Assembly (NCBI GenBank): GCA_015660865.1
Contig: JACTUA010000004.1
Coordinates: 84,111 to 148,110, forward strand
Direction: 5' to 3'
DNA from: Methanomicrobiales archaeon
Lineage (GTDB): Archaea > Halobacteriota > Methanomicrobia > Methanomicrobiales > JACTUA01
Length of the DNA stretch: 64,000 nucleotides
Below the pieces are notes generated by a model that saw nothing but the letters and a program-made list of their open reading frames with translations, did not search any database and was not told where the DNA came from. Numbering within the stretch: the first letter of the stretch is position 1; each line of letters starts with the position of its first letter. This document shows positions 1 to 64,000 of this stretch, piece by piece. The translations under genes and the position numbers were made by a program.

Positions 1-60
1 CAGGGCGCCAGGTTCGAGATCCAGGTGCCGGAAGGGGCCTACCGGTTCGGGAAGGGCTGA
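1..60 (+). CDS. C-terminal tail of a probable sensor histidine kinase (partial)
   Basis: The first 60 bases read in frame to a TGA at 58-60 and encode 19 residues ending ARFEIQVPEGAYRFGKG. A segment of the form G(A/S)xFEI.VP.G.YR is typical of the very end of HATPase_c domains of PAS-type histidine kinases, which are abundant in Methanomicrobiales. The rest of the gene lies outside the window, so the assignment rests on this short motif only and no kinase residues are visible. Confidence 0.4.
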   Translation, partial: QGARFEIQVPEGAYRFGKG

Positions 61-118
61 CAGCCGGGGGAATAAGGGGCCTGCGAGTTAAGCCTTCCAA
101 ACGATCCACTCTTTTTGC

Positions 119-1279
119 TTACCCGTGCCCGGTCCTCACCAGGTACTCGTAGGCCTCGAGGGCCGCCTTGGCGCCCTCCCCGGCCGCGATGATGATCTGC
201 TTCCCCTTGACGCTCGTGACATCGCCTGCAGCGAAGGCGCCGGGGACGTTCGTGTGGCAGTTCTCGTCCACCACAACCTCCTTCCCGGGGTTCATGGGGA
301 CGAACCCCTCCAGGAACTCGGTGTTGGGGAGCCAGCCGATCTCAAGGAAGACCCCGTCGACCTCGATATTGGCCTCCTCTCCCGTGTCGCGGTGCCTGAG
401 GCCGAGCCCGGTGATGAACTGGTCCCCAAGGAGGCGTGAGACGTCTACATTCAGGTGGGTGATGATGTTCTCCTTCGTGCTGTACAGGTTCCTGTAGACC
501 TCGTCGCACCGGATCTGGGAGCGGACCACGAGGTGGACGGTCTTTGCGATCTTGCTCATCTCGATCGCGGTCTGGAGGGCCGAGTTCCCGCCGCCGACAA
601 CAGCCACGTTCTTTCCCTTGAAGAGCGGCCCGTCGCAGGTGGCGCAGATGGAGAGCCCCCTCCCGATGAACCGCTCCTCGCCCGAAAGGCCGAGCATCTT
701 CGGGTGCTTCCCCGTGGCGATGATGAGGCACCTGGACCCGAAGGACCGGTCGGTCGCCGTCTTCACGGTGAACGAGTCGCCGTCCCGGGAGATACCGAGC
801 ACGCCGTCCAGCTCCAGCTGGATGTGGAGCTCCTTCGCCTGTTCCTCGAACTTCTTCATGAGGTCCTCGCCGGTGACCATCCGGTAGCCCATGTAGTTCT
901 CTATGGCCCAGCTCTCCAGGGCCTGGCCCCCGATGTTCTCGGTGATGACGAGGATCTTCAGGAGCTTCCTTGCGGTGTAGACTGCGGCGGTGAGGCCGGC
1001 AGGACCGGCGCCCAGGATGATCACGTCGTACATGTCCACCGGGGCTTCCCCGCCGAAGACCTCGTTCAGGGCCTGGGCGTCGAAGCCGACGATGATCCGG
1101 TCCCCAGCGACCGTGACCGGGACCCCGTTCTGGCCGGAGATCCGTATCATCTCCCCTGCCGCCTCCGCGTCCTCGGAGACGTTGATATCGGCGTACGGGA
1201 TCTTCCGCCTCTCCAGGTACGCCTTCACCATGCGGCAGTAGGGGCACTGCTTCGTCGAGTAAACCCGGACCTCTGGCAT
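119..1279 (-). CDS. trxB: Glutaredoxin-thioredoxin reductase fusion protein
   Basis: This 386-residue protein has a glutaredoxin-like N-terminus (residues 1-76, redox motif CPYC at 12-15, cis-Pro in the NGVPVT segment) joined to a complete thioredoxin reductase (from about 82: FAD motif GAGPAG, redox-active CATC in SICATCDGP, second Rossmann motif GGGNSA). It should pass electrons from a reduced cofactor via FAD to its disulfide and possibly straight to its own glutaredoxin domain. The segment after the second Rossmann motif reads VRSQIRCDE instead of the HRRxxxR that binds the NADPH 2'-phosphate, so the donor may not be NADPH. ATG at 1279 lies about 28 bp from a TATA box at 1303-1312, suggesting a leaderless mRNA. 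Divergent to the aldehyde oxidoreductase gene. Confidence 0.92.
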   Translation of the reverse strand: MPEVRVYSTKQCPYCRMVKAYLERRKIPYADINVSEDAEAAGEMIRISGQNGVPVTVAGDRIIVGFDAQALNEVFGGEAPVDMYDVIILGAGPAGLTAAVYTARKLLKILVITENIGGQALESWAIENYMGYRMVTGEDLMKKFEEQAKELHIQLELDGVLGISRDGDSFTVKTATDRSFGSRCLIIATGKHPKMLGLSGEERFIGRGLSICATCDGPLFKGKNVAVVGGGNSALQTAIEMSKIAKTVHLVVRSQIRCDEVYRNLYSTKENIITHLNVDVSRLLGDQFITGLGLRHRDTGEEANIEVDGVFLEIGWLPNTEFLEGFVPMNPGKEVVVDENCHTNVPGAFAAGDVTSVKGKQIIIAAGEGAKAALEAYEYLVRTGHG

Positions 1280-1302
1280 TCGACCCGGTACTCTTCCCTT
1301 TT

Positions 1303-1312
1303 GGTATAAAGC
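1303..1312 (-). promoter_or_regulatory. TATA box for the Grx-TrxR gene
   Basis: On the minus strand the sequence GCTTTATACC is placed about 25-30 bp ahead of the ATG at 1279, the spacing expected for an archaeal TATA box driving a leaderless transcript. Confidence 0.55.
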
Positions 1313-1384
1313 AATATCGAAGGCAGGGAGAGGGGAGATCCAGGGATATGTTTATGAAGATCCCATCCGATCGTACCGTTCACC

Positions 1385-3169
1385 ATGTCAGGGGACGGAT
1401 ATGCCGACAGGATCCTCAGGGTGAACCTCTCCCAGTGGACGGTCGGGAAGATTCCATACCAAAAAGAGTGGAAGGAGCAGTATATCGGGGGAAGGGGCCT
1501 TGGGGTGAGGCTCGTGTACGACATCGTGGACCCGGCCACCGATCCCCTGTCAGGCGGAAACGCGATCGTCCTTGCTGCAGGTCCCCTCACCGGTTCCGGG
1601 ATGCCTCTCGGGTCCCGCTACAGCGTCGTTGCGAAGTCCCCTCTCACCGGAACCCTCTCTTCCAGCAACAGCGGGGGCTTCTTCGGGACCGAGCTCCGAA
1701 GGGCTGGAGTCGATGCGGTGGTCGTGGAGGGGCATTCCAAAGCTCCCGTCTACCTCTGGATCCAGGATGGGGAATGCGAGATCCGGGATGCCTCGCCGTA
1801 CTGGGGGATGAACACCGACCGCGCGATGGAGGGGATCCAGCGGGATCTTGCCGAGCCGAAGGCGAGAGTCGCATGTATCGGCCCTGCCGGCGAGCGGCTC
1901 GCCCGGGTGGCAGCTATCATGAACGACCATGGCCGGGCAGCGGGGCGCGGGGGGATGGGGGCGGTCTTCGGGTCGAAACGCCTGAAGGCCGTCGCCGTGC
2001 TGGGTGATGGCCGAGCCCCCCGGGGGAACCCTGAAGAGTTTTCCAGGGTCCGGGACGTCGTCCGTGAGAAGATCGAGAAGAGCGGTACGAACAAGGGAGG
2101 CCTCCGCCGCTACGGCACCGCGGGTATCATGAATGTCATCAACGAGAGCCACCTCCTCCCCACGAGGAATTACCAGGCGAGCCACTTCGAGAAGGCCGAG
2201 GCGGTCTCTGGCGAGCGGATGAGCGAAACCCTCGTGGATCGCGTCACGGCCTGCTACTCCTGCAGCGTTGCATGCGGGAGGGAAACGAGGGCCGGAGAGC
2301 TGAAAGGGTACGGGCCGGAGTACGAGACCCTCTGGGCGTTCGGGCCCGACTGCGGGGTCTCGAACCTCGCCGCGATCGCACAGGCCAACTACCTCTGCAA
2401 CGAGCTCGGCCTCGACACCGTCTCCACCGGCTCCACCATCGCCTGCGCGATGGAGCTCTCCTCCCGCGGCTACATCAGGGAGGACATCCGGTTCGGGGAC
2501 GAGAAGGCAATCGTGGACCTCGTGCGGCTCATGGGATTCCGGGAAGGGGTCGGCGATGCCCTCGCTGAGGGTTCTCTCCGGTTCTCAAGCGCTGCGGGAC
2601 ACCCGGAGCTCTCCATGAGTGTGAAAGGTCAGGAGCTCCCCGGCTACGACCCCCGGGGGCTCCAGGGCCAGGGGCTCGAGTATGCCACCTCCGTGCGGGG
2701 GGCGTGCCATGTCTACGGCAACATGGTCTATCCCGAGGTCTTCGGAGTGCCTGTAAAGCTCGACCCCTCCGTGGACGAGGGAAAGGCCGAATGGGTGATG
2801 CGGCTCCAGGACCTTGCCGCCGCCCTTGACTCGGCGGGGGTCTGCCTCTTCACCTTCCGGGCTTTATCGGCCGCCGATTACGCGGCCATGATCGCCGCGG
2901 TAACCGGGATTCCCGTTGACGAGGCAAGTCTCCTCCGGGCAGGCGAGCGGATCTGGAACCTCCAGCGGCTCTTTAACACGAGGGCCGGCTTCTCGAGGAA
3001 GGACGACACCCTTCCCCCCCGCCTTCTGGAGGAGCCCATCTCTACCGGGTCCGCGGCAGGGAGGGTCTGGAGGAGAGAGCCCCTCCTCTCGGAGTATTAC
3101 CGGGTCCGCGGGTGGGATGAAGAGGGGCGGCCTACGCAGGAGAAGCTCGCGGCCCTCGGTATCCCCTGA
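1385..3169 (+). CDS. Aldehyde:ferredoxin oxidoreductase (tungstopterin AOR family)
   Basis: 594 residues, the full length of the AOR family. Visible features are the N-terminal pterin-binding domain beginning RILRVNLSQWTV with GGRGLG, the CxxCxxxC cluster motif (CYSCSVACGR, about residues 292-300) and the distal cysteine in LDSAGVCLFTF (about 480) that completes the [4Fe-4S] site. The enzyme oxidises an aldehyde to a carboxylate with ferredoxin as acceptor, in the cytoplasm, using a tungsten (or molybdenum) bis-pterin. The substrate cannot be told from sequence. A weak TATA-like stretch (TTTATGAA, 1350-1357) precedes the ATG at 1385. The gene stands alone between divergent trxB and a convergent hypothetical gene. 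Confidence 0.93.
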   Translation: MSGDGYADRILRVNLSQWTVGKIPYQKEWKEQYIGGRGLGVRLVYDIVDPATDPLSGGNAIVLAAGPLTGSGMPLGSRYSVVAKSPLTGTLSSSNSGGFFGTELRRAGVDAVVVEGHSKAPVYLWIQDGECEIRDASPYWGMNTDRAMEGIQRDLAEPKARVACIGPAGERLARVAAIMNDHGRAAGRGGMGAVFGSKRLKAVAVLGDGRAPRGNPEEFSRVRDVVREKIEKSGTNKGGLRRYGTAGIMNVINESHLLPTRNYQASHFEKAEAVSGERMSETLVDRVTACYSCSVACGRETRAGELKGYGPEYETLWAFGPDCGVSNLAAIAQANYLCNELGLDTVSTGSTIACAMELSSRGYIREDIRFGDEKAIVDLVRLMGFREGVGDALAEGSLRFSSAAGHPELSMSVKGQELPGYDPRGLQGQGLEYATSVRGACHVYGNMVYPEVFGVPVKLDPSVDEGKAEWVMRLQDLAAALDSAGVCLFTFRALSAADYAAMIAAVTGIPVDEASLLRAGERIWNLQRLFNTRAGFSRKDDTLPPRLLEEPISTGSAAGRVWRREPLLSEYYRVRGWDEEGRPTQEKLAALGIP

Positions 3170-3173
3170 GGGA

Positions 3174-3698
3174 TCACCCCTCCTTCTCGTCGATCTTCTT
3201 CGCCTCCTCCTTGGTGAGGATGGCCATCTCGCACGTGCGATCCGCCATGCAGAGGGACCGGACGAACCGTGCGGTGAACTTCGGGTTGAGGGTCTCCACC
3301 ACGGCGACTGAGAAGGCCAGGCACTTGGGGAAGAGGTGTTTTGCCTTGCCGCCGTACTCGTAGGTGCTCCCCAGGAAAGGGCAGGTCTTGGTGAGCAGGG
3401 TGGCCCGGTCCTCCGTTATCTCGAGGACTTCGTACCGGAACTCGGCACCGAAGATGATCCTGGTGATGAGCCGGAGATCCCCGGCGAGCTCCGCGGCGGT
3501 GGTAACAGGAAGGTGGAAGGCCTTCGCGATATCCATGGCATCCCTCCCGAGCTCCAGCCAGACCTGGTACTCGAGCTCATCGTACTTCTCGCCAACTGCC
3601 TCCCGGAAGGCGATGTCGTACATGATCGGGAGGGAAGAGAGAATCTTCGTGGCAATCTGCCACCGGGTCCCCTCGGGGATGTCCCGCAGATCCACCAT
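3174..3698 (-). CDS. Conserved hypothetical protein (possible L-2-amino-thiazoline-4-carboxylate hydrolase-like / DUF6125)
   Basis: 174 residues, mostly helical, no signal peptide or membrane segment. Four cysteines are scattered in the second half (TCPFLG, PKCLAF, SLCMADRTCEM), the kind of pattern seen in methanogen proteins that bind a metal or cluster through a fold related to the ATC hydrolase domain. I recognise the family style but cannot assign a reaction. It is convergent with the aldehyde oxidoreductase gene, whose stop is only a few bases away. A TATA-like GGCTATATATCC (3753-3764, minus strand) lies about 60 bp upstream of the ATG. Confidence 0.7.
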   Translation of the reverse strand: MVDLRDIPEGTRWQIATKILSSLPIMYDIAFREAVGEKYDELEYQVWLELGRDAMDIAKAFHLPVTTAAELAGDLRLITRIIFGAEFRYEVLEITEDRATLLTKTCPFLGSTYEYGGKAKHLFPKCLAFSVAVVETLNPKFTARFVRSLCMADRTCEMAILTKEEAKKIDEKEG

Positions 3699-3830
3699 AC
3701 AGACCAGAACCCGTCCAAACCGGCTGTTCTACGAGACGTTTTCTCCAAGGAGGATATATAGCCTTGCATTCCGGGCCAAGGTTGAAGATGCTGGCGATTG
3801 AGTACTTATAAGGAACCGGACCGTACCACC

Positions 3831-4862
3831 ATGCCGAAGCGGCTTCTTCTAGGAAGGCTCATCATCGTTGCATTAACCATCGTGATCCTGCTCAGCGCAG
3901 GCTATTTCCTGGTCTCCAGACCGGCGACCATATATCCCTCTATACACCCTGTTGAGGTAGAAGGAACCTACAAGGATGTGGGGATCAGTTTCAGGTTCGA
4001 GGGCGTGACCCGTTCGCTCTCCATCCCGGTGAACGGGACGGTCTATTTCGGGGCGCAGCGTGCCGAGAAAGAAGCGATCCTCACAAGGGATATTCCGGAC
4101 AGCATCTTCATCCCCACCTATTACCTCGCCTTCCTGAACGATCCCAACCAGGAGGAGTTCTACCGCCAGCTCCTGGGGGCGTTCAGGAGTATCAGGGTGA
4201 ATGACTCCCTGGATGATGATGAATACCTCGAGCTGATGGCGGTGGCGGTCCAGTCCCTCCCCTACGAGACCAACGGGACCCTCACGGCACCGAAGTTTCC
4301 CATCGAGACCTATGTCGACGGGAGGGGGGACTGCGATGACAAGAGCCTCCTCCTTGCCGGCCTCCTGGCACGGGAGGGGTACTCCGTGGCGCTCTTCTAC
4401 TTCAAGCCTGAGTCCCACATGGCGGTGGGGGTGAAGGGATACCAGTGCGACTACAAGGATACCGGTTATGGTTACATGGCGACCACGAACGTGTCCATGG
4501 TGGGTGTCCCCACCATCCAGCTCGACGGGGGCGTGAACCTGACCTCGGCGCCCCTCGTCATCCCCGTCGCGAACGGTTCTAGGCTCTACGGGGAGTGCCA
4601 GGAGACCCTGGCCATCCAAGATGCCCTGGAAAGGTCCGAAACACGCGTGGCCTCCCTGTCACGGGATCTCACATCCCTCACCACAAGGATGAGCGACCTT
4701 CGTTCCCGGGGGAAGTTCGCGGAATACAACCAGCTCCTTGGCCAGTACGGGGCCGTGGTGAAGGACTACAACGACAATTCCCTCGTCCACAACTATATCC
4801 TAGAGAACCAGGACGACAGGAAGGGGACCTATGCCTGGCTCAAGGCGAGGGCAGCGGTCTGA
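3831..4862 (+). CDS. Membrane-anchored transglutaminase-like cysteine protease family protein
   Basis: 343 residues from the ATG at 3831. One N-terminal transmembrane segment (about 9-27) is followed by an extracytoplasmic transglutaminase-like domain with the catalytic cysteine in GDCDDKS and histidine in ESHMAVGV, then a C-terminal coiled coil rich in Leu/Arg/Glu (about 260-310). Likely a cell-surface protease, cross-linker or binding domain; the substrate is unknown. An upstream TTG at 3798 would add 11 residues, but a TATA-like TACTTATA at 3803-3810 lies inside that extension and sits about 25 bp from 3831, so the ATG is preferred. Confidence 0.8.
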   Translation: MPKRLLLGRLIIVALTIVILLSAGYFLVSRPATIYPSIHPVEVEGTYKDVGISFRFEGVTRSLSIPVNGTVYFGAQRAEKEAILTRDIPDSIFIPTYYLAFLNDPNQEEFYRQLLGAFRSIRVNDSLDDDEYLELMAVAVQSLPYETNGTLTAPKFPIETYVDGRGDCDDKSLLLAGLLAREGYSVALFYFKPESHMAVGVKGYQCDYKDTGYGYMATTNVSMVGVPTIQLDGGVNLTSAPLVIPVANGSRLYGECQETLAIQDALERSETRVASLSRDLTSLTTRMSDLRSRGKFAEYNQLLGQYGAVVKDYNDNSLVHNYILENQDDRKGTYAWLKARAAV

Positions 4863-4872
4863 TCCGTCACTC

Positions 4873-5673
4873 CTACCCGTCTTCGAGGATAGAGGTGACC
4901 CGGGCCATCACCTCGTGATGGTTCCTGACGGATGAGAGGAAGGCCGTGGACCGCGGGCTCCGGGAGAGGGGTTCGAACATGATCCCGCAGTCCACCTCCC
5001 AGAGGATAAGCCCGGATGCGGGGGCGGGGGGGTGGCGCTCACCCGATGGTGTCTCAAGCAGTTCCCGTACTCCTTCCTCATCGAGCCCGCCTGTCCCTAC
5101 GGAGAGGAGGGCCCCCGCGAGGCCCCGCACCATCTGCCAGAGGAAGGACTCGGCGCTCACCTCGAAGCAGGTGAACCCTTCGCCGGCAGAGCCGTCATCG
5201 AAGATCCTCGCAGACAGGATGTTCCGGACCGGGTCCTTCCCCTCCACCCGGGCAAAGCGTGAGAAGTCGTGCCTGCCGGGGAAGAACCGGGCTGCACCTG
5301 CCATAGCTTCCCTGTCAAGGCCCGCCTTCGGGAAGAAGTAGCGATAGGTCCGCGACCTGGCATCATAGCGGGGGTGGAAGGCATCCGGGACCTCCGAGAC
5401 CCCGGTGCACCAGCAGTCCCGGGGGAGCTGGAGGTTCAGGGCCGATCTCGCCCTCCCGGGATCCGGTGTGTCAAAGGCAGCGACCTGCGCCCTGGCATGC
5501 ACGCCCCGGTCGGTGCGGCCGGCAAAGGTGAACCGGGCTGCCCGCCAGTCGTCGAAGAGGGCGAGCCTCCTCGCGGCGGCGATCATCTCGCCCTCGACGG
5601 TCCTCCTGTCAGCCTGGACCTGGGACCCGAAGAAGCCTTCCCCCAGGTAGGCAACCCGGAAGGCAAGCCTCAT
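4873..5673 (-). CDS. truA: tRNA pseudouridine(38-40) synthase TruA
   Basis: 266 residues, typical for TruA. The N-terminus has the family motif FGSQ.Q...TVEG, and the catalytic aspartate is in GRTDRGVHA (about 54-60). The enzyme isomerises uridines 38-40 in tRNA anticodon arms. Its ATG overlaps the stop of the upstream PHP gene by four bases, so the two are co-transcribed and translationally coupled. Confidence 0.95.
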
Positions 5674-6335
5674 GAGCGGACCCGGCGCCTCATTCTCCGG
5701 AGGGCATTCCTGAGAGACTGGCGGGAGTAGGTTCGCAGCGGGGTCATCTTCCCTCCGGCGATGGTCCTCCCCTCATGGATGGCCCGGAGGATGGAGGAGA
5801 CCTCCGGCTCGGCGGCGACCAGGGTGTAGCCGAAACCGACGAACCTTGCATTATGGGCGTCGCTGCCACCCACCTGGGCAATCCTCACCTTCCTTGCAAT
5901 CCTCGCGGCCTTCCGGTTGGCTGACCCGACGATGTAGCGGCTGTTGAAGACCTCGATGGCATCCACGGCCCCGATGCTCTCGGGCACCCTCCTCGCCACC
6001 CCGTGGCGCCACATGTGGTAGGGATGGGGGAGGATGGTGACGCCCCCGAGGCTCCGTGCAAGGCGGATGGTCTCCATCACATGGCGCCCCGGGGGGAGGG
6101 GCTCCCTCACGCCGAGGACGATCAGGTGGCCCTGTTTCGTGGAGACCTCGATGCCCGGGATGATAACGAGACCGGATCCGGCCCTTTCGGCGTGCTCCAC
6201 CCCTGCGCAGGTGTCATGGTCGGTGATGGCGATGGCATCCAGCCTCTCGGACGCAGCCCGGGCAAGGATCTCCTCAACGCTGCTCTCCCCGTCCCTTGAG
6301 AAGTTCGTGTGGACGTGCAGGTCGCAGCGGAGCAT
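5670..6335 (-). CDS. PHP-domain metal-dependent phosphoesterase
   Basis: 221 residues spanning a complete PHP domain: [12 protein letters not shown] (metal-binding His), [17 protein letters not shown] and the late [11 protein letters not shown]. Such stand-alone PHP proteins hydrolyse phosphomonoesters or nucleotides with a trinuclear metal centre; the substrate here cannot be deduced. It is first in a two-gene operon with truA. ATG at 6335 is about 30 bp from a minus-strand TATA box (6362-6371), implying a leaderless message. The start region overlaps the leader of the divergent dihydropteroate-synthase-like gene. Confidence 0.9.
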
Positions 6336-6361
6336 GAACAGAGATCATTTTTTCACCTTTC

Positions 6362-6371
6362 GCATATTAAA
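6362..6371 (-). promoter_or_regulatory. TATA box for the PHP-truA operon
   Basis: Minus-strand GTTTAATATGC-type box about 28-35 bp ahead of the PHP start codon at 6335. The divergent plus-strand gene starts at 6379, too close to use this box, so it probably relies on the T-rich stretch around 6342-6355. Confidence 0.45.
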
Positions 6372-6378
6372 CGAGCTT

Positions 6379-7791
6379 ATGCGCCTCCTCCTCCCAACGG
6401 GCAGCGCCACCGCCGGGATAGTGCGAAAGGCCGCTCTCGGCCATGATGCCGAGGTGGCAGTCACCGGGGAGATCGCATCCTTCCTCACACCGGAGCAGCT
6501 CGTCTCCCTGGTCCGTGGAGGGAAGTACGATATGGTCCTCGTCTCCGGGATGTGCACCGCCTCTTTCGGAGTGGTGGAGAGGGAGACCGGTGTCCCGGTC
6601 TACCGCGGGCCACGCCATGCGGCAGACCTCTCTCTCGTGCTCCCCCTCCTTGGGGAGCTGGAGCTCTCCCGGACGGTTCCGGCCGACGAGTTCCTTGCCC
6701 GGAGGAAGGCCGAGGAGGCATACCGGGATCTGGCCCTGAAGGAGGAGGGGGCTTCTTCCGATTTCATCATCCGTGGGGTAAAGATAGGGGGGTCATCCCG
6801 GATGAAGGTCCTCGCAGAGATCATGGACGCCCACCGGAGGGAGGATCTCCGCGCAGAGGTGGAGCGGCTCTTCTCGGAAGGTGCAGACCTCGTGGATCTC
6901 GGCTTCGGCTTCGATGCGACCCCCGGGGACGTGACCCGCTGCTTCACCGTCCTCGCCGATATCGAGGGTCCTCTCGCGGTTGACACCCAGGATCCCGCCC
7001 TCATCCGCGCTGCTCTCCTTCGAGCAGACCTCGTCCTCTCCCTCCATGGAGGGAATATACCCGTCGTTGGAAAAGCGGTTGCAGAAGCGGGGGCGGCTGC
7101 GGTGGTGATTCCCGGGCAGGGATCCCTTGCCGGGAATATCGAGGCAGCAGAAGAGACCGGGATCGGGGCAATCATCGCGGATCCCCTGCTCCCGCCTGTC
7201 GGATCCGGGTTCACCGAAGCCCTTGCCAGGTTCAGGGAGACAGACCGCCCCCTCTTCTTCGGGGCAGGGAATGTGGTGGAACTCCTGGACGCGGACTCCA
7301 TCGGAGCGAACGCCCTCCTCGCCGGTATTGCCATGGAGCTCGGTGCAGCGGTCATCTTCACGAGCGAGCACTCGGACAAGACCCGGGGGTCGGTGGCGGA
7401 GATGCGGCGGGCCACCGAGATGATGGCCCTTGCCAGGGGCAGGCCGTACCCGAAGGACCTGGGGATCGATCTCCTCGTCCTGAAGGAGAAGAGGCGGCGG
7501 AGGGAGCCACCGCTCGCGTACATGGGATCAGAGGCTGCACTTCCCATGCCCCGCGAGGTGACCTATGACCCGCGCGGCAACTTCCGGATCGGGATCGAGG
7601 GTGATGAGATCGTCGCTGTCCATGAAGGGATAGCCATCCGGGGGAAGCGATGGGAGGATGTGCTCCACACCCTCCTTTTCGAAGGGAGGGTTTCACGGCT
7701 CGACCATGCCGGCTACCTGGGCAAGGAGCTCTACAAGGCATACCTGGCGATCCGGTTCGGCCGCTCCTTCGAGCAGGACGGGGAGTTCTAG
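6379..7791 (+). CDS. Dihydropteroate synthase-related protein (archaeal TIGR00284 type)
   Basis: 470 residues from the ATG at 6379, the first in-frame ATG clear of the divergent PHP gene. An archaeal-specific N-terminal domain (1-150) precedes a TIM-barrel with DHPS-like motifs (VDLGFGFDATPGD, AVDTQDP, HGGNIPVVGK) and a C-terminal extension. Methanogens use methanopterin rather than folate, so this is often proposed to act in pterin biosynthesis, but I know of no firm demonstration of the reaction. The reading frame stays open far upstream to 6034, but that stretch is the antisense of the PHP gene and has no protein character. Confidence 0.85.
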   Translation: MRLLLPTGSATAGIVRKAALGHDAEVAVTGEIASFLTPEQLVSLVRGGKYDMVLVSGMCTASFGVVERETGVPVYRGPRHAADLSLVLPLLGELELSRTVPADEFLARRKAEEAYRDLALKEEGASSDFIIRGVKIGGSSRMKVLAEIMDAHRREDLRAEVERLFSEGADLVDLGFGFDATPGDVTRCFTVLADIEGPLAVDTQDPALIRAALLRADLVLSLHGGNIPVVGKAVAEAGAAAVVIPGQGSLAGNIEAAEETGIGAIIADPLLPPVGSGFTEALARFRETDRPLFFGAGNVVELLDADSIGANALLAGIAMELGAAVIFTSEHSDKTRGSVAEMRRATEMMALARGRPYPKDLGIDLLVLKEKRRRREPPLAYMGSEAALPMPREVTYDPRGNFRIGIEGDEIVAVHEGIAIRGKRWEDVLHTLLFEGRVSRLDHAGYLGKELYKAYLAIRFGRSFEQDGEF

Positions 7792-7800
7792 GCACCCGGA

Positions 7801-7874
7801 GGGGGATCTCAATCCCCCGAGGGAGAGGGAAATGTATTTCCCGACTCCGGCAGGGGAATCCTTCATCATTCCCC
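7801..7874. repeat. Three consecutive perfect dyads between DHPS-like gene and JAMM gene
   Basis: Three similar inverted repeats fill this intergenic gap: GGGGGAT-CTCA-ATCCCCC (7801-7818), GGGAAAT-GT-ATTTCCC (7827-7842) and GGGGAAT-8 nt-ATTCCCC (7853-7874). All share the form GGGRAAT/ATTYCCC. They could be tandem regulator sites or RNA hairpins acting as terminator for the upstream gene and leader of the downstream JAMM-ribL operon. Confidence 0.7.
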
Positions 7875-7893
7875 CTGTCCCAGTACAAAAGGC

Positions 7894-8274
7894 ATGAAGA
7901 TCCGGGGCATCGCACGGGATCTCCTCCAGGCTCTCCTCTCCTCGGCCCAGGAGGTCGACCGGGAAGGCGGCGGCCGGGAGTTCGTGGCCGTGCTCCGGGA
8001 GGAGGACGGGGTGATCCGGGAGTTCCTCTTCCTCCCATTCACCTCAACACAGGTGAGCGCGAGCCTCCGCTACGACCTGATGCCCCTCGATCCCCATGTC
8101 GCCGGGAGTGCACACTCCCATCCCACCGGGGCGCTCAGGCCCTCGGATGCCGACCTCCGCTTCTTCCCGAGACTCGGCCGGTACCACATCATCCTCGGGC
8201 CCCCCTACTCGGAATCGAGCTGGAAGTGTTTCACCTCTGACGGGGGCCCCTGTGACCTTGAGGTGATGGAATGA
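7894..8274 (+). CDS. JAMM/MPN+ domain metalloprotease
   Basis: 126 residues forming a single JAMM domain: an upstream glutamate in GREFVAVL, then the zinc motif HSHP-x7-S-x2-D in GSAHSHPTGALRPSDAD (about 70-87). The zinc ligands and catalytic serine are all present, so an active isopeptidase/peptidase is expected, perhaps acting on ubiquitin-like SAMP modifiers or other C-terminal conjugates. Its TGA overlaps the ATG of ribL (ATGA), so the two are coupled. Target unknown. Confidence 0.88.
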   Translation: MKIRGIARDLLQALLSSAQEVDREGGGREFVAVLREEDGVIREFLFLPFTSTQVSASLRYDLMPLDPHVAGSAHSHPTGALRPSDADLRFFPRLGRYHIILGPPYSESSWKCFTSDGGPCDLEVME

Positions 8275-8696
8275 AACGGGTGGTGGCAACGGGCACCTTC
8301 GATATCATTCACCCGGGGCATATCTACTACCTGGAGGAGTCGCGGAAGCTCGGCGACGAGCTCCATGTCATTGTGGCGAAGGACGCAAACGTCCGGCACA
8401 AGCCGATACCGGTCATCGGGGAGGCCCAGCGGCTCAAGGTGGTCCAGGCTCTCAGGGTGGTGGACTTTGCGAGGCTGGGAGACGCCACTGACATGTTCCG
8501 GCCCATCGAGGAGATCGACCCGGCGGTGATCACCCTCGGGTTCAACCAGCACTTTTCTGAGGAGCAGCTGCGGGAAGCGCTGAAGGAGCGGGGGATCGGG
8601 GCAACGGTGGTGCGGATCGGGGAATACTCTGGCGATAGCTGCACCAGTACCCGGCGGATCATCGACCGGATTCTCGAGATCCGCGGCAAGTCCTGA
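8271..8696 (+). CDS. ribL: Archaeal FAD synthase RibL (FMN adenylyltransferase)
   Basis: 141 residues of the nucleotidyltransferase superfamily: GTFDIIHPGHIYYLEE with the HxGH signature near the N-terminus and a C-terminal STRRII loop. This is the archaeal enzyme that adenylates FMN to FAD, a fold distinct from bacterial RibF. The ATG overlaps the stop of the JAMM gene by four bases. A glycerol-3-phosphate cytidylyltransferase role is the usual alternative reading, but the size and context fit RibL of methanogens. Confidence 0.88.
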   Translation: MKRVVATGTFDIIHPGHIYYLEESRKLGDELHVIVAKDANVRHKPIPVIGEAQRLKVVQALRVVDFARLGDATDMFRPIEEIDPAVITLGFNQHFSEEQLREALKERGIGATVVRIGEYSGDSCTSTRRIIDRILEIRGKS

Positions 8697-8726
8697 CGCA
8701 AGTCCCTGGATGGACGGGTTCACAAC

Positions 8727-8738
8727 CTCTTTATAGCC
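8727..8738 (+). promoter_or_regulatory. TATA box for the DUF2284 gene
   Basis: CTCTTTATAGCC lies 32 bp ahead of the ATG at 8770, with a GAGGAG ribosome-binding stretch just before the start. Confidence 0.5.
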
Positions 8739-8769
8739 CTCCCATCCCATCACCCCTCTGAGGAGTATC

Positions 8770-9411
8770 ATGAGGCGCGAACTCGAAGAGGAGATTGAGA
8801 AGCTCTCGTCCCTTGCAAGGGAGAAGGACGCAAAGACCACCGTTATCTCAGCCGGATCCCTCGTGATAGCCGACTGGGTGAGATACAAGTGCCGCTACGG
8901 GTGCAAGGGCTATGGAAAGCACCTTTCCTGCCCCCCGTACGCCCCGAGCCCCGAGGAGACCCGGCGCATGGTCTCCGGCTACTCGACCGGGATCCTCGTA
9001 CGGTTCGACGGGGTCCCGGGCCACAAGAAACTGAAGCCCGAGGAGATCCCCGAGGACTTCCACCCCTTCTACAAGGATCTCATCCTCTGGGGGCACACCA
9101 CGATCCACATGCTCGAGAAGACGGCCTTCTACGACGGCTTCTACAAGGCGTTTGGCTTCGGCCCGTACCCCTGCATCTTCTGCGAGCACTGCGTGGCCGA
9201 GGAGCAGCCGGGGATCGTAGACGAGTCCATCCGTCGCCTCTGCCGGCACATGGACATGGTCCGCCCGAGCATGGAGGCAGCAGGGATGGATGTCTTTGCA
9301 ACGGCGAAGAACGCAGGTTGGGAACTCTCCACCATCCCGTGCAAGGACCTGGAGTACGGGAAGATCGTCCACGGCGATATCGTCTCCATCGGCCTCGTGC
9401 TCCTCGAGTGA
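8770..9411 (+). CDS. DUF2284 cysteine-rich metal-binding protein
   Basis: 213 residues. The family pattern is clear: VRYKCRYGCKGYGKHLSCPPYAPSPEET near residue 40, then CIFCEHC around 137 and further cysteines near the C-terminus, consistent with one or more Fe-S clusters or zinc sites. DUF2284 proteins are common in methanogens and clostridia and have no settled function. It has its own promoter and is followed by an unrelated repair operon. Confidence 0.85.
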   Translation: MRRELEEEIEKLSSLAREKDAKTTVISAGSLVIADWVRYKCRYGCKGYGKHLSCPPYAPSPEETRRMVSGYSTGILVRFDGVPGHKKLKPEEIPEDFHPFYKDLILWGHTTIHMLEKTAFYDGFYKAFGFGPYPCIFCEHCVAEEQPGIVDESIRRLCRHMDMVRPSMEAAGMDVFATAKNAGWELSTIPCKDLEYGKIVHGDIVSIGLVLLE

Positions 9412-9477
9412 CGGCAGGGTTATACTTTCACCCCGCGCCGTAAAACGCTAAAAACACCCCATCCCAATCCCTCCCTG

Positions 9478-10557
9478 ATGCTCCAGACCCTCGATCGAGC
9501 CTCAGAGCGATGGCGGGAGGCCGTCGATGCCATTCCGGGATACGAGGTGGTGGAGGACGGGAAGATCTTCCGCACCTCGTTCCTCGATACCTTTGTCTTT
9601 TCATCGGAGCACAGCAGGGCCCTGGACCTCCTCAGGAGCATGATGGCTCTTCACGAGGGAATGCAGGTCCACCAGGTCCTTCACGGGAAGGAGGTAGAGA
9701 CGGGCTTCGGCCCGGCGTACTGTATCGAGGAACGGACGCAGGTCCCGGATCTCCGGCTGGACAGAGACGGGGTCCGGGGGCGTCTTCTCGAAGAGTTCAG
9801 GCTCCTTTCGGGGGTCGGGTCGGTGACCGAGAAGCGGCTCAGAGGGCGGGGGTATCGTTCCATTCTCGATCTCAGGGATCACCGCCGGTTCGGGCAGGGC
9901 GCCCGAGAGTTCCTCGAACTCCTGGATCGCGATGAGACCGGTCCCCTCGCGGGATGGATCTCCCGACGGTATCCCCGTTCCCATCCCATGGCCCTCGGCC
10001 CCTGCGGCCTCCACCGGCGGGACGAGCTCGTCTTCCTCGATATCGAGACCCTGGGCATCTTCTCCCGGCCCATCATCCTCATCGGCATCGGGAGGCTCGC
10101 TGGATCAACCCTTGCAACGAGCCAGTACCTCGTACGGGAGATCTCTGAGGAGCCTGCAGCCCTGAACGCCGCCCTGGAGGATCTCACCGGTGACGGGGCG
10201 GCCTACATCTCGTTCAACGGGAAGAGCTTCGATATCCCCTTCATCGGCGAGCGGGCCGCCTACTACGGCATGCCTGTCCGCCTGGACCGGCCCCACTTCG
10301 ACCTCCTCCACTTCTCCCGGCGCCGCTGGGGCAGGGCTCTTCCGGACTGCCGGCTCTCGACCCTCGAGCGGCATGTCTTCGGCATCGCCCGTGAGGTGGA
10401 CATACCCGGGAGCCTGGTGCCGGAGTTCTACGAGGCCTTTCTCCGCACCGGGAACTGCGGCCCCCTGGTCCCTATCGTCGATCACAACCGCCAGGACCTG
10501 GTCTCCCTGGGTTTCCTGCTCTCAACCCTCCTGGAGGAACTCCGTGCCCATCCCTGA
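9478..10557 (+). CDS. RNase H-like DEDD exonuclease, MrfB (YprB)-like
   Basis: 359 residues. The N-terminal third is a helical domain including a helix-hairpin-helix-like segment (SGVGSVTEKRLRGRGY). The rest is a DnaQ/RNase_H_2 nuclease with DxE in FLDIETLG, the second Asp in NGKSFDIPF, and Asp in DHNRQDLVSLG. It is followed with a 14-bp overlap by a DUF1998 helicase. In Bacillus subtilis the equivalent pair (MrfB exonuclease, MrfA helicase) repairs mitomycin-type DNA damage, so an archaeal DNA-repair role is inferred. Confidence 0.85.
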   Translation: MLQTLDRASERWREAVDAIPGYEVVEDGKIFRTSFLDTFVFSSEHSRALDLLRSMMALHEGMQVHQVLHGKEVETGFGPAYCIEERTQVPDLRLDRDGVRGRLLEEFRLLSGVGSVTEKRLRGRGYRSILDLRDHRRFGQGAREFLELLDRDETGPLAGWISRRYPRSHPMALGPCGLHRRDELVFLDIETLGIFSRPIILIGIGRLAGSTLATSQYLVREISEEPAALNAALEDLTGDGAAYISFNGKSFDIPFIGERAAYYGMPVRLDRPHFDLLHFSRRRWGRALPDCRLSTLERHVFGIAREVDIPGSLVPEFYEAFLRTGNCGPLVPIVDHNRQDLVSLGFLLSTLLEELRAHP

Positions 10558-12829
10558 CCTGATCGCTTCCCTGGGAAAAGATCCCAAACAATCCTTACGG
10601 GTAGCCCATGTCCGGGTCATCCAGGCACAGGAGGCCAGCTACGGGATCCCCGGCCGTCCCCTTCCCGCACCCCTGGACAGGTATCTCACAGGGAAAGGGA
10701 TCCGCCTCTACACCCACCAGGTCGAGGCCCTTGAGGCCCTCCGTTCCGGCGAGAACCTCATCATCACCACCCCGACTGCCTCGGGGAAGACCCTTGCCTT
10801 CAACCTGCCCATCTTCGAGGCCCTCCACGACAGGCCCATGGCCACGGCCCTCTACCTCTATCCCACCAAAGCGCTTGCAAACGACCAGCTGAAGGCGATC
10901 CGCGACCTCGAGGAGGGGACCGGCATCGCCGCACAGGGCGCCATCTATGATGGCGACACGCCATCCTCCCGCCGCCCCCTCATCAGGGAGCGGTCCCGGG
11001 TCATCCTCTCCAACCCCTACGAGCTCCATCAGGTCCTCCCCTGGCACCACCGGTGGGAGCGGTTCTTCAGGAATCTGAACTATGTGATCATTGACGAAGC
11101 CCACCGGTACAGGGGAGTCTTTGGATCCCACATGGCCTACCTGATCCGGAGGCTCAGGCGGATAGCACGGCACTACGGGGCAGAACCCCAGTTCATCCTC
11201 TCTACAGCAACCATCGCGAATCCCCTGGAGTTCGGGAGGAACCTGACCGGCCATGACTACCATCATGTCAGCCAGGATGGGTCCCCCCGGGGAAGCAAGC
11301 ACTTCGTCCTCTACAACCCTTTCTACAACGGGGTAAACGGGAGGTCCGTCCACCGCGAGACCGAGGATCTCCTCCTCGCGTGCCTCACCCACGGCCTCCA
11401 GACCCTCTGCTTCACCGTCTCGCGGCGGATGGCAGAACTGATAGCCCTCTGGGCGCACGAGGACCTGGCCCGGAAGGGGCGGGACCCGGCCCAAGTCACC
11501 GCGTACCGGGCAGGGTACCTCCCCGAGGAGCGGCGCGCGATCGAGGACCGCCTGAAGTCCGGCCTCATCAAAGGCCTCACCTCCACGAACGCCCTGGAGG
11601 TGGGGATCGATATCGGGGGGCTGGACGCGGTTCTTATCTCGGGCTTCCCGGGGACCATCATCTCCACCTGGCAGCAGGCAGGCCGGGCAGGCCGGCGGGG
11701 AAAGGACTCGGCCGCCTTCCTCGTCGCCTTCCAGGACCTCCTGGACCAGTACTTCATGCGCCATCCAGAGACCTTCTTCGGGAGCCCCCACGAGCATGCC
11801 ATCGTGGACCTCGCGAACCCCTACATCGTCTCCGGCCACCTTCTCTGTGCAGCCTCGGAGCTTCCCGTGCAGCCGGAGAGGGACAGGCCTCTCTGGCCAG
11901 GGGAGCTGGAGGCCCCCATCCGCTCCCTCTCGGACGCCCACCTCCTCCGCACGACCCCGCACGGGGTGGTCTACTGCGGCAGGGGGCGGGCGGCAGAGGC
12001 GGTGAAGCTCGACTCCATCTCCTCCGAGACCTTCCGGATGACCTGCAACGGCACCCTCCTCGAGACCATGGACCGTGCCCAGGCCTTCCGGGAGGCCCAT
12101 GAGGGCGCGGTCGTCCTCCACCGGGGGGAGACCTACCTCGTGAAGGAGATGGACCTCGACACGAGGAGGATCCGGGTAGAGCGGGCGGACGTGGATTACT
12201 ACACCGATGCCCTGAAGGCCGTTGACCTCAGGGTCGTGCGGGAGATATCCCGGCGGGAAGGGAACGGGTTCACCCTCTCCCTGGGAGACGTGGAGGTGAC
12301 CGAGCAGTTCACGGGTTACCGTATCATGAAGTACGACTCCCTCATCGGCTTCGAGCCCCTCAACCTCCCGCCTCTGAAGTTCGGGACCCGGGCTTTCTGG
12401 TTCACCCTCTCGCCTGATCTTGCATATGCCATTACTGCAGCGGGCTTCGATCTCGCAGGCACCCTCCATGGCGCCGAGCATGCCATTATCGGTGTTGCCC
12501 CCTTCCACGTCCTCTGCGACAGGCGGGACCTCGGCGGGGTCTCTACCCCGAGCCACCCCGACACCGAAGGGCCAGCCATCTTCGTGTACGACGGGTACGA
12601 GGGAGGCATCGGCCTTGCAGAGAAGGCCTTCGAGCTGATGGACCGGATCGCCTCCATGGCCCACGAGGCGGTTCATGATTGCCGGTGCGAGGCCGGGTGC
12701 CCGGCCTGCATCTACTCCCCCAAGTGCGGGAACGACAACACGCCCCTCGATAAGGGGGGGACGGTTTACCTGCTCGCTGCCCTCGCCCAATCAGGTGGTG
12801 TCGGCGTGTCAAATATGAAGGAAAAGTGA
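10544..12829 (+). CDS. DEAD/DEAH-box superfamily 2 helicase with DUF1998 zinc domain, MrfA (YprA)-like
   Basis: 761 residues from GTG 10544, chosen because a GGAGG stretch sits about 7 bp upstream (10534-10537) and the frame further upstream only shadows the exonuclease gene. Helicase motifs are in order: TPTASGKT (I), YPTKALANDQ (Ia), IIDEAH (II), STATI (III), VGIDIGGLDAV (V), QQAGRAGRRG (VI). The C-terminal DUF1998 ends with a four-cysteine cluster in CRCEAGCPACIYSPKC. It probably unwinds or translocates damaged DNA for the overlapping upstream exonuclease. The stop overlaps the next start. Confidence 0.92.
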   Translation: MPIPDLIASLGKDPKQSLRVAHVRVIQAQEASYGIPGRPLPAPLDRYLTGKGIRLYTHQVEALEALRSGENLIITTPTASGKTLAFNLPIFEALHDRPMATALYLYPTKALANDQLKAIRDLEEGTGIAAQGAIYDGDTPSSRRPLIRERSRVILSNPYELHQVLPWHHRWERFFRNLNYVIIDEAHRYRGVFGSHMAYLIRRLRRIARHYGAEPQFILSTATIANPLEFGRNLTGHDYHHVSQDGSPRGSKHFVLYNPFYNGVNGRSVHRETEDLLLACLTHGLQTLCFTVSRRMAELIALWAHEDLARKGRDPAQVTAYRAGYLPEERRAIEDRLKSGLIKGLTSTNALEVGIDIGGLDAVLISGFPGTIISTWQQAGRAGRRGKDSAAFLVAFQDLLDQYFMRHPETFFGSPHEHAIVDLANPYIVSGHLLCAASELPVQPERDRPLWPGELEAPIRSLSDAHLLRTTPHGVVYCGRGRAAEAVKLDSISSETFRMTCNGTLLETMDRAQAFREAHEGAVVLHRGETYLVKEMDLDTRRIRVERADVDYYTDALKAVDLRVVREISRREGNGFTLSLGDVEVTEQFTGYRIMKYDSLIGFEPLNLPPLKFGTRAFWFTLSPDLAYAITAAGFDLAGTLHGAEHAIIGVAPFHVLCDRRDLGGVSTPSHPDTEGPAIFVYDGYEGGIGLAEKAFELMDRIASMAHEAVHDCRCEAGCPACIYSPKCGNDNTPLDKGGTVYLLAALAQSGGVGVSNMKEK

Positions 12830-13371
12830 TGGATCGGATAATGCCGAAGAACCTTCTCATCACCGGTCCGCCAGGGTGCGGGAAGACCACTCTGGTCCGG
12901 AGGATCACCCAGGAACTCGGGGATCTTCTCATGACAGGCTTTTACACCGAGGAGATCCGTGAGGGAAGAGATCGGTTCGGTTTTACTCTTGTCGGCATGG
13001 ACGGGAGGAGGGGGGTTCTCTCTCACGTGAAGATCGGGGGACCTTATCGGGTCGGGAGGTACGGAGTTGACATCCCTGGCTTCGATTCCTTTCTCAATGG
13101 CCTTGAACTCAGGAACCCGGGCTTGCGCCTTGTCGTCATCGACGAGATAGGGAAGATGGAGTGCCTCTCGGGCCGGTTCCGATACATCATCAGGGAATCT
13201 CTCGATTCACCCGTACCTTTCCTTGCCACCATCGCGATGCGGGGGACGCCCCCCATCGAGGGGATCAAAGCAAGGCCCGATGTGAAGCTCATCATCATGA
13301 GCCGTGAGAACCGGGATGAGAAATTCCAAGAAGTACTGGGGGAGGTACGCCGGCTCACGAGAGATGCATGA
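12829..13371 (+). CDS. THEP1-family nucleoside-triphosphatase
   Basis: About 180 residues: Walker A GPPGCGKTTL near the N-terminus, Walker B LVVIDEIGKME near 103-113, the compact P-loop NTPase (THEP1, COG1618) architecture. These enzymes hydrolyse NTPs slowly; the biological substrate is not known. Start options are GTG 12826, ATG 12829 (overlapping the helicase stop as TGATG) and ATG 12841; 12829 is chosen for coupling. As third gene of an overlapping operon it may assist the helicase-exonuclease pair, but this is inference from position only. Confidence 0.85.
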   Translation: MDRIMPKNLLITGPPGCGKTTLVRRITQELGDLLMTGFYTEEIREGRDRFGFTLVGMDGRRGVLSHVKIGGPYRVGRYGVDIPGFDSFLNGLELRNPGLRLVVIDEIGKMECLSGRFRYIIRESLDSPVPFLATIAMRGTPPIEGIKARPDVKLIIMSRENRDEKFQEVLGEVRRLTRDA

Positions 13372-13394
13372 AGGGGGCATTCTGCGGCCTCAGG

Positions 13395-14189
13395 TCAACC
13401 CTCAAGTGCTCCACGCATGCCCGTGACGAACCCATGGATCTCCCGAGCCATATGGCCGGGGTCCCGGGCATGCTCCTCCACGAGTCTTACGAGGGCGGAT
13501 CCCACGATGATCCCATCTGCCCCTGCATCACGGAGGGCCGTGGCATGCTCCGGGCGTGAGATCCCGAACCCAACCGCGAGGGGGAGGCGGGTGCGGGGGC
13601 GAACCCGACGGATAAGGGTGCCCGCTTCATCGGAGAGCCTCTCACGGGCGCCGGTGACCCCGAGAAGGGAGGCGAGGTAGAGGAACCCGCTCGTGGATTG
13701 AAGAACCTGTTCAAGCCTCTGGTCGCTTGTCGACGGGGCTGCAAGGAAGATCTGGTCCAGCCTGGTGACCCGTGCGGCCCGGACCGCACGTTCGCCTTCC
13801 TCGGGGGGCATGTCAACGATGAGCATGCCGTCAGCCCCGGCGGCCACGGCCTCACGGTAGAACCGTTCCACCCCCCGCCGGTGAACGGTGTTGCAGTAGA
13901 CCATGAGGAGGATAGGAATCTCCGAGAATCTCCGGACATCCCGGATGGAATCGAAGAACCCGTCCACGGTCATGCCTCCCGCAAGGGCGCGGGTGTGGGC
14001 CCGCTGGATGGTAGGACCGTCGGCGACCGGGTCAGAGAACGGCATCCCGATCTCCAGGATATCGGCCCCTCCTTCAATAACCGCCTGCGCAGCGGCGAGA
14101 AACCCTGCCCGGTCGGGATCGCCGGCAACCAGGTAGGCGATGAAGGCCGGACGATCCAGTGTCTGGAAGACCTCCCCGATCCGGGTCAT
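13395..14189 (-). CDS. trpA: Tryptophan synthase alpha subunit
   Basis: 264 residues of TIM barrel; catalytic Glu in ADILEIGMPFSDP, catalytic Asp region LIVDMPPEE, phosphate-binding GISRPEH and GADGIIVGSA. It cleaves indole-3-glycerol phosphate to indole and channels it to TrpB. Last gene of the trpEGDCFBA operon; its ATG shares a base with the stop of trpB. Convergent with the THEP1 gene. Confidence 0.97.
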   Translation of the reverse strand: MTRIGEVFQTLDRPAFIAYLVAGDPDRAGFLAAAQAVIEGGADILEIGMPFSDPVADGPTIQRAHTRALAGGMTVDGFFDSIRDVRRFSEIPILLMVYCNTVHRRGVERFYREAVAAGADGMLIVDMPPEEGERAVRAARVTRLDQIFLAAPSTSDQRLEQVLQSTSGFLYLASLLGVTGARERLSDEAGTLIRRVRPRTRLPLAVGFGISRPEHATALRDAGADGIIVGSALVRLVEEHARDPGHMAREIHGFVTGMRGALEG

Positions 14190-15358
14190 CAGATCCCTCC
14201 CCGCAGCCGTGCCACCTCGGCAAGGTCCTTGTCCCCCCGGCCCGAGAGGTTCACGACGACGATATCATCCCTGCCAAACTCCCCGGCCATCTTCGCCAGC
14301 CGGGCGATGGCATGGGCCGACTCGAGAGCCGGGATGATCCCCTCTTTCCGTGAGAGGAGGGCGAAAGCCTCGAGCGCCTCCCGGTCGGTCACCGAGGTGT
14401 ACTCGACCCTTCCCGTATCCTTGAGCATCGAGTGCTCCGGCCCCACGGCCGGGTAGTCCAGCCCGGCTGCGACGCTGTGCGTCGAGAGGACCTGGCCATC
14501 CGGGTCCTGGAGAAGGTAGGAGAGCGCCCCATGGAGGATCCCCGGGGATCCGGCGCAGAGGGATGCCCCGTGATGGCCGCTCTCGATCCCTTCGCCCCCG
14601 GCCTCCACCCCGATGAGTCTCACGCTGTCCTGCAGGAATGGGTGGAAAATCCCGATTGCGTTTGATCCCCCGCCGACACAGGCAAGGATTGCATCCGGGA
14701 GCCTCCCCTCTCTCTCAAGGATCTGGGCCCGTGTCTCCTTCCCAATCACCGACTGGAAGGTCCGGACCATGAGGGGGAAGGGGTGGGGTCCTACGACGGA
14801 GCCGAGGAGGTAATGGGTCTCCCCGACGGAGGCGGCCCAGTCCCGGAGGGCCTCGTTCACGGCATCCTTGAGGGTCCTCGTCCCTGATGAGACCGGGATG
14901 ACCTTCGCCCCCATGAGCTCCATCCGGAAGACGTTCGGGCGCTGCCGCTCAATGTCAACTTCCCCCATGTAGACCTCCACAGGGAGGCCGAGGACAGCCC
15001 CGGCAATAGCGGTTGCGACCCCGTGCTGGCCGGCCCCGGTCTCGGCGATGAGCCGCTTCTTCCCCATGAACTTCGCAAGAAGAGCCTGCCCCAGCGTGTT
15101 GTTCAGCTTGTGGGCGCCGCCGTGGAGGAGGTCCTCCCTCTTCAGGTACACACGGCACCCCAGGTCCTGTGACAGGTTCCTGCAGAAGGTGAGCGGAGTA
15201 GGCCTCCCTGCAAACTCAGCGAGGTAAGATTCCAGTGAGGAGAGGAAAGCCGGGTCGTTCCCGAACCCCTGGAAAGCCTCCTCCAGCTCGCCGAGAGCCC
15301 CCATCAGGGCCTCGGAGACGAACTGCCCGCCAAACCCTCCGAACCGCCCCTTCTTCAC
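14189..15358 (-). CDS. trpB: Tryptophan synthase beta subunit
   Basis: 389 residues, standard TrpB1 type that partners TrpA. The PLP lysine is in [12 protein letters not shown] and the phosphate-binding loop is GGGSNAIG. It condenses indole with serine. The ATG overlaps the trpF stop by four bases. Confidence 0.98.
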
Positions 15359-15933
15359 GGGAGAACCTCCCGGGCAGCCCGGATGAATTCAGTGACCCTG
15401 GACGGATCCTTGATCCCGGGCCGGATCTCCACGCCGGATGCGACGTCCACCGCGTAGGGGAGGACGGCCTGGATCGCGCCCTCCACATTCTCCGGGTTGA
15501 GGCCCCCCGCGAGGACGACAGGCACCCGGGAGCGCTGCACCACATCACGGGCAAAGCCCGGGTCATAAGGTCTCCCGGTCCCCCCGGACCCGTCGACAAC
15601 GAGTGCGTCGGCTTCCTCGGGAAGAGGGTCGCCGGGCGCTACCACGCGGAGAACCCTGACCGGCGGCCTCTTGGGGAAATTGAAGGGGTGAGAGATCTGG
15701 ATCGCGGCCGGTCGCAGAGCGATAATCCTGTTGAGATCCCTTCTCGACCTCGTGTGGGTCACTGCCACGGTTGTGGTGAAAGGCCCTACGGAACCAAAGA
15801 TCTCCTGCGCTCTCCCGGGGTTCACGCACCGCGGCGAGTCCGAGAAGAGGATCACCCCGATGGCATCTGCTCCTTCTCTCTCGGCGTGCAGCGCATCCTC
15901 GACCCTGGTGATCCCGCAGATCTTCACGCGCAT
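15355..15933 (-). CDS. trpF: Phosphoribosylanthranilate isomerase
   Basis: 192 residues starting [10 protein letters not shown], the family signature with catalytic Cys; catalytic Asp in [14 protein letters not shown], and GGLNPENV and DVASGVE at the phosphate site. Overlaps trpC upstream by 10 bp and trpB downstream by 4 bp. Confidence 0.97.
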
Positions 15934-16685
15934 ACGAACTCCTCCAGCTTCTTCCTCGGGTCCCTTGAAGCCATGACCGACGAGCCGATGAGGTAGGCAT
16001 CGCAGGCCGGCCTCAGGGTGCGGATATCCTCCGGTGTCCGGATCCCGCTCTCAGAGACGACCGTTCTTCCGGCTTCCCGTATTCTTGGTCCGAGCGCGAG
16101 GGTGGTGCCGAGATCGATCTCCATAGTCCGGAGATCGCGGTTGTTCACACCGATGAGGCTCGCACCCGTCAGGAGGGCAATCTCAGCTTCTTTCGTGGTG
16201 TGTACCTCCACCAGGGGTTCGACGCTGAGGGCAAGCGCCTTCTCCACGAAATCGGGGAGCCGGTCCCCGAGGAGGTATGCGATGAGGAGGACAGCATCCG
16301 CACCGAGAGACCGCGTCTCCTCCAGCTGAAGGGGATCGATGATGAAGTCCTTCCGAAGCACCGGTACCTCTACCGCCCGGCGAACACGGGCCAGGTCATC
16401 CGGCGACCCCCCGAAGAAACGGGGCTCGGTCAGGACCGAGAGCGCGCAGCACCCGCCCGCGACGAGATCCCGTGCAAGCCCTTCGGGAGGTGCCCGGGCC
16501 CGGATGCTCCCCCGTGATGGCGAGGAGAATTTCACCTCGGCGATGATGGCATTCCCTGCCGCGGCTTCGCCGATAGCCCCTGCCAGGCTCCTGGGGTGGT
16601 GAACAGGAAGGGGGAGAGGACAGCTTTTCAGGGCGCGAACCCGTTCCCAGGTGGTCTCCAGGATCTCATCCAGGATCATGCTCAT
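15924..16685 (-). CDS. trpC: Indole-3-glycerol phosphate synthase
   Basis: 253 residues. Motifs: AEVKFSSPSRG (substrate Lys and Ser), VLRKDFIID (catalytic Lys), IGVNNRDL and VSESGI. It closes the indole ring from CdRP. A second in-frame ATG lies two codons in. Its start overlaps the trpD stop by four bases. Confidence 0.97.
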   Translation of the reverse strand: MSMILDEILETTWERVRALKSCPLPLPVHHPRSLAGAIGEAAAGNAIIAEVKFSSPSRGSIRARAPPEGLARDLVAGGCCALSVLTEPRFFGGSPDDLARVRRAVEVPVLRKDFIIDPLQLEETRSLGADAVLLIAYLLGDRLPDFVEKALALSVEPLVEVHTTKEAEIALLTGASLIGVNNRDLRTMEIDLGTTLALGPRIREAGRTVVSESGIRTPEDIRTLRPACDAYLIGSSVMASRDPRKKLEEFVCA

Positions 16686-17698
16686 TTCAGCCCCGTCGCT
16701 TCGATGAGGGCCTCGAGCTTCTGAAGGGCCATCCCGGAATCGACAGACTCCTCTGCACAGGAGATGCCCCCGGCGATGGACCGCGCCAGCCCTCCGAGGT
16801 AGATGGCAGCGCCGGCATTCATCAGGACAGCATCCCTGGCGGCTCCGGGTTCGCCGGAGAGCACTTCTCTGAGAATTCTTGCGTTTTCCGCTGCATCCCC
16901 TCCACGCAGATCCTCGACCGAGGAGAGAGGGATCCCGAACTCCGCGGGGTGGATGGTATATTCCCTGACAGATCCACCCGCAAGCTCGGCAACCCGTGTC
17001 GGGCCGGTCGTTGTGATCTCGTCCAGGCCCTCACCGTGGACCACCATGGCCCGTTCCGCTCCCAGGAGCCGGAGGGCATCGGCCATCGTGCCGATGATCT
17101 CAGGCCGGTAAACACCAAGGAGCTGGATGCCTGCACCGGCGGGGTTCGCGAGGGGGCCGAGGAGGTTGAAGACGGTCCGGAGGCCAAGCTCCTGGCGGAT
17201 ACCCTGCACCCGCCGCATCGCGGGGTGATAGAGCGGGGCGAAGAGGAAGGCTATCCCCGTAGCCCGGAGATTGCCGGCCATCCGCTCCGGCGGGACCTCC
17301 AGGCTGACCCCGAGGGCAGAGAGGACATCGGCCGAGCCGCAACGGCTCGTGACAGACCGGTTGCCGTGCTTCACGACGGGGAGCCCCGCCCCGGCGACCA
17401 CGAATGCGGCCGCCGTGCTCACATTGAAGGTTTGTGATCCATCCCCCCCTGTCCCGCAGGTATCGATGAGGGGCCCTTTCATCCCATGAGGGAAGGGAAC
17501 GGCGAACTCCCGCATCGCGCCTGCGAACCCTGCGAGCTCCTGGGCCCTCGCCCCCTTCATGGAGAGGGCGGTGAGGATGGCCCCTATCTGGGAAGGCGTC
17601 GCTTCCCCTGCCATGATTGCCCTCATAACCGATGCCGCCTCCTCACGCGAGAGGTCCCGCGGTGAGGTGAGGATGAGGAGCGCTTCCCGGGGGTTCAT
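16682..17698 (-). CDS. trpD: Anthranilate phosphoribosyltransferase
   Basis: 338 residues from ATG 17698, which overlaps the trpG stop as ATGA; the longer open frame reaching 17818 would run back into trpG and is not protein-like. Motifs: DTCGTGGDGSQTFNVST (PRPP binding), KHGNRSVTSRCGSAD. Transfers phosphoribose to anthranilate. Confidence 0.97.
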   Translation of the reverse strand: MNPREALLILTSPRDLSREEAASVMRAIMAGEATPSQIGAILTALSMKGARAQELAGFAGAMREFAVPFPHGMKGPLIDTCGTGGDGSQTFNVSTAAAFVVAGAGLPVVKHGNRSVTSRCGSADVLSALGVSLEVPPERMAGNLRATGIAFLFAPLYHPAMRRVQGIRQELGLRTVFNLLGPLANPAGAGIQLLGVYRPEIIGTMADALRLLGAERAMVVHGEGLDEITTTGPTRVAELAGGSVREYTIHPAEFGIPLSSVEDLRGGDAAENARILREVLSGEPGAARDAVLMNAGAAIYLGGLARSIAGGISCAEESVDSGMALQKLEALIEATGLK

Positions 17699-18270
17699 GC
17701 CGCCCTCCCCGAGAGGAAGTTCCCGATGATCTTTGCACCCTCGCTGGTCAGGATGCTCTCGGGGTGGAACTGGACTCCTTCGATGGAGTATCTCAAGTGC
17801 CGGAGCCCCATGATGCATCCATCGTCAAGGCTCTCCGCGGTGATCGCGAGGTCGGAGGGCAGGGATTTCCGGTCGGCGACCAGCGAATGGTACCGGGTCG
17901 CAGTAAAGGGGTTCATGACTCCCTTGTAGATCCCCGCCCCGTCGTGGCTGATGGGAGAGGTCTTGCCGTGGACCGGTCGTTCCCCGCGGATGACCTTTCC
18001 ACCGAAGGCGGTGCAGATCGCCTGGTGGCCCAGGCAGACACCCAGCGTGGGTATCTTTCGGGAGAGGGTGGCGAGGGCCGTGAGGCAGAGCCCGGAATCC
18101 TCGGGCCTGCCCGGCCCGGGGGAGAGGATGATCCGGTCCCATGCGTCCCGTTCCAGGACTTCCCGAGGGGCATCGTTCATGATGACTTCAGGGACCGCCC
18201 CCAGCGAGCCCACGAGCTGGGAGAGGTTGAAGGTGAAGCTGTCGTAGCAGTCGATGATGAGGACCCTCAT
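17695..18270 (-). CDS. trpG: Anthranilate synthase glutamine amidotransferase component
   Basis: 191 residues from MRVLIIDCYDSFT (18270). Class I glutaminase triad is visible: Cys in LGVCLGHQAI, His and Glu in VQFHPES. Supplies ammonia to TrpE. The open frame extends upstream to 18336 but overlaps trpE and lacks family similarity; the chosen start overlaps the trpE stop by four bases. Confidence 0.97.
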   Translation of the reverse strand: MRVLIIDCYDSFTFNLSQLVGSLGAVPEVIMNDAPREVLERDAWDRIILSPGPGRPEDSGLCLTALATLSRKIPTLGVCLGHQAICTAFGGKVIRGERPVHGKTSPISHDGAGIYKGVMNPFTATRYHSLVADRKSLPSDLAITAESLDDGCIMGLRHLRYSIEGVQFHPESILTSEGAKIIGNFLSGRAA

Positions 18271-19817
18271 CCCGATCCCTCCACCAGCTCGATGGCGCGG
18301 ATGAGCGCCATGCCCTTGTTCTCGGTCTCGTCCCACTCACGGGCGGGATCCGAGTCGGCTACGATCCCCGCCCCCACCTGGACCTCGGCCTTCCCCCCCC
18401 GCGCGACGATGGTGCGGATGGTGATGGCGAACTCCAGGGTGCGGTCGAACCCGGCATAGCCGATGGCGCCGGCATAGAGGCCCCGCCGCTCCGGCTCCAG
18501 CTCCTCGATGATCTCCATGGCCCGGACCTTGGGAGCACCCGACACCGTTCCTGCAGGGAAGCATGACTTCAGGGCATCGAAGGGGGTGAGGTGGTCACTG
18601 AGGGTCCCCTGCACCGTGGAGACCAGGTGCTGTACGTGGGAGAACTTCTCCACAGTCATGAACTCATCCACCTTCACGGATCCGAACCTGGACACCTTCC
18701 CCACGTCGTTCCTGGCGAGATCCACGAGCATGAGGTGCTCGGCCCGCTCCTTCTCGTCAGAGAGGAGATCCTTCGCCAGGCGCTGGTCCTCCTCCGGGGT
18801 CTTCCCCCGGAGCCGGGTTCCAGCGATCGGGACGGTGGTCACCTTCCCGCGCTCCACCCTGACGAGCATCTCGGGGCTCGACCCGACCACTTTGAGGTCG
18901 CCGAAGTCGAGGTAGAACATGTAGGGGCTCGGGTTGATCATCCTGAGGGCGCGGTAGATGCGGAAGGGATCTCCCTCCAGGGAGCACTCGATCTTTCTCG
19001 AAATGACCGCCTGGAAGATATCCCCTGCCAGGATGTACTCCTTCACTCTCTTCACCGCCTCGAGGAAATTCTCCCTCGGGATACTGGTCTTTCGTATGAG
19101 GGGTTCCGTCTCTCCGGGCAGGAGAAAGAACCCGTCCCCCGCCCTCTCGAGATCGCAGATCTGCCGGTCGAGGGCAAGGATCCTCGCCCTGCTCTCCCTG
19201 TAGAGCTCTCCAGGATCAGAATCATAGGTGAGGACCGGCGATGAGAAGATGAAGATCTTCCCTGCCACATGGTCGAGGACGATTGCGTCCCTGGCCATCA
19301 TGAACCGGGCCAGGGGGAGGCCGGAACCGGGCTTCTCACGCCTCTTCACCTTCGGGGAGAGGTCGTGGACGATATCGTAGGCAAGGTAGCCGACCATCCC
19401 GCCGAAGAACCTGGGCGCCTTCAGGTTCATGAACTGGAACCTCCGGAGGATGGACTCGAGCCCGTCGATCGCATTCCCTCCTTCAGGAGAACGGGCGATG
19501 GAGAGAAAGGGCTCCCTTCCCTCGACCCGAACCTCCCTTCCAAAGGTCACGGTGAGATCCGGGTCCTTCCCGAGGAAGGAGTAGCGGGCAAGCTTCTCGC
19601 TCCCCTCCATCGACTCCAGGAGGAACCCCCCCGGGCCCGGGAGGCCGGAATAGATGGTGAGGGGGGAGATCCGCGGGATGGGCCGCTCCAGGGAGAGGGG
19701 TACGACGAGAGGGCGGGGCTGGTGCTCCACGGCCGCGATGAACTCCTCTTCGGTGAGGTTCAGCCGGGAGGAGTCCTCGCCCCCGCGTACTGCAGGCATC
19801 AATCCAGGTGAAAGCAT
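18267..19817 (-). CDS. trpE: Anthranilate synthase component I
   Basis: 516 residues with the chorismate-binding signatures: GTRLRGKTPEED, LARNDVGKV, FPAGTVSGAPKVRAME and YAGAIGY. The N-terminal part contains a SYSFLG-type region (RYSFLGKDPDL) linked to tryptophan feedback sites. First gene of the operon. ATG 19817 sits about 25 bp downstream of a minus-strand TATA box at 19843-19850, suggesting a near-leaderless transcript; an ATG six codons further in is an alternative. Confidence 0.97.
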   Translation of the reverse strand: MLSPGLMPAVRGGEDSSRLNLTEEEFIAAVEHQPRPLVVPLSLERPIPRISPLTIYSGLPGPGGFLLESMEGSEKLARYSFLGKDPDLTVTFGREVRVEGREPFLSIARSPEGGNAIDGLESILRRFQFMNLKAPRFFGGMVGYLAYDIVHDLSPKVKRREKPGSGLPLARFMMARDAIVLDHVAGKIFIFSSPVLTYDSDPGELYRESRARILALDRQICDLERAGDGFFLLPGETEPLIRKTSIPRENFLEAVKRVKEYILAGDIFQAVISRKIECSLEGDPFRIYRALRMINPSPYMFYLDFGDLKVVGSSPEMLVRVERGKVTTVPIAGTRLRGKTPEEDQRLAKDLLSDEKERAEHLMLVDLARNDVGKVSRFGSVKVDEFMTVEKFSHVQHLVSTVQGTLSDHLTPFDALKSCFPAGTVSGAPKVRAMEIIEELEPERRGLYAGAIGYAGFDRTLEFAITIRTIVARGGKAEVQVGAGIVADSDPAREWDETENKGMALIRAIELVEGSG

Positions 19818-19836
19818 GATTGCTTATGGTTATCAT

Positions 19837-19862
19837 TGTACTTATTTATACATTATGGTACA
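19837..19862 (-). promoter_or_regulatory. trp operon promoter with TGTAC/GTACA operator dyad
   Basis: A minus-strand TATA box (TATAAATA, 19843-19850) lies between the arms of an inverted repeat, TGTAC at 19837-19841 and GTACA at 19858-19862; including flanking bases, 6 of 7 positions match. In Methanothermobacter the repressor TrpY binds TGTACA elements overlapping the trp promoter, so this is read as a tryptophan-responsive operator. No trpY-like gene is in the window. Confidence 0.6.
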
Positions 19863-19937
19863 TTAATGAATAGTGATATAACTGGCAGCAGGGATATTCC
19901 ATAAGTACCCAGCCCTCCCAAGCAACTTCGCAGAGCG

Positions 19938-19944
19938 AAAAAAA
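19938..19944 (-). terminator. T-run terminator after sepS
   Basis: A run of seven A on the plus strand, so T7 on the coding strand, lies 34 nt after the sepS stop codon. Short T-runs without a hairpin are normal archaeal terminators. It separates the translation operon from the trp promoter. Confidence 0.5.
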
Positions 19945-19977
19945 GTGATTAAAATATGGACGGTTTTATCCGGGGGA

Positions 19978-21558
19978 TCACTCGACTGTCGACCGCACCG
20001 TCACAAAGACCGGTCCCCGGACATCGATCTTCTTCTTCTTGTCGGTGATGAACCGCATGGCGTACTCGGCGACCTTCAGGTTCACGTCGCTCGGGAACTT
20101 GGACATCTTCACCTGGACGGTGACACCGTTCCCGCACCGTGCGCCCTCCTCGATCCGCGCCGCTGCAAGGGCTGCAACTGCATCCAGGTAGGTGATCCCT
20201 GTCGAGACCCCCTCCTTCCGGATCTGCGCCCATTTCTCGTTGTCGGGTATCCCGAGGATGTTCCCCTGGTGGACGAATACCTCGTTCCCGCAGGCAGGCC
20301 CGAGCAGCTTGGCGTTCGCCTCGGGCTCCTCGAGGTAGACCTTCAGCTTGTGGCCGAGGAGCTCGCCCTCCCATGCGGTGAAGGAGCAGGGGCCCGGGGC
20401 TGTCGGGTTCGCCATGCCCGTCTCGGCGATGGCCCTCGCGATAAACCTCCCCATCACCGTTGCAGGTTCCTCCTTGAGGGAGACCGCACCCGCCAGTTCG
20501 CGGTCAGTGAGATCCCGTGGATAGAACTGGGGATAGGAGAGTGCCCGGACGTCCTCGGAACCCGTGAGGATCATGGCCAGGCGCTCCACGCCGAGGCCCA
20601 GGTTCATGACCGGCACCCCGATGCCGTACTCGGCAAGGGCCGAGGGGGAATAGACCCCGAAGGTGGCCACCTCCACCTCCCCTCTTACAGGGTGCTTTGC
20701 ATAGACCTCGGTCTGGGTCCCGGGCATGTAGTATTTGGAGCGTTTCTCGTCAGGTCTGAAGGTGAACTCCGTGAAGCCGAAGGCCGAGAGGAGGGCCTCT
20801 ACCACAGCCTTCCCCTCGTCGTTCGTCACGTCCTCCCCGGCCACCACGCAGGATGCCGAGTGGTAGGTCATGAGCCGGGTCGGCCCTTCCTCCTGTTCCC
20901 TCCTGAAGCAGCGGTCCACCGAGAAGAGGCGGATGGGATGGGGGCGGTGCTCCCAGTTCGCCGAGAGGGTGAGGAACCACCCGCTCGTCATGTGGCTCCT
21001 CAGGGTCCGGCGGGTGGACTCGGGGGAGAGCTCCCGGAACTCGGGGAAGACCCGGTCCATCACCTTCACGACGGTTGCATCGTCCGCTGCGAGGACCTCC
21101 GAGATGGCATGGACAAGGTCGTCCCCCTCCACCTCGCCCTTCTTGTAGGCATGAAGGGTCTCCCTGAGCCGGACCTCGGTATCGGGGCCGATCTCTCGGC
21201 CCAGGATCCCACCAATCGCGTCGATCCGCTCCTTCCCGATCCCTACATTCGGCCGGGGGAGCCCCCCGAGATAGAAGACCCGGTCCAGGACCGCCATGGC
21301 CTCGGGGCCGAACTGCCGGTACACCTCCTGCTCGTCGACGATGAGGGGGTTGCAGCACTCCTCAAACCCGAGGGAGAGGTAGACCTCCCTGAGACGGTGG
21401 ATGGTGTCAAAGACGGGATGGGGTCTTGCCTGCGGGTAGCGGAGGCGCGGGTACTTCTTGGAGCCGGCGGGAGGGGTGAGCACCTCCGGTCCCTCGTGCC
21501 AGGCCTTCTCGAAGTCTTCCTTTGCCCGTTCCCTGAACTTCCCTGCGTCGAACCTCAT
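19978..21558 (-). CDS. sepS: O-phosphoseryl-tRNA(Cys) synthetase (SepRS)
   Basis: 526 residues, matching SepRS length. The class II core follows an N-terminus reading [20 protein letters not shown]; motif 2 region [12 protein letters not shown] and a THSxSC-type element ([11 protein letters not shown]) are visible. It charges phosphoserine onto tRNA-Cys, which SepCysS then converts to Cys-tRNA, the indirect cysteine route of methanogens. This gene is strong evidence that the organism is a methanogen or close relative. The ATG overlaps the taw1 stop by four bases; a T-run follows the stop. Confidence 0.95.
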
Positions 21559-22448
21559 CCCATCCGCTCCAGGAGCACCACCCGGCTCGCCGGGCTCTCG
21601 TCCCGTATCTCGTAATCGGAGCAGCCCGAGAGGGACCCGGCAAAGGCCTGGATCTCCCCGTGCCCGGGCATGTTCTCCTTCTTCAATCGTTTTCTACTGT
21701 ATCCCAGGAACATATAACCCTTCACTTCCACGAACCGGGCGCCGGATTCCTGGATCAGCCTCCCGAAGAGGTCCGGGCGGGTGTCGTTCTCTCCCCGGAC
21801 GACGGTGATCCGGATCGCCGATCTCCTCTGTCCCAGGATGCCAAGGCTCTCCACGACCCTCTCCCAGCTGTCAGTGATTGGCCGGCAGAGCTTCTGGTAG
21901 GTCTCCCGGTCCGGCGCAGAGAGCGAGACATAGGTCTGGAACGGGTGTACTGTTTCGAGGACCCACGGGCGGGTCCCGTTCGAGACAAGGAAGGTGGTAT
22001 ATCCCCGTCCATGGAGGAGGTCCACGAGCTCCGCAAGGTGCGGGTAGCAGGTCGGTTCCCCGGCGAGGGAGATGGCGACATGCTTCGGGGAGAGGGCATC
22101 CCGGAACCGGTCGGGGGTGACCCGGTACGAGGGCTTATACCCGGAGAGGGCCCGTTTCTGGAGGTCGATGAGGCGATCGACGATGAGCCCGGGCGGGCAG
22201 TCTTCGTCGGCGGCGGGTTCATGCTCGAAGGAGCGCCAGCAGAAGAGGCACCTCTGGGTACACCGGAGTGTAGGGGTCATCTGGATGCAGCGGTGGCTCT
22301 CGATCCCGTAAAACTGGTGCTTGTAGCACATCTCCCCGCCGCAGAGTGCCCTCTTGCACCAGAGGCAGGGCTTCACCGCCGCAGACGCGCCAGGGGTGAC
22401 GAACTGGTAGCCCTGCCGGCGCAGCTGCTCACATGGTGCCGAGGGCAT
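21555..22448 (-). CDS. taw1: S-adenosyl-L-methionine-dependent tRNA 4-demethylwyosine synthase Taw1
   Basis: 297 residues, radical SAM enzyme. The CxxxCxxC motif is in [12 protein letters not shown] (about 62-69), and extra cysteines near the N-terminus ([15 protein letters not shown]) fit the second cluster of TYW1/Taw1. It builds the tricyclic wyosine base at position 37 of tRNA-Phe. The start lies inside the last 20 bases of argS; no other in-frame ATG follows before the conserved region, so the overlap appears genuine. Confidence 0.95.
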
Positions 22449-24090
22449 CGATCCCCAGGGTGAGGAGGGCCTCTTTCAGGGTGTTCTCGGTGGCAGAGAC
22501 CAGGGTGAGGCGGCTCTCCCGGGTCCTCCCCTCGCTCTTCAGGACGGGGAGATGCTGGTAGAAGGTGTTGAAGAGGTTCGCGAGTTCGTGGGCATATGCC
22601 GCGAGCAGGTGGGGGCGGAGCTCCACGGTCACCCGCTCGACGACCGCGGGGAACCGGGCGATGGCCTTCGCGAGGGCGATCTCCTGGGGATCGCCGAACT
22701 CGTACGCATGGGCGAAGGGGCCTGCCTTCTCCAGGATGGAGCAGGCCCGCGCATGGGCGTACTGGATGTAGGGACCGCTCTGCCGCTCGAAGTCCAGGGC
22801 CTCCTTCCAGTCGAAGACCATGGACTTCTCGGGGGAGATCTTCACCATGTCGTACCGGATTGCCGCGATGGACACGGCCCGGGCGATCGCCCTCCGGGGC
22901 TCTTCGCCGAGCTCGGTTCGCCGGTTCGTCACCTCGTCGTAGGCCCGGGCGGCGACCTCCGCCATCAGGGCATCCGCCGAGACGAACTTCCCCTGCCGGG
23001 TGGACATGGACCCCTCGGGGAGGGAGACGAACTCGAAGTGGACAATGGTGGGGGTTGTCTCACCCAAGATCCCGAGGGTGGTTACGAGCTGGGCCCCGAT
23101 CAGCTTGTGGTCCGCCCCGAGGACATCGATGATCCGACTGAAGTTGCGGGCCTTCCAGATGTGGTAGGCGATGTCCCGTGCCGCGTAGACAGTGGTCCCG
23201 TCGCTCCTCCTGAGTATGTAGGGCTTTTTGAACCCCTGGGCAGAGAGATCGAGCCATATCGTCTCGTCCTCACGGTACTCCTCGAGCCTCCGGATCCGGG
23301 AGAGCACCCTCCCGACGTCCCCGTTCCGGACGAAGTCGCTCTCCCAGATGAACCGGTCATGGGAGACCCCGAGGTCTAAGAGCGTCTTCTTGATCCCGTC
23401 GAGACAGGTCGTGACCGCGGTCCGGAACTTCTTCGTGACCTCCGGGTCCCCTGCCTCCACCTTCTGCATGAGCCGGTCGATCTCCGAGACGGCCTCCGGT
23501 TTCCCCTCAAGGTCGCGGTTCGCCGCGATGTACGCTCTCGCGATCCGGTCGTCTCCTTTCTCCCCGGGATCTCCGTCCCCGTAGCGGTCCACCGCCCAGG
23601 CGACGATAGCGATCTGCCTTCCCATGTCGTTTACGTAGTAGTGGGTCTCGACCCTGTACCCAGCCTTCCGGAAGGCGCGGGTGAGGCAGTCCCCGATGAT
23701 GGTGTTCCTGATATGCCCAACGTGAAGGGGGCCATTCGGGTTCGCGGAGGTATGCTCGATGACCACCCGGCCTTCCCTCGCGGGGAGGGTCCCGTACCCG
23801 GGCTTCACCGCTTCCCTGATCGAGTCGCGGAGATAGCCCTCGCCGAAGACGAAGTTGAGGTACGGGCCTGTGGCGGAGACCTGGATCCCTGTAAGGTCGG
23901 GCCGTGCGCCGAGATCCTTCGCGAGATCGAGAGCGATCCTGACCGGAGACGTGCGCTCCCGTTTCGCGAGCGCAAAGGCGATGGTGGAGGCGAGGTCCCC
24001 GTGCTCCCCGCCATCGACGAGGCAGGGGTCACTCTCACCTGTTTTATCCTGTATGGCCTTGGTCACCCGGCCAGAGTATTCAAGAAACAT
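22429..24090 (-). CDS. argS: Arginyl-tRNA synthetase
   Basis: 553 residues, class I synthetase. HIGH-like motif is NPNGPLHVGHIRNT, the KMSKS-equivalent is MSTRQGK, and the C-terminal DALR anticodon domain is present (YAHELANLFNTFYQHLPVL). The ATG begins one base after the prf1 stop region and the 3' end overlaps taw1, so it belongs to the prf1-argS-taw1-sepS operon. Confidence 0.97.
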   Translation of the reverse strand: MFLEYSGRVTKAIQDKTGESDPCLVDGGEHGDLASTIAFALAKRERTSPVRIALDLAKDLGARPDLTGIQVSATGPYLNFVFGEGYLRDSIREAVKPGYGTLPAREGRVVIEHTSANPNGPLHVGHIRNTIIGDCLTRAFRKAGYRVETHYYVNDMGRQIAIVAWAVDRYGDGDPGEKGDDRIARAYIAANRDLEGKPEAVSEIDRLMQKVEAGDPEVTKKFRTAVTTCLDGIKKTLLDLGVSHDRFIWESDFVRNGDVGRVLSRIRRLEEYREDETIWLDLSAQGFKKPYILRRSDGTTVYAARDIAYHIWKARNFSRIIDVLGADHKLIGAQLVTTLGILGETTPTIVHFEFVSLPEGSMSTRQGKFVSADALMAEVAARAYDEVTNRRTELGEEPRRAIARAVSIAAIRYDMVKISPEKSMVFDWKEALDFERQSGPYIQYAHARACSILEKAGPFAHAYEFGDPQEIALAKAIARFPAVVERVTVELRPHLLAAYAHELANLFNTFYQHLPVLKSEGRTRESRLTLVSATENTLKEALLTLGIDALGTM

Positions 24091-24091
24091 C

Positions 24092-25402
24092 CTAGTATCC
24101 CGTCCGGTACCTGAGGATGGCGGCGATGCCCCCGAAGGCGTTGAAGAGCACGGCCCCCTCCTCGAACTCGTCCGAGATGATCTCGACCCTCGCCCCGCTT
24201 TTATCCGCGAGCTGGGTGAGAGCCTCGATGATGTCCACCTCGTCCTCGATGACGAGGGGGGTCGAGCAGGACGGGCAGCCCCCGAGCTCGATCTCGTGGA
24301 TCTTCACGCCTGCTTCCGTCTGAACCGTGGTCTCGTGCCTGTGGGAACAGTTCGGGCACCGGATCCTCACCCGCATCTTGCGGAGGCGGGACGAGAGGAG
24401 GAGGGTGGCGACTGCGCCTGCTTCAAGGTTCTTCCTGACGGACTCCTCACCGTAGGCCGCGTTGCCGTTCTCCTTCACGAGCTCCTGGAGGAAGCGGGTC
24501 ATGACGCTCTTCTCCCGGACGATGTCCATCCCTTTGAGGGCGTCCTGGGCCGCGTCCACGAGCTCGGTGAGGCCGCTCTCGTTCGTATACGAGACATCGA
24601 AGAGGCCGATGACCTTCTTCTGGATCTCGTGGTGGAGGAACCCGCCGTTCCCGAACTCCTCCTTCGTGGGGCTCGGCCCCCCGATCAGGACCCCCTTGAA
24701 CCGCTCGAAGAAGTCCTTCTCGGCGAGGAATGCCGCGCTCGCCCGCTCCCCCACCTTCTTGAAGAAATCGTTGATGGCGATGAGCCGGAGGCGCGCGAAC
24801 CGCACCGAGGACTGCCCGCCCTTCCGCTGTTTGCCGGGGACCATCGAGGTCACGCCGGAGATCGGTTCGATCCGGTCACCCCGGAGGAACCCGAAGTAGG
24901 CCTCCCGGCGATCGATGACGATGAGACCGTAGACCTGCTTCTCCGTGAGCATGGTCCTGAGGGGGTCGAGCTCGAACTGCGAGGAGCAGCGGTACATGTA
25001 GAGGTTGAGCGGCTCGGGCGGCTCGATGATGGTGCACTGGAGATCCGTGCGGTCTCCCCCGAGAAGTATGGTCCCGCAGAAGACCGCCATGCCGTTCGGT
25101 GGCGGGCGCTTGTAGTACTTGAGCCGTGCAAGGATCGAGGAGATGGCGGACTGGACGTTCGTCCTCGTCTGCTTGGACTTGATGTTGGAGCACTGGCCGT
25201 ACTCGTCTTTGAGCTGGCCGACCACGTCGTAGATCTGCTTGTCGGGCGGGATGTAGAGGGTGATCAGCTCGGTGCCGCTCCCCTCCTTGGCCTCGAGCTT
25301 CTCGAGCGTCTTCTTGAACTCGTAGCGCCGCCGGGCCTCGTCCTGCTCCTGCTCGACCTCGGCTGCCTTCTCGGTGCTCACTGTCTCCTCTCTCCCGTTC
25401 AT
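24092..25402 (-). CDS. prf1: Peptide chain release factor aRF1
   Basis: 436 residues. NIKS codon-recognition motif (SNIKSKQTR, about 72-80) and the GGQ peptidyl-tRNA hydrolysis motif (RKGGQSS, about 195) are both present, with the C-terminal zinc-containing domain (RCPNCSHRH ... GCPSCSTP) that contacts ABCE1/aRF3 partners. It terminates translation at all three stop codons. First gene of a translation-factor operon; promoter and structured leader are described separately. Confidence 0.97.
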   Translation of the reverse strand: MNGREETVSTEKAAEVEQEQDEARRRYEFKKTLEKLEAKEGSGTELITLYIPPDKQIYDVVGQLKDEYGQCSNIKSKQTRTNVQSAISSILARLKYYKRPPPNGMAVFCGTILLGGDRTDLQCTIIEPPEPLNLYMYRCSSQFELDPLRTMLTEKQVYGLIVIDRREAYFGFLRGDRIEPISGVTSMVPGKQRKGGQSSVRFARLRLIAINDFFKKVGERASAAFLAEKDFFERFKGVLIGGPSPTKEEFGNGGFLHHEIQKKVIGLFDVSYTNESGLTELVDAAQDALKGMDIVREKSVMTRFLQELVKENGNAAYGEESVRKNLEAGAVATLLLSSRLRKMRVRIRCPNCSHRHETTVQTEAGVKIHEIELGGCPSCSTPLVIEDEVDIIEALTQLADKSGARVEIISDEFEEGAVLFNAFGGIAAILRYRTGY

Positions 25403-25405
25403 CCT

Positions 25406-25442
25406 CCACCGTAAGGTGGATGCACAATCTCCGGATGTCCGG
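25406..25442 (-). promoter_or_regulatory. prf1 leader with two hairpins, one covering the ribosome-binding site
   Basis: On the minus strand CCACC-TTAC-GGTGG (25406-25419) forms a five-pair hairpin whose 3' arm is part of the GGTGGAGG ribosome-binding sequence directly before the ATG. Just upstream lies a second dyad, TCCGG-ACAT-CCGGA (about 25430-25443). Together they could throttle initiation of the release factor. Confidence 0.5.
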
Positions 25443-25468
25443 ATTCTTCCCTAATATGAGCCCCGATG

Positions 25469-25478
25469 CTATATAAAC
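25469..25478 (-). promoter_or_regulatory. TATA box for the prf1 operon
   Basis: Minus-strand GTTTATATAG about 70 bp ahead of the prf1 ATG, implying a transcript with a 5' untranslated region of roughly 45 nt, unlike most genes nearby, which look leaderless. Confidence 0.6.
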
Positions 25479-25506
25479 ATCGAGCGGGTCAGGAGGGCGG
25501 ACAGGT

Positions 25507-26376
25507 TCACGGGGAGGTGCAGATCCCGATCACCTTCTGGTCCACCTCGCCGTTCTCGCCATGGGTCCCGTTGAAGATGATGAACTCCTTCGGGTTCCCG
25601 GCATGGCTGTAGAGCTCCTGCCCCAGGGTGAAGTTGATGATGGGGTCGCTCCGGGAGTGGAAGATCCAGACGGGCCTTGGAGAGATCTTCCCGATGCCAT
25701 GGTCCGGATCGATGGAGAGGAGGAAACGGGAGGCGTTCCCGGTATACTGGTTCCCGGCGAGATCGAACCCCGACGTTGATACGCCGATATACCCGGAGAA
25801 GCCCGGGTCAGCGGCCGCGGCGATGGCGGCGTACCGGCCCCCGTTGCTCGCTCCCATCGAGTACACAGGGACCGTCCACCGGCCGGAGGCAATCCCCCGT
25901 GCCACCGAGAGGTCACAGACGGTCTTGTAGAACTCCGGCCAGGCGCCCGCGTTGAAGGCAAGGAAATCCAGATCCGGGTTGAAGCTTCTCCCCCGGGTCT
26001 CCCCCCCGTTCCCCCGGAGATCGAGTACGAGAGCTGCGCATCCTGCCATCGCATACGTCTCGACCCGCTCCCTCTCGTCCTCCTTGGTCACGCCAGCCCC
26101 GGGGGCGAGGATAATGGCTCCCTTCGGGTTCCCTGGCGCTGCGAGGAGCCCGTATACCGCTTCATCGATGTCCTGGAAGGAGACCTCCGAGAGGGTGAGG
26201 GATGCATTCTTCTCGATGACATGCTCGTTCACAGTTGTCGGTACCGGGCAGGAGACATCGAGGTATCCGTCACCCGTGACCGACCAGGAAGCTCCACCAT
26301 TCCCTGTTCCGATACATCCCGTTCCCAGGATCAATCCACCCATGAGGACGGCGAGGAGAACAAAACCGCATCGCAT
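25507..26376 (-). CDS. Secreted alpha/beta-hydrolase lipoprotein
   Basis: 289 residues from ATG 26376. The N-terminus is a signal peptide with a lipobox-like end (LILGTGC), then a domain with an alpha/beta-hydrolase layout: oxyanion region ILAPGAGVTKEDE, nucleophile elbow SMGASNGG, late Asp in SRSDPIINF and His in GTHGENG. Likely an extracytoplasmic serine hydrolase; substrate unknown. The long open frame reaching 26778 is only overlap with the Nudix gene. It follows that gene by a few bases, so it is probably the last gene of the queD-queE-nudix transcript. Confidence 0.82.
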   Translation of the reverse strand: MRCGFVLLAVLMGGLILGTGCIGTGNGGASWSVTGDGYLDVSCPVPTTVNEHVIEKNASLTLSEVSFQDIDEAVYGLLAAPGNPKGAIILAPGAGVTKEDERERVETYAMAGCAALVLDLRGNGGETRGRSFNPDLDFLAFNAGAWPEFYKTVCDLSVARGIASGRWTVPVYSMGASNGGRYAAIAAAADPGFSGYIGVSTSGFDLAGNQYTGNASRFLLSIDPDHGIGKISPRPVWIFHSRSDPIINFTLGQELYSHAGNPKEFIIFNGTHGENGEVDQKVIGICTSP

Positions 26377-26380
26377 CCCC

Positions 26381-26890
26381 TCACCCCAGGCACCGGCAGG
26401 CGAGGGCGATGGTCTTGGCGTCGCAGATCCGGCCGTCCCGGACCATGGCCAGGACCTCGGTGGCGGGGACCCTGACCACCTCGATATCTTCGTCCTCGTC
26501 CTTCGGATACTCATGGGACGGCGTAAGTCCCCGGACCTCGAAGAGATGGATCTTCTCGGTGGTGAACCCGGGGGTGGTGTAGATGGATCCCCTGGGGATG
26601 AAGTTCGAGCCCGAGAGACCGGTCTCCTCGATGAGCTCCCTCTGTGCCGTCGCGAGGGGGGTCTCGCCCGGGTCCATGGTCCCGGCCGGCGCCTCGCAGA
26701 GGTACTCCCCGATGGCGAACCTGAACTGCCGGAGGAGGATGCAGGAATCGCCCTCGATCGGGAGCATCGCCGCAGCATCCCCCGGGTGGATGACGACCCG
26801 CTCCTTCTCCCTTCCCGAGGGAAGACGGTAGAGCTCCTTCACCACCCTGAGCCTCTTTCCCCGGTAAATCTCTGTTGCCTTCCCTGTCAT
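26381..26890 (-). CDS. Nudix hydrolase (ADP-ribose pyrophosphatase type)
   Basis: 169 residues. The Nudix box matches exactly: G-x5-E-x7-RE-L-x-EE-x-G-L in GTMDPGETPLATAQRELIEE followed by TGL. The flanks (EAPAG before the box, a beta-strand N-terminus with KRLRVV) resemble ADP-ribose or nucleoside-diphosphate-sugar pyrophosphatases. It lies 42 bp downstream of queE and is likely co-transcribed. Confidence 0.9.
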   Translation of the reverse strand: MTGKATEIYRGKRLRVVKELYRLPSGREKERVVIHPGDAAAMLPIEGDSCILLRQFRFAIGEYLCEAPAGTMDPGETPLATAQRELIEETGLSGSNFIPRGSIYTTPGFTTEKIHLFEVRGLTPSHEYPKDEDEDIEVVRVPATEVLAMVRDGRICDAKTIALACRCLG

Positions 26891-26932
26891 GAGCCCGCCC
26901 TGCCGGACCTGAAGAGTTCCTTCGTCATCCCA

Positions 26933-27541
26933 TCATCTCACGCCCAGGATCCTGTGGAGCTGGACCTGGAACCTCACCGGCATGTTCCTTTCCAGGACCT
27001 CCCGCGCCAGGGCACCATAGTCGGACCCGAAGACAGGTGAGATGAGGTACTCCCCCTGGATAGGGTGGGATGCGATGACATCCCGGGCATAGTCCAGATC
27101 TCCGGCCCCGTCCACCACGAACTTCACCGCATCACCCGATCGGATCCGCGAAAGGAGGGAGAGATCGCTCTCCTCGCCCGAAGAGGGGCACTTCACGTCC
27201 ATGCAGATGGAGGCGTGCGCCTGGAGAGGTGAGAAGTCGATGGTCCCGTTGGTCTCGATCTCCACCTCGTAACCGGCCTCGTCGAGCTTTTTTACAAGCG
27301 CCCCCAGCTCCTCCCTCTGAAGGAAGGGCTCACCGCCTGTGATGCAGACCCGGCCGCAGGAGGAGAACTCCACGGCCTGGAAGACGTCCCCGATGGGCAC
27401 CTCCTTCCCTCCCTCACGCGCGTAGGTGGTGTCGCACCAGGAGCAGTTCAGGTTGCAGCCCGCGAGCCGGACGAAGGTGGTGATAAGCCCCTGGCTCCGC
27501 CCTTCGCCCTGGATGGAGCGGAAGATCTCACTGATCCTCAT
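26933..27541 (-). CDS. queE: 7-carboxy-7-deazaguanine synthase QueE
   Basis: 202 residues from ATG 27541, which lies inside the end of queD (14-bp overlap). It starts with RSIQGEG, carries the radical SAM CxxxCxxC motif in GCNLNCSWCDTTYA and ITGGEP. It converts carboxytetrahydropterin to CDG, on the way to preQ0 and archaeosine in tRNA. The open frame continues upstream to 27655 but that part is antiparallel overlap with queD and is not conserved-looking. Confidence 0.94.
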   Translation of the reverse strand: MRISEIFRSIQGEGRSQGLITTFVRLAGCNLNCSWCDTTYAREGGKEVPIGDVFQAVEFSSCGRVCITGGEPFLQREELGALVKKLDEAGYEVEIETNGTIDFSPLQAHASICMDVKCPSSGEESDLSLLSRIRSGDAVKFVVDGAGDLDYARDVIASHPIQGEYLISPVFGSDYGALAREVLERNMPVRFQVQLHRILGVR

Positions 27542-27941
27542 AGACCTGTTCTGCGCAGCATGTGTCGGACTCCCAGACCCGGATCCGCACCACCCGTGCC
27601 CCGGTACCGCCGAGCTTGCACTCCTTGTCGAGCAGCTTCCGTATCTCCCCTGCAAGAACCTCGCTCGATGGATCCCCGTCCGTGGTCACCACGGGCTGGA
27701 ACTTCCCGAGGCAGGCGATCATGGGATCCTTGCGGTTCAGGATCACCTGGTGGTCGAACCGCTCGACGACATCCCGGATGACATTGAAGTCCACCAGGAT
27801 GCCGGTCTCCACGTCGATCTCCCCCGCGAGCCAGATCTCCACCCTCCAGCGGTGGCCATGGAGGTTCCGGCACTTCCCTTCGTAATGGAGGAGCCGGTGG
27901 GACGCGTCGAACGAGACCTCCTTGTAGATCCTGGTCTCCAT
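27528..27941 (-). CDS. queD: 6-carboxytetrahydropterin synthase QueD
   Basis: 137 residues from ATG 27941. Zinc histidines are in FDASHRL and NLHGHRW, and the catalytic cysteine is in GKCRNLHGH. Converts dihydroneopterin triphosphate to CPH4, the substrate of QueE. It has its own promoter (TATA-like CTTATATCCC near 27962-27971). Upstream in-frame codons to 28040 fall in the A+T-rich spacer and are rejected. QueC is not in the window. Confidence 0.94.
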   Translation of the reverse strand: METRIYKEVSFDASHRLLHYEGKCRNLHGHRWRVEIWLAGEIDVETGILVDFNVIRDVVERFDHQVILNRKDPMIACLGKFQPVVTTDGDPSSEVLAGEIRKLLDKECKLGGTGARVVRIRVWESDTCCAEQVYEDQ

Positions 27942-28056
27942 CCCTTTATGATAGGTGTATTGGGATATAAGATCTAACCCTCGATTTATCGTTGGCAAAT
28001 AAGCGCGGACGATATTCTTATTATTACAGCAAATGACCACAATGAGTTAAACCAAC

Positions 28057-28725
28057 ATGGAAATCAATCAACAAAGACGGCACAAATTTTCAAGATCAGT
28101 TATCCTGTGGTCTAGGAAGCACCGTAGGCATTTTGCATGGAGATCTCGGCGGACACCCTATAGGATATTTATTGCCGAGACCATTTTACGCAGAACCACA
28201 AGCAAAGCTGCAGGTAGAGTTTTCAACAAAATAATTCGTAAATATCCATCGATACATCGCCTCGCTAGAAGTTCTAGTGAAGAGCTTTCCGAAGACCTAA
28301 GACCAATTGGCTTGTATTATCAAAGGTCAATCGGACTTATTCAAGCAGCAAAATTTATTGAAGAGAGGCATTGCGGCAATTTTCCGAAGACCCTTGAGGA
28401 GCTTTTAAAAGTCCCTCATATTGGGGAATACGCCGCGAGGTGCATTCTTTCATTTGGAATGGGGGATCCTGTTCCTGTCGTCGATTCCAATGTTATCAGG
28501 GTAACATCCCGGGTTTTCAGAGACATATTAGGGGAACAGCCATCTGTGAAACAGGTCATAGAATTTCTATCTGGAATAATCCCCCAGAAAGACCATCAAC
28601 TCCTTAATTACGGGTTAATTGACTTAGGAGCACTTGTTTGCACGTATCGTTCATGCAATTCTCAGAAATGTCCAGTTTCGGGGATATGCGAATTTAAGAA
28701 CACGTCCTGTTTAATCTCAGATTGA
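28057..28725 (+). CDS. HhH-GPD DNA glycosylase, Mig-type T/G mismatch repair enzyme of an R-M system
   Basis: 222 residues with the EndoIII/MutY fold: ETILRRTT (41-48), helix-hairpin-helix VPHIGEYAA (119-127), catalytic Asp143 in VVDSNVIRV, and C-terminal Fe-S cysteines 195, 200, 205, 211. Tyr125 stands where EndoIII has its catalytic Lys, exactly as in Mig.MthI, the thymine-DNA glycosylase next to a C5-methylase in Methanothermobacter. It should remove T from T:G pairs made by deamination of 5-methylcytosine. Cysteine spacing is C-x4-C-x4-C-x5-C instead of the usual C-x6-C-x2-C-x5-C. First gene of the A+T-rich island; a TATA-like TTCTTATTA lies near 28015-28023. Confidence 0.88.
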   Translation: MEINQQRRHKFSRSVILWSRKHRRHFAWRSRRTPYRIFIAETILRRTTSKAAGRVFNKIIRKYPSIHRLARSSSEELSEDLRPIGLYYQRSIGLIQAAKFIEERHCGNFPKTLEELLKVPHIGEYAARCILSFGMGDPVPVVDSNVIRVTSRVFRDILGEQPSVKQVIEFLSGIIPQKDHQLLNYGLIDLGALVCTYRSCNSQKCPVSGICEFKNTSCLISD

Positions 28726-28802
28726 TACTTTCACATTCCACATCGCAATGATTGAATAGTCACGAGGAGATTTGTAATCATAGGAAGGGGTTCCCCTGGC
28801 TG

Positions 28803-30191
28803 GTGGTCCTGTTGCACAGAAAATTTAAAGTCGTTTCTCTGTTTTCAGGTGCGATGGGTCTGGACCTCGGAGTCGAATCAACAGGGCGATTTAAAGTCGT
28901 CGCTTGTGTTGAAAAAGAACCTGTTTTTGTTGAGACTATCAGACAGAACTTACAAGTAGGGAGACTCTACTCCGGGTTAAAAGTTTATGAAACTGACATC
29001 AATAACTTGAGCCCCGAAGAAGTCTTAAATGACCTCGAAATATCCCCAGGCGACATTGATCTTCTTATTGGAGGCCCTCCTTGTCAGTCGTTCAGTACGG
29101 CAGGAAGACGGAGAACCGTACAAGATACTCGGGGAACCCTCCTTTGGCAATACCTCAAGTTTATCGAGGGAATGCTCCCACGGTTTTTCCTGATGGAGAA
29201 TGTTCGTGGACTATTGTCAGCCGCGATTCATCATAGACCAATATCGAACCGGCCTGAAAAAGGTGGTCCCCCGCTAGCGCCAGACGAGAGGCCAGGGTCA
29301 GTTATTAAGCTCTTTGCCAAAGACCTTCAACAAATCAAAGGAGGAGCTTATCACATGGACTGTTTTGAGGTCAACGCCGTAAATTATGGCGCACCTCAAC
29401 TAAGAGAGCGAGCGCTATTCATCGGAAATAGGTATAATATTCAAGTAAATTTCCCTGATCCGACCCATGGTAGCCCTTCTGATATGGCCTCTCATCAACA
29501 ACATCTCCCGGGTCGTAAAATTAAACCGCTAATTCCATGGAGAACCTTGGGGAATGCAATTGGGGATCTTCAAGAAGGTAACCCCATTATCATGGATTTT
29601 AGCCCTAGGAAAAAGGAATACCTCTCAATGGTCCCCCCTGGCTCAAATTGGAGGAGCCTCCCTGTTGACATCCAAAAAGAGTCCATGGGCAAAGCTTGGA
29701 CTGCAAAAGGTGGCCGTTCAGGATGGTGGAGACGTTTAAGCTATGACCTCCCGTGCCCGACCCTTATTACAATGCCAAATCATGCAGGGACATCACTCTG
29801 CCATCCTAAAAACGTTAGGGCATTGACCCTGAGGGAGTACGCTCGGATTCAGGAATTCCCAGATGACTGGGAATTCTCTGGGACACCCGCACAACAATAT
29901 GCGCAAGTTGGAAATGCTGTGCCTCTTCGTTTGGGAACAGTTGCGGGAAATGTTATCGCCCGAGCGCTTGATGATCTCATAGATAAAAACTATATTATAA
30001 ACCCGGCGCCGATTCCGAAGTACCGAGTAATTTATGTTCAATCACATATTCGTACACGTAAGTGGTTCAAAGAAGGGAAAACATACGTGTGGAGTGATGG
30101 TTGTGAGAATGGTAATACGAAATATCCTACCCCTCGGACTAAAAGGAAAACACGGCAGATGCTAGCCACGAGGGTTGCTTATGCCAAGTGA
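28803..30191 (+). CDS. DNA (cytosine-5) methyltransferase of a type II R-M system
   Basis: About 462 residues from GTG 28803 (GGAAGGGG lies about 13 bp before it); TTG 28812 or TTG 28752 are alternatives, and all precede motif I. Motifs in order: VSLFSGAMGLDLGVE (I), GGPPCQSFSTAGRR (IV, catalytic Cys), FLMENVRG (VI), PQLRERALFIG (VIII), a target-recognition region of about 150 residues, then TLREYARIQEFP (IX) and QVGNAVPLRLG (X). It methylates cytosine C5 in the site cut by the neighbouring enzyme; the site cannot be read from sequence. The 3' end overlaps the endonuclease gene by 11 bp. Confidence 0.95.
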   Translation: MVLLHRKFKVVSLFSGAMGLDLGVESTGRFKVVACVEKEPVFVETIRQNLQVGRLYSGLKVYETDINNLSPEEVLNDLEISPGDIDLLIGGPPCQSFSTAGRRRTVQDTRGTLLWQYLKFIEGMLPRFFLMENVRGLLSAAIHHRPISNRPEKGGPPLAPDERPGSVIKLFAKDLQQIKGGAYHMDCFEVNAVNYGAPQLRERALFIGNRYNIQVNFPDPTHGSPSDMASHQQHLPGRKIKPLIPWRTLGNAIGDLQEGNPIIMDFSPRKKEYLSMVPPGSNWRSLPVDIQKESMGKAWTAKGGRSGWWRRLSYDLPCPTLITMPNHAGTSLCHPKNVRALTLREYARIQEFPDDWEFSGTPAQQYAQVGNAVPLRLGTVAGNVIARALDDLIDKNYIINPAPIPKYRVIYVQSHIRTRKWFKEGKTYVWSDGCENGNTKYPTPRTKRKTRQMLATRVAYAK

Positions 30192-31281
30192 TAACAGACA
30201 AAAAAACCTATATAAAATCTTAAAAGCACAAAAACACTTTTTCTCATCGGATGAAATCGCGAATTATTTCCGGGACATCGACAGAACGAGAATTGATAAT
30301 TTGGCGTCCCGAATTTCTGCGTATGTTGAAGTCTTCATGCCAAAAACTTTGAAGAAAAAAAAGACGTTACGGGATTACAAAACTAATCCATATGTTTTAA
30401 TGACTTCAGCAAACGTTATGGGCATTGATAATGAAAGAGTTTTAGCCGACTTCCTTTTTAACACCAAGTTCTATATGGGCCTCGAGACTTCTTTCGGGAA
30501 GTTAATAGAAGCTGCGTTTACAGATCAATACCCAATAATCGGAGAGAATAAATGGACAACCCCAATCGAAAAAGAAACCGAGTTTGCAGGGTTAGAGGGT
30601 CTTAGTACCGAGGAAAAAGCGAGGCAACGTAAAAATTCTATTTGGAGAGAGATTGATAAGTCAGTAGTAATAGGAAATCGACGGTTCATTCTCAGCATTA
30701 AAAGTGGTCCCAATAATATTAACGATACTCAAGTTGCAGCGATGACTGATGCAATAATATCACACCACAAAGACTGGGCACTTGCGACGCATGCAACATA
30801 CCCTGGTAGTTTATTGCTCGATATTGTAATTGGCATCTCTTACGGTACTGACCAGACCACGAATAACAAAGAGAACCAGATCCTTGTTAAGCTCCTCGAT
30901 AGCGGGTTCATAGAAGAAGATCGTGAATCAAAGCCTGGCGTGCTCATAGATCAAACAACACATACTATCCGTGTCTATCGAGTTATTGGAAGGGACTTTT
31001 GGGCATTTTTGGGAAACCCAATAACGCCGAACACGGCCCAGCACGTGTTTCTCGAAGCTTTATTAGCCTTAGTTAAGGCCCTGAACGTAAGCAGGGAAAG
31101 AATGGGCCTCGAAGATAAAATAGAACATAAAATTCAAACCTTAGCTCATGCCTTGGAAACCCTCCAGATCTCGAGGGGAGCATTACCCTCTTGGGTAATA
31201 GATGCCTATAGTGAAGACGAATTGTTTTGGCTTACGAAAGCGATTAGCTCCTTCTATGATGAAGAAAGATCCCGACATTAG
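30181..31281 (+). CDS. Type II restriction endonuclease (PmeII-family-like)
   Basis: 366 residues from ATG 30181; a TTG six bases upstream is also in frame. The N-terminal half is helical and Lys-rich, the middle holds a likely PD-(D/E)xK-type core with Asp in REIDKSV and the strand RRFILSIKSGPNNIND. The SGP(N)NIN segment recalls the PmeII family of restriction enzymes, which I recognise with moderate certainty. Position directly after, and overlapping, a C5-methyltransferase strongly supports the cognate role. The usual acidic residue before xK appears to be Ser (S-I-K). Confidence 0.8.
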   Translation: MPSDNRQKNLYKILKAQKHFFSSDEIANYFRDIDRTRIDNLASRISAYVEVFMPKTLKKKKTLRDYKTNPYVLMTSANVMGIDNERVLADFLFNTKFYMGLETSFGKLIEAAFTDQYPIIGENKWTTPIEKETEFAGLEGLSTEEKARQRKNSIWREIDKSVVIGNRRFILSIKSGPNNINDTQVAAMTDAIISHHKDWALATHATYPGSLLLDIVIGISYGTDQTTNNKENQILVKLLDSGFIEEDRESKPGVLIDQTTHTIRVYRVIGRDFWAFLGNPITPNTAQHVFLEALLALVKALNVSRERMGLEDKIEHKIQTLAHALETLQISRGALPSWVIDAYSEDELFWLTKAISSFYDEERSRH

Positions 31282-31370
31282 TTTATGAATTTTGGACCTC
31301 GCGAAAACGGTAACTCGATCTCTTACATCAGAACACCAATAATTAGCCCGTCGTCCCGAACCCCGCCGCA

Positions 31371-31378
31371 ATATATAA
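31371..31378 (+). promoter_or_regulatory. Strong TATA box of the rpsL-rpsG-fusA operon
   Basis: ATATATAA preceded by a purine-flanked CCGCA element and placed to start transcription near 31398-31402, only about 8 nt before a small upstream ORF. Confidence 0.7.
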
Positions 31379-31408
31379 ATTCTCCCCGCGCGAAAATTTA
31401 GACCTCAC

Positions 31409-31456
31409 ATGCTCAGGATCCGAATCCTGAAGAAACGATTGTACGGGGACATCTGA
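31409..31456 (+). CDS. Putative 15-codon leader peptide upstream of rpsL
   Basis: ATG at 31409 begins a 15-residue basic peptide ([15 protein letters not shown]) whose TGA overlaps the rpsL ATG as TGATG. The predicted transcription start is about 8 nt before this ATG, so the mRNA would be nearly leaderless for the small ORF, and rpsL, which lacks a good ribosome-binding site, could be translated by termination-reinitiation. Codons 2-7 form a perfect hairpin, TCAGGAT-CCGA-ATCCTGA (31413-31430). It may instead be chance. Confidence 0.45.
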
Positions 31457-31884
31457 TGGGACTGGGTAAATTCGCAGCAAGAAAACTCGCGCGTGACTCG
31501 AAAAAGTTCCGGTGGAGCGACAAGCGCTACGCGCGACGCCTCCTCCACCTTGACGAGAAGGCCGATCCCCTGGAGGGGTCTCCCCAGGCGCGGGGGATCG
31601 TGCTCGAGAAGATCGGGATCGAGGCCAAGCAGCCCAACTCCGCCATCCGGAAGGCGGTGCGGGTGCAGCTGATCAAGAACGGGCGGCAGGTCACCGCCTT
31701 TTGCACGGGCGACGGCGCCATCAACTACATCGACGAGCACGATGAGGTGGAGATCGAGGGGATCGGCGGCAGGCTCGGGCGTTCCATGGGGGACATCCCG
31801 GGAGTCCGCTACGTGGTGACCAAGGTGAACAACGTCTCTCTCCGCGAGCTCGTCATCGGCAGGAAGGAGAAGCCGCGCAGGTGA
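31456..31884 (+). CDS. rpsL: 30S ribosomal protein S12 (uS12)
   Basis: 142 residues, archaeal length. Characteristic sequence includes [17 protein letters not shown] and [14 protein letters not shown] near the decoding-site loops. First large gene of the rpsL-rpsG-fusA operon. Here the usual archaeal upstream neighbours (RNA polymerase genes, L30e, nusA) are absent and the A+T-rich island lies directly ahead. Confidence 0.98.
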
Positions 31885-31889
31885 GTTCG

Positions 31890-32717
31890 ATGGCAGACGA
31901 GAAGGATGCCCCGGTAGAACTGGCGGTGAAGGCGGCCCCGAAGGAGAAGGAGCCGAGGCGCGAGCAGGCGGCAAGACCGCCGAAGAGGGAGAAGGCCCCG
32001 AAGAAAGAGGAGGCCGCAAAGCCCGGGGCAAAGGAGACAAAGAAGGAGAAGGAGGACGCGGCGCGGGCCATCCTCCAGAAGGCGGCCGGGAAGGAGAAGG
32101 AGCCCGGTGTCGAGACGGTACCTGCGGCCCCGGAGAAGGAGAAGGAGCAGAAGGAGCCCCGGCTCCTCTTCAACCGCTGGGACTTAAACGAGGTGGAGGT
32201 GACCGATCCCGGCCTCAAGCGGTACATCAACCTCCACTCGATGATCGTCCCCCACTCGAGCGGCAAGTTCACCAAGCAGCAGTTCGCGAAGGGCGAGATG
32301 CTCATCGTGGAGCGGCTCATCAACCGGCTCATGCAGACCGAGATGAACACGGGGCAGAAGCAGCGTGCCATCCGGATCACCAAGGATGCCTTCGAGACCA
32401 TCTACAAGAAGACCAAGAAGAACCCGGTCCAGATCCTCGTGGATGCCATCACCCAGGCAGGCCCCCGCGAAGAGACGGTCAGGCTCAAGTACGGCGGGAT
32501 CAACGTCCCCAAATCCGTGGATACCGCGCCGCTCCGTCGGGTGAACTCGGCCCTCATGTTCATCAGCGGCGGGGTCCTCGCGGCTTCCCACAAGAACAAG
32601 AAGGATGTCGCCGACTGCCTTGCCGACGAGCTCATCGGCGCGGCCCGGGGCGACTCGAAATGCTATTCCGTGACCAAAAGGGAGGAACGCGAGCGGATCG
32701 CGAAGGCCTCCCGATAA
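31890..32717 (+). CDS. rpsG: 30S ribosomal protein S7 (uS7) with a long charged N-terminal extension
   Basis: 275 residues from ATG 31890, with GGTGAG placed 5 bp upstream inside the rpsL stop region; GTG 31881 is the alternative. The S7 core starts near residue 90 ([11 protein letters not shown]) and has the family features [11 protein letters not shown] and [10 protein letters not shown]. The first ~88 residues are almost entirely Lys, Glu, Ala and Pro, with repeated KEK/EKE runs, and are probably disordered. Archaeal S7 is usually near 190-215 residues, so this extension is unusual. Confidence 0.95.
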
Positions 32718-32744
32718 GAAATCATCTTTTTTTCAGGTGAGATC

Positions 32745-34946
32745 ATGACTCGAGCAGCAAAGATCGTGGAACGGGTTACCACCCTGATGGGCAGGCCCGA
32801 GCACATCCGGAACATCGGGATCGTTGCCCATATCGACCATGGGAAGACCACCCTCTCCGACAGCCTCCTCGCGGGCGCGGGGATGATCAGCGAGGAGCTT
32901 GCAGGGAAGCAGCTCTTCATGGACTCGGACGAGATGGAGCAGGCGCGGGGGATCACCATCGATGCGTCGAACGTCTCCATGGTCCACGAGTTCGATGGCC
33001 AGGAGTATCTGATCAACATGATCGATACTCCCGGCCACGTGGACTTCGGCGGTGACGTGACCCGGGCCATGAGGGCGGTGGACGGCGCCCTGGTCCTCGT
33101 GGACGCGGTCGAGGGGCCCATGCCCCAGACCGAGACGGTGCTCCGGCAGGCGCTGAAGGAGCAGGTGCGCCCGATCCTCTTCATCAACAAGGTCGACCGG
33201 CTCGTGAACGAGCTCAAGGTGGACGAGACCGAGATGCAGATACGCCTGGGGAAGGTCATCGACAAGATCAACAAGCTCATCCGCGGCATGAACGAGGAGA
33301 TGTACCAGAAGGGCTGGAAGATCGACGCAGCGAACGGCTCAGTGGCATTCGGGTCGGCCCTCTACAAGTGGGCGGTCTCGGTCCCCTACATGAAAAAGTC
33401 CAATGTCTCCTTCAAGGACGTGTACAACAGGTGCCGGGACAATGACCAGAAGTGGCTCGCCAAGCAGAGCCCCATCTGCTCCGTGATCCTTGACATGGTG
33501 GTGCACCACCTCCCGAACCCCCTTGAAGCCCAGACGCGGCGGATCAACGTCATCTGGCACGGGGACAAGACCACCCCGGAGGGAAAGGCCATGCTCACCT
33601 GCGACCCGAACGGCCCCGTCAGCCTCATGGTCACCGACATCTCCTTCGACCCCCATGCGGGCGAGGTGGCGACAGGAAGGCTCTTCTCCGGCAAGGTCCA
33701 GCGGGGCATGGAGCTCTTTGTCATGGGCACGGCCAAGAAGGGCAACCGGCTCCAGTCGGTTGGGATCTTCATGGGGCCCGAACGGAACGAGGTTGAGGGG
33801 GGGATACCGGCGGGGAACATCATCGCCGTGACAGGCCTCCGGGATGCGATCGTGGGCTCCACGGTGACCACCCTCATGGATATGACCCCGTTCGAGTCCC
33901 TCAAGCACTATAGCGAGCCGGTCATGACGGTCGCGGTCGAGGCCAAGAGCATGAAGGACCTCCCCAAGCTCGTGGACGTGCTGCGGCAGGTGGCGAAGGA
34001 GGATCCGACGGTGAAGGTCTCCATCAACGAGGAGACGGGCGAGCACCTCATCAGCGGCATGGGGGAGCTCCACCTGGAGATCATCACCCACCGGATCAAG
34101 CGGGACAAGGGGGTCGAGATTGTCACCTCCGAGCCCATCGTGGTCTACCGGGAGACGGTATCGGGGACAGCGAGCGATGTGGAAGGGAAGTCCCCGAACC
34201 GGCACAACCGGTTCTACCTGGACCTCTCACCTCTCCCGCTGTCGGTGGTGGACGCGATCCGGAACGGCGAGGTCTCCATGAACATGATGGAGATCGAGAG
34301 GAGGACCGTCCTCCAGAAGGCGGGGTTCGAGAAGGACGAGGCCAAGGGGATCAAGGATATCGAGGGCACGAACGTCTTCATCGACATGACGAAAGGGGTC
34401 CAGTACCTGAACGAGACCATGGAGCTGATCCTCGAGGGCTTCCACGAGGCGGTCGGAGGCGGTCCCCTCGCTGACGAACCGGTCATGAACCTCAAGGTGA
34501 AGCTCGTGGACGTGAAACTTCACGAGGATGCCATCCACCGGGGCCCGGCCCAGGTGATCCCGGCGGTGCGGGCGGCCGTGAAGGCGGGGATGCTCATCGC
34601 GGGCGACGTGCTCATGGAACCGTACCAGAAGATCCAGATCAACGTCCCCCAGGAGCAGATGGGGGCCGCCACCTCCCAGATCCAGGGGAGGCGGGGGCAG
34701 GTCTTCGACATGCAGACCGAGGGTGACCAGTTCGTGGTGGTCGGGCGGGCGCCGGTCGCTGAGCTCTTCGGCTTCGCCGGCGACCTCCGCTCTGCCACCG
34801 AGGGCCGCGCCATGTGGTCCACGGAGTTCGCGGGTTTCGACGTGGTCCCCGCGAACATCCTGAAGGACGTGGTCATGGCCATCCGGAAGCGGAAGGGGCT
34901 CAAGCTCGAGATGCCCCGGCCCACGGACTACATCGACCGGGTGTAG
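32745..34946 (+). CDS. fusA: Translation elongation factor EF-2
   Basis: 733 residues, the normal archaeal EF-2 length. GTPase motifs [20 protein letters not shown] and NKVDR are intact, and the diphthamide loop [12 protein letters not shown] carries its modifiable His. It drives ribosomal translocation. AGGTGA lies just before the ATG. EF-1alpha and S10, which often follow in Euryarchaeota, are not here; a T-rich stretch follows the stop. Confidence 0.98.
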
Positions 34947-35064
34947 GCCGGCTCATCTCTCATTTTAAAACAAGATCAACCGGGTACAATCGGAACGCTT
35001 CCTGGAGGGCCCCCTCATCCTGCAACCAGGGCCCCCGGATCGCGATAAAAAGGGGATCGGCCTT

Positions 35065-35538
35065 TCATTCCTGGATTATCGTCTTTGCGAACTCCGCGAT
35101 CTTCGGGACAAAGGACCCCGCGTCCACCTCGGCCTCCAGGGTGAAGGCCGAGGAGACGAACCGCATCCCCTTCGCCTCCATGTGCTTCCTCATGTGGGCG
35201 ATGGCCTTCTCGGCTCCCCTGCCCCCCATCTCCGCGAGAAGGGAGAAGGGCTTCCCTGAGGTGTTCGAGAGGAGGGAGATATAGCGGTTCACGTACGGCG
35301 GTACCTTCTGCGCCCAGACCGGGCTTGCGAGGACGAGGAAGTCCACCCCCGAGAGGTCGGTCTTGCATGGCCTGATGGGGGCCGACCGGCCGAGGAATGC
35401 CGACATAGCCTTCATAACCATGCCGGACTCGCGCTCGGGCTCGATCTGCACGAGATCCGCCCCGATCCGGCCGGCAAGGGCCTTCGCCACCTTTCCGGTA
35501 TGCCCCTGCCAGGTGTAGTAAGCAACGAGTGTCTTCAT
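35065..35538 (-). CDS. Flavodoxin family protein
   Basis: 157 residues. The FMN phosphate loop is YYTWQGHTGKVA near the N-terminus, followed by VDFLVLASPVWAQKVPP and LLAEMGGRGAEKA, a complete flavodoxin fold. Probably a low-potential electron carrier or NADPH-independent flavoprotein. Start overlaps the stop of the upstream lipoprotein gene by four bases, so they form one transcript. Confidence 0.9.
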   Translation of the reverse strand: MKTLVAYYTWQGHTGKVAKALAGRIGADLVQIEPERESGMVMKAMSAFLGRSAPIRPCKTDLSGVDFLVLASPVWAQKVPPYVNRYISLLSNTSGKPFSLLAEMGGRGAEKAIAHMRKHMEAKGMRFVSSAFTLEAEVDAGSFVPKIAEFAKTIIQE

Positions 35539-36020
35539 GGGTGTGAGTTGTAATCGTCGTTCATGTCGAGGATCTTGTAGTCCACGTTCAGGATCGTGAC
35601 AATGACCACGACCCGGTCAACCCCCGTGGTCCCCTGGAGGGTCATGTAATCCTGGACGGAGATCTGGCCGTTCTCGGGCCGGTCCAGCTCCTTCGTTATC
35701 ACCCCGCCGTCCGAGCGGATAACGGTGGCGACGATCTTCTGGAGGAATATCTGTCCCTTTCCCCCCCGGAAGGTCACGGTGATATCAGGGTGGATGGGGT
35801 TGTGGTTCCGGTTTTCCTGGATCGCCACATCGTAGTTCGGGGGGACGGTCACGACGGGGCCAGGATAGAGAGTTCCCTGTGTTCCCGATTGGGGCTGGTT
35901 CGCGGGTGGTGCCTGCGTCCCTCCCGAGGATCCCCCGCCCCCCGGTGGGGCGGTGCAGCCGGCGCCCAGGGAGAGCGCACAGAGCATGAGAATCAGGAGG
36001 GGAGCGATCTTCGGTGTCAT
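35535..36020 (-). CDS. Hypothetical lipoprotein
   Basis: 161 residues from ATG 36020. A signal peptide with lipobox (LSLGAGC) leads to a Gly/Ser/Pro/Gln-rich linker and a short beta-rich domain (VTVPPNYDVAIQ ... VDRVVVIVTIL). It should be anchored outside the cell membrane. No family recognised. It sits between a PEGA-domain surface protein and flavodoxin on the same strand. Confidence 0.72.
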   Translation of the reverse strand: MTPKIAPLLILMLCALSLGAGCTAPPGGGGSSGGTQAPPANQPQSGTQGTLYPGPVVTVPPNYDVAIQENRNHNPIHPDITVTFRGGKGQIFLQKIVATVIRSDGGVITKELDRPENGQISVQDYMTLQGTTGVDRVVVIVTILNVDYKILDMNDDYNSHP

Positions 36021-36049
36021 ACGGGTGGGTTGTCCCGGGAGGGGGATAA

Positions 36050-36913
36050 TCATTCCGTTCCCCGCGAATCCCGCTGGATCTTTCGTCGGTAATAGAATGC
36101 AAGGATGCCGATGATGACCGCTCCGATGGCGACTATGGAGGGGGTCGCGAGCCGGCCCGGTGATGCAGTCGTGAGGGGCGCGGTCACCTGGTTCGAGGGG
36201 GTTGCGTTGAGGGGCTGGAGAACGGCAGAGATCTCCCGGCTCTCCCCGGCCGAGATCACGAAGTCCGTCCTGTTCACCGAATACCCGTCGTGCGTGACGA
36301 CAAGGGTATGGGACCCGGCAGGAATTCCTGACAGTACCAGCGGGGTGACGCCAGCGGTGTGACCGTCCAGGGTGACAACAGACATTCCCGGGGACGAATC
36401 GACAGCGAGGAATCCGCCACTCTCGGTAACAGTAACCGTTACCGTCTCCACGGGTTGTCCGAAGATGACGGCCTGGGTGGCGAAGACTGTGTCATCGAGA
36501 TCAGGCCTCGACCGGGGCTCCTGGACGATGTAGATGGTATACGTACCCGGGTCAAGAATCCGGCCCGTGGAGCCGGTCCTCCAGGTATAGGCCCAGGTAT
36601 CATCGGTCTGCACCTCAACTCTGGTGAAGCTCGAGGGAACTCCTGTCGTAACGGGAGTCCCGCCCGCAAGGCTGATTCCTCCATCGGGGAGGTTCGGGCC
36701 CGTCAGGAAGAGGTAGATGAAGTCGCTCCCGGGGGCGGTGCCGCCGAGGGGGATATCCTCGCCAAAGACGACATGGATGGGGGCCGCGGCGGCAGAGGCG
36801 ACGAGTGAAACGATGATAAGAACGGGAATGAGGATGAAGAGGCCACCGGAGGGGAGACGGATCCTGGGACCTCCTTGATGATCTCCAGGAATTGGAGGTT
36901 CACTGCGGGTCAT
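36050..36913 (-). CDS. PEGA-domain surface protein with C-terminal membrane anchor
   Basis: 287 residues from ATG 36913. An N-terminal hydrophobic segment (about 24-45) acts as signal/anchor, a beta-rich ectodomain follows (GTYTIYIVQEP), then a PEGA domain (FLAVDSSPGMSVVTLDGHTAG ending in a DGYSVNRT-type strand), a Thr/Pro linker and a final transmembrane helix with RRK stop-transfer. Typical of Methanomicrobiales cell-envelope proteins. TATA-like sequence near 36939-36948. Confidence 0.8.
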   Translation of the reverse strand: MTRSEPPIPGDHQGGPRIRLPSGGLFILIPVLIIVSLVASAAAAPIHVVFGEDIPLGGTAPGSDFIYLFLTGPNLPDGGISLAGGTPVTTGVPSSFTRVEVQTDDTWAYTWRTGSTGRILDPGTYTIYIVQEPRSRPDLDDTVFATQAVIFGQPVETVTVTVTESGGFLAVDSSPGMSVVTLDGHTAGVTPLVLSGIPAGSHTLVVTHDGYSVNRTDFVISAGESREISAVLQPLNATPSNQVTAPLTTASPGRLATPSIVAIGAVIIGILAFYYRRKIQRDSRGTE

Positions 36914-37070
36914 AGGCAAGTAGGTAATAGGTGATGAGGATAAATAGGTGACTCGTGGGGCTTAAGTTGAGATCGGGAGGGCCGCCACGGGGTGAATTCT
37001 CCCGCATCAAGGCTTGATGAAATGGGTGGAGGGGAACGTTTTTGTATCTCCTCCCCACCACCCATCATCC

Positions 37071-37550
37071 ATGAAGCAGCACGAGGTCTTTGAATCCGTT
37101 CCGGGCATCCTTCGCCCGTTCAAGGCGTACATTGATGGCCTGAAGCTTGGAAGCGCCGACCAGATCGTGTACTACGGCTGTCCTGGAACCTGCACCCCCT
37201 TTATCGAGCTTCTCGGGTTTGCCATCCGGTCCAGCCCTGCCACACAGGTCTTTGTCCCCCTCACCGACGAGTCGAAAGCAAAGAAGATCGTGAGCGTTCC
37301 CGATGTGGGAATGCAGGTCTCGCAGGAAGGGGTGAAGGTGAACCCGAAGGTCATCGTCCTCATGGGCGGCCTCTCAATGCCGACCACGAACGTCACCGCT
37401 GACCAGATGAAGGCCGCTATCTCGAAGTACAGGGTTCCCATCGTCGGGGTCTGTTTCATGAAGATGTTCGAGAAGACAGGGTGGACGAAGGCCTTCGACT
37501 TCTCCCTTCTCATCGACGCAAACATCGCACCGGTCGATGTCTGGCGATGA
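37071..37550 (+). CDS. DUF2124 family protein
   Basis: 159 residues from ATG 37071; an open frame from 37014 is rejected because it passes through the TATA-like region (TTTTTGTATC, 37039-37048). A Rossmann-like fold is suggested by QIVYYGCPGTCTPFIELL and VIVLMGGLSMP. DUF2124 is confined to methanogens and has no known function. The CPGTC motif near residue 39 could be redox-active or bind a cluster. Confidence 0.85.
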   Translation: MKQHEVFESVPGILRPFKAYIDGLKLGSADQIVYYGCPGTCTPFIELLGFAIRSSPATQVFVPLTDESKAKKIVSVPDVGMQVSQEGVKVNPKVIVLMGGLSMPTTNVTADQMKAAISKYRVPIVGVCFMKMFEKTGWTKAFDFSLLIDANIAPVDVWR

Positions 37551-37570
37551 AGAGGGGTTCTCCCCGGGAT

Positions 37571-38224
37571 TCAATCTGCGGTATCCGGTCCTTCACCGGA
37601 TTCCCGCCATCCCTCGTATCCTTCATGGAACAGGAAGAGGACGATGAGGAGACCTGCCAGGGGGTCCGCCTGCCAGAACCCGAAGAGATAATTGGCCCCG
37701 AGCCCGGCGAGGAGGGCGACCGAGAGGAATGCACAGGCCAGGGTCTCCCGTGAATCTGCAACGAGTGCCCAGCTCCCGATGGCGATCCCGGCACGTTGCT
37801 TCTTCCAGGCGAGGATGGGCATGACGATAACCGATAGGAGCGCGATGACGATCCCGGCCGGCGAGGGCAGCGCAGCCTCCCGGGCGATCAGGTTATCCAG
37901 CGATTCATACAGCACGTAGACGCCGAGGATGAAGAAGGTCAGGGCGACGAACCGCTGCGCCCTCTGCTCAATCCGATCCTCCTCATCGCGGGACAGGTGT
38001 TCGTGCCCATGGAGCCGCCAGACAAGGATCAGCCCCGAGAGGGATTCCGCGACGCTGTCCAGCCCGAAGCCGACAAGCGCTATGCTTCCGGCCGCGGTCC
38101 CGAAGCCTATGGATGCGGTGGCTTCGAGGATGTTGTAGCCGACGGTAAAGTACTCGAGGCGGAGAGCCGTCCGATAAGAAGGCAGGGAAGAGAATGCTGT
38201 CCGGGCCTGTTCCGGATCTCTCAT
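37571..38224 (-). CDS. Cation diffusion facilitator-like membrane protein lacking the C-terminal domain
   Basis: 217 residues with about six membrane helices. Paired acidic motifs stand where CDF transporters bind metal (FGLDSVAESLSG in helix 2, ADSRETLACAF in helix 5), but the classic HxxxD is not there and the cytoplasmic C-terminal domain is missing. Its ATG overlaps the stop of the MgtE-N/CBS gene by four bases, so it is the last gene of a four-gene cation transport operon. Metal unknown. Confidence 0.8.
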   Translation of the reverse strand: MRDPEQARTAFSSLPSYRTALRLEYFTVGYNILEATASIGFGTAAGSIALVGFGLDSVAESLSGLILVWRLHGHEHLSRDEEDRIEQRAQRFVALTFFILGVYVLYESLDNLIAREAALPSPAGIVIALLSVIVMPILAWKKQRAGIAIGSWALVADSRETLACAFLSVALLAGLGANYLFGFWQADPLAGLLIVLFLFHEGYEGWRESGEGPDTAD

Positions 38225-39507
38225 TCCAGGAAGTGGTGGGTCAGGCTCATCACGTCCCGGAAGGGTACGACCCCAAGGATGGTGTCCTGATCATCGAGGA
38301 CGGGGATGGCGCGGAAGTCGTACCTGCCAAAGAGCGCGGATGCATCCTTCAGGGTGCTGCCGGGCGCAAGGCTGATGACCGTGTCAACCATGATGTCCTT
38401 GAGAGGTGCGTGATCGGGGGCGAGGAGGAGCTCCTTGATATCGATCACCCCGAGGAGCCGGTCCACAGAGTCCACGATGTAGAGGTACATGATCACGTCC
38501 TTCCCCTTCGCAGCCCGGTCGTACTCGTTCTGCGCCTGCTCGACCGTCATATCCGGGGAGAACTTCAGGAACTTCGCCGTGGTGAAGTTGATCACCTTCT
38601 CCTCCTGCTTCTCGAGGATGGCCCGGACCTTCTTCGCATTCTCCGCTTTCAGGGACCCGAGGATCCCGGTGCTCTCGGGGGAGGGGAGGACCGAGAGGAG
38701 GTCTGCCGCCTGGCCGGGGGTCATGAGGTCGATGAGCTGGATGACCTTGTCCTTCGCGAGCGTCGAGATGAGCTCCCGCTGGACCATGGGCTCGATCTCC
38801 TCCAGGGTATCCGAGGCCTGCTCGTGGGAGAGCCCGTCGAAGATCATCATGCGCTGGTCGGGGTCGAGGTCCTCCAGGATATCGGCGAGGTCCACGGGGT
38901 GGAGGCCCTCGAGCCGCTCGCGGAGGATGTTCAGCTTGACGTCCCCCTGGAAGCTGCTGATCTGGGTCGGGAGCGGCTGGATATAGGTCCAGGAGATGGT
39001 CTGGTCCTTGATCTTCTCGGCGAGGCTGTAGATGAAGTTCGCGAGCCCCGCAAGGCCGATGCGCCGCAGGAGGCCGTACCGGCTGGTGTCGACGTCGGTG
39101 GCATAGAGCTTCTGGTTCGCGAGGACCATCTTCACATCGTAGACCATCTCGACCTCACGGTCCTCCATGTCGAGGACTTTCTTGTCGAGGATATGGTCCC
39201 GGAGCAGGACGGCGTTCTCTGCGGGCTCCCCCTCGAACTCCTTCATCTCCCCGATCTCCACGTGGATCTCGCGATCCTCCATGGAGCTGACCTTCTCCCA
39301 CGGGATGAGGAGGGCCGGTTTCCCGAACGGCCTCGTGACAACTATCTGCCTGACCTCCGGGATCTTCCCGGTTTCGATGATGACAAGATCAGAGAGGGTA
39401 CCGATCTTTTTCCCCCTCAGCATAACCCGGGCCCGGTTGATCTCGGAGAGGAAGAATACCTTGTCCGGCTGGGACCTGGGAACCGCGGGGATGTCGTTTG
39501 CTGCCAT
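38221..39507 (-). CDS. PRC-barrel / MgtE-N / CBS-domain protein without a membrane domain
   Basis: 428 residues, all soluble. PRC-barrel-like segments at about 20-150 (GKKIGTLSDLVI, LDMEDREVEMVYDV) are followed by an MgtE intracellular N domain (about 170-300: LHPVDLADILEDLDPDQR, MTPGQAADLLSVLPS) and two CBS domains (about 310-428). In MgtE these parts sense Mg2+ and gate the channel, but here the membrane domain is absent. Co-transcription with an Nramp-related transporter and a small membrane protein suggests a separate regulatory subunit. Confidence 0.88.
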   Translation of the reverse strand: MAANDIPAVPRSQPDKVFFLSEINRARVMLRGKKIGTLSDLVIIETGKIPEVRQIVVTRPFGKPALLIPWEKVSSMEDREIHVEIGEMKEFEGEPAENAVLLRDHILDKKVLDMEDREVEMVYDVKMVLANQKLYATDVDTSRYGLLRRIGLAGLANFIYSLAEKIKDQTISWTYIQPLPTQISSFQGDVKLNILRERLEGLHPVDLADILEDLDPDQRMMIFDGLSHEQASDTLEEIEPMVQRELISTLAKDKVIQLIDLMTPGQAADLLSVLPSPESTGILGSLKAENAKKVRAILEKQEEKVINFTTAKFLKFSPDMTVEQAQNEYDRAAKGKDVIMYLYIVDSVDRLLGVIDIKELLLAPDHAPLKDIMVDTVISLAPGSTLKDASALFGRYDFRAIPVLDDQDTILGVVPFRDVMSLTHHFLE

Positions 39508-39514
39508 GCATCAC

Positions 39515-39721
39515 CTATGAGATGAGCGTAAGGAACCTGTACCCGAGCAGGAGGACGAGGAAGATCAGGTAGAGCCGGAGGAGGAGGAGCGATAGTTTGA
39601 CCCACCGGGACATGGTGATCCTGGGCGTCGCGTACTTCCGGTTGATCTCGGTGATGATCAAGTATTGCCGCCGGATGAACTCCCTCACCCGCCCGAGCAT
39701 CATTCCGTTTTCGAAGGCCAT
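39515..39721 (-). CDS. Small single-span membrane protein in the transporter operon
   Basis: 68 residues: a basic N-terminal half and one hydrophobic helix at the C-terminal end (LSLLLLRLYLIFLVLLLGY). It is squeezed between the Nramp-related gene (27 bp) and the MgtE-N/CBS gene (7 bp) with the same strand, which supports it being real. No family recognised; it may anchor or couple the two larger proteins. Confidence 0.65.
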   Translation of the reverse strand: MAFENGMMLGRVREFIRRQYLIITEINRKYATPRITMSRWVKLSLLLLRLYLIFLVLLLGYRFLTLIS

Positions 39722-39748
39722 GGACCAATCCCCCCCTCACTCACATCG

Positions 39749-41017
39749 CTATCCCAGCCACCCCGGGAAGAGGGTGCTGATGCCATACAGGCTGGACAGG
39801 ATGATAATGGCGATGACAATCGCACAGCTGACAATATTCTGCATCTGGGTATTCTTATACCTCCCCATGACCTCCTCGCTGTTCAGGAGCAGGATGAGGA
39901 ACACGAGCGCCGCAGGGAGGAGGGTCACCGCGATCACCTGCACAAAGAGCGTGATCAGGACGAGGGGTGCTCCCGGGATCAGCACCACGCTCCCGGCCGT
40001 TACCAGGGCGAAGAGGTAACAGGCATAGAACCACGGGGCCTCCCTGACCCGGAAGTTCAGGGAATGGGCCCAGCCGAAGACCTCGCCGAAGGCCCAGGAC
40101 GAGGCGAGGGAGATGCAGATGGCCCCCAGGAACCCTGCATCAAAGAGGCCGATGGCAAGGAACGTCCCCACGTAGGGGTTGATCCCCATGAGGAGCTCGG
40201 CTGCCTGGGCAGCACTTCCGATATTCACCCCGAGAAGTACAGTCCCGGTCATGATGATGCAGAAGATGGCCACAAGAGCGGTGAAGACTGCACCGAGGAG
40301 AGTGTCGAACTGGCCCCAGGGGATATCCTTCTCCTTCATCCCCTTGTCCACCACGGCGCTCTGCTGGAAGAAGATCATCCAGGGGGCGATGGTGGTGCCG
40401 ATGTTTGCCATGAGGAAGAAGAAGAGTTCGCCGGTGAACCCTCCCGGGAAATGGGGAATAAGGCCATGGGCGAGGACATCGGAGACCGATGGGTGGACGA
40501 GGAATGCGGCGGGGATATAGATGAGGTTGATCAGGGAGAAGAAGATCGCGATCTTCTCCCAGGTCCAGTAGCGCCCCTGGAGCACCATGAGCATCATGAT
40601 CACCGAGACTACGATGATGGTGAGAACGGCGGGGACGTGGAAGATTAAGAGGGCGGCGGTCATGCCAATGAACTCTGTCACCAGGGTGAGCCAGTTGACG
40701 AGGGAGAGATCAAGGAATGAGAACCATCCCCAGAACGAGCCGAAGGCATCGAAGATCGCCTCCGCATGCCCCCGTTTTGTCACCGCTCCAAGGCGCACGG
40801 TCATCTCCTGGGCTACGTAGGCTACAGGGATGAGCAGGAGGAGAAACCAGATCAGGCCGTACCCGAACTTCGCACCCGTCACGGTATACGTCGTGATCCC
40901 CCCGGCATCGTTATCGGCCATCATGACGATGATGCCGGGCCCGGTGAGGATCAGGTAGAGCTTGAACGCCTTCGCAAACCTGCGGTACCGGTAATAGAGG
41001 TTCGACCAGAAGTTCAT
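39749..41017 (-). CDS. Nramp-related divalent cation transporter (probable Mg2+/NRMT-like)
   Basis: 422 residues, about 11 membrane helices. Helix 1 reads DNDAGG (35-40) where classic Nramp has DPGN, and helix 6 reads IAPWMIFFQQS where Nramp has MPH, so the transition-metal methionine is replaced by Ala. Loss of that Met is a hallmark of Nramp-related magnesium transporters; Mg2+ or a similar hard cation is therefore inferred. First gene of the four-gene operon, with a long G+C-rich leader upstream. Confidence 0.88.
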   Translation of the reverse strand: MNFWSNLYYRYRRFAKAFKLYLILTGPGIIVMMADNDAGGITTYTVTGAKFGYGLIWFLLLLIPVAYVAQEMTVRLGAVTKRGHAEAIFDAFGSFWGWFSFLDLSLVNWLTLVTEFIGMTAALLIFHVPAVLTIIVVSVIMMLMVLQGRYWTWEKIAIFFSLINLIYIPAAFLVHPSVSDVLAHGLIPHFPGGFTGELFFFLMANIGTTIAPWMIFFQQSAVVDKGMKEKDIPWGQFDTLLGAVFTALVAIFCIIMTGTVLLGVNIGSAAQAAELLMGINPYVGTFLAIGLFDAGFLGAICISLASSWAFGEVFGWAHSLNFRVREAPWFYACYLFALVTAGSVVLIPGAPLVLITLFVQVIAVTLLPAALVFLILLLNSEEVMGRYKNTQMQNIVSCAIVIAIIILSSLYGISTLFPGWLG

Positions 41018-41356
41018 CCCTTCACCCCCGCCCTCCTATCAGCCATGCCCCAGCCTCCGGACAGGTTGCAACCCCCCGGGCATACCCCCTGATACGGGGG
41101 GCAAGAGCCAGCCCGATCTCCGGGCCTCTCCTAGAGTGTGTTGCTCCCTGAAACCATTTAAGGCATCCGGGCGGTCCTTATCCCCGAGATTCGGCCAGTT
41201 TATCCGGGAGAAGGATGCGAAACGAGCAGGGACACCGGACGGTGAAAGACCGTGAGATAACCCCCGGGGTAGTGCAGGCTTGTACGGCTTCATGGGACGT
41301 GAACGGCTCCGGCCGGCTCACAAACCTTATAGGAACCCCGGAGAGAGTTCTCCTGC
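41018..41356. promoter_or_regulatory. 339-bp divergent control region between Nramp-related and CorA-like genes
   Basis: No gene found here. On the minus side, a weak TATA-like GCCTTAAAT (41157-41165) would give an untranslated leader of about 115 nt holding hairpins GCCCG-5-CGGGC (41111-41125) and CCCCC-6-GGGGG (41085-41100). On the plus side, a TATA box CCTTATAGG (41325-41333) sits 24 bp before the CorA ATG, with a perfect dyad GGAGA-GAGT-TCTCC (41340-41353) at the expected start site. The middle contains ACGGT-GAAAG-ACCGT (near 41239-41253). I see no tRNA and no riboswitch I know. Confidence 0.5.
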
Positions 41357-42439
41357 ATGACGGGGGAGGGAATTGAGAAGCCCCAGGAGATCCCGCCACC
41401 GCCCGAGGAGAAGGCTTTCTGCGCCCTGATCCTCCCGGAGGGGATCCAGCGGTTCGAGGCCCAGAGCGTCACCGAGTTCTGCCATCCCTTGAAGACAGCC
41501 CACATCGGCTGGATCGATTCGGTGGTTGAGGATGTGGAACGGGACATCCTCCCCGCGGCGACCGCCCTCGGCTTCTCCGAGCTCCTCGTGAGGAACCTCC
41601 AGAAGAGCACCAAGAGCGGGTACGAGGACTTCAATACCGAGATGGGGCTCGTCGTGCCGGCGATCTTCATGCAGGGATTCGACGTGAGGCTCGAACCACT
41701 CTACATCCTCATCAACGAGAAGGTGATCGTTACACTCCACACCCGGGAGGTGAAACGGTTCATCCGGATGCGGAGATATGCAGAGACCCTCCTACGGAAG
41801 ATCCCCCCGGACCTGCCCCCGAAGGACAAGATGACCCTCCTCCTCGTCCGGATAATCGACGAGAACAACTCCCGGAACTTCGACTACCTCGCCGAGATTG
41901 AGGAGCATGGCGACAAACTCTTCCAGGTTCTCTCTGACCCGAAGACCCCGAGGTCGGTCATCGCCCCGAAGATCTACGAGATGAAGCATGCCCTGATCAT
42001 CTACCTCGGCGGGCTCTGGGCGACGGTGGACGCGCTCTCATCGCTCCGGTACGGCGACGCCGAGCTCCTGACGGACGAGGACAGGATCCTCGATAGGGTC
42101 AATGCCCTCATCGGGGCGGTGCAGGCCCAGATCGGCCTTGCCGAACACCTCTCCGAGGTCCTCGCGAGCGGCCTCGAGGTCCTTCAGTCCATCTACAACA
42201 ACCAGCTCCAGATCCTGAACAACAAGCTCGCGATGCTCGCCGCCTACCTCGCCATCATCGGCACCGCGCTCCTTGTCCCGAATACCATTGCAACGATCGC
42301 AGGCAACCCGATGTTCCAGTTCACCCCTGAAATGATACCTGCCTACCTGGGTTTTATCATCCTCTCGACGGTGGCAGCGACCATTTTCACGTTCTGGGTG
42401 TTAAAGAGCCGGGGGCTCCTTCCGAAGGATATCGAGTAG
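41357..42439 (+). CDS. corA: CorA-like magnesium/divalent cation transporter
   Basis: 360 residues. A large cytoplasmic N-terminal domain is followed by a long stalk helix (about 255-300) and two C-terminal membrane helices (LAAYLAIIGTALLVP; FIILSTVAATIFTFWVL), the CorA/Mrs2 layout for a pentameric channel. The family's YGMN signature after helix 1 is replaced by AGNPMF. Leaderless start at 41357. Divergent from the Nramp-related operon, so the two may be regulated together by cation supply. Confidence 0.86.
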   Translation: MTGEGIEKPQEIPPPPEEKAFCALILPEGIQRFEAQSVTEFCHPLKTAHIGWIDSVVEDVERDILPAATALGFSELLVRNLQKSTKSGYEDFNTEMGLVVPAIFMQGFDVRLEPLYILINEKVIVTLHTREVKRFIRMRRYAETLLRKIPPDLPPKDKMTLLLVRIIDENNSRNFDYLAEIEEHGDKLFQVLSDPKTPRSVIAPKIYEMKHALIIYLGGLWATVDALSSLRYGDAELLTDEDRILDRVNALIGAVQAQIGLAEHLSEVLASGLEVLQSIYNNQLQILNNKLAMLAAYLAIIGTALLVPNTIATIAGNPMFQFTPEMIPAYLGFIILSTVAATIFTFWVLKSRGLLPKDIE

Positions 42440-42585
42440 AGGGACCCGCTGCTCTGGAACGGGATGAATGGGGTACTTTCATACAATTTAACCTTTGGAG
42501 AGGAACGAGACCACGAGAGATGACTCCGCCCGCCCATGGGGAACCCTCATTACCTCCGGTGTTCAAGAGAAGGGCGGGCGAGACC

Positions 42586-43464
42586 ATGGCTCAGATCCCG
42601 AAGGAGGAGTACATTCTCGAGACCACCTCTGCCTGCCCGGGGTGCAGCTCATCCCTCTCCCTCAGGTACATCCTGAAGGCGGCAGGGCCTGATACGGTCC
42701 TCGTCATCCCGGCGAGCTGCTCGAGCGTCATCCAGGGGATGTACCCGAACACGGCGGTGAATGTCCCGGTCTACAACATAGCCTTTGCGGCCGCAGCGTC
42801 GTGTGCGTCCGGTATGGTCGCCGGTCTGCGGCGTGCAGGGAGGGAGACGAAGGTCATCGTGTACGCCGGGGACGGGGGGACCGTGGATATCGGGCTCCAG
42901 GCTCTCTCGGGCGCCCTTGAGCGGGAGACGGACTTCCTCTACATCTGCTTTGACAATGAGGCGTACGGGAACACCGGTATGCAGCGTTCAGGCTCCACAC
43001 CGCTCGGGGCACTCACCACCACGACCCCGTTGGGGAAGATCCACCCGAAGAAGGAGATCGACCGGATCGTGGAGGCCCACCATCCCCCCTACCAGGCCAC
43101 TGCCATCAGTGCCTTCCCCCTGGACCTCTTCCAGAAGGTGGAGAAGGCCCTCACCTTCCGGGGGCCGTCCTTCATCCACCTCCTCGCGCCCTGCCCCACG
43201 GGCTGGCGGTTCCCCCATGGGAAGACCATCGAGGTCGGGAGGATGGCGGTGAAGACCGCGGCCTGGGTCCTCTGGGAGCGGGGCCAGGGCCGCCTCTCGG
43301 TGAGTGCACCCTCAAAAGGGCCCCTGAAGAGGCCGGTCCCCCTCCAGGATTACCTGGGGATGCAGGGGAGGTTCAAGGGGCTGGATCCGGCCCTCCTCTC
43401 CCGCCTCCAGCAGGGTATCGGGACCAACAGGGAGGCGATCCTTGCGGAGGCGGAGAGGCCATGA
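42586..43464 (+). CDS. 2-oxoacid:ferredoxin oxidoreductase, beta subunit (pyruvate/2-ketoisovalerate type)
   Basis: 292 residues from ATG 42586 (MAQIPKEEY); ATG 42520 is in frame and nearer the TATA-like sequence at 42483-42492, so the start is uncertain. Features: Fe-S cysteines 17, 20, 44 and a late one in LAPCPTGW; TPP-binding GDGGTVDIG; substrate segment EAYGNTGMQRSGSTP. Oxidatively decarboxylates a 2-oxoacid to acyl-CoA, or runs in reverse for carbon fixation. First of four overlapping genes; pyruvate versus branched-chain substrates cannot be separated here. Confidence 0.88.
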   Translation: MAQIPKEEYILETTSACPGCSSSLSLRYILKAAGPDTVLVIPASCSSVIQGMYPNTAVNVPVYNIAFAAAASCASGMVAGLRRAGRETKVIVYAGDGGTVDIGLQALSGALERETDFLYICFDNEAYGNTGMQRSGSTPLGALTTTTPLGKIHPKKEIDRIVEAHHPPYQATAISAFPLDLFQKVEKALTFRGPSFIHLLAPCPTGWRFPHGKTIEVGRMAVKTAAWVLWERGQGRLSVSAPSKGPLKRPVPLQDYLGMQGRFKGLDPALLSRLQQGIGTNREAILAEAERP

Positions 43465-44573
43465 AGGAGATCGTCACCGCGAACTATGCCATTGCCGAGG
43501 CGGTGAAGCAGGCGGTCCCCGGGGTCATTGCCGCCTACCCCATCACTCCCCAGACCGAGATCGTGGAGAGGATCGCCCAGTACGTCGCCCGCGGGGAGCT
43601 CGCCTGCGATTACATCCCGGTGGAGAGCGAGCACTCGGCCATGGCGGCCTGCATCGGGGCGTCCGCGGCCGGGGTCCGCACCTTCACCGCCACCTCCTCC
43701 CAGGGTCTCCTCTACATGCACGAGATGCTCCACTGGGCGGCCGGTGCCCGTCTCCCCGTCGTCATGGCGAACGTGAACCGGGCTGTGGGCCCGCCATGGA
43801 ACGTCTGGGCTGACCATACCGACGCCCTCTCCCAGCGGGACACCGGCTGGCTCCAGGTCTATGTTGCCACCGCCCAGGAGGCCTACGACACCACCCTCAT
43901 GGCGTTCCGGATCGCCGAGGACAAAGAGGTGCTCCTCCCCGTCATGGTGAACCTGGACGGCTTCCTCCTCTCTCACACGATGCAGGACCTCGAGACCGTC
44001 GAACCCGGTTCTTTCATCCCGCCGCTCCACCTCCCCCATGCCATCGATCCGGCACACCCCGCAGCCTATGCACCCCTCACCGGGCCAAAGGATTATTACC
44101 GGTTCCGGTGGGAGATGGAGAAGTCGATGCGGGCGGCACGAAGGGTCATCACCCGTGTGGAGAAGGACTTCGCCGGCCGGTTCGGGCGCCGTTACGGTGT
44201 GACGGAGGAGTACCGGTGCGAGGATGCGGATATCCTCGTCGTCGCCATGGGAACCCTTGCCAGGGAGGCGGAGGTGGCCGTCGACAGGCTCCGGGCTGAA
44301 GGCACGCGGGCCGGGGTCATGCGTCTCCGCTGGTTCCGCCCCTTCCCGACCCTCGACCTCACCGGCAGGGAGGTCGTGGTCATCGACCGGGACTACTCCT
44401 TCGGTTTCGGCGGGGTCCTTGCCCGCTCGCTCTGCTCGGCAGCCCGTATCGAGCCCTTCAGCGTGATCGCCGGACTCGGGGGCCAGGAGGTGACCTATGA
44501 GGACATCGCATCCTTTGTGCGGGAGAGGAGGCCGGGGGAGGAGTACTGGTTCGGGGTGAAGGGCGATGTATGA
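43461..44573 (+). CDS. 2-oxoacid:ferredoxin oxidoreductase, alpha subunit
   Basis: 370 residues with the pyrimidine-binding domain of the TPP enzyme (IAAYPITPQTEIVE, VESEHSAMAACIGASAAG) and a C-terminal transketolase-like domain (ADILVVAMGTLAREAEVAV). Forms the active site with the beta subunit. Overlaps the beta gene by four bases and the gamma gene by eight. Confidence 0.93.
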   Translation: MKEIVTANYAIAEAVKQAVPGVIAAYPITPQTEIVERIAQYVARGELACDYIPVESEHSAMAACIGASAAGVRTFTATSSQGLLYMHEMLHWAAGARLPVVMANVNRAVGPPWNVWADHTDALSQRDTGWLQVYVATAQEAYDTTLMAFRIAEDKEVLLPVMVNLDGFLLSHTMQDLETVEPGSFIPPLHLPHAIDPAHPAAYAPLTGPKDYYRFRWEMEKSMRAARRVITRVEKDFAGRFGRRYGVTEEYRCEDADILVVAMGTLAREAEVAVDRLRAEGTRAGVMRLRWFRPFPTLDLTGREVVVIDRDYSFGFGGVLARSLCSAARIEPFSVIAGLGGQEVTYEDIASFVRERRPGEEYWFGVKGDV

Positions 44574-45093
44574 GGTACGGATCCACTCCCGCGGCGGCCA
44601 GGGGGGAGTGACGGCGGCACGGCTCATTGCCCTCGCCGCTTTCCGGGATGGGAAGCACGCGACCGCGACCCCTTTCTATGGAGCAGAGCGGCGGGGAGCG
44701 CCCATCGTTGCCTTTGCACGGATCGATGAGAACCCCATCAGGATCTACAGCCAGGTGAGGAGCCCGGATCTCGTCGTGGTGCTGGACCGGACCCTCGTGC
44801 CCATCGTTGACGTGCTGAAGGGCCTGAAGCCCCGGGGAGCCGTCCTTGTGAACAGCGGGCACGCTGTCAGCCTCGACCACATGAAGGTCCACCGCGTGGA
44901 TCTCACCGGGATCGCCCTTGACGAGAACCTCGTGATCGCAGGGGAACCGGTCCTCGACACCCCGGTCCTCGGGGCCATCGCCCGACTCGGGGTCGTCTCC
45001 CTCGAATCCGCAACAAAGGCCATCGCCGAGTTATTCCAGGACCCGAGGAACGTCAGTGCTGCGGAACGGGCCTACAGGGAAGTGGTCCTGTGA
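44566..45093 (+). CDS. 2-oxoacid:ferredoxin oxidoreductase, gamma subunit
   Basis: 175 residues starting YEVRIHSRGGQGGVTAA, the family signature, with GAERRGAPIVAFARI. It supports CoA binding and assembly of the complex. Stop overlaps the delta start by four bases. Confidence 0.94.
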   Translation: MYEVRIHSRGGQGGVTAARLIALAAFRDGKHATATPFYGAERRGAPIVAFARIDENPIRIYSQVRSPDLVVVLDRTLVPIVDVLKGLKPRGAVLVNSGHAVSLDHMKVHRVDLTGIALDENLVIAGEPVLDTPVLGAIARLGVVSLESATKAIAELFQDPRNVSAAERAYREVVL

Positions 45094-45383
45094 AGGGGCG
45101 GAAGCCCGCCGGTGAGCGGAAGGAGAGGCGGAAGAAACAGAGGGAACGGCTCGCCATCTCGAAGCCGAAGAAGGGGGCGTCGGGAAAGACCGGCGCCTGG
45201 CGGACCTTCCGGCCGGTCATCGACCCGGAGAAGTGCAGCAAGTGCGGCCTCTGCTCGCTCTACTGCCCCGAGGGGGTTATCTCCGAGGACCTCAAGATCG
45301 ACTACGACTTCTGCAAGGGCTGCGGGATCTGCGCGAACGAGTGCCCGAAGAAGGCGATCCGGATGGAACGGGAGGAGCGGTAG
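45090..45383 (+). CDS. 2-oxoacid:ferredoxin oxidoreductase, delta (ferredoxin) subunit
   Basis: 97 residues. Two [4Fe-4S] motifs, CSKCGLCSLYCP and CKGCGICANECP, carry electrons from the TPP site to ferredoxin. The first ~35 residues are strongly basic (Lys/Arg runs), which is longer than the short N-terminus usual in PorD/VorD. Last gene of the operon. Confidence 0.93.
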   Translation: MKGRKPAGERKERRKKQRERLAISKPKKGASGKTGAWRTFRPVIDPEKCSKCGLCSLYCPEGVISEDLKIDYDFCKGCGICANECPKKAIRMEREER

Positions 45384-45469
45384 CATTACACCGGATCTGT
45401 TGAAAATCTAATGGGGTGGGGCTATAGCAGTATGTGGATGGCAGAGTGGCGGTGGAAGGCCCTTGTCAC

Positions 45470-45511
45470 TTGAATATATTTATTATTCAATTGAATACTT
45501 TATTTATTCAA
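45470..45511 (+). promoter_or_regulatory. Two abutting 21-bp operator dyads at the winged-helix gene
   Basis: Four half-sites make two adjacent inverted repeats of identical design: TTGAATA-N7-TATTCAA at 45470-45490 and again at 45491-45511. The A+T-rich spacers contain TATA-like sequence and the second repeat ends one base before the ATG at 45513. The centre of the pair is ATTCAATTGAAT. Two regulator dimers could bind side by side, two helical turns apart, and block the promoter: probable autorepression. Confidence 0.75.
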
Positions 45512-45512
45512 T

Positions 45513-45785
45513 ATGCTTGATCGGCTCTTCGCTTCCCGTACCAGGGTGAAAATACTGGAACTCTTCCTCCTGCACCCGGAGCGGGAAGTCCATGTCCGGG
45601 AGATCTGCCGGATCACCGAAGTAAACATCAATGCGGTGCGGAGGGAGCTCGCGAACCTGGAGGAGATGGGCCTCCTCATGAGCTGCACGCGGGGAAACGC
45701 CCGGTTCTACACGGTGAATATTGCATTCCCCGTATATCAGGAGCTTGTCAGCATCTTCCTGAAAATGAAAAGTGGACCGGATTGA
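45513..45785 (+). CDS. Small winged-helix transcriptional regulator (ArsR-like)
   Basis: 90 residues, one winged helix-turn-helix: helix SRTRVKILELFLLHPE, recognition region VREICRITEVNINAVRRELANLEEMG, wing with SCTRGNARFYTV. No ligand-binding or metal motif is visible, so it may respond through the dimer helix at the C-terminus (PVYQELVSIFLKM). Single gene; the operators over its own promoter indicate autoregulation. Its other targets are not in this window as far as I can see. Confidence 0.85.
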   Translation: MLDRLFASRTRVKILELFLLHPEREVHVREICRITEVNINAVRRELANLEEMGLLMSCTRGNARFYTVNIAFPVYQELVSIFLKMKSGPD

Positions 45786-45804
45786 CGCAGTCTCTGAGGA
45801 TGAA

Positions 45805-46185
45805 TCAGGAGGTTCCTTCCCCTTCCTCCGGCAGCGGGCACTTGGCCATGTACTCCACGTTGAACTTGTAGAAGTGGGTGAAGCCGCAGTTGTGGCACCG
45901 GGTGGTGAACTGGCTGCACCCGATGACGAGGTCGTGGGCCCCCTCCACGCAGCAGTTCATACAGGGGGCCGTTACCTTCAGCTCCCAGACATCGTAGCAC
46001 CCGATCTTCGTGTACAGGCCGGGCTTCCCCACCTCCGAGGTCCGGGGGATGTAGATCCGGGTTGCCCCGCAGTTGGAGCAGGCCACCTGTGCCTGGGCCC
46101 GCACTGCCTTGATGACCTGGTCCACCTCCTTCCCGCAGTTATAGCAGGAGGTGCGGTACTTCGTGAAGATGAACCGCTCAGCCAT
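45805..46185 (-). CDS. Small protein with multiple zinc-ribbon CxxC motifs
   Basis: 126 residues from ATG 46185. Five CxxC pairs or close variants occur (CYNCGK, CSNCGA, CMNCC, CHNCGF and a preceding IGC), enough for two zinc ribbons. I do not know a family name or function; it may bind nucleic acid or deliver metal. TATA box GGTTTTATACC lies on the minus strand at 46207-46217, giving a nearly leaderless message. Upstream in-frame codons to 46383 overlap the thermosome gene and are rejected. Confidence 0.75.
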   Translation of the reverse strand: MAERFIFTKYRTSCYNCGKEVDQVIKAVRAQAQVACSNCGATRIYIPRTSEVGKPGLYTKIGCYDVWELKVTAPCMNCCVEGAHDLVIGCSQFTTRCHNCGFTHFYKFNVEYMAKCPLPEEGEGTS

Positions 46186-46206
46186 GAGGGATACCTGAGA
46201 CGGTGG

Positions 46207-46217
46207 GGTATAAAACC
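46207..46217 (-). promoter_or_regulatory. TATA box for the zinc-ribbon gene
   Basis: GGTTTTATACC on the minus strand, 22-32 bp before the ATG at 46185. Confidence 0.55.
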
Positions 46218-46279
46218 GTAAGGATGAACGGAGTGTCTGAAGACAGAGGGTGTGCAGAAAAAAGGTGATGATATGGGCT

Positions 46280-47929
46280 TCAGAAGTCGCCCATGTCGCC
46301 GCCCATACCGCCCATGCCGCCGGGTGGCATGCCGCCCGGTCCGCCGGGGGGTGCCGCGACCCTGGAGGCGGCGATGACGTCATCGATCCGGAGGATCATG
46401 ACCGCGGCCTCGGCTGCCGAGGCGACGGCCTGGGTCTTCACCCGGAGTGGCTCCACGACGCCGGCCTTGAGCATGTCGGTGGGCGCGCCCTTGAAGACAT
46501 CGAGGCCCATGTGGACCCTCTTCTTGTCATGCTCGGCCCGGAGGGCAACGAGCATGTCGATGGGGTCGAGGCCCGCGTTCTCGGCGAGGGTCCTCGGGAT
46601 GATCTCCATGGCGCTCGCAAAGGCCTCGATGGCGAGCTGTGCCCTTCCGCCGACGGAAGCAGCGTAATCGCGGAGCCGCCGGGAGAGCTCGATCTCGGGA
46701 GCGCCGCCCCCTGCCACGATCTTCTTGTCCTCCATGACTACGGAGACGACGCTGATGGCGTCGTCAAGGGCCCGCTCCTGCTCGGCCACCACATGCTCGG
46801 TCCCGCCCCTGACGATGATGGAGACGGCCTTCGGGTTCAGGCACTTCTCGACGAAGATCATCTCCTCTCCGCCGACTTTTCTCTCCTCGACAAGTCCTGC
46901 CTTGCCGAGCTCGCTCTTCGCGATGGCGTCGATGGACGAGATGACCGATGCACCCGTTGCCCGGGCGAGCTTCTCCATGTCGCTCTTCTTGACCCGGCGG
47001 AGGGCGAGGATGCCTGCCTTTGCAAGGTAGTGCTGGGCGATATCGTCTATCCCCTTCTGGCAGATCACGACGTTCGCGCCGCTTGCCACGACCTTGTCGA
47101 CGATGGACTTGATCATCCGCTCTTCCTCGTCGAGGAACGCCTGCAGCTGGTCGGGGCTCGTGATGTTGATCTCGGCGTCGACCTCGGTCTTCTTGAACTC
47201 GATGGAGGCGTTCAGGAGGAGGATCTTCGCGTTCTCCACCTTCTTGGGCATGCCGGGGTGCACCCGTTCCTTGTCGATGAGCACTCCCTCGACGATCTCC
47301 GAGTCGTCGGTGGACCCGCCGACCTTCTTCTCGATCTTGATGTTCTCCTGGTCGAAGGTGCCGTCCTCGTCGGCGACCATCATGGCCGCCTTGACCACGA
47401 GCTCGCAGAGCTTCACCTTGGAGGCCTCTGCGCCCTTCCCTGTCATCGCGGTCTCGGCGATCCGGTACAGCATCTTCCTGTCATCGGGCTTGACCTCGAT
47501 GGCGATGTCGTTGAGGATCTCCTTGGCCTTCTCGGCCGCGAGCCGGTAGCCCTGGGCGATGACCGTGGGGTGTACGTCCTGGTCCAGGAGCTCCTCGGCA
47601 CGCTTCAGGAGCTCACCAGCAATGACCACAGCGGTGGTTGTCCCGTCGCCTACCTCGTCGTCCTGGGTCTTTGCTATCTCCACCATCATCTTTGCGGCAG
47701 GGTGCTCGATGTCCATCTCCTTGAGGATAGTGACGCCATCGTTCGTGATCACGACGTCCCCGATGGTGTCGACAAGCATCTTGTCCATGCCCTTGGGGCC
47801 AAGGGTGGTCCGTACAGCTCCCGCAACTGCTTTCGCGGCTGCGATGTTGGATCCCTGGGCATCGCGCCCACGGGTGCGCGAGCTGCCCTCCTTGAGGATA
47901 TAAATGGGTTGTCCTGTGAGTTGTGACAT
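46280..47929 (-). CDS. Thermosome subunit (group II chaperonin)
   Basis: 549 residues. ATP-site motifs [22 protein letters not shown] and GDGTTTAVV are intact, and the C-terminus is the Gly/Met-rich tail ([14 protein letters not shown]) that faces the central cavity. Folds cytosolic proteins in an ATP-driven double ring. A strong TATA box lies at 47973-47981; the short leader includes GGTGAG near the start and a small ACCG/CGGT dyad. Only one subunit gene is seen here. Confidence 0.98.
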
Positions 47930-47972
47930 AGTTCTCTCACCGTATTTGCGGTAAAATTATTGGTTTGTGGTT

Positions 47973-47981
47973 CTATATAAA
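47973..47981 (-). promoter_or_regulatory. TATA box for the thermosome gene
   Basis: Minus-strand TTTATATAG, 44 bp before the ATG, implying a short leader of about 20 nt with a GGTGAGAG ribosome-binding site. Confidence 0.65.
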
Positions 47982-48027
47982 CAAAGTGGATCTTCTCGGG
48001 GAGCTCGTCACCTTTGCAGAAGGGAAT

Positions 48028-48948
48028 TTACGCCGGGTGGTCCCGGATGAGCTCGATGAGCTCGGATCCGTCCTCCAGGGAGTGGAGGCGCTCCTCGCCG
48101 ATGACCAGGGTGTTGCCGATGGTCTTCTGCCTCCGGTAGCCGATGAGGACGCAGAGGGCATGGGCGTTCGCGATCCGGGAGAGGTTCCCGATGATGGGGG
48201 CCCTCTTCACCACGTGCTGGGTGGTCCCATACCCGGTGAGGATGGTCTCGTCCCCATACCGGACGAGGGCCTCGAAGGGGGCGCGGCGCGTGAGGTGGAT
48301 CTCCATCCCCATCCGTTCGAGATCGGCAGGGATCTTCCCGTGGTACGGCTCACCCGAGCCCGCGAACCGGGACTGGTGGGCGAGGAGATCGATGGGCCGG
48401 GTGATGGCCGCGTCGAAGAGCTCCTCGATCCGCAGCGCAATCTCCATGGTGGTCCCCATGCCGTTCTCGTACTTGCTGATGGTCCGCCGGGAGACCCCCA
48501 GGAGGTGGGCGAGATCGCCGAGGGAGAACTGCTTCTCCTCCCTGAGGGCGTGGAGGAGGGCCTCGTCGAGGTTCACGTAGAGGCCCCCGGGCGAGACATA
48601 CACGAGGGGCGGGATGCCTTCGACGAGGAAGTCGGAAAGGGTGGGGACCGAGATGGCATAGATCCCGTAGCGGACATAGACTGCCCCCCGCGGGAGGTCC
48701 GCGTCCCTTGTCCGCTCGCCGACGATGAGGGGTGCCCCGCCCAGGTAATAGGAGACAAGGTCCAGGTCCCGGGCGATATCCTCGGAGACGCCGTCGATGT
48801 GGGAGATGGCCTTGACGACCATGAGGATCCTGAGGTTCCGGGCGATGAGGTCGAAGGAGCGGGGCCTCTGGCTGCACGGGTCCGAGACCTGGAAACCCGT
48901 GTCGAGAAGCAGGCTCCTCACCCTCTGGAGCAGGGCCTCCTGGGTCAT
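48028..48948 (-). CDS. Archaeal HTH (XRE-type) transcriptional regulator
   Basis: 306 residues. An N-terminal alpha/beta domain resembling a restriction-endonuclease-like or nucleotide-sensing fold (FDLIARNLRILMVVKAI) is followed by a Cro/C1-type HTH at about 140-170 (FSLGDLAHLLGVSRRTISKYE) and a C-terminal domain. This is the widely conserved archaeal putative regulator family typified by MJ1164. Targets are unknown. TATA-like CACTATATGG lies between this gene and divergent tiaS. Confidence 0.88.
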   Translation of the reverse strand: MTQEALLQRVRSLLLDTGFQVSDPCSQRPRSFDLIARNLRILMVVKAISHIDGVSEDIARDLDLVSYYLGGAPLIVGERTRDADLPRGAVYVRYGIYAISVPTLSDFLVEGIPPLVYVSPGGLYVNLDEALLHALREEKQFSLGDLAHLLGVSRRTISKYENGMGTTMEIALRIEELFDAAITRPIDLLAHQSRFAGSGEPYHGKIPADLERMGMEIHLTRRAPFEALVRYGDETILTGYGTTQHVVKRAPIIGNLSRIANAHALCVLIGYRRQKTIGNTLVIGEERLHSLEDGSELIELIRDHPA

Positions 48949-48997
48949 AGTCTCCTAAAGAACCCATATAGTGTGACGGGGTAATAAGATATCGGGC

Positions 48998-50221
48998 ATG
49001 TGGATCGGGATCGATGACACGGACTCCCCACGGGGGATGTGCACCACGTACCTCGGGGCCGTGCTCATCCGGAGGCTCGTTGCCAGGGGCTTCAATCTTA
49101 CGGAAGCAAGGCTCATCCGGCTCAACCCGAACGTCCCGTATAAGACAAGGGGGAACGCTGCCATCTCGCTGGAGGTTGATGGGGATCCGGATATCGCGTT
49201 CGAGGAGGCATGCCGGTGCGTTGAGGATCTTGCTGACCTTCCAGCCGAGGGAACGGAGCCAGGAGTCGTGGTGTCCGAGAGGAAGCCCCCTGTTTCCTTC
49301 TACCACAAGGCATTGCGTTCGTTCTGCGAACCCGATGAGGCTGTTGCTATCCTCGACGCAGCCGGCGCGAAGTACCGGGGGTGGAAAGGAGGCCGGGGGC
49401 TCATCGGGGCCACAGCTGCGATCGCAAGCGATCTTCCGGACTTCACCTGGGAGATCCTGGTCTACCGGTTTCCCGGCATGTGGGGATCCCCACGGGAGAT
49501 AGAGCGGGAGACCTTCTTCCTCGCTGATGCCGCAACAGCACCCTCCACCTGGGACACGGTAGACCATGAGAATGATACCGTGGTCTGCTCACCCCACACA
49601 CCGGATCCCGTCCTCTTCGGGATCCGGGGGCAGAGCCCAATCGCCGTTGCCCTGGCCCGGACCTTCGTCCGCACCGAGCCGCCAGGCCTTGAGCAGATCT
49701 TTCTCACGAATCAGGGTACTGATGGGCATCTGGAAGAAGGTATCGTCGGGGAGCTCATGCCAGGTCACTCATACTGTGTAATGGGCACCGTTTCAGGGAA
49801 AGCGGAGACCGGAAAGGGAGGTCATGTTTCTCTCCCTCTGGAGTCAGGGGGAAGCGATCTCCGGTGCATGGCCTACGAACCCACGAAGGAGTTCAGGGAT
49901 GTGGTGAGGGCGCTCCTTCCCGGGGACATGGCGGAGGTCTGCGGGAGCTACAAGGGGGGATCCCTCAACCTAGAGAAGATCCATGTCACCGGGCTCGCTC
50001 CGGATCTCGCGAAGAACCCGCCCAGGTGCCCCTCATGCGGGAAGAGAATGACGTCGGCCGGGCATCTGAAAGGGTACAAGTGCCGGGGGTGTGGAACACG
50101 GGCGAAGGATGCAGAGGTGCTGGTCCGCAAACGCCGGATTGGCTGCGGATGGTACGAGGTCCCACCGTCTGCCCGGAGGCACCTGGCCAAGCCCCTCATA
50201 CGGATGATTCGGCACAGATAA
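48998..50221 (+). CDS. tiaS: tRNA(Ile2) 2-agmatinylcytidine synthetase TiaS
   Basis: 407 residues. N-terminal IGIDDTDSPRGMCTTYL is the kinase-like signature, the middle carries the TiaS catalytic region (SFYHKALRSF), an OB-fold follows (AEVCGSYKGGSLNLEKI) and a C-terminal zinc ribbon has CPSCGKRM ... YKCRGCG. It modifies C34 of tRNA-Ile with agmatine so that AUA codons are read as Ile, essential in archaea. Its own promoter faces the divergent regulator. Confidence 0.95.
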   Translation: MWIGIDDTDSPRGMCTTYLGAVLIRRLVARGFNLTEARLIRLNPNVPYKTRGNAAISLEVDGDPDIAFEEACRCVEDLADLPAEGTEPGVVVSERKPPVSFYHKALRSFCEPDEAVAILDAAGAKYRGWKGGRGLIGATAAIASDLPDFTWEILVYRFPGMWGSPREIERETFFLADAATAPSTWDTVDHENDTVVCSPHTPDPVLFGIRGQSPIAVALARTFVRTEPPGLEQIFLTNQGTDGHLEEGIVGELMPGHSYCVMGTVSGKAETGKGGHVSLPLESGGSDLRCMAYEPTKEFRDVVRALLPGDMAEVCGSYKGGSLNLEKIHVTGLAPDLAKNPPRCPSCGKRMTSAGHLKGYKCRGCGTRAKDAEVLVRKRRIGCGWYEVPPSARRHLAKPLIRMIRHR

Positions 50222-50261
50222 GAGGGAAGAGGGAGAGATCTCCGGAGAGAGACGGGTGACT

Positions 50262-51191
50262 ATGGAAGGCGATGCGGTGAGGCAGGTGAGGGTCCGGCCC
50301 GGTATGACCGTCGGGGAGCTGGTCCAGGAGCTCAAGACATCGGGAGCGTTCAACGGGGGATCCCTCGCAAAGGCCTGCGGTATCACGGAGGAGATGTTCA
50401 GAGATGACAAGGCCACGACGTTCGTGGGCCTTGCCGGGGCAATGGTTCCTGCTGGCATGGGGGGCATCGTGTCCGACCTGGTGGACATGGGATATGTGGA
50501 CATCTTGGTCTCCACCGGCGCGAACCTGGTGCACGACATTGTGGAGGCTATCGGGTGCCGGCACTATCACGGGTCGGCGGATTGCTCGGATAACGACCTC
50601 CGGAAGCAGGGGATCAACCGCATCTACGACGTCTATGTCGCTGACGAGGCCTTCACCCAGTTCGAGGAGTTCATCCAGGGGGTCTTCGGGGGCCTTAAGG
50701 AGGGGACGGTCATCTCCACGACCGAGCTCCTCGCAACAGTCGGCAGGAACCTTCCCTCAGGCATCCTCGCCACCGCGGCGAGGAAGGGTGTCCCGGTCTA
50801 CTGCCCTGCGGTCCAGGACTCGGTCTTCGGCCTCCAGTTCTCCCTTTTCACCCAGACCCACAACGTCGTCGTGGATGCCTTCCGGGACATGAAGGGCTTC
50901 CTCGACCGGTGCTTCACGGCAGAGCGGGCCGGGGCGCTCATCATCGGCGGAGGCGTGCCCAAGAACTTCATCTTCCAGGGGATGCTTCTCGCGCCCCACG
51001 GGTTCTCCTACGCGGTCCAGCTGACGGGAGACAGGCCGGATCTCGGGGGCCTCTCGGGCGCGACACTGGACGAGGCCCGCTCCTGGGGGAAGCTCACATC
51101 CGATGCGCAGGGAGTGACGGTCTACGGGGACGCGACCATCACCCTCCCGCTCCTCACCGCGGCGGTGCTGGAGAGGCTCTCCCGTGGCTGA
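50262..51191 (+). CDS. dys: Deoxyhypusine synthase
   Basis: 309 residues from ATG 50262 (GTG 50256 is the alternative). Family motifs: GLAGAMVPAGMGGIVSDL, GGGVPKNF, and the active-site lysine in EARSWGKL. Transfers the aminobutyl group of spermidine to a lysine of aIF5A. Located 40 bp after tiaS and overlapping pyrF by eight bases, so probably one transcript. Confidence 0.95.
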   Translation: MEGDAVRQVRVRPGMTVGELVQELKTSGAFNGGSLAKACGITEEMFRDDKATTFVGLAGAMVPAGMGGIVSDLVDMGYVDILVSTGANLVHDIVEAIGCRHYHGSADCSDNDLRKQGINRIYDVYVADEAFTQFEEFIQGVFGGLKEGTVISTTELLATVGRNLPSGILATAARKGVPVYCPAVQDSVFGLQFSLFTQTHNVVVDAFRDMKGFLDRCFTAERAGALIIGGGVPKNFIFQGMLLAPHGFSYAVQLTGDRPDLGGLSGATLDEARSWGKLTSDAQGVTVYGDATITLPLLTAAVLERLSRG

Positions 51192-51819
51192 CCTGATCCT
51201 CTCTCTCGACGTTCAGGACCGGACTTCGGCTATCGCAGTAGCCAGAGCCTGCGCACCTCATCTGGATGCCATCAAGGTCGGGTATCCCCTTGTGCTCCCG
51301 GCAGGGCTCTCTGTTGCAGGGGATCTCCTGACCCTCGGCCTCCCCCTCATCGCCGATTTCAAGGTTGCTGATATCCCGAACACGAACCAGATGATCTGCA
51401 CGCTGGCATTCCAGGCCGGGTTCTCGGCCATCATCGCCCATGCATTCCCGGGAGAGGACGCCCTCTCCGGCTGTGTCGGTGTGGCCCATTCGAGCGGCGG
51501 GGCATGCTACGCGGTCGCGGAGATGAGCCATCCTGGTGCGGCCGAGTTCTTTCACAGCGGGGTCGCCGAGCGGCTGGCTGCGCTCGCCGTGCGGTGCCGG
51601 GCAGACGGGATCATCGCCCCCGCGACCCGGCCTGACAGGGTGGCACGCCTCCGGGAGATCGTCGGGCCCCTGAAGATCCTGTCCCCGGGGGTTGGTGCCC
51701 AGGGAGGGGATCTGGAAGCGGTGAAGGATCTCGTGGACGGTATAATCGTGGGGCGGGCCATCTATGGGGCGGCAGACCCCGCAGGGGCGGCGAGGGAGTT
51801 ATCGCGGCGCTGCCGATGA
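51184..51819 (+). CDS. pyrF: Orotidine 5'-phosphate decarboxylase
   Basis: 211 residues from GTG 51184. Catalytic DxKxxD is in IADFKVADIPNT; phosphate site in SPGVGAQGG and DGIIVGRAIY. Final step of UMP synthesis. Starts inside the end of dys. Confidence 0.96.
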   Translation: MADLILSLDVQDRTSAIAVARACAPHLDAIKVGYPLVLPAGLSVAGDLLTLGLPLIADFKVADIPNTNQMICTLAFQAGFSAIIAHAFPGEDALSGCVGVAHSSGGACYAVAEMSHPGAAEFFHSGVAERLAALAVRCRADGIIAPATRPDRVARLREIVGPLKILSPGVGAQGGDLEAVKDLVDGIIVGRAIYGAADPAGAARELSRRCR

Positions 51820-51933
51820 TGAGACGGCCGATCTGACGGGTGATGAACCCTATGAGTCAGCTGAGGCAGCCCGGAATTACGTCGAAGGCCCGACCTTCTC
51901 TTCCTTATCGGTTTTCTCCAATCGTGTTTACGC

Positions 51934-51963
51934 TTTTGCGTCAAAATATTATTCTGCGCAAAA
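51934..51963 (+). promoter_or_regulatory. Inverted repeat TTTTGCG/CGCAAAA around a TATA-like element
   Basis: TTTTGCG (51934-51940) and CGCAAAA (51957-51963) are separated by 16 bp containing AAAATATT (51943-51950), in an A+T-rich gap ahead of the zinc-ribbon gene. The layout (dyad arms either side of the TATA) suggests an operator. Confidence 0.45.
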
Positions 51964-51995
51964 ACATTTTATGGTCGCCTCACCATGGATCCGGT

Positions 51996-52358
51996 ATGCA
52001 ATGGAGTCCAGAGCAGCGCAAGCTTACCGAGAAGTTCCGCTCCCTCGAGGAGATCCCTACCGGGGAACGGCGCTACAAGTGTTTCACCTGCCACACCATC
52101 GTGGACTCGACGCCATGCCCCAAGTGCGGTGAGACCCGGCTCCAGATCCTCTGCCCCCTGGACCACTGCCAGTGTGCCCACGAGATCATCGCACGGATCG
52201 AGTACTGCCCCCTCTGCGGAAGCCCCGTCTGCCCGTCCTGCGGGTCCCATGACGTGGTGCAGATCAGCCGGGTCACCGGCTACCTCCAGGATGTATCGGG
52301 CTGGAACGCCGGAAAAAAGCAGGAACTGAAGGACCGGGTGCGCTACCAGCTCTCATGA
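51996..52358 (+). CDS. Zinc-ribbon protein resembling the C-terminus of anaerobic ribonucleotide reductase
   Basis: 120 residues from ATG 51996. It contains CxxC pairs (CFTCHT, CPKCGE, CPLCGSPVCPSCGS), followed by SRVTGYLQDVSGWNAGKK and an ELKDRVRYQL tail. The GYL...N.GK..E...R segment is what follows the zinc site in class III reductase NrdD, but no glycyl-radical motif and no catalytic barrel are present. Often annotated as 'anaerobic NTP reductase' in archaea; real role unknown. Stop overlaps the cbiZ start. Confidence 0.72.
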   Translation: MQWSPEQRKLTEKFRSLEEIPTGERRYKCFTCHTIVDSTPCPKCGETRLQILCPLDHCQCAHEIIARIEYCPLCGSPVCPSCGSHDVVQISRVTGYLQDVSGWNAGKKQELKDRVRYQLS

Positions 52359-53224
52359 GGTACTTCTTCAGGGGAAAGACCCTCTTCCTCCGGGGGGATT
52401 TCAGAGCCGCAAGCACCGGTGTGAACGGGGGCCTCCGGAAGGCCACCACCATCTTCAACCATACCGTGGACCATGCATTCGACCATGCCGAGCCCCTCCG
52501 TCCCATGGAGGAGATCGCGGCCGGCATGGGGTTCTCCCGGGACTTCTTTGGGCTCCTCACCGCCGTTCCGATCCGGACCACCTGTATCCTCCATTATGAC
52601 TTCATCACCCTCTTTGTTACAGCAGGAGTTACCAACCCGAACCCGGCACCCGCAGGCACCATCAACATCATCGTCCATTCAGCCGAGGGATTTACCGACG
52701 GAGCACTTCTCGAGACCATCCTCACCGTTACCATGGCCAAGGCCGACGCGGTGAGGGCCCTCGGGCACCCCTTCTCTGGCACCATCACCGATGCCGTGAT
52801 TGCCGCATGCGAGGGGCCGGTATGCCACACCTATGCAGGCACCGCGACAGAGGCAGGAAGGCGGATTTACCGGGCTGCGTTCCATGGTGTGCAGGAGGCA
52901 CTGGCCCGGCACGAGGGAAGGGTGGAGAGAAAGGCGCCATCCCTGTTCATCTTCTCGCGCTACGGGGGGGACCACTGGGTGGAGTGGTCTCCCGAAGGCT
53001 GTCCCTACTATCCCTGCCATTTCGAAGGCCAGCAATGCGATTTCTGCTACTGCCCCCTGTACCCGTGCCTGGACTCCGGGCTGGGCCAGTGGGCGGAGAG
53101 CAAGAACGGCGGGCGGGTCTGGAACTGCAGCGGATGCACCCTCCTCCACATCCCAAAGGTCGCGGAGTACCTGAGGAAGAACCCTGAAGCGAGCCTCAGG
53201 GAGCTGAAGAAGGTCGCTTCCTGA
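52355..53224 (+). CDS. cbiZ: Adenosylcobinamide amidohydrolase CbiZ with C-terminal cysteine-rich domain
   Basis: 289 residues. The CbiZ domain (about 1-195) has STGVNGG and VTAGVTNP ... TINIIV; a cysteine-rich domain follows (CPYYPCHFEGQQCDFCYCPLYP and CSGC near the end). CbiZ removes the aminopropanol side chain of adenosylcobinamide so methanogens can salvage it into cobamides, which they need for methyl transfer. The Cys-rich domain is a common fusion in methanogens and may bind metal. Not beside other cobalamin genes here. Confidence 0.92.
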   Translation: MRYFFRGKTLFLRGDFRAASTGVNGGLRKATTIFNHTVDHAFDHAEPLRPMEEIAAGMGFSRDFFGLLTAVPIRTTCILHYDFITLFVTAGVTNPNPAPAGTINIIVHSAEGFTDGALLETILTVTMAKADAVRALGHPFSGTITDAVIAACEGPVCHTYAGTATEAGRRIYRAAFHGVQEALARHEGRVERKAPSLFIFSRYGGDHWVEWSPEGCPYYPCHFEGQQCDFCYCPLYPCLDSGLGQWAESKNGGRVWNCSGCTLLHIPKVAEYLRKNPEASLRELKKVAS

Positions 53225-53230
53225 AAAAGA

Positions 53231-53443
53231 TTACTTCTCGGGAATTCCCAGGGCGGTCAGGAGTTCCTCGAGGGGAATACCATGGGCCTGAGCCGCCTCC
53301 CGGATCGTCTCGCCCCTGGCCACGGCGCAGCCGAGGCAACCCATCCCGAACCTGAAGAGGACGGTGGCCGCGTCGGGCTTCGCCTGCAGGACATCCATGA
53401 TGGTGCTGTCAGCCGTTACTGCCATGCCCATGGTGTTTGTCAT
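53231..53443 (-). CDS. DUF1858 domain protein
   Basis: 70 residues, a single DUF1858 domain: TADSTIMDVLQAKPDAATVLFRFGMGCLGC with the conserved CLGC pair, then IREAAQAHGIPLEELLTAL. Members are tied to redox and Fe-S functions (hybrid-cluster-like), without a proven role. It is convergent with cbiZ. Confidence 0.9.
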   Translation of the reverse strand: MTNTMGMAVTADSTIMDVLQAKPDAATVLFRFGMGCLGCAVARGETIREAAQAHGIPLEELLTALGIPEK

Positions 53444-53526
53444 CCTGCTACTTAATCCTTGGGAACCCTAGGACAGGCGGTTCACTGGCAGGGAAACCCT
53501 CATTTTCACCCCCCACCGTCATACTT

Positions 53527-53550
53527 TAAGAGGGGCCGGGGGGCCTCTTA
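53527..53550 (+). promoter_or_regulatory. Inverted repeat over the RPA promoter start site
   Basis: TAAGAGG (53527-53533) and CCTCTTA (53544-53550) flank a G+C-rich loop directly after the TATA-like TACTTTAAG (53523-53531). The predicted transcription start falls at the right arm, so the dyad could be a repressor site. Confidence 0.45.
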
Positions 53551-53565
53551 TCAGTGGAGATGTCT

Positions 53566-54786
53566 ATGGAAGTAGCAGATGTGGTTGAAAGAATCTCCGG
53601 AAAGATGGAAGCAAAGGGAATCGCCGTTGACCGGTCAAGGATCGAATCAAAGATACGGCGTCTTGTTGAGGAGTTTGGCGTCCAGCTTGCAGAAGCTGAG
53701 CGCACGGTGATGAACGAGCTCGCCCGGGAGCACTCGCTGCCATCCCCCGGTACGAGGGCACAGGAGCGGGAGATACAGGGACTCGCGGTAGGGGAATGGG
53801 TGACCGTCCAGGGCAAGGTGGTGGCCCTCACCTCCCCGCGAACCCCGGCAATCGCCCAGGCAGGGATCCTCGCCGATCCCTCCGGGGCCATCAGGTTCAC
53901 AGTCTGGGCGAAGGCCAAGGCCCAGCCCCTTTCTGTCGGGAAGTGGTACAGGATCGAGTCCGCGGTCGTGGACGAGTTCCGCAGCGCGGAGCAGCTGAAG
54001 ATCCATAGCGGGACCACCATCTCAGAGGTGGAGAACGAGACCTCCCTCATCCCGAAGATGATCCCCGTGCGGGACCTCCGTCCCGGTGTAGGGTCCGTCA
54101 GGGTGAAGGTGGTGCAGGAGTGGGAGTCGAGCCATGAGCGGATGCTCCAGGCAGGCCTTCTCGGAGACGAGACGGGAACCATCAAGTTCACCATCTGGCG
54201 GGAGGAGGGGAAGGAGAAGCTCATTCCCGGTGCCGTGTACGCCATCTACTATGCCCTCGTGGACGAGTTCAACGGCAGGCTGCAGCTGAACCTCTCCACG
54301 GCGGTATACCTCCCCGAGGAGGGCGAGATCAGGGTGGCAGAGGGTGAGGCGGCGAGAGGAGTCATTGTCCACCTGGCCCCCGGTTCCGGGCTCATCAAGC
54401 GGTGCCCGGTGGAGGGGTGCAACCGGGTTCTCTCCCGGCAGAATTACTGCCCGGTACACGAGATCCAGAAGGACTTCCGGTACGACCTGCGGATCAAGGG
54501 CGTCCTCGATGACGGGATCCGCACGAGGAATATCCTCGTCCAGAGGGATATCGTCGAGACCCTCTCGGGGATGAAGCTCGAGGAGGCGGTCGCCCTCGGG
54601 GAGTCAAGCCCCCTGGGGATGGACGAAGTCTTCTACCGGATCCGGGATGCGGTCCTCGGGCGCTACTTCCAGGTGAGGGGGAGCGAGTTCGACGGGAGGA
54701 TCCTGGTGAAAGAGTGCCAGAAGATCGCCTTCGACCCCGGCGACCTCGCTGCGCTCCTGAACCGGGCCGGAGGTGAGGCCCAGTGA
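53566..54786 (+). CDS. Replication protein A (RPA), OB-fold single-stranded DNA-binding protein
   Basis: 406 residues from ATG 53566, which has GTGGAG 7-11 bp upstream; GTG 53554 and ATG 53560 are in frame. Two or three OB folds are visible (VGEWVTVQGKVVAL; LRPGVGSVRVKVV) and a zinc finger CPVEGC-x9-YCPVH near residue 285. Euryarchaeal RPA protects single-stranded DNA in replication and repair. Overlaps the next gene, its usual partner. Confidence 0.93.
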   Translation: MEVADVVERISGKMEAKGIAVDRSRIESKIRRLVEEFGVQLAEAERTVMNELAREHSLPSPGTRAQEREIQGLAVGEWVTVQGKVVALTSPRTPAIAQAGILADPSGAIRFTVWAKAKAQPLSVGKWYRIESAVVDEFRSAEQLKIHSGTTISEVENETSLIPKMIPVRDLRPGVGSVRVKVVQEWESSHERMLQAGLLGDETGTIKFTIWREEGKEKLIPGAVYAIYYALVDEFNGRLQLNLSTAVYLPEEGEIRVAEGEAARGVIVHLAPGSGLIKRCPVEGCNRVLSRQNYCPVHEIQKDFRYDLRIKGVLDDGIRTRNILVQRDIVETLSGMKLEEAVALGESSPLGMDEVFYRIRDAVLGRYFQVRGSEFDGRILVKECQKIAFDPGDLAALLNRAGGEAQ

Positions 54787-55376
54787 TGAACGGACGCAGG
54801 GCAGCGGGCCCCCGCCCGGGCCAGACCTTCGACAGGGAGCCTGCCCGCCGGGTCTTTGCAGGGGAGCTCAGAGAGGTGAAGCTCCAGTTCAGGGAAGGGG
54901 AGGACGAGAAGAGCCCGAGCTTCGTCCTTCTCCCGACGGGCGCCCGGTGCAACCGGATCTTCATCGTCGGGACCCTCACCGAGAAGGAGCGGCGCGGGGA
55001 CCAGAACGTCTTCTACCATGCCCGGATAGCTGACCCGACCGGGACCTTCTTCCTCATGGCCGGGAGCTACCAGCCCGAGGCGATGCAGCAGATCGCCCGG
55101 ATCGAGCCTCCCGCGTTTGTCGCGGTCATCGGGAAACCGAACCTCTTCGAGTCCCAGACGGGATCCATGCTCGTCTCGGTCAGGGCGGAATCGGTCACCA
55201 CGGTCGACAGGGAGACCCGGGACCTCTGGGTCCTCGACACGGCCCGGGCCACCATCGAGCGACTCGAGGAGATCGGGAAGACCGACGACTCGAAGAGGGC
55301 AGAGGAGCATTACCATCCCGATCCCGCCGTTTACCGGAGAATGGTCTACGATGCCCTCGCCCAGCTAAAGATCTGA
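54783..55376 (+). CDS. RPA-associated OB-fold protein
   Basis: 197 residues with one OB fold (CNRIFIVGTLTEKERR ... FYHARIADPTGTFFLMAGSYQP). Encoded directly after RPA and overlapping it by four bases, the arrangement conserved in Euryarchaeota, where this protein partners RPA. The C-terminal part is helical and charged (HYHPDPAVYRRMVYDAL). Confidence 0.9.
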   Translation: MMNGRRAAGPRPGQTFDREPARRVFAGELREVKLQFREGEDEKSPSFVLLPTGARCNRIFIVGTLTEKERRGDQNVFYHARIADPTGTFFLMAGSYQPEAMQQIARIEPPAFVAVIGKPNLFESQTGSMLVSVRAESVTTVDRETRDLWVLDTARATIERLEEIGKTDDSKRAEEHYHPDPAVYRRMVYDALAQLKI

Positions 55377-55435
55377 CCCACATTCATTTTTCTCACCCAA
55401 ATGGTTATCTGGATGAAGTTCCATCAGTGCCAGCT

Positions 55436-56023
55436 ATGAAGCAGCTCCGACTGGTTACCCGGGTCCGCGAGAGGGCGGCCCGGGCTGCCCGGCACCTCAC
55501 CCTCGTCCTCCTCTTTATCTCCTCCGGGTGTCTCATTTCCGGAGGGAGGGGAGGAGCCCCTGCCCTCGATGTCTCTTCCGATGCCTTCTCAGGCGACGGG
55601 CAGATCCCGGTTGTGTACACCTGCGACGGAACCGATATCTCACCACCCCTTTCCTGGGCCCCTGTCCCGCAGAGAACCGCAAGTATCGCCCTCCTGGTTA
55701 CCGACCCTGATGCCCCCGGCGGGACGTTCATACACTGGACAGTCTACAATATCCCGCCCGGGACCCGCGGGATCCCCGCAGGCGCTCCCGGAAAGAATGT
55801 CCTGCCAGCCGGTTCCCTCGAGGGGGTGAATGACATGGGCCGCCCGGGATACGGGGGCCCGTGCCCGCCGAGGGGGAAGCCCCACCACTACCATTTCACG
55901 GTCTATGCCCTCGATTCGACCATCCACCTCACCGGGAAACGGGACGGAAGGATGCTCGCAGATGCTGTTACGGGACACATCCTCGCGCAGGGGGAACTGG
56001 TGGGAATGTATAGAAGGGCCTGA
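55436..56023 (+). CDS. PEBP (YbhB/YbcL) family lipoprotein
   Basis: 195 residues from ATG 55436 (GTG 55427 also in frame). Signal peptide with lipobox-like LLFISSGC, then a full PEBP domain: CDGTDISPPLSW, VTDPDAPGGTFIHWTVYNIP and YGGPCPPRGKPHHYHF. Such proteins bind phospholipid-like or small ligands; physiological role in archaea is unknown. Confidence 0.9.
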   Translation: MKQLRLVTRVRERAARAARHLTLVLLFISSGCLISGGRGGAPALDVSSDAFSGDGQIPVVYTCDGTDISPPLSWAPVPQRTASIALLVTDPDAPGGTFIHWTVYNIPPGTRGIPAGAPGKNVLPAGSLEGVNDMGRPGYGGPCPPRGKPHHYHFTVYALDSTIHLTGKRDGRMLADAVTGHILAQGELVGMYRRA

Positions 56024-56096
56024 AGTGGTCCGGGCTGCATCTCTCCGCCAGAGCGTGTGGACAAAAAGGTTTTGGGTCTGAGATCTTCCCGCCCAG

Positions 56097-57158
56097 CTAC
56101 TTCCTTGCCTTCCCCCTGAGGAAGGGGATCAGGGCGAGGGCAGGCGAAAGGACTGCCGGCCATGCACCACCAGGCGCGGATGTGGGGGAGGGCAGAGGAG
56201 TCCCGGCCGGGGGAGTGGTTCCGGGCTGGGTTGCCGGGGTTGTCGAGGGAACAGGCGTTGAGGGTGTAACCGGCGGGAAGGGCGTGGTTGCCGGTGTCGT
56301 CTCGGGGACCGGAGTGGTGGTGGTCCGGGTGGTTATCCCGGCAGTTGGCGTCGGCGGGTTTGTCGGAGAGATGGCAGTTCCGCCTACAGAGAAGCTGAGG
56401 ATATTGGAGTCTGGTGCCTGCCGGTCAAAAGAGGCCGGATCATGCCACTTCGCCTGGACGGTATAGGTCCCGACGTCGAGACCCTCGAAGGTGATCGCCC
56501 CGGGCCTCCCCGGGTCATCGGAATAAAAGCCCGGGCTGCTCACGTTCAGCCTCGAGAAGTCTTTCCCCTGGATAGAGGTGAGCTGGGCCCCGCCGGAGTA
56601 GGTGAGGACGATATCGACGGTTGCGGGGTAGAGGGCCCCTGTATGGTAGGACGAACCCACGTCGGTGGCCACGATCTTGAAGGCGACCGGGGTGTCCTGT
56701 GGGAGGCGGCTGAGACCCCGGATCGAATCGGCATGGTACGGGTTCGCGAGGACCACATCGATGGAGACCGAGGGCTCTGTGATCAGGACCGAACCCATGG
56801 CACCGTCGGTTGGGTTGAATGCGTAGTAGATCCCGTACAGCCCTCCGAATGCCTCGGGGATGGGACTGAAGCTGGTATCATCCTGGACCGGGATCTCCTT
56901 GAGAAGTGCCTGAGTGGGGTTATCATCATCGTACTTCCGGAGGGAGGTGATCGGGTTTGCCCCCGTGCTGCGGAGGCCAGTGATATCGAGGTTCTGCTCG
57001 TAGATGAAGATCGTGTCCCCGACCTGGATGTGCTGTATATCTGTCCGGGCAACAGAAGGGAATACCACGAGGGAGGAGAGGAGGATCAGGAAGACCCCCC
57101 CGGTGATCAGGGCACAGGGGATCGTCTGGTGAGACGAGATTAAGTCTTGCATGTGCAT
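56097..57158 (-). CDS. DUF3821 cell-surface protein with Thr/Pro-rich stalk
   Basis: 353 residues from ATG 57158. Hydrophobic signal/anchor at about 15-40, then a DUF3821-type ectodomain (IQVGDTIFIYEQNLDITGL opening), a stalk of Thr/Pro repeats (about 265-330) and a C-terminal hydrophobic segment ending FLRGKARK. Found mainly in Methanomicrobiales envelopes. A TATA box CTTATATCC (57188-57196, minus) favours this start over the open frame reaching 57209. Confidence 0.85.
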   Translation of the reverse strand: MHMQDLISSHQTIPCALITGGVFLILLSSLVVFPSVARTDIQHIQVGDTIFIYEQNLDITGLRSTGANPITSLRKYDDDNPTQALLKEIPVQDDTSFSPIPEAFGGLYGIYYAFNPTDGAMGSVLITEPSVSIDVVLANPYHADSIRGLSRLPQDTPVAFKIVATDVGSSYHTGALYPATVDIVLTYSGGAQLTSIQGKDFSRLNVSSPGFYSDDPGRPGAITFEGLDVGTYTVQAKWHDPASFDRQAPDSNILSFSVGGTAISPTNPPTPTAGITTRTTTTPVPETTPATTPFPPVTPSTPVPSTTPATQPGTTPPAGTPLPSPTSAPGGAWPAVLSPALALIPFLRGKARK

Positions 57159-57266
57159 GACCTCAGTCCAATGAAGAGTACTCACGGGGATATAAGACCT
57201 CTCCCGCACCCCGGGCGATATACGGATCGAATCCGAAGGAAGGGGGAAACCGGCGGGGCGAAGGGA

Positions 57267-58361
57267 TCAGGGCTGCCTGGTGATCCCCGGCCTCGCCCTC
57301 TCCTTCAGGTGATCCGATTCCCTTTCTTTGAGGAGGCTCTTCCCGAGATGGGTGAGCTCCTCGTCCCTCTCCCCGATCTTCTCCTGGAGGAGGCCCACGA
57401 GCCTCTCGAGATCCGCGATCTTCCTCTCTACCCTCTCCTTCGGGTGGCTCCTGTGGAGCGTGACCGCCCCCTCGACCCTGAGGTAGGCTCCGGCCAGCTC
57501 CTCTTCTGCGTACCTGCGATACGACTCCGGGAGATGCCCGGCATGGCCCATCAGCTCGCCGACCACCGGTTCCGGGAGAGCGGCCCTCATCCGGACGGCG
57601 AAGAACTCCCGGGTCGCACGGGGGGTGATGGTCCGCCTGTTCGTGACCTGGTCGAACCTCTCCAGCCTTGCCTTCGAGAGAGCCAGTGCCCAGATCTGCT
57701 CGAAGGCACGGGTGCCGAGGGGAAAGAGGAGCCCCCCATCCCCCGTCCCACCCCTCGACAGGGCAGATGCCACGAACCGGTCCCTCACGATGAGGTATAC
57801 CCGGATCGCCCCCGCCGCCTCACGGGAGATGAACGCCACCCGGGATCCTCCGCTTTTCCCGATCCTGATCCGGAATCTGGCCGGCCGGGAATCGAGGTCC
57901 AGGTCCTCGAGACCGATGGAGAGGACCTCCCCGAGGCGCGCACCGCTGCTGATAAGGATATAGAGGATCGCCCTGCCCCGGGTATCCAGGTGCTCCATGA
58001 TCTTCAGGATCCTCCCGGGGGTGAGGGATTCGTTCCTGGTCAGGGGGTGAGGTGCCCGGGCGCGGCGCAGGTGCCTCTGTCCTCCCGGGGACAGGGCGAG
58101 ATCCTCACCGGCAAGGAGGGCCCGGATCGCGCTCTGGTAACCAAGACAGGTCTTCCTGGTCCGGCAGCTCTCTCCGAGGACCTGGAGGTCGGCAGCGAGA
58201 TCCCGTCTTCCGTTTCTCAGGTCATTCACGTACTTGGCGACCCAGGGGTCGAGGATCACCGGGGAGGCTCCCTTCAAGCGGGCACCGTAGAGAAGGGAAA
58301 GGAATTTTACCCATGCACTCAAATACATCGCACGGGTAGTTTTGGCCCGGTACTGGTTCAA
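57267..58361 (-). CDS. Tyrosine recombinase / integrase family protein
   Basis: 364 residues if TTG 58361 is used; ATG 58328 is an alternative. N-terminal SAM-like domain and catalytic domain with Arg in SSGARLGEVL, Lys in RIGKSGGSR, the box II segment TPRATREFFA, His in LMGHAGH, and nucleophile Tyr in ESYRRYAEE. The first His of box II (HxxR) is replaced by Arg. A coiled-coil tail follows (ERKIADLERLVGLLQEKIGERDEEL). No element ends are obvious, so it may be a domesticated or chromosome-processing recombinase. Confidence 0.88.
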   Translation of the reverse strand: MNQYRAKTTRAMYLSAWVKFLSLLYGARLKGASPVILDPWVAKYVNDLRNGRRDLAADLQVLGESCRTRKTCLGYQSAIRALLAGEDLALSPGGQRHLRRARAPHPLTRNESLTPGRILKIMEHLDTRGRAILYILISSGARLGEVLSIGLEDLDLDSRPARFRIRIGKSGGSRVAFISREAAGAIRVYLIVRDRFVASALSRGGTGDGGLLFPLGTRAFEQIWALALSKARLERFDQVTNRRTITPRATREFFAVRMRAALPEPVVGELMGHAGHLPESYRRYAEEELAGAYLRVEGAVTLHRSHPKERVERKIADLERLVGLLQEKIGERDEELTHLGKSLLKERESDHLKERARPGITRQP

Positions 58362-58406
58362 GAAATTCGAAAGAATTGGCGTTCACCGGGTAAAAATATG
58401 CCCTCT

Positions 58407-58421
58407 CATCATTTAATGATG
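58407..58421. promoter_or_regulatory. 15-bp palindrome upstream of the integrase
   Basis: CATCATTTAATGATG is a perfect dyad (7-bp arms around one base), about 46 bp ahead of the recombinase start and near a minus-strand TATA-like CATATTTTTAC (58391-58401). Could be an operator or the enzyme's own binding site. Confidence 0.4.
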
Positions 58422-58480
58422 CCGAAATGCGAAGGTTGACATGAACATAAATTGTACCAAACGAACCATAAAGGGGTAAG

Positions 58481-58524
58481 CTCTCGCAAGTGAGAGTGAG
58501 CCCGGCTTTCTCATGCCATGAGAA
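58481..58524 (+). promoter_or_regulatory. Two hairpins in the leader of the HEAT-repeat gene
   Basis: CTCTC-GCAAGT-GAGAG (58481-58496) and TTCTCAT-GCC-ATGAGAA (58508-58524) lie between a TATA-like ATAAATTG (58447-58454) and the ATG at 58544. Both should be part of the mRNA leader; the ribosome-binding GAGAGGAG follows immediately. Confidence 0.5.
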
Positions 58525-58543
58525 GAGAGGAGAGGAGTTTCAG

Positions 58544-60829
58544 ATGAAGTCCAGGAGAGAGAGGGAAGCTTCCAGAATGAGCGAGAAGGGCCCCCGGGCC
58601 CAGGCCGTTCCCACGGCCGAGATGCGGGATCCGAAGGCGGTTGACCACCTGATCCGTGCCCTCAGCGACAAGGACGAGATGGTGCGATCCCAGGCGGCGC
58701 GTGCCCTCGGGGAGATGCGGGACCCGAAGGCGGTTGACCACCTGATCCGTGCCCTCAAGGACAGGCACAAGCTGGTCCGGGCAGAGGCCGCCGAGGCCTT
58801 GGGGAGGATCGGGGATCCCCTCGCGGTCGACCACCTCGTCCGTGCCCTGAAGGACGAGAACGCGCGGGTCAGGGGGGCATCAGCCCGGGCGCTCGGCGAG
58901 ATCGGGGATCTCCAGGCCGTGGCAGCCATCATCGGGGCACTCAGGGACAGGGACGAGGACGTACGGGGCGAGGCGGCGCGTGCTTTGGGAAAGATGGGGG
59001 ATGAACGGGCACTCTCGCCCCTCATCGAGGCCCTCCGGGATATCGATACCTATGTCCGGTGCTATGCCACCATCGCCCTCGGGACCATCGGGACCCCCGC
59101 TCTTGACTCCCTCATCCAGGCCCTGAAGAGCGATTACGAGGATGTCCGCGAGCGGGCGGCGAATACCCTTGCGGATATGAAGGACCGTGCTGTCGAGGCC
59201 CTCATCCGGGCGCTCAGGGACGAGGACTGGGCCATCAGGAAGGAGGCGCAGCGGATCCTTGTCACCATCAAGGCTCCCGCGGTCGAACCCCTCATCCAGG
59301 CACTCCAGGAGGAGGACTGGGACGTCCAGCGGCAGGTAGCCAAGGTCCTCGAGGATATCGGGGATGAGCGGTCCGTGGAGGCCCTCGTCGAGGTGCTGAA
59401 GAAGGCCCACTGGGCGGCCCAGAAGGAGATCATCAGGGTGCTCACCACCTTCGGCTGGAGCCCCCTCTCGGACGAGGAGCGGGCATACTTCCTCATCTCC
59501 AAGGGGTCATGGAGCGAGCTGGAGAAGCTCGGCGAAGCCGCGGTCCCGGCCCTCTCCAATGCCCTGAGCGACGATGATCGCTATGTGCGGAGGCAGGCGG
59601 CCTCGGTCCTCGGCAGGCTCGGGGATAAGGACGCTGTTGAAGCCCTCATGGAGGCTCTCGAGGCCGAGGACACCTTCCTCAGGTGCATGGCCGCGGAGTC
59701 CCTGGGGAAGATCGTTGACCGGGCTGCGGTTCCTGCACTCCTCAAGACGCTCTCTGCCGATGATCCCTGGGTGAAGGGCTACGCGGTGGAGGCCCTCGGG
59801 ATGATCGGCGACGGGCGTGCGGTGGAGCCTCTCATCGAGATCATGAGGTCGGGAGGGGAAGGGATCCGGAGGGAGGGTGCCCGGGCCCTCGCAGGGATCG
59901 GGAAACCTGCGATAAAGCCGCTCATCCAGGCCCTCTCTGAGGATGAAGAGGAGATGAAGGCGAGCGCCGCCTGGGTCCTTGCCATGGCCGGGGAGCTCTC
60001 GGTACCGCTCCTCATCGACGCCCTCAAGCGGGAGGGCGATGGCTTCACGACAGATGTCGAGAAGGTCCTCTTCGAGATCGGCGAGCCCGCGGTCGAGCCG
60101 CTCATCGCCGCCCTTGCAGACTCCCACGAACCGGTCCGGCGCTCTGCCGCCCGGGTGCTCGGGAGGTTCGGGGACCGCCGCGCGGTGGAGCCCCTGATCA
60201 GGGCTGTCGGCGATAAATCAGCGGGTGTCCGGAAGGAGGCAACCATCGCTCTGGGAAGGATCGGCGAACCCTATGCGGTGAGCCCCCTCGTGGAGCTCCT
60301 CTCCGATGAAGACCTCGAGGTGCAGCGCGAGGCGGTGGTGGCCCTCGGGAAGATCCGGGACCTCCGGGCCCTCGCCCCGCTCATCGGGGCCCTGAAGAAC
60401 CCGGAGCTCAGGGAGAACGTAACCGGCGCCCTCTCGGCCATGAGCGACGAGCGGGCGATCACCCCCCTCATCGAGGTCCTGAAGGACGAGAGCGTCTTCG
60501 TCCGGATGGGCGCAGCGGATGTGCTCGTGCATATCGGGGAACCCGCAGTGGAGCCCCTGATTGCGGCCCTCTCCAGCGACGATGCAGGGGTCCGGTACGT
60601 GGCGGCATGGACCCTGGGGAAGATCGGCGACCGCCGTGCGGTGGAGTCCCTGATCGCGGCGATGAAGGACCGGGACAAGGGCGTGAAGAAGGGCGCCGCG
60701 GTGGCCCTTGGGGATATCGGGGACGGCCGTGCCGTCGAGCCGCTCATCCAGGCCCTCAAGGACGAGGACGAGTCCATCCAGCGGGCGGTCCGCGAGTCCC
60801 TGGAACGGACCATTTCGAAGAAGGACTAA
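58544..60829 (+). CDS. HEAT-repeat (PBS lyase-type) solenoid protein
   Basis: 761 residues from ATG 58544 (GAGAGGAG upstream; GTG 58490 in frame but passes through leader hairpins). After a basic N-terminus of about 30 residues the whole protein is a run of about 23 repeats of roughly 31 residues with consensus AV.PLI.AL.D.D..VR..AA.ALG.IGD.R. One atypical region near 300-330 (PLSDEERAYFLISKGSW) breaks the array. Such solenoids are protein-interaction scaffolds; no catalytic residues are seen. Followed by a strong hairpin and repeats. Confidence 0.92.
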   Translation: MKSRREREASRMSEKGPRAQAVPTAEMRDPKAVDHLIRALSDKDEMVRSQAARALGEMRDPKAVDHLIRALKDRHKLVRAEAAEALGRIGDPLAVDHLVRALKDENARVRGASARALGEIGDLQAVAAIIGALRDRDEDVRGEAARALGKMGDERALSPLIEALRDIDTYVRCYATIALGTIGTPALDSLIQALKSDYEDVRERAANTLADMKDRAVEALIRALRDEDWAIRKEAQRILVTIKAPAVEPLIQALQEEDWDVQRQVAKVLEDIGDERSVEALVEVLKKAHWAAQKEIIRVLTTFGWSPLSDEERAYFLISKGSWSELEKLGEAAVPALSNALSDDDRYVRRQAASVLGRLGDKDAVEALMEALEAEDTFLRCMAAESLGKIVDRAAVPALLKTLSADDPWVKGYAVEALGMIGDGRAVEPLIEIMRSGGEGIRREGARALAGIGKPAIKPLIQALSEDEEEMKASAAWVLAMAGELSVPLLIDALKREGDGFTTDVEKVLFEIGEPAVEPLIAALADSHEPVRRSAARVLGRFGDRRAVEPLIRAVGDKSAGVRKEATIALGRIGEPYAVSPLVELLSDEDLEVQREAVVALGKIRDLRALAPLIGALKNPELRENVTGALSAMSDERAITPLIEVLKDESVFVRMGAADVLVHIGEPAVEPLIAALSSDDAGVRYVAAWTLGKIGDRRAVESLIAAMKDRDKGVKKGAAVALGDIGDGRAVEPLIQALKDEDESIQRAVRESLERTISKKD
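58631..58757 (+). repeat. Near-identical 93-bp period direct repeat inside the HEAT gene
   Basis: 34 identical bases occur at 58631-58664 and 58724-58757, exactly 93 bp (31 codons) apart, and identity extends further left with one mismatch. This marks a recent duplication of one HEAT unit. Confidence 0.8.
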
Positions 60830-61013
60830 AGTCCTTCTTCTCAATCTCCGCTTCGCGTCGATTTTCGAAGAAAGATTAACCTCCTTCTTCTCACTCTCCT
60901 TCCTGTCGAGTCTCGAAGAAAGATTAAGGGGACCTCCCTCTCCTCTCCCTTTCTCCCGTCTCTTCACAATCCCGAGCACTCCCAAGTGGTGTCGATTCTC
61001 GAAGAAAGATTAA
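60815..61013 (+). repeat. Four copies of a repeat derived from the 3' end of the HEAT gene
   Basis: TCGAAGAA(A/G)GA(T/C)TAA occurs at 60815-60829 (the gene's own last codons and stop), 60865-60879, 60913-60927 and 60999-61013. Copies 2-4 are also preceded by GTCGA(T/G)T and followed by C/T-rich stretches. It looks like stepwise duplication of the gene end, stop codon included. The remaining sequence to 61052 is pyrimidine-rich with no gene. Confidence 0.75.
60817..60840 (+). terminator. Perfect 10-bp hairpin at the HEAT gene stop codon
   Basis: GAAGAAGGAC-TAAA-GTCCTTCTTC: the loop holds the stop codon, and the right arm is T/C-rich. Likely terminator or mRNA 3'-end stabiliser. Confidence 0.55.
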
Positions 61014-61052
61014 AGGGTCCTTCATCTCCCCTTCCTCTCCTCCCTTCTCTTT

Positions 61053-61754
61053 CTACACCCTCTTCAGCACTTCCCAGATACCGTCTCTCTCGATGAGGAT
61101 CCAGTACTTCTTCAGTTCCTCTTCGGCAAACCGGTAATCGGGGAAGAACTCCCCGACCCTCTTCCAGTATCTCCGTGAATGGTTCGGTTCCAGGAGGTGG
61201 GAGAGTTCATGGACCACGAGGTAGTCGCGGATATCCGGCGGGAGCGCCAGGACCCGGAGGTTCACGCTGATCCTCCCGCCCGGGGAACAACTCGCCCACC
61301 GGCTCCGCTGCTCCCGGACGGTCAGTCCCGCCACCCGGACGTGCATCCGCACCGCCTGCGCCTCCAGCCTGGTGAGGAGGTCCTCCCTGAGCTCCTTCTT
61401 CAGGAAGAGCTTGAGGTCCCTTGGGGTCGTATAGCTGACCACCCCCTCCCCCTTCAGAATCCCGCAGGAGGGGCCTGTTTCCAAGCGGAAGAACTTCCCG
61501 CCAAGGAGTATCCTCCCCTCCTGGCCGGTCCCGCCACGGGAGATCTCTTCGATCTCCTCTCTCTTCCTCTCGATCCAGGCAGAGTTCCTCTCGATGAGGG
61601 ATTGGACAGGGGTTCCCGGCGGGACGGTGACCCTCACCTTCCCCGAGGGGAGCACCCGGATGGTCGCATGACGGACCTCCCTCTCCCTGACCTCCAGCCC
61701 GGCCACCCCCTCCGGGAGGGCGGGATCATCGGGTGAGGGAGGCGATGATGGCAT
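61053..61754 (-). CDS. YgjP-like (DUF45) zinc metallopeptidase
   Basis: 233 residues from ATG 61754; the open frame above it runs into the upstream wrbA gene. The zinc motif is HELSHLLEPNHSRRYW (HExxH plus a third His), preceded by RWASCSPGGRISVNLRVLALP, the DUF45/SprT-like signature. A cytoplasmic gluzincin of unknown substrate. Overlaps wrbA by 29 bp. Confidence 0.9.
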   Translation of the reverse strand: MPSSPPSPDDPALPEGVAGLEVREREVRHATIRVLPSGKVRVTVPPGTPVQSLIERNSAWIERKREEIEEISRGGTGQEGRILLGGKFFRLETGPSCGILKGEGVVSYTTPRDLKLFLKKELREDLLTRLEAQAVRMHVRVAGLTVREQRSRWASCSPGGRISVNLRVLALPPDIRDYLVVHELSHLLEPNHSRRYWKRVGEFFPDYRFAEEELKKYWILIERDGIWEVLKRV

Positions 61755-62370
61755 CCCGGTGGGGCGTGATCTTCGATGCGACGAGGGCAACGTACCTCCC
61801 CTGGAACCTGGCTCCTGCCAGCTCGTTCTCGGTTGGCCACCTGTCTCCCCCCTGTCCCGCGATGGTGGATGCCCCGTAGGGGGAACAGCCGGTGATCTCA
61901 TCAGTCCGGCTCTGGCCCGCGAAGAGGTAGGGGAGGCCGAGGATGATCATCCCATGGTGGAGGAGGGTCGTGTGGAAGGAGAGGATGGTGGATTCCTGCC
62001 CCCCGTGCTGGGTCGCCGAGGAGGTGAAGACCGAACCCACCTTACCCGCGAGGGCCCCCTGGGCCCAGAGGGAGCCAGTGGCGTCGAGGAACTGGCGCAT
62101 CTGGCCGCACATGTTCCCGTATCGGGTCGGGGTCCCGAAGATGATGGCATCGTAGTTCCCCAGGTCATTCCTCGAACAGATCGGGACGTGGGAGAAGGCC
62201 TTCTGGGCCTTCAGGGCGCCTGTCTTCTCCAGGACGTCCTGGGGGAGGGTCTCGGGGACCCTCCGCATGTCGACGGCAACCCCGTCGACCCCCGCGGCCC
62301 CTGCAGCCACCGCCTCTGCGAGCCGGTGGATATGGCCGAACATGGAGTAATAGAGAACGAGAATCTTCAC
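61726..62370 (-). CDS. wrbA: NAD(P)H:quinone oxidoreductase, WrbA type
   Basis: 214 residues. Flavodoxin-like with FMN loop YYSMFGHIHRLA, IFGTPTRYGNMCGQMRQF and SATQHGGQESTILSFHT, the WrbA family hallmarks. Two-electron reduction of quinones guards against oxidative stress. First of a two-gene overlapping unit with the metallopeptidase. Confidence 0.94.
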   Translation of the reverse strand: MKILVLYYSMFGHIHRLAEAVAAGAAGVDGVAVDMRRVPETLPQDVLEKTGALKAQKAFSHVPICSRNDLGNYDAIIFGTPTRYGNMCGQMRQFLDATGSLWAQGALAGKVGSVFTSSATQHGGQESTILSFHTTLLHHGMIILGLPYLFAGQSRTDEITGCSPYGASTIAGQGGDRWPTENELAGARFQGRYVALVASKITPHRDAIIASLTR

Positions 62371-62470
62371 GGCGATCCCTCACATGATGGAAACTCTTTA
62401 TGTGCGTTTCGTGCACGGACGGAAAAAAGGTTTCCGGCCCTGGTGGCTTCCGAGAGCCCGGGAACGGCCA

Positions 62471-63610
62471 TCATTCAGCCGCGCCTCCGGGGGTGCCCGG
62501 GGCCCTCATCCTCTCCCCGCTGACCCAGTCCTTCAGCCCCTCACTGTACCGTGCGGCAAAGGACCCGACGAGGGAGGTCGCGACCACGAGGATGGCCACC
62601 GTTGCGGAGATGGTCGCGGAGCCGAAGATGGCGGCGAGGGCGATGGAGAACTCGCCCCTGCCCAGGGTGTTTGCACCTATCTCGATTCCGGAGAGGGCCG
62701 ATCCGTGGAGGCCCCATCCCACGAGGATCCCGGAGGCCATCTTGCTCCCGATGGCCAGGATGCAGAGGACCGCTGCGACGATGGGCGAGAATCCCCCGGA
62801 GAAGTCGATGGTGATCCCGAAGAAGACGAAGAAGAGGACGAGGAAGACCTCCCGGAAGGGCTGGGAGAGCCGGTCGAGGGCCGCTCCGCTCGTCGCGGCG
62901 AGGGAGGAGCCGAGGATGATGGCGACGAGTGCGTCGGGGATTTTGAGCAGCTTCGCGAGGTAGGTGGAGGAGATGACCGCGGTGAAGGTGAGGAGCGACG
63001 GGAGGTCATCGGTCCGCATGAGGATGGTCTTGATGGGGCGCCGGAGAACCCTGACGATCAGGACGGTGGCGGCAAGCACGGCGGCGGTGAGAAGGATGAA
63101 GGTGAGGGGGTTTCCCGCCTGGGCAGAGAAGAGGGAGATGAGGAGGATCAGGAGCACGTCCTCGAAGACCATCATCCAGACGATGGTCTCGGCCTCGGGG
63201 AGGATGAGCCGCCGGTTCTCGACGAGTGATGAGATGGCCATCGCCGAGCTGCTGATGTAGAAGGCGGATGCGAGGATGAAGGACTCGAGGGGCCGGAACC
63301 CGAGGAGGAGGGCCGCGGCAAAGCCGATGAGGAGGTTCACGTTCAGGTCGATCACCCCCGAGAGGAGGATGGTGCGGCCCCGCTCCCTGAGTGACTTCGG
63401 GCGCATCTCCAGGCCGACGTAGAAGAGGAGGAAGATGAGGCCGAGGGAGGAGAGGTACTGGGAGTAGGCATCAGCAGGGACGATGGCAAGGCCGCTCTTC
63501 CCGATCGCAATACCTGCGATGATGTAGAAGGGGATGGGCGGGAGGGAGTACCTCTTCGAGACAAGGGCGAGGATGAGGCAGATGAAGAGGGCGAGGGCGA
63601 TCTCTTCCAT
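62471..63610 (-). CDS. Kef-type (CPA2) cation:proton antiporter membrane subunit
   Basis: 379 residues with about 12 hydrophobic helices. Typical CPA2 sequence includes PFYIIAGIAIGKSGL, LFYVGLEMRPK and the FFGITIDFSGG region; SALSGIEIGANTLGRGEFS near the C-terminal end. Probably a Na+ or K+/H+ antiporter. Its start overlaps the stop of the upstream RCK-type gene by one base, so the regulatory and membrane subunits are coupled. Confidence 0.9.
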   Translation of the reverse strand: MEEIALALFICLILALVSKRYSLPPIPFYIIAGIAIGKSGLAIVPADAYSQYLSSLGLIFLLFYVGLEMRPKSLRERGRTILLSGVIDLNVNLLIGFAAALLLGFRPLESFILASAFYISSSAMAISSLVENRRLILPEAETIVWMMVFEDVLLILLISLFSAQAGNPLTFILLTAAVLAATVLIVRVLRRPIKTILMRTDDLPSLLTFTAVISSTYLAKLLKIPDALVAIILGSSLAATSGAALDRLSQPFREVFLVLFFVFFGITIDFSGGFSPIVAAVLCILAIGSKMASGILVGWGLHGSALSGIEIGANTLGRGEFSIALAAIFGSATISATVAILVVATSLVGSFAARYSEGLKDWVSGERMRAPGTPGGAAE

Positions 63611-64000
63611 CAGTTCCCCAGGATCTGGTGCTCGAACTCTTCCAGCTGGTCGGTGTCCCCGATGGCGACCACGATGTCCCCGTCCTCGAAGGTGAAGGAG
63701 GGCAGGGGGTTGATGATGTTCTTCCCCTTCCGGGAGACGGCGACGACCGTCGCACCGGTCTTCGTCCGCACCTGGAGCTCGGCGATGGATCTCCCTGCAA
63801 GGTGCTTCTTGATGACATAGGTGTGGACCCGGATGCGGAGGTCCGAGAGGGCGGAGAACGCGATCTCGACCGCCTCCTTCTCTGCCTCGATGATCGCCCC
63901 CGAGAGGAGGCTCCCCAGCCTCCTCGCCTCTGCAGCGGTGAGCTCGGCCGCGGAGGGGGCGCCCTTGCCCTTCTCAAGGACATAGAGCTGGAACTTGCGC
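63610..64000 (-). CDS. TrkA-C (RCK) regulatory protein of the antiporter (partial)
   Basis: The visible 129 C-terminal residues run off the right edge. A helical part rich in Glu/Ala (AELTAAEARRLGSLLSG) is followed by a complete TrkA-C domain (KKHLAGRSIAELQVRTKTGATVVAVSRKGK ending FEDGDIVVAIGDTDQLEEFE, written here as landmarks of one domain). TrkA-C domains bind ligands that gate K+ channels and CPA2 antiporters. The stop overlaps the antiporter ATG. Confidence 0.88.
   Translation of the reverse strand, partial: RKFQLYVLEKGKGAPSAAELTAAEARRLGSLLSGAIIEAEKEAVEIAFSALSDLRIRVHTYVIKKHLAGRSIAELQVRTKTGATVVAVSRKGKNIINPLPSFTFEDGDIVVAIGDTDQLEEFEHQILGN

What the first reader, a model, noticed from the sequence alone, without database searches (positions are those of the whole stretch)
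28057..31281. Restriction-modification island carrying its own T/G mismatch glycosylase
Three same-strand genes in a clearly A+T-rich segment encode a Mig/EndoIII-type glycosylase, a C5-cytosine methyltransferase and a type II endonuclease, the last two overlapping by 11 bp. C5-methylation makes T:G mismatches by deamination, and a dedicated glycosylase is known beside a C5-methylase in Methanothermobacter (Mig.MthI with M.MthTI). Linkage into one unit with the endonuclease suggests a mobile modify-cut-repair module in Methanomicrobiales. Vsr endonuclease, the bacterial solution, is absent.
Basis: partly seen in the sequence, partly recalled or inferred. Interest (0 to 1): 0.75.

Follow-up and report, generated by a model that had tools for sequence, protein, structure and literature searches.

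The report
Restriction island with Mig-type repair glycosylase
An archaeon carries an acquired three-gene DNA-defence island (a DNA-marking enzyme, a DNA-cutting enzyme and a repair enzyme predicted to undo the mutations that the marking causes); it is a new example of a pairing already known from one archaeal plasmid, and related genes show that this repair enzyme and the unrelated Vsr nuclease take turns in the same role.

Summary
Window 28057-31281 is an A+T-rich insertion (43.8% GC, background 63.2%) between queD and rpsL, holding a 222-aa HhH-GPD glycosylase, the genome's only C5-cytosine methyltransferase (M), and an EcoO109I-family endonuclease (R) overlapping M by 11 bp. The glycosylase is of the Mig (thymine-DNA glycosylase) class, not MutY or EndoIII: best sequence and fold match is Mig.MthI (1KEA), with Mig's catalytic Glu, Tyr and Asp.

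The "mobile modify-cut-repair module" is only partly supported. M+R is what travels: of 17 loci with this M subfamily, 12 have no linked repair gene, 2 have Vsr and 3 (window included) have Mig; the other two Mig loci lack R and lie by Druantia genes. Mig is an optional accessory that alternates with Vsr. In the phylum, 23 of 30 Mig-like genes lie within 1.5 kb of a C5 methyltransferase, against 0 of 20 EndoIII/MutY controls, including DISARM, Druantia, Mza and EcoRII loci. Vsr is not a bacteria-only solution: 15 of 100 related archaeal genomes have it.

Verdict: new member of a known kind. T:G activity, 5mC and the recognition site are untested.

The parts
28057..28725 (+). Mig-class HhH-GPD glycosylase, 222 aa, predicted monofunctional T(U):G glycosylase; E41, Y125, D143 match Mig.MthI E42, Y126, D144; Ser and Tyr at the positions of Mig.MthI A50 and L187; Cys spacing C-X4-C-X4-C-X5-C
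28752..30191 (+). C5-cytosine methyltransferase (motifs PPCQ, ENV, QLRER visible); start at TTG 28752 or more likely TTG 28812; target-recognition region 68-74% identical to most relatives
30181..31281 (+). Type II restriction endonuclease, EcoO109I family, 366 aa from ATG; overlaps the methyltransferase by 11 bp
27975..28056 (.). Left junction of the insertion (approximate): A+T-rich DNA beginning beyond the PTPS (queD) promoter-like ATATAAG near 27965-27971
   Evidence: exact point inferred
31282..31368 (.). Right junction region (approximate), ending before the rpsL TATA-like box
   Evidence: exact point inferred
31370..31379 (+). TATA-like AATATATAAA upstream of rpsL, also present upstream of rpsL in relatives without the island
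27528..27944 (-). Left flanking gene, PTPS/QueD (6-pyruvoyl tetrahydropterin synthase family)
31456..31884 (+). Right flanking gene, ribosomal protein S12 (rpsL)

Best explanation
A horizontally acquired type II restriction-modification system of the EcoO109I kind, with a Mig-class thymine/uracil mismatch glycosylase as an optional repair accessory. The methyltransferase would put 5-methylcytosine in its site; the endonuclease would cut the same site when unmethylated; where a 5mC deaminates to T, the glycosylase would remove the T opposite G, and host enzymes (Nfo AP endonuclease, polymerase, ligase) would restore C:G. The glycosylase would do by base excision what Vsr does by nicking. Shown here: gene content and order, the class of each protein, acquisition at an otherwise empty site, association of Mig with C5 methyltransferases, alternation of Mig and Vsr beside the same methyltransferase subfamily, and presence of Nfo. 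Inferred: the enzymatic activities, a shared recognition site of M and R, and the repair role.
For: Mig class: best PDB sequence match 1KEA, 2.6e-30; AlphaFold model pLDDT 94.5 with 1KEA as best fold match, TM 0.90/0.92, rmsd 1.4; Glu, Tyr and Asp of Mig present, no EndoIII Lys, no MutY Val/Gln pair (role of these positions from PMC2714593); MutY and EndoIII controls form separate supported clades. Association: C5 methyltransferase within 1.5 kb of 23 of 30 Mig-like genes and 0 of 20 controls, Fisher p 2.4e-08. Alternation with Vsr beside this methyltransferase subfamily: Vsr in L012 and L014, Mig in window, G027 and G042, never both. Endonuclease: Pfam RE_EcoO109I and EcoO109I as the only significant fold match, best E 6.3e-08. 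M and R lie side by side in 12 named loci. Nfo present, NucS and Vsr absent.
Against: Most relatives of this M+R pair do without any linked repair gene, so the glycosylase is not required. Its residues at the two base-specificity positions are Ser and Tyr, not the Ala and Leu of Mig.MthI, and its second cluster cysteine is displaced, so activity cannot be taken for granted. The methyltransferase profile used in the survey was built partly from loci found through the glycosylase, although the two domains are unrelated in sequence.
Confidence: 0.82

Rival explanations
1. The glycosylase is a MutY-type adenine glycosylase or an EndoIII that happens to lie beside the R-M genes.
For: Same HhH-GPD superfamily; NCBIfam's best name is mutY, but at 146 bits against a cut-off of 286.5; MutY structures match almost as well by sequence.
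Against: No C-terminal 8-oxoG domain (222 aa), no Gln at the MutY position, Tyr in place of the EndoIII Lys; outside the MutY and EndoIII clades; the genome has other HhH-GPD genes elsewhere, among them an EndoIII-like (L001) and a MutY-like one (L003); 0 of 20 MutY/EndoIII genes lie beside a C5 methyltransferase.
Confidence: 0.06
2. The glycosylase is an effector: it damages DNA that lacks the methyl mark, or makes loss of the methyltransferase costly, as reported for the Vsr-like VsrA of Caulobacter.
For: Restriction glycosylases exist (PabI family, PMC10273834); a Vsr-like protein causes DNA damage when its methylase is lost (PMC12907096); Mig occurs in many kinds of defence locus.
Against: An intact endonuclease is present; the protein has the single-domain Mig fold; PabI resembles neither nucleases nor other glycosylases (PMC4081073); alternation with Vsr points to repair.
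Confidence: 0.08
3. The three genes are a dedicated mobile modify-cut-repair module that spreads as one unit.
For: All three are on one strand in one A+T-rich insertion; three-gene sets of other families exist: M, EcoRII endonuclease and Mig in G173, and endonuclease, M and Mig on pCALKR01.
Against: The relatives of R lack Mig; the two closest Mig+M pairs lack R; the window M is not sister to the Mig-bearing M genes; no mobility gene or repeat.
Confidence: 0.1
4. The glycosylase is a degenerate or inactive remnant.
For: Displaced second cluster Cys and Ser/Tyr at the specificity positions.
Against: Intact frame, all invariant columns of the set kept, confident fold; the same displaced Cys is kept in G027 and G042 at about 50% identity.
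Confidence: 0.06

Closest known systems
Mig.MthI with the MthTI R-M system (Methanothermobacter plasmid pFV1; gene linkage from my own knowledge, enzyme from PMC2714593)
   Same: Mig-class glycosylase beside a C5 methyltransferase of a type II R-M system in an archaeon; same catalytic residues and fold.
   Different: 28% identical over the fold alignment; Ser/Tyr at the A50/L187 positions; displaced second Cys; endonuclease of the EcoO109I family, while MthTI is related to NgoPII (PMC4081073); chromosomal.
EcoO109I restriction-modification system
   Same: Endonuclease of the same Pfam family and, by model, the same fold.
   Different: About 15-17% identical in the fold alignment; the window protein is longer; its recognition site is unknown; I know of no repair glycosylase in the EcoO109I system.
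Vsr very-short-patch repair endonuclease
   Same: Takes the same place beside the same methyltransferase subfamily in L012 and L014; same predicted purpose.
   Different: Unrelated fold; nicks the strand instead of excising a base.
PADLOC model PDLC03398 ('Type II nicking endonuclease', REase_II)
   Same: The window glycosylase matches over nearly its whole length, 1.9e-32, so the family is already catalogued as R-M-associated.
   Different: The label does not fit the chemistry expected of an HhH-GPD glycosylase without the lyase Lys; the model also hits MutY-type genes.

Membership tests
Mig-class thymine-DNA glycosylase | HhH-GPD domain, single-domain protein of about 220 aa | tested here: met
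Mig-class thymine-DNA glycosylase | Catalytic Glu42, Tyr126 and Asp144 (Mig.MthI numbering) | tested here: met
   invariant in the set
Mig-class thymine-DNA glycosylase | No MutY Val/Gln pair and no EndoIII Lys at the specificity and catalytic positions | tested here: met
   Ser, Tyr and Tyr at these positions
Mig-class thymine-DNA glycosylase | Ala50 and Leu187 exactly as in Mig.MthI | tested here: not met
   Ser and Tyr; other methyltransferase-linked members vary at both positions too (mostly Ala/Ser/Gly and Leu/Phe/Tyr/Trp), so I treat these letters as typical, not defining
Mig-class thymine-DNA glycosylase | Cluster motif C-X6-C-X2-C-X5-C | tested here: not met
   C-X4-C-X4-C-X5-C in window, G027 and G042; other members also vary. 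I treat the spacing as typical, not defining; the assignment rests on fold, active site and tree
Mig-class thymine-DNA glycosylase | T:G and U:G glycosylase activity | not testable with these tools
   needs a biochemical assay
C5-cytosine DNA methyltransferase | DNA_methylase domain with PPCQ, ENV and Q-R-R motifs | tested here: met
EcoO109I-type endonuclease | Pfam RE_EcoO109I above cut-off and EcoO109I fold | tested here: met
   29.5 bits against 22.5; 1wtd/1wte are the only hits below 0.001, with a model of pLDDT 80.8
EcoO109I-type endonuclease | PD-(D/E)XK catalytic triad | tested here: inconclusive
   E110, D159 and K174 are invariant, but the residue two before K174 is Ser, not acidic
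EcoO109I-type endonuclease | Cleavage of RGGNCCY | not testable with these tools
   the Pfam family does not fix the site
Type II R-M system | Adjacent, co-inherited R and M | tested here: met
   adjacent in window, G012 and 12 named loci
Type II R-M system | R and M act on the same site | not testable with these tools
   needs cloning or methylome data
Vsr endonuclease | PF03852-type domain in the island | tested here: not met
   none in the own genome; no Vsr ORF in the window
Self-mobile element | Integrase, target-site duplication or terminal repeats at the island | tested here: not met

The most novel reading that the evidence does not exclude
Mig-type glycosylases are a general, exchangeable counterpart of Vsr for 5mC-writing immune systems of archaea (type II R-M, DISARM, Druantia, Mza), each lineage matched to its methyltransferase, and several lineages have replaced or moved one of the four cysteine ligands of the iron-sulfur cluster.
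Probability: 0.4. Interest if true: 0.55.

Novelty: new member of a known kind. Interest (0 to 1): 0.4.

Why it matters
5mC-based defence carries a mutation cost, and the window with its relatives gives a natural comparison: the same methyltransferase subfamily with Mig, with Vsr, or with neither. That makes it testable whether a linked T:G repair enzyme lowers the cost of keeping a 5mC system. The wider pattern (Mig beside the methyltransferase of DISARM, Druantia and Mza loci) suggests that a repair gene is being overlooked in archaeal defence annotation: the 2023 survey of archaeal R-M systems has a class for Vsr and does not mention a glycosylase (PMC10609329).

Tried and rejected
Mig in viral contigs: no relative found. 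Phage records: weak matches (about 30-33%), mostly in unannotated records, not followed. Target-site duplication or inverted repeats at the junctions: none. Ordinary MutY or EndoIII: rejected by residues, tree and neighbours. NucS/EndoMS as a competing T:G pathway in the host: absent. Recognition site: not predicted; the EcoO109I family alone does not fix it, and site avoidance was not tested because the island looks recent. The idea that M and Mig were inherited together with the G027/G042 pair was rejected: the Mig genes group (100/100), but the window M is unresolved and the Mig-less G012 groups with G027/G042. A search of the held library for Mig in DISARM or Druantia found no report; the library lacks most subscription papers, so this is no proof of novelty.

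Full report
What is there. Between a PTPS/queD gene (27528-27944, minus) and rpsL (31456, plus) lies an island of about 3.3 kb with three plus-strand genes. Its GC content is 43.8%, against 63.2% with a standard deviation of 2.2% in the other 1-kb bins. Pfam names the products HhH-GPD, DNA_methylase and RE_EcoO109I, each above the curated cut-off. The overlap of methyltransferase and endonuclease is 11 bp with the ATG at 30181. The methyltransferase start is not certain: TTG 28752 or, by comparison with relatives, TTG 28812.

It was inserted. None of 13 relatives of the same family or order has the island; in 12 of them queD is the next gene upstream of rpsL, with a gap of about 160 bp in several (L053, L055, L057), and in one (L065) other short ORFs lie between. 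The TATA-like box of rpsL is present in the window as in the relatives. No repeats or duplications mark the ends. The methyltransferase and endonuclease have relatives in Pseudomonadota, Planctomycetota, Actinomycetota and archaea, a distribution that indicates horizontal spread.

The glycosylase. The best match among solved structures is 1KEA, the T:G mismatch glycosylase Mig.MthI, and an AlphaFold model (pLDDT 94.5) again finds 1KEA first (TM 0.90/0.92, rmsd 1.4). Aligned with 1KEA, it has Glu42, Tyr126 and Asp144; the EndoIII controls have Lys at 126, and the MutY controls have the QQT motif with Val or Leu at position 50 in nearly all. The importance of positions 50 and 187 comes from PMC2714593; here they are Ser and Tyr, unlike both Mig.MthI (Ala, Leu) and E. 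coli MutY (Val, Gln). A tree puts MutY and EndoIII in their own supported clades and the window gene with G027 and G042 (100/100). As Tyr replaces the EndoIII lysine, I predict a monofunctional enzyme that needs an AP endonuclease; Nfo is present in the genome.

The endonuclease. Thirteen relatives at 43-56% identity were found by a collection scan; 12 have the methyltransferase orthologue in the same locus (the 13th contig ends within the gene). The model's only significant fold matches are EcoO109I entries, with moderate model confidence (pLDDT 80.8).

Is the glycosylase part of the system? Among 17 loci of this methyltransferase subfamily (window; L006-L016 and L018; L048; G012; G027; G042), Mig is beside the methyltransferase in three (window, G027, G042), Vsr in two (L012, confirmed by PF03852; L014, found with a profile of my own), and neither in 12. 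In G027 and G042 the Mig+M pair has no endonuclease; in G027 it follows DruL-, DruE- and DruK-type genes. G012, of the same genus as these two, has M+R and no Mig. The target-recognition region is at least as conserved between members as the catalytic core (68-74% to most), which suggests one shared site. So the glycosylase is an optional accessory that alternates with Vsr, not a fixed part of a three-gene unit.

The wider pattern. A search of 393 genomes of the phylum with the PADLOC model that covers this family, followed by a methyltransferase profile, found a C5 methyltransferase in 23 of the 30 Mig-like loci returned (1.5-kb flanks) and in 0 of 20 EndoIII/MutY loci (Fisher p 2.4e-08). With longer flanks 30 of 34 loci have one, and none has a Vsr gene. 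I chose the control set from lower-ranked hits, and the methyltransferase profile was trained partly on loci found through the glycosylase; the domains are unrelated, so I do not think this explains the contrast. Neighbours checked by PADLOC or Pfam: DISARM (DrmMII, DrmA, DrmB, DrmC in L124; DrmA in L130), Druantia (DruK, DruE in L121; G027), Mza-type genes (MzaB in L128; HATPase, Z1 and DUF4420 in L125; AIPR in L145) and EcoRII (L136). Other loci listed as alike (L127, L142; L137, L144; L134, L147) were judged by eye from their sequence starts. The pairing also occurs in bacteria: Caldicellulosiruptor pCALKR01 has an annotated PLD-type endonuclease, a cytosine methyltransferase and a base-excision repair protein in a row, and Thermus plasmids have methyltransferase and glycosylase side by side.

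Vsr is present in 15 of 100 genomes of the relatives set; a C5 methyltransferase is near in 10 of the 15 Vsr loci fetched. It is therefore not a bacteria-only solution.

Novelty. A Mig glycosylase beside a C5 methyltransferase is known from Mig.MthI, and PADLOC already has a model for the family, though under the name of a nicking endonuclease. The window is a new member. What may be less known is the alternation with Vsr beside one methyltransferase subfamily and the presence in DISARM, Druantia and Mza loci; I found no report in the held library, which is incomplete.

Limits. No activity, methylation or site was measured. Whether each Mig lineage is matched to its methyltransferase is conjecture.

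Noticed in passing
window:28639-28689 (C195-C211 of the glycosylase); L087, L078: The cluster cysteines are spaced C-X4-C-X4-C-X5-C instead of C-X6-C-X2-C-X5-C; the change is shared with the G027 and G042 proteins.
   Followed up: partly
L027, L066, L079, L083, L084, L085, L090, L095: Eight Mig-like proteins have His at or next to the place of the second cluster cysteine; a His-ligated cluster in an HhH glycosylase would be unusual.
   Followed up: no
L124, L127, L130, L142: Mig-like gene directly after the C5 methyltransferase of DISARM-type loci; L124 and L130 checked with PADLOC, the others by eye.
   Followed up: partly
L039, L040, L121: Mig-like gene and C5 methyltransferase at Druantia-type loci (L040 by similarity to L039).
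   Followed up: partly
L125, L128, L137, L144, L145, L041: Mig-like gene in Mza-type loci (HATPase, Z1, DUF4420, AIPR); in L137, L144 and L145 no C5 methyltransferase was found in the fetched stretch.
   Followed up: partly
L136:4447-7428: C5 methyltransferase, EcoRII endonuclease and Mig in a row: an EcoRII-type system with Mig in the place that Vsr has beside Dcm in E. coli.
   Followed up: partly
L135: Mig-like gene in a locus with a C5 methyltransferase, a HATPase protein and a weak response-regulator match, like the two-component-like R-M loci in which Vsr was reported (PMC8011034).
   Followed up: no
PADLOC PDLC03398: A model labelled 'Type II nicking endonuclease' matches HhH-GPD glycosylases and rings in 13 of 14 control genomes, so it may mislabel MutY genes as restriction enzymes.
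   Followed up: no
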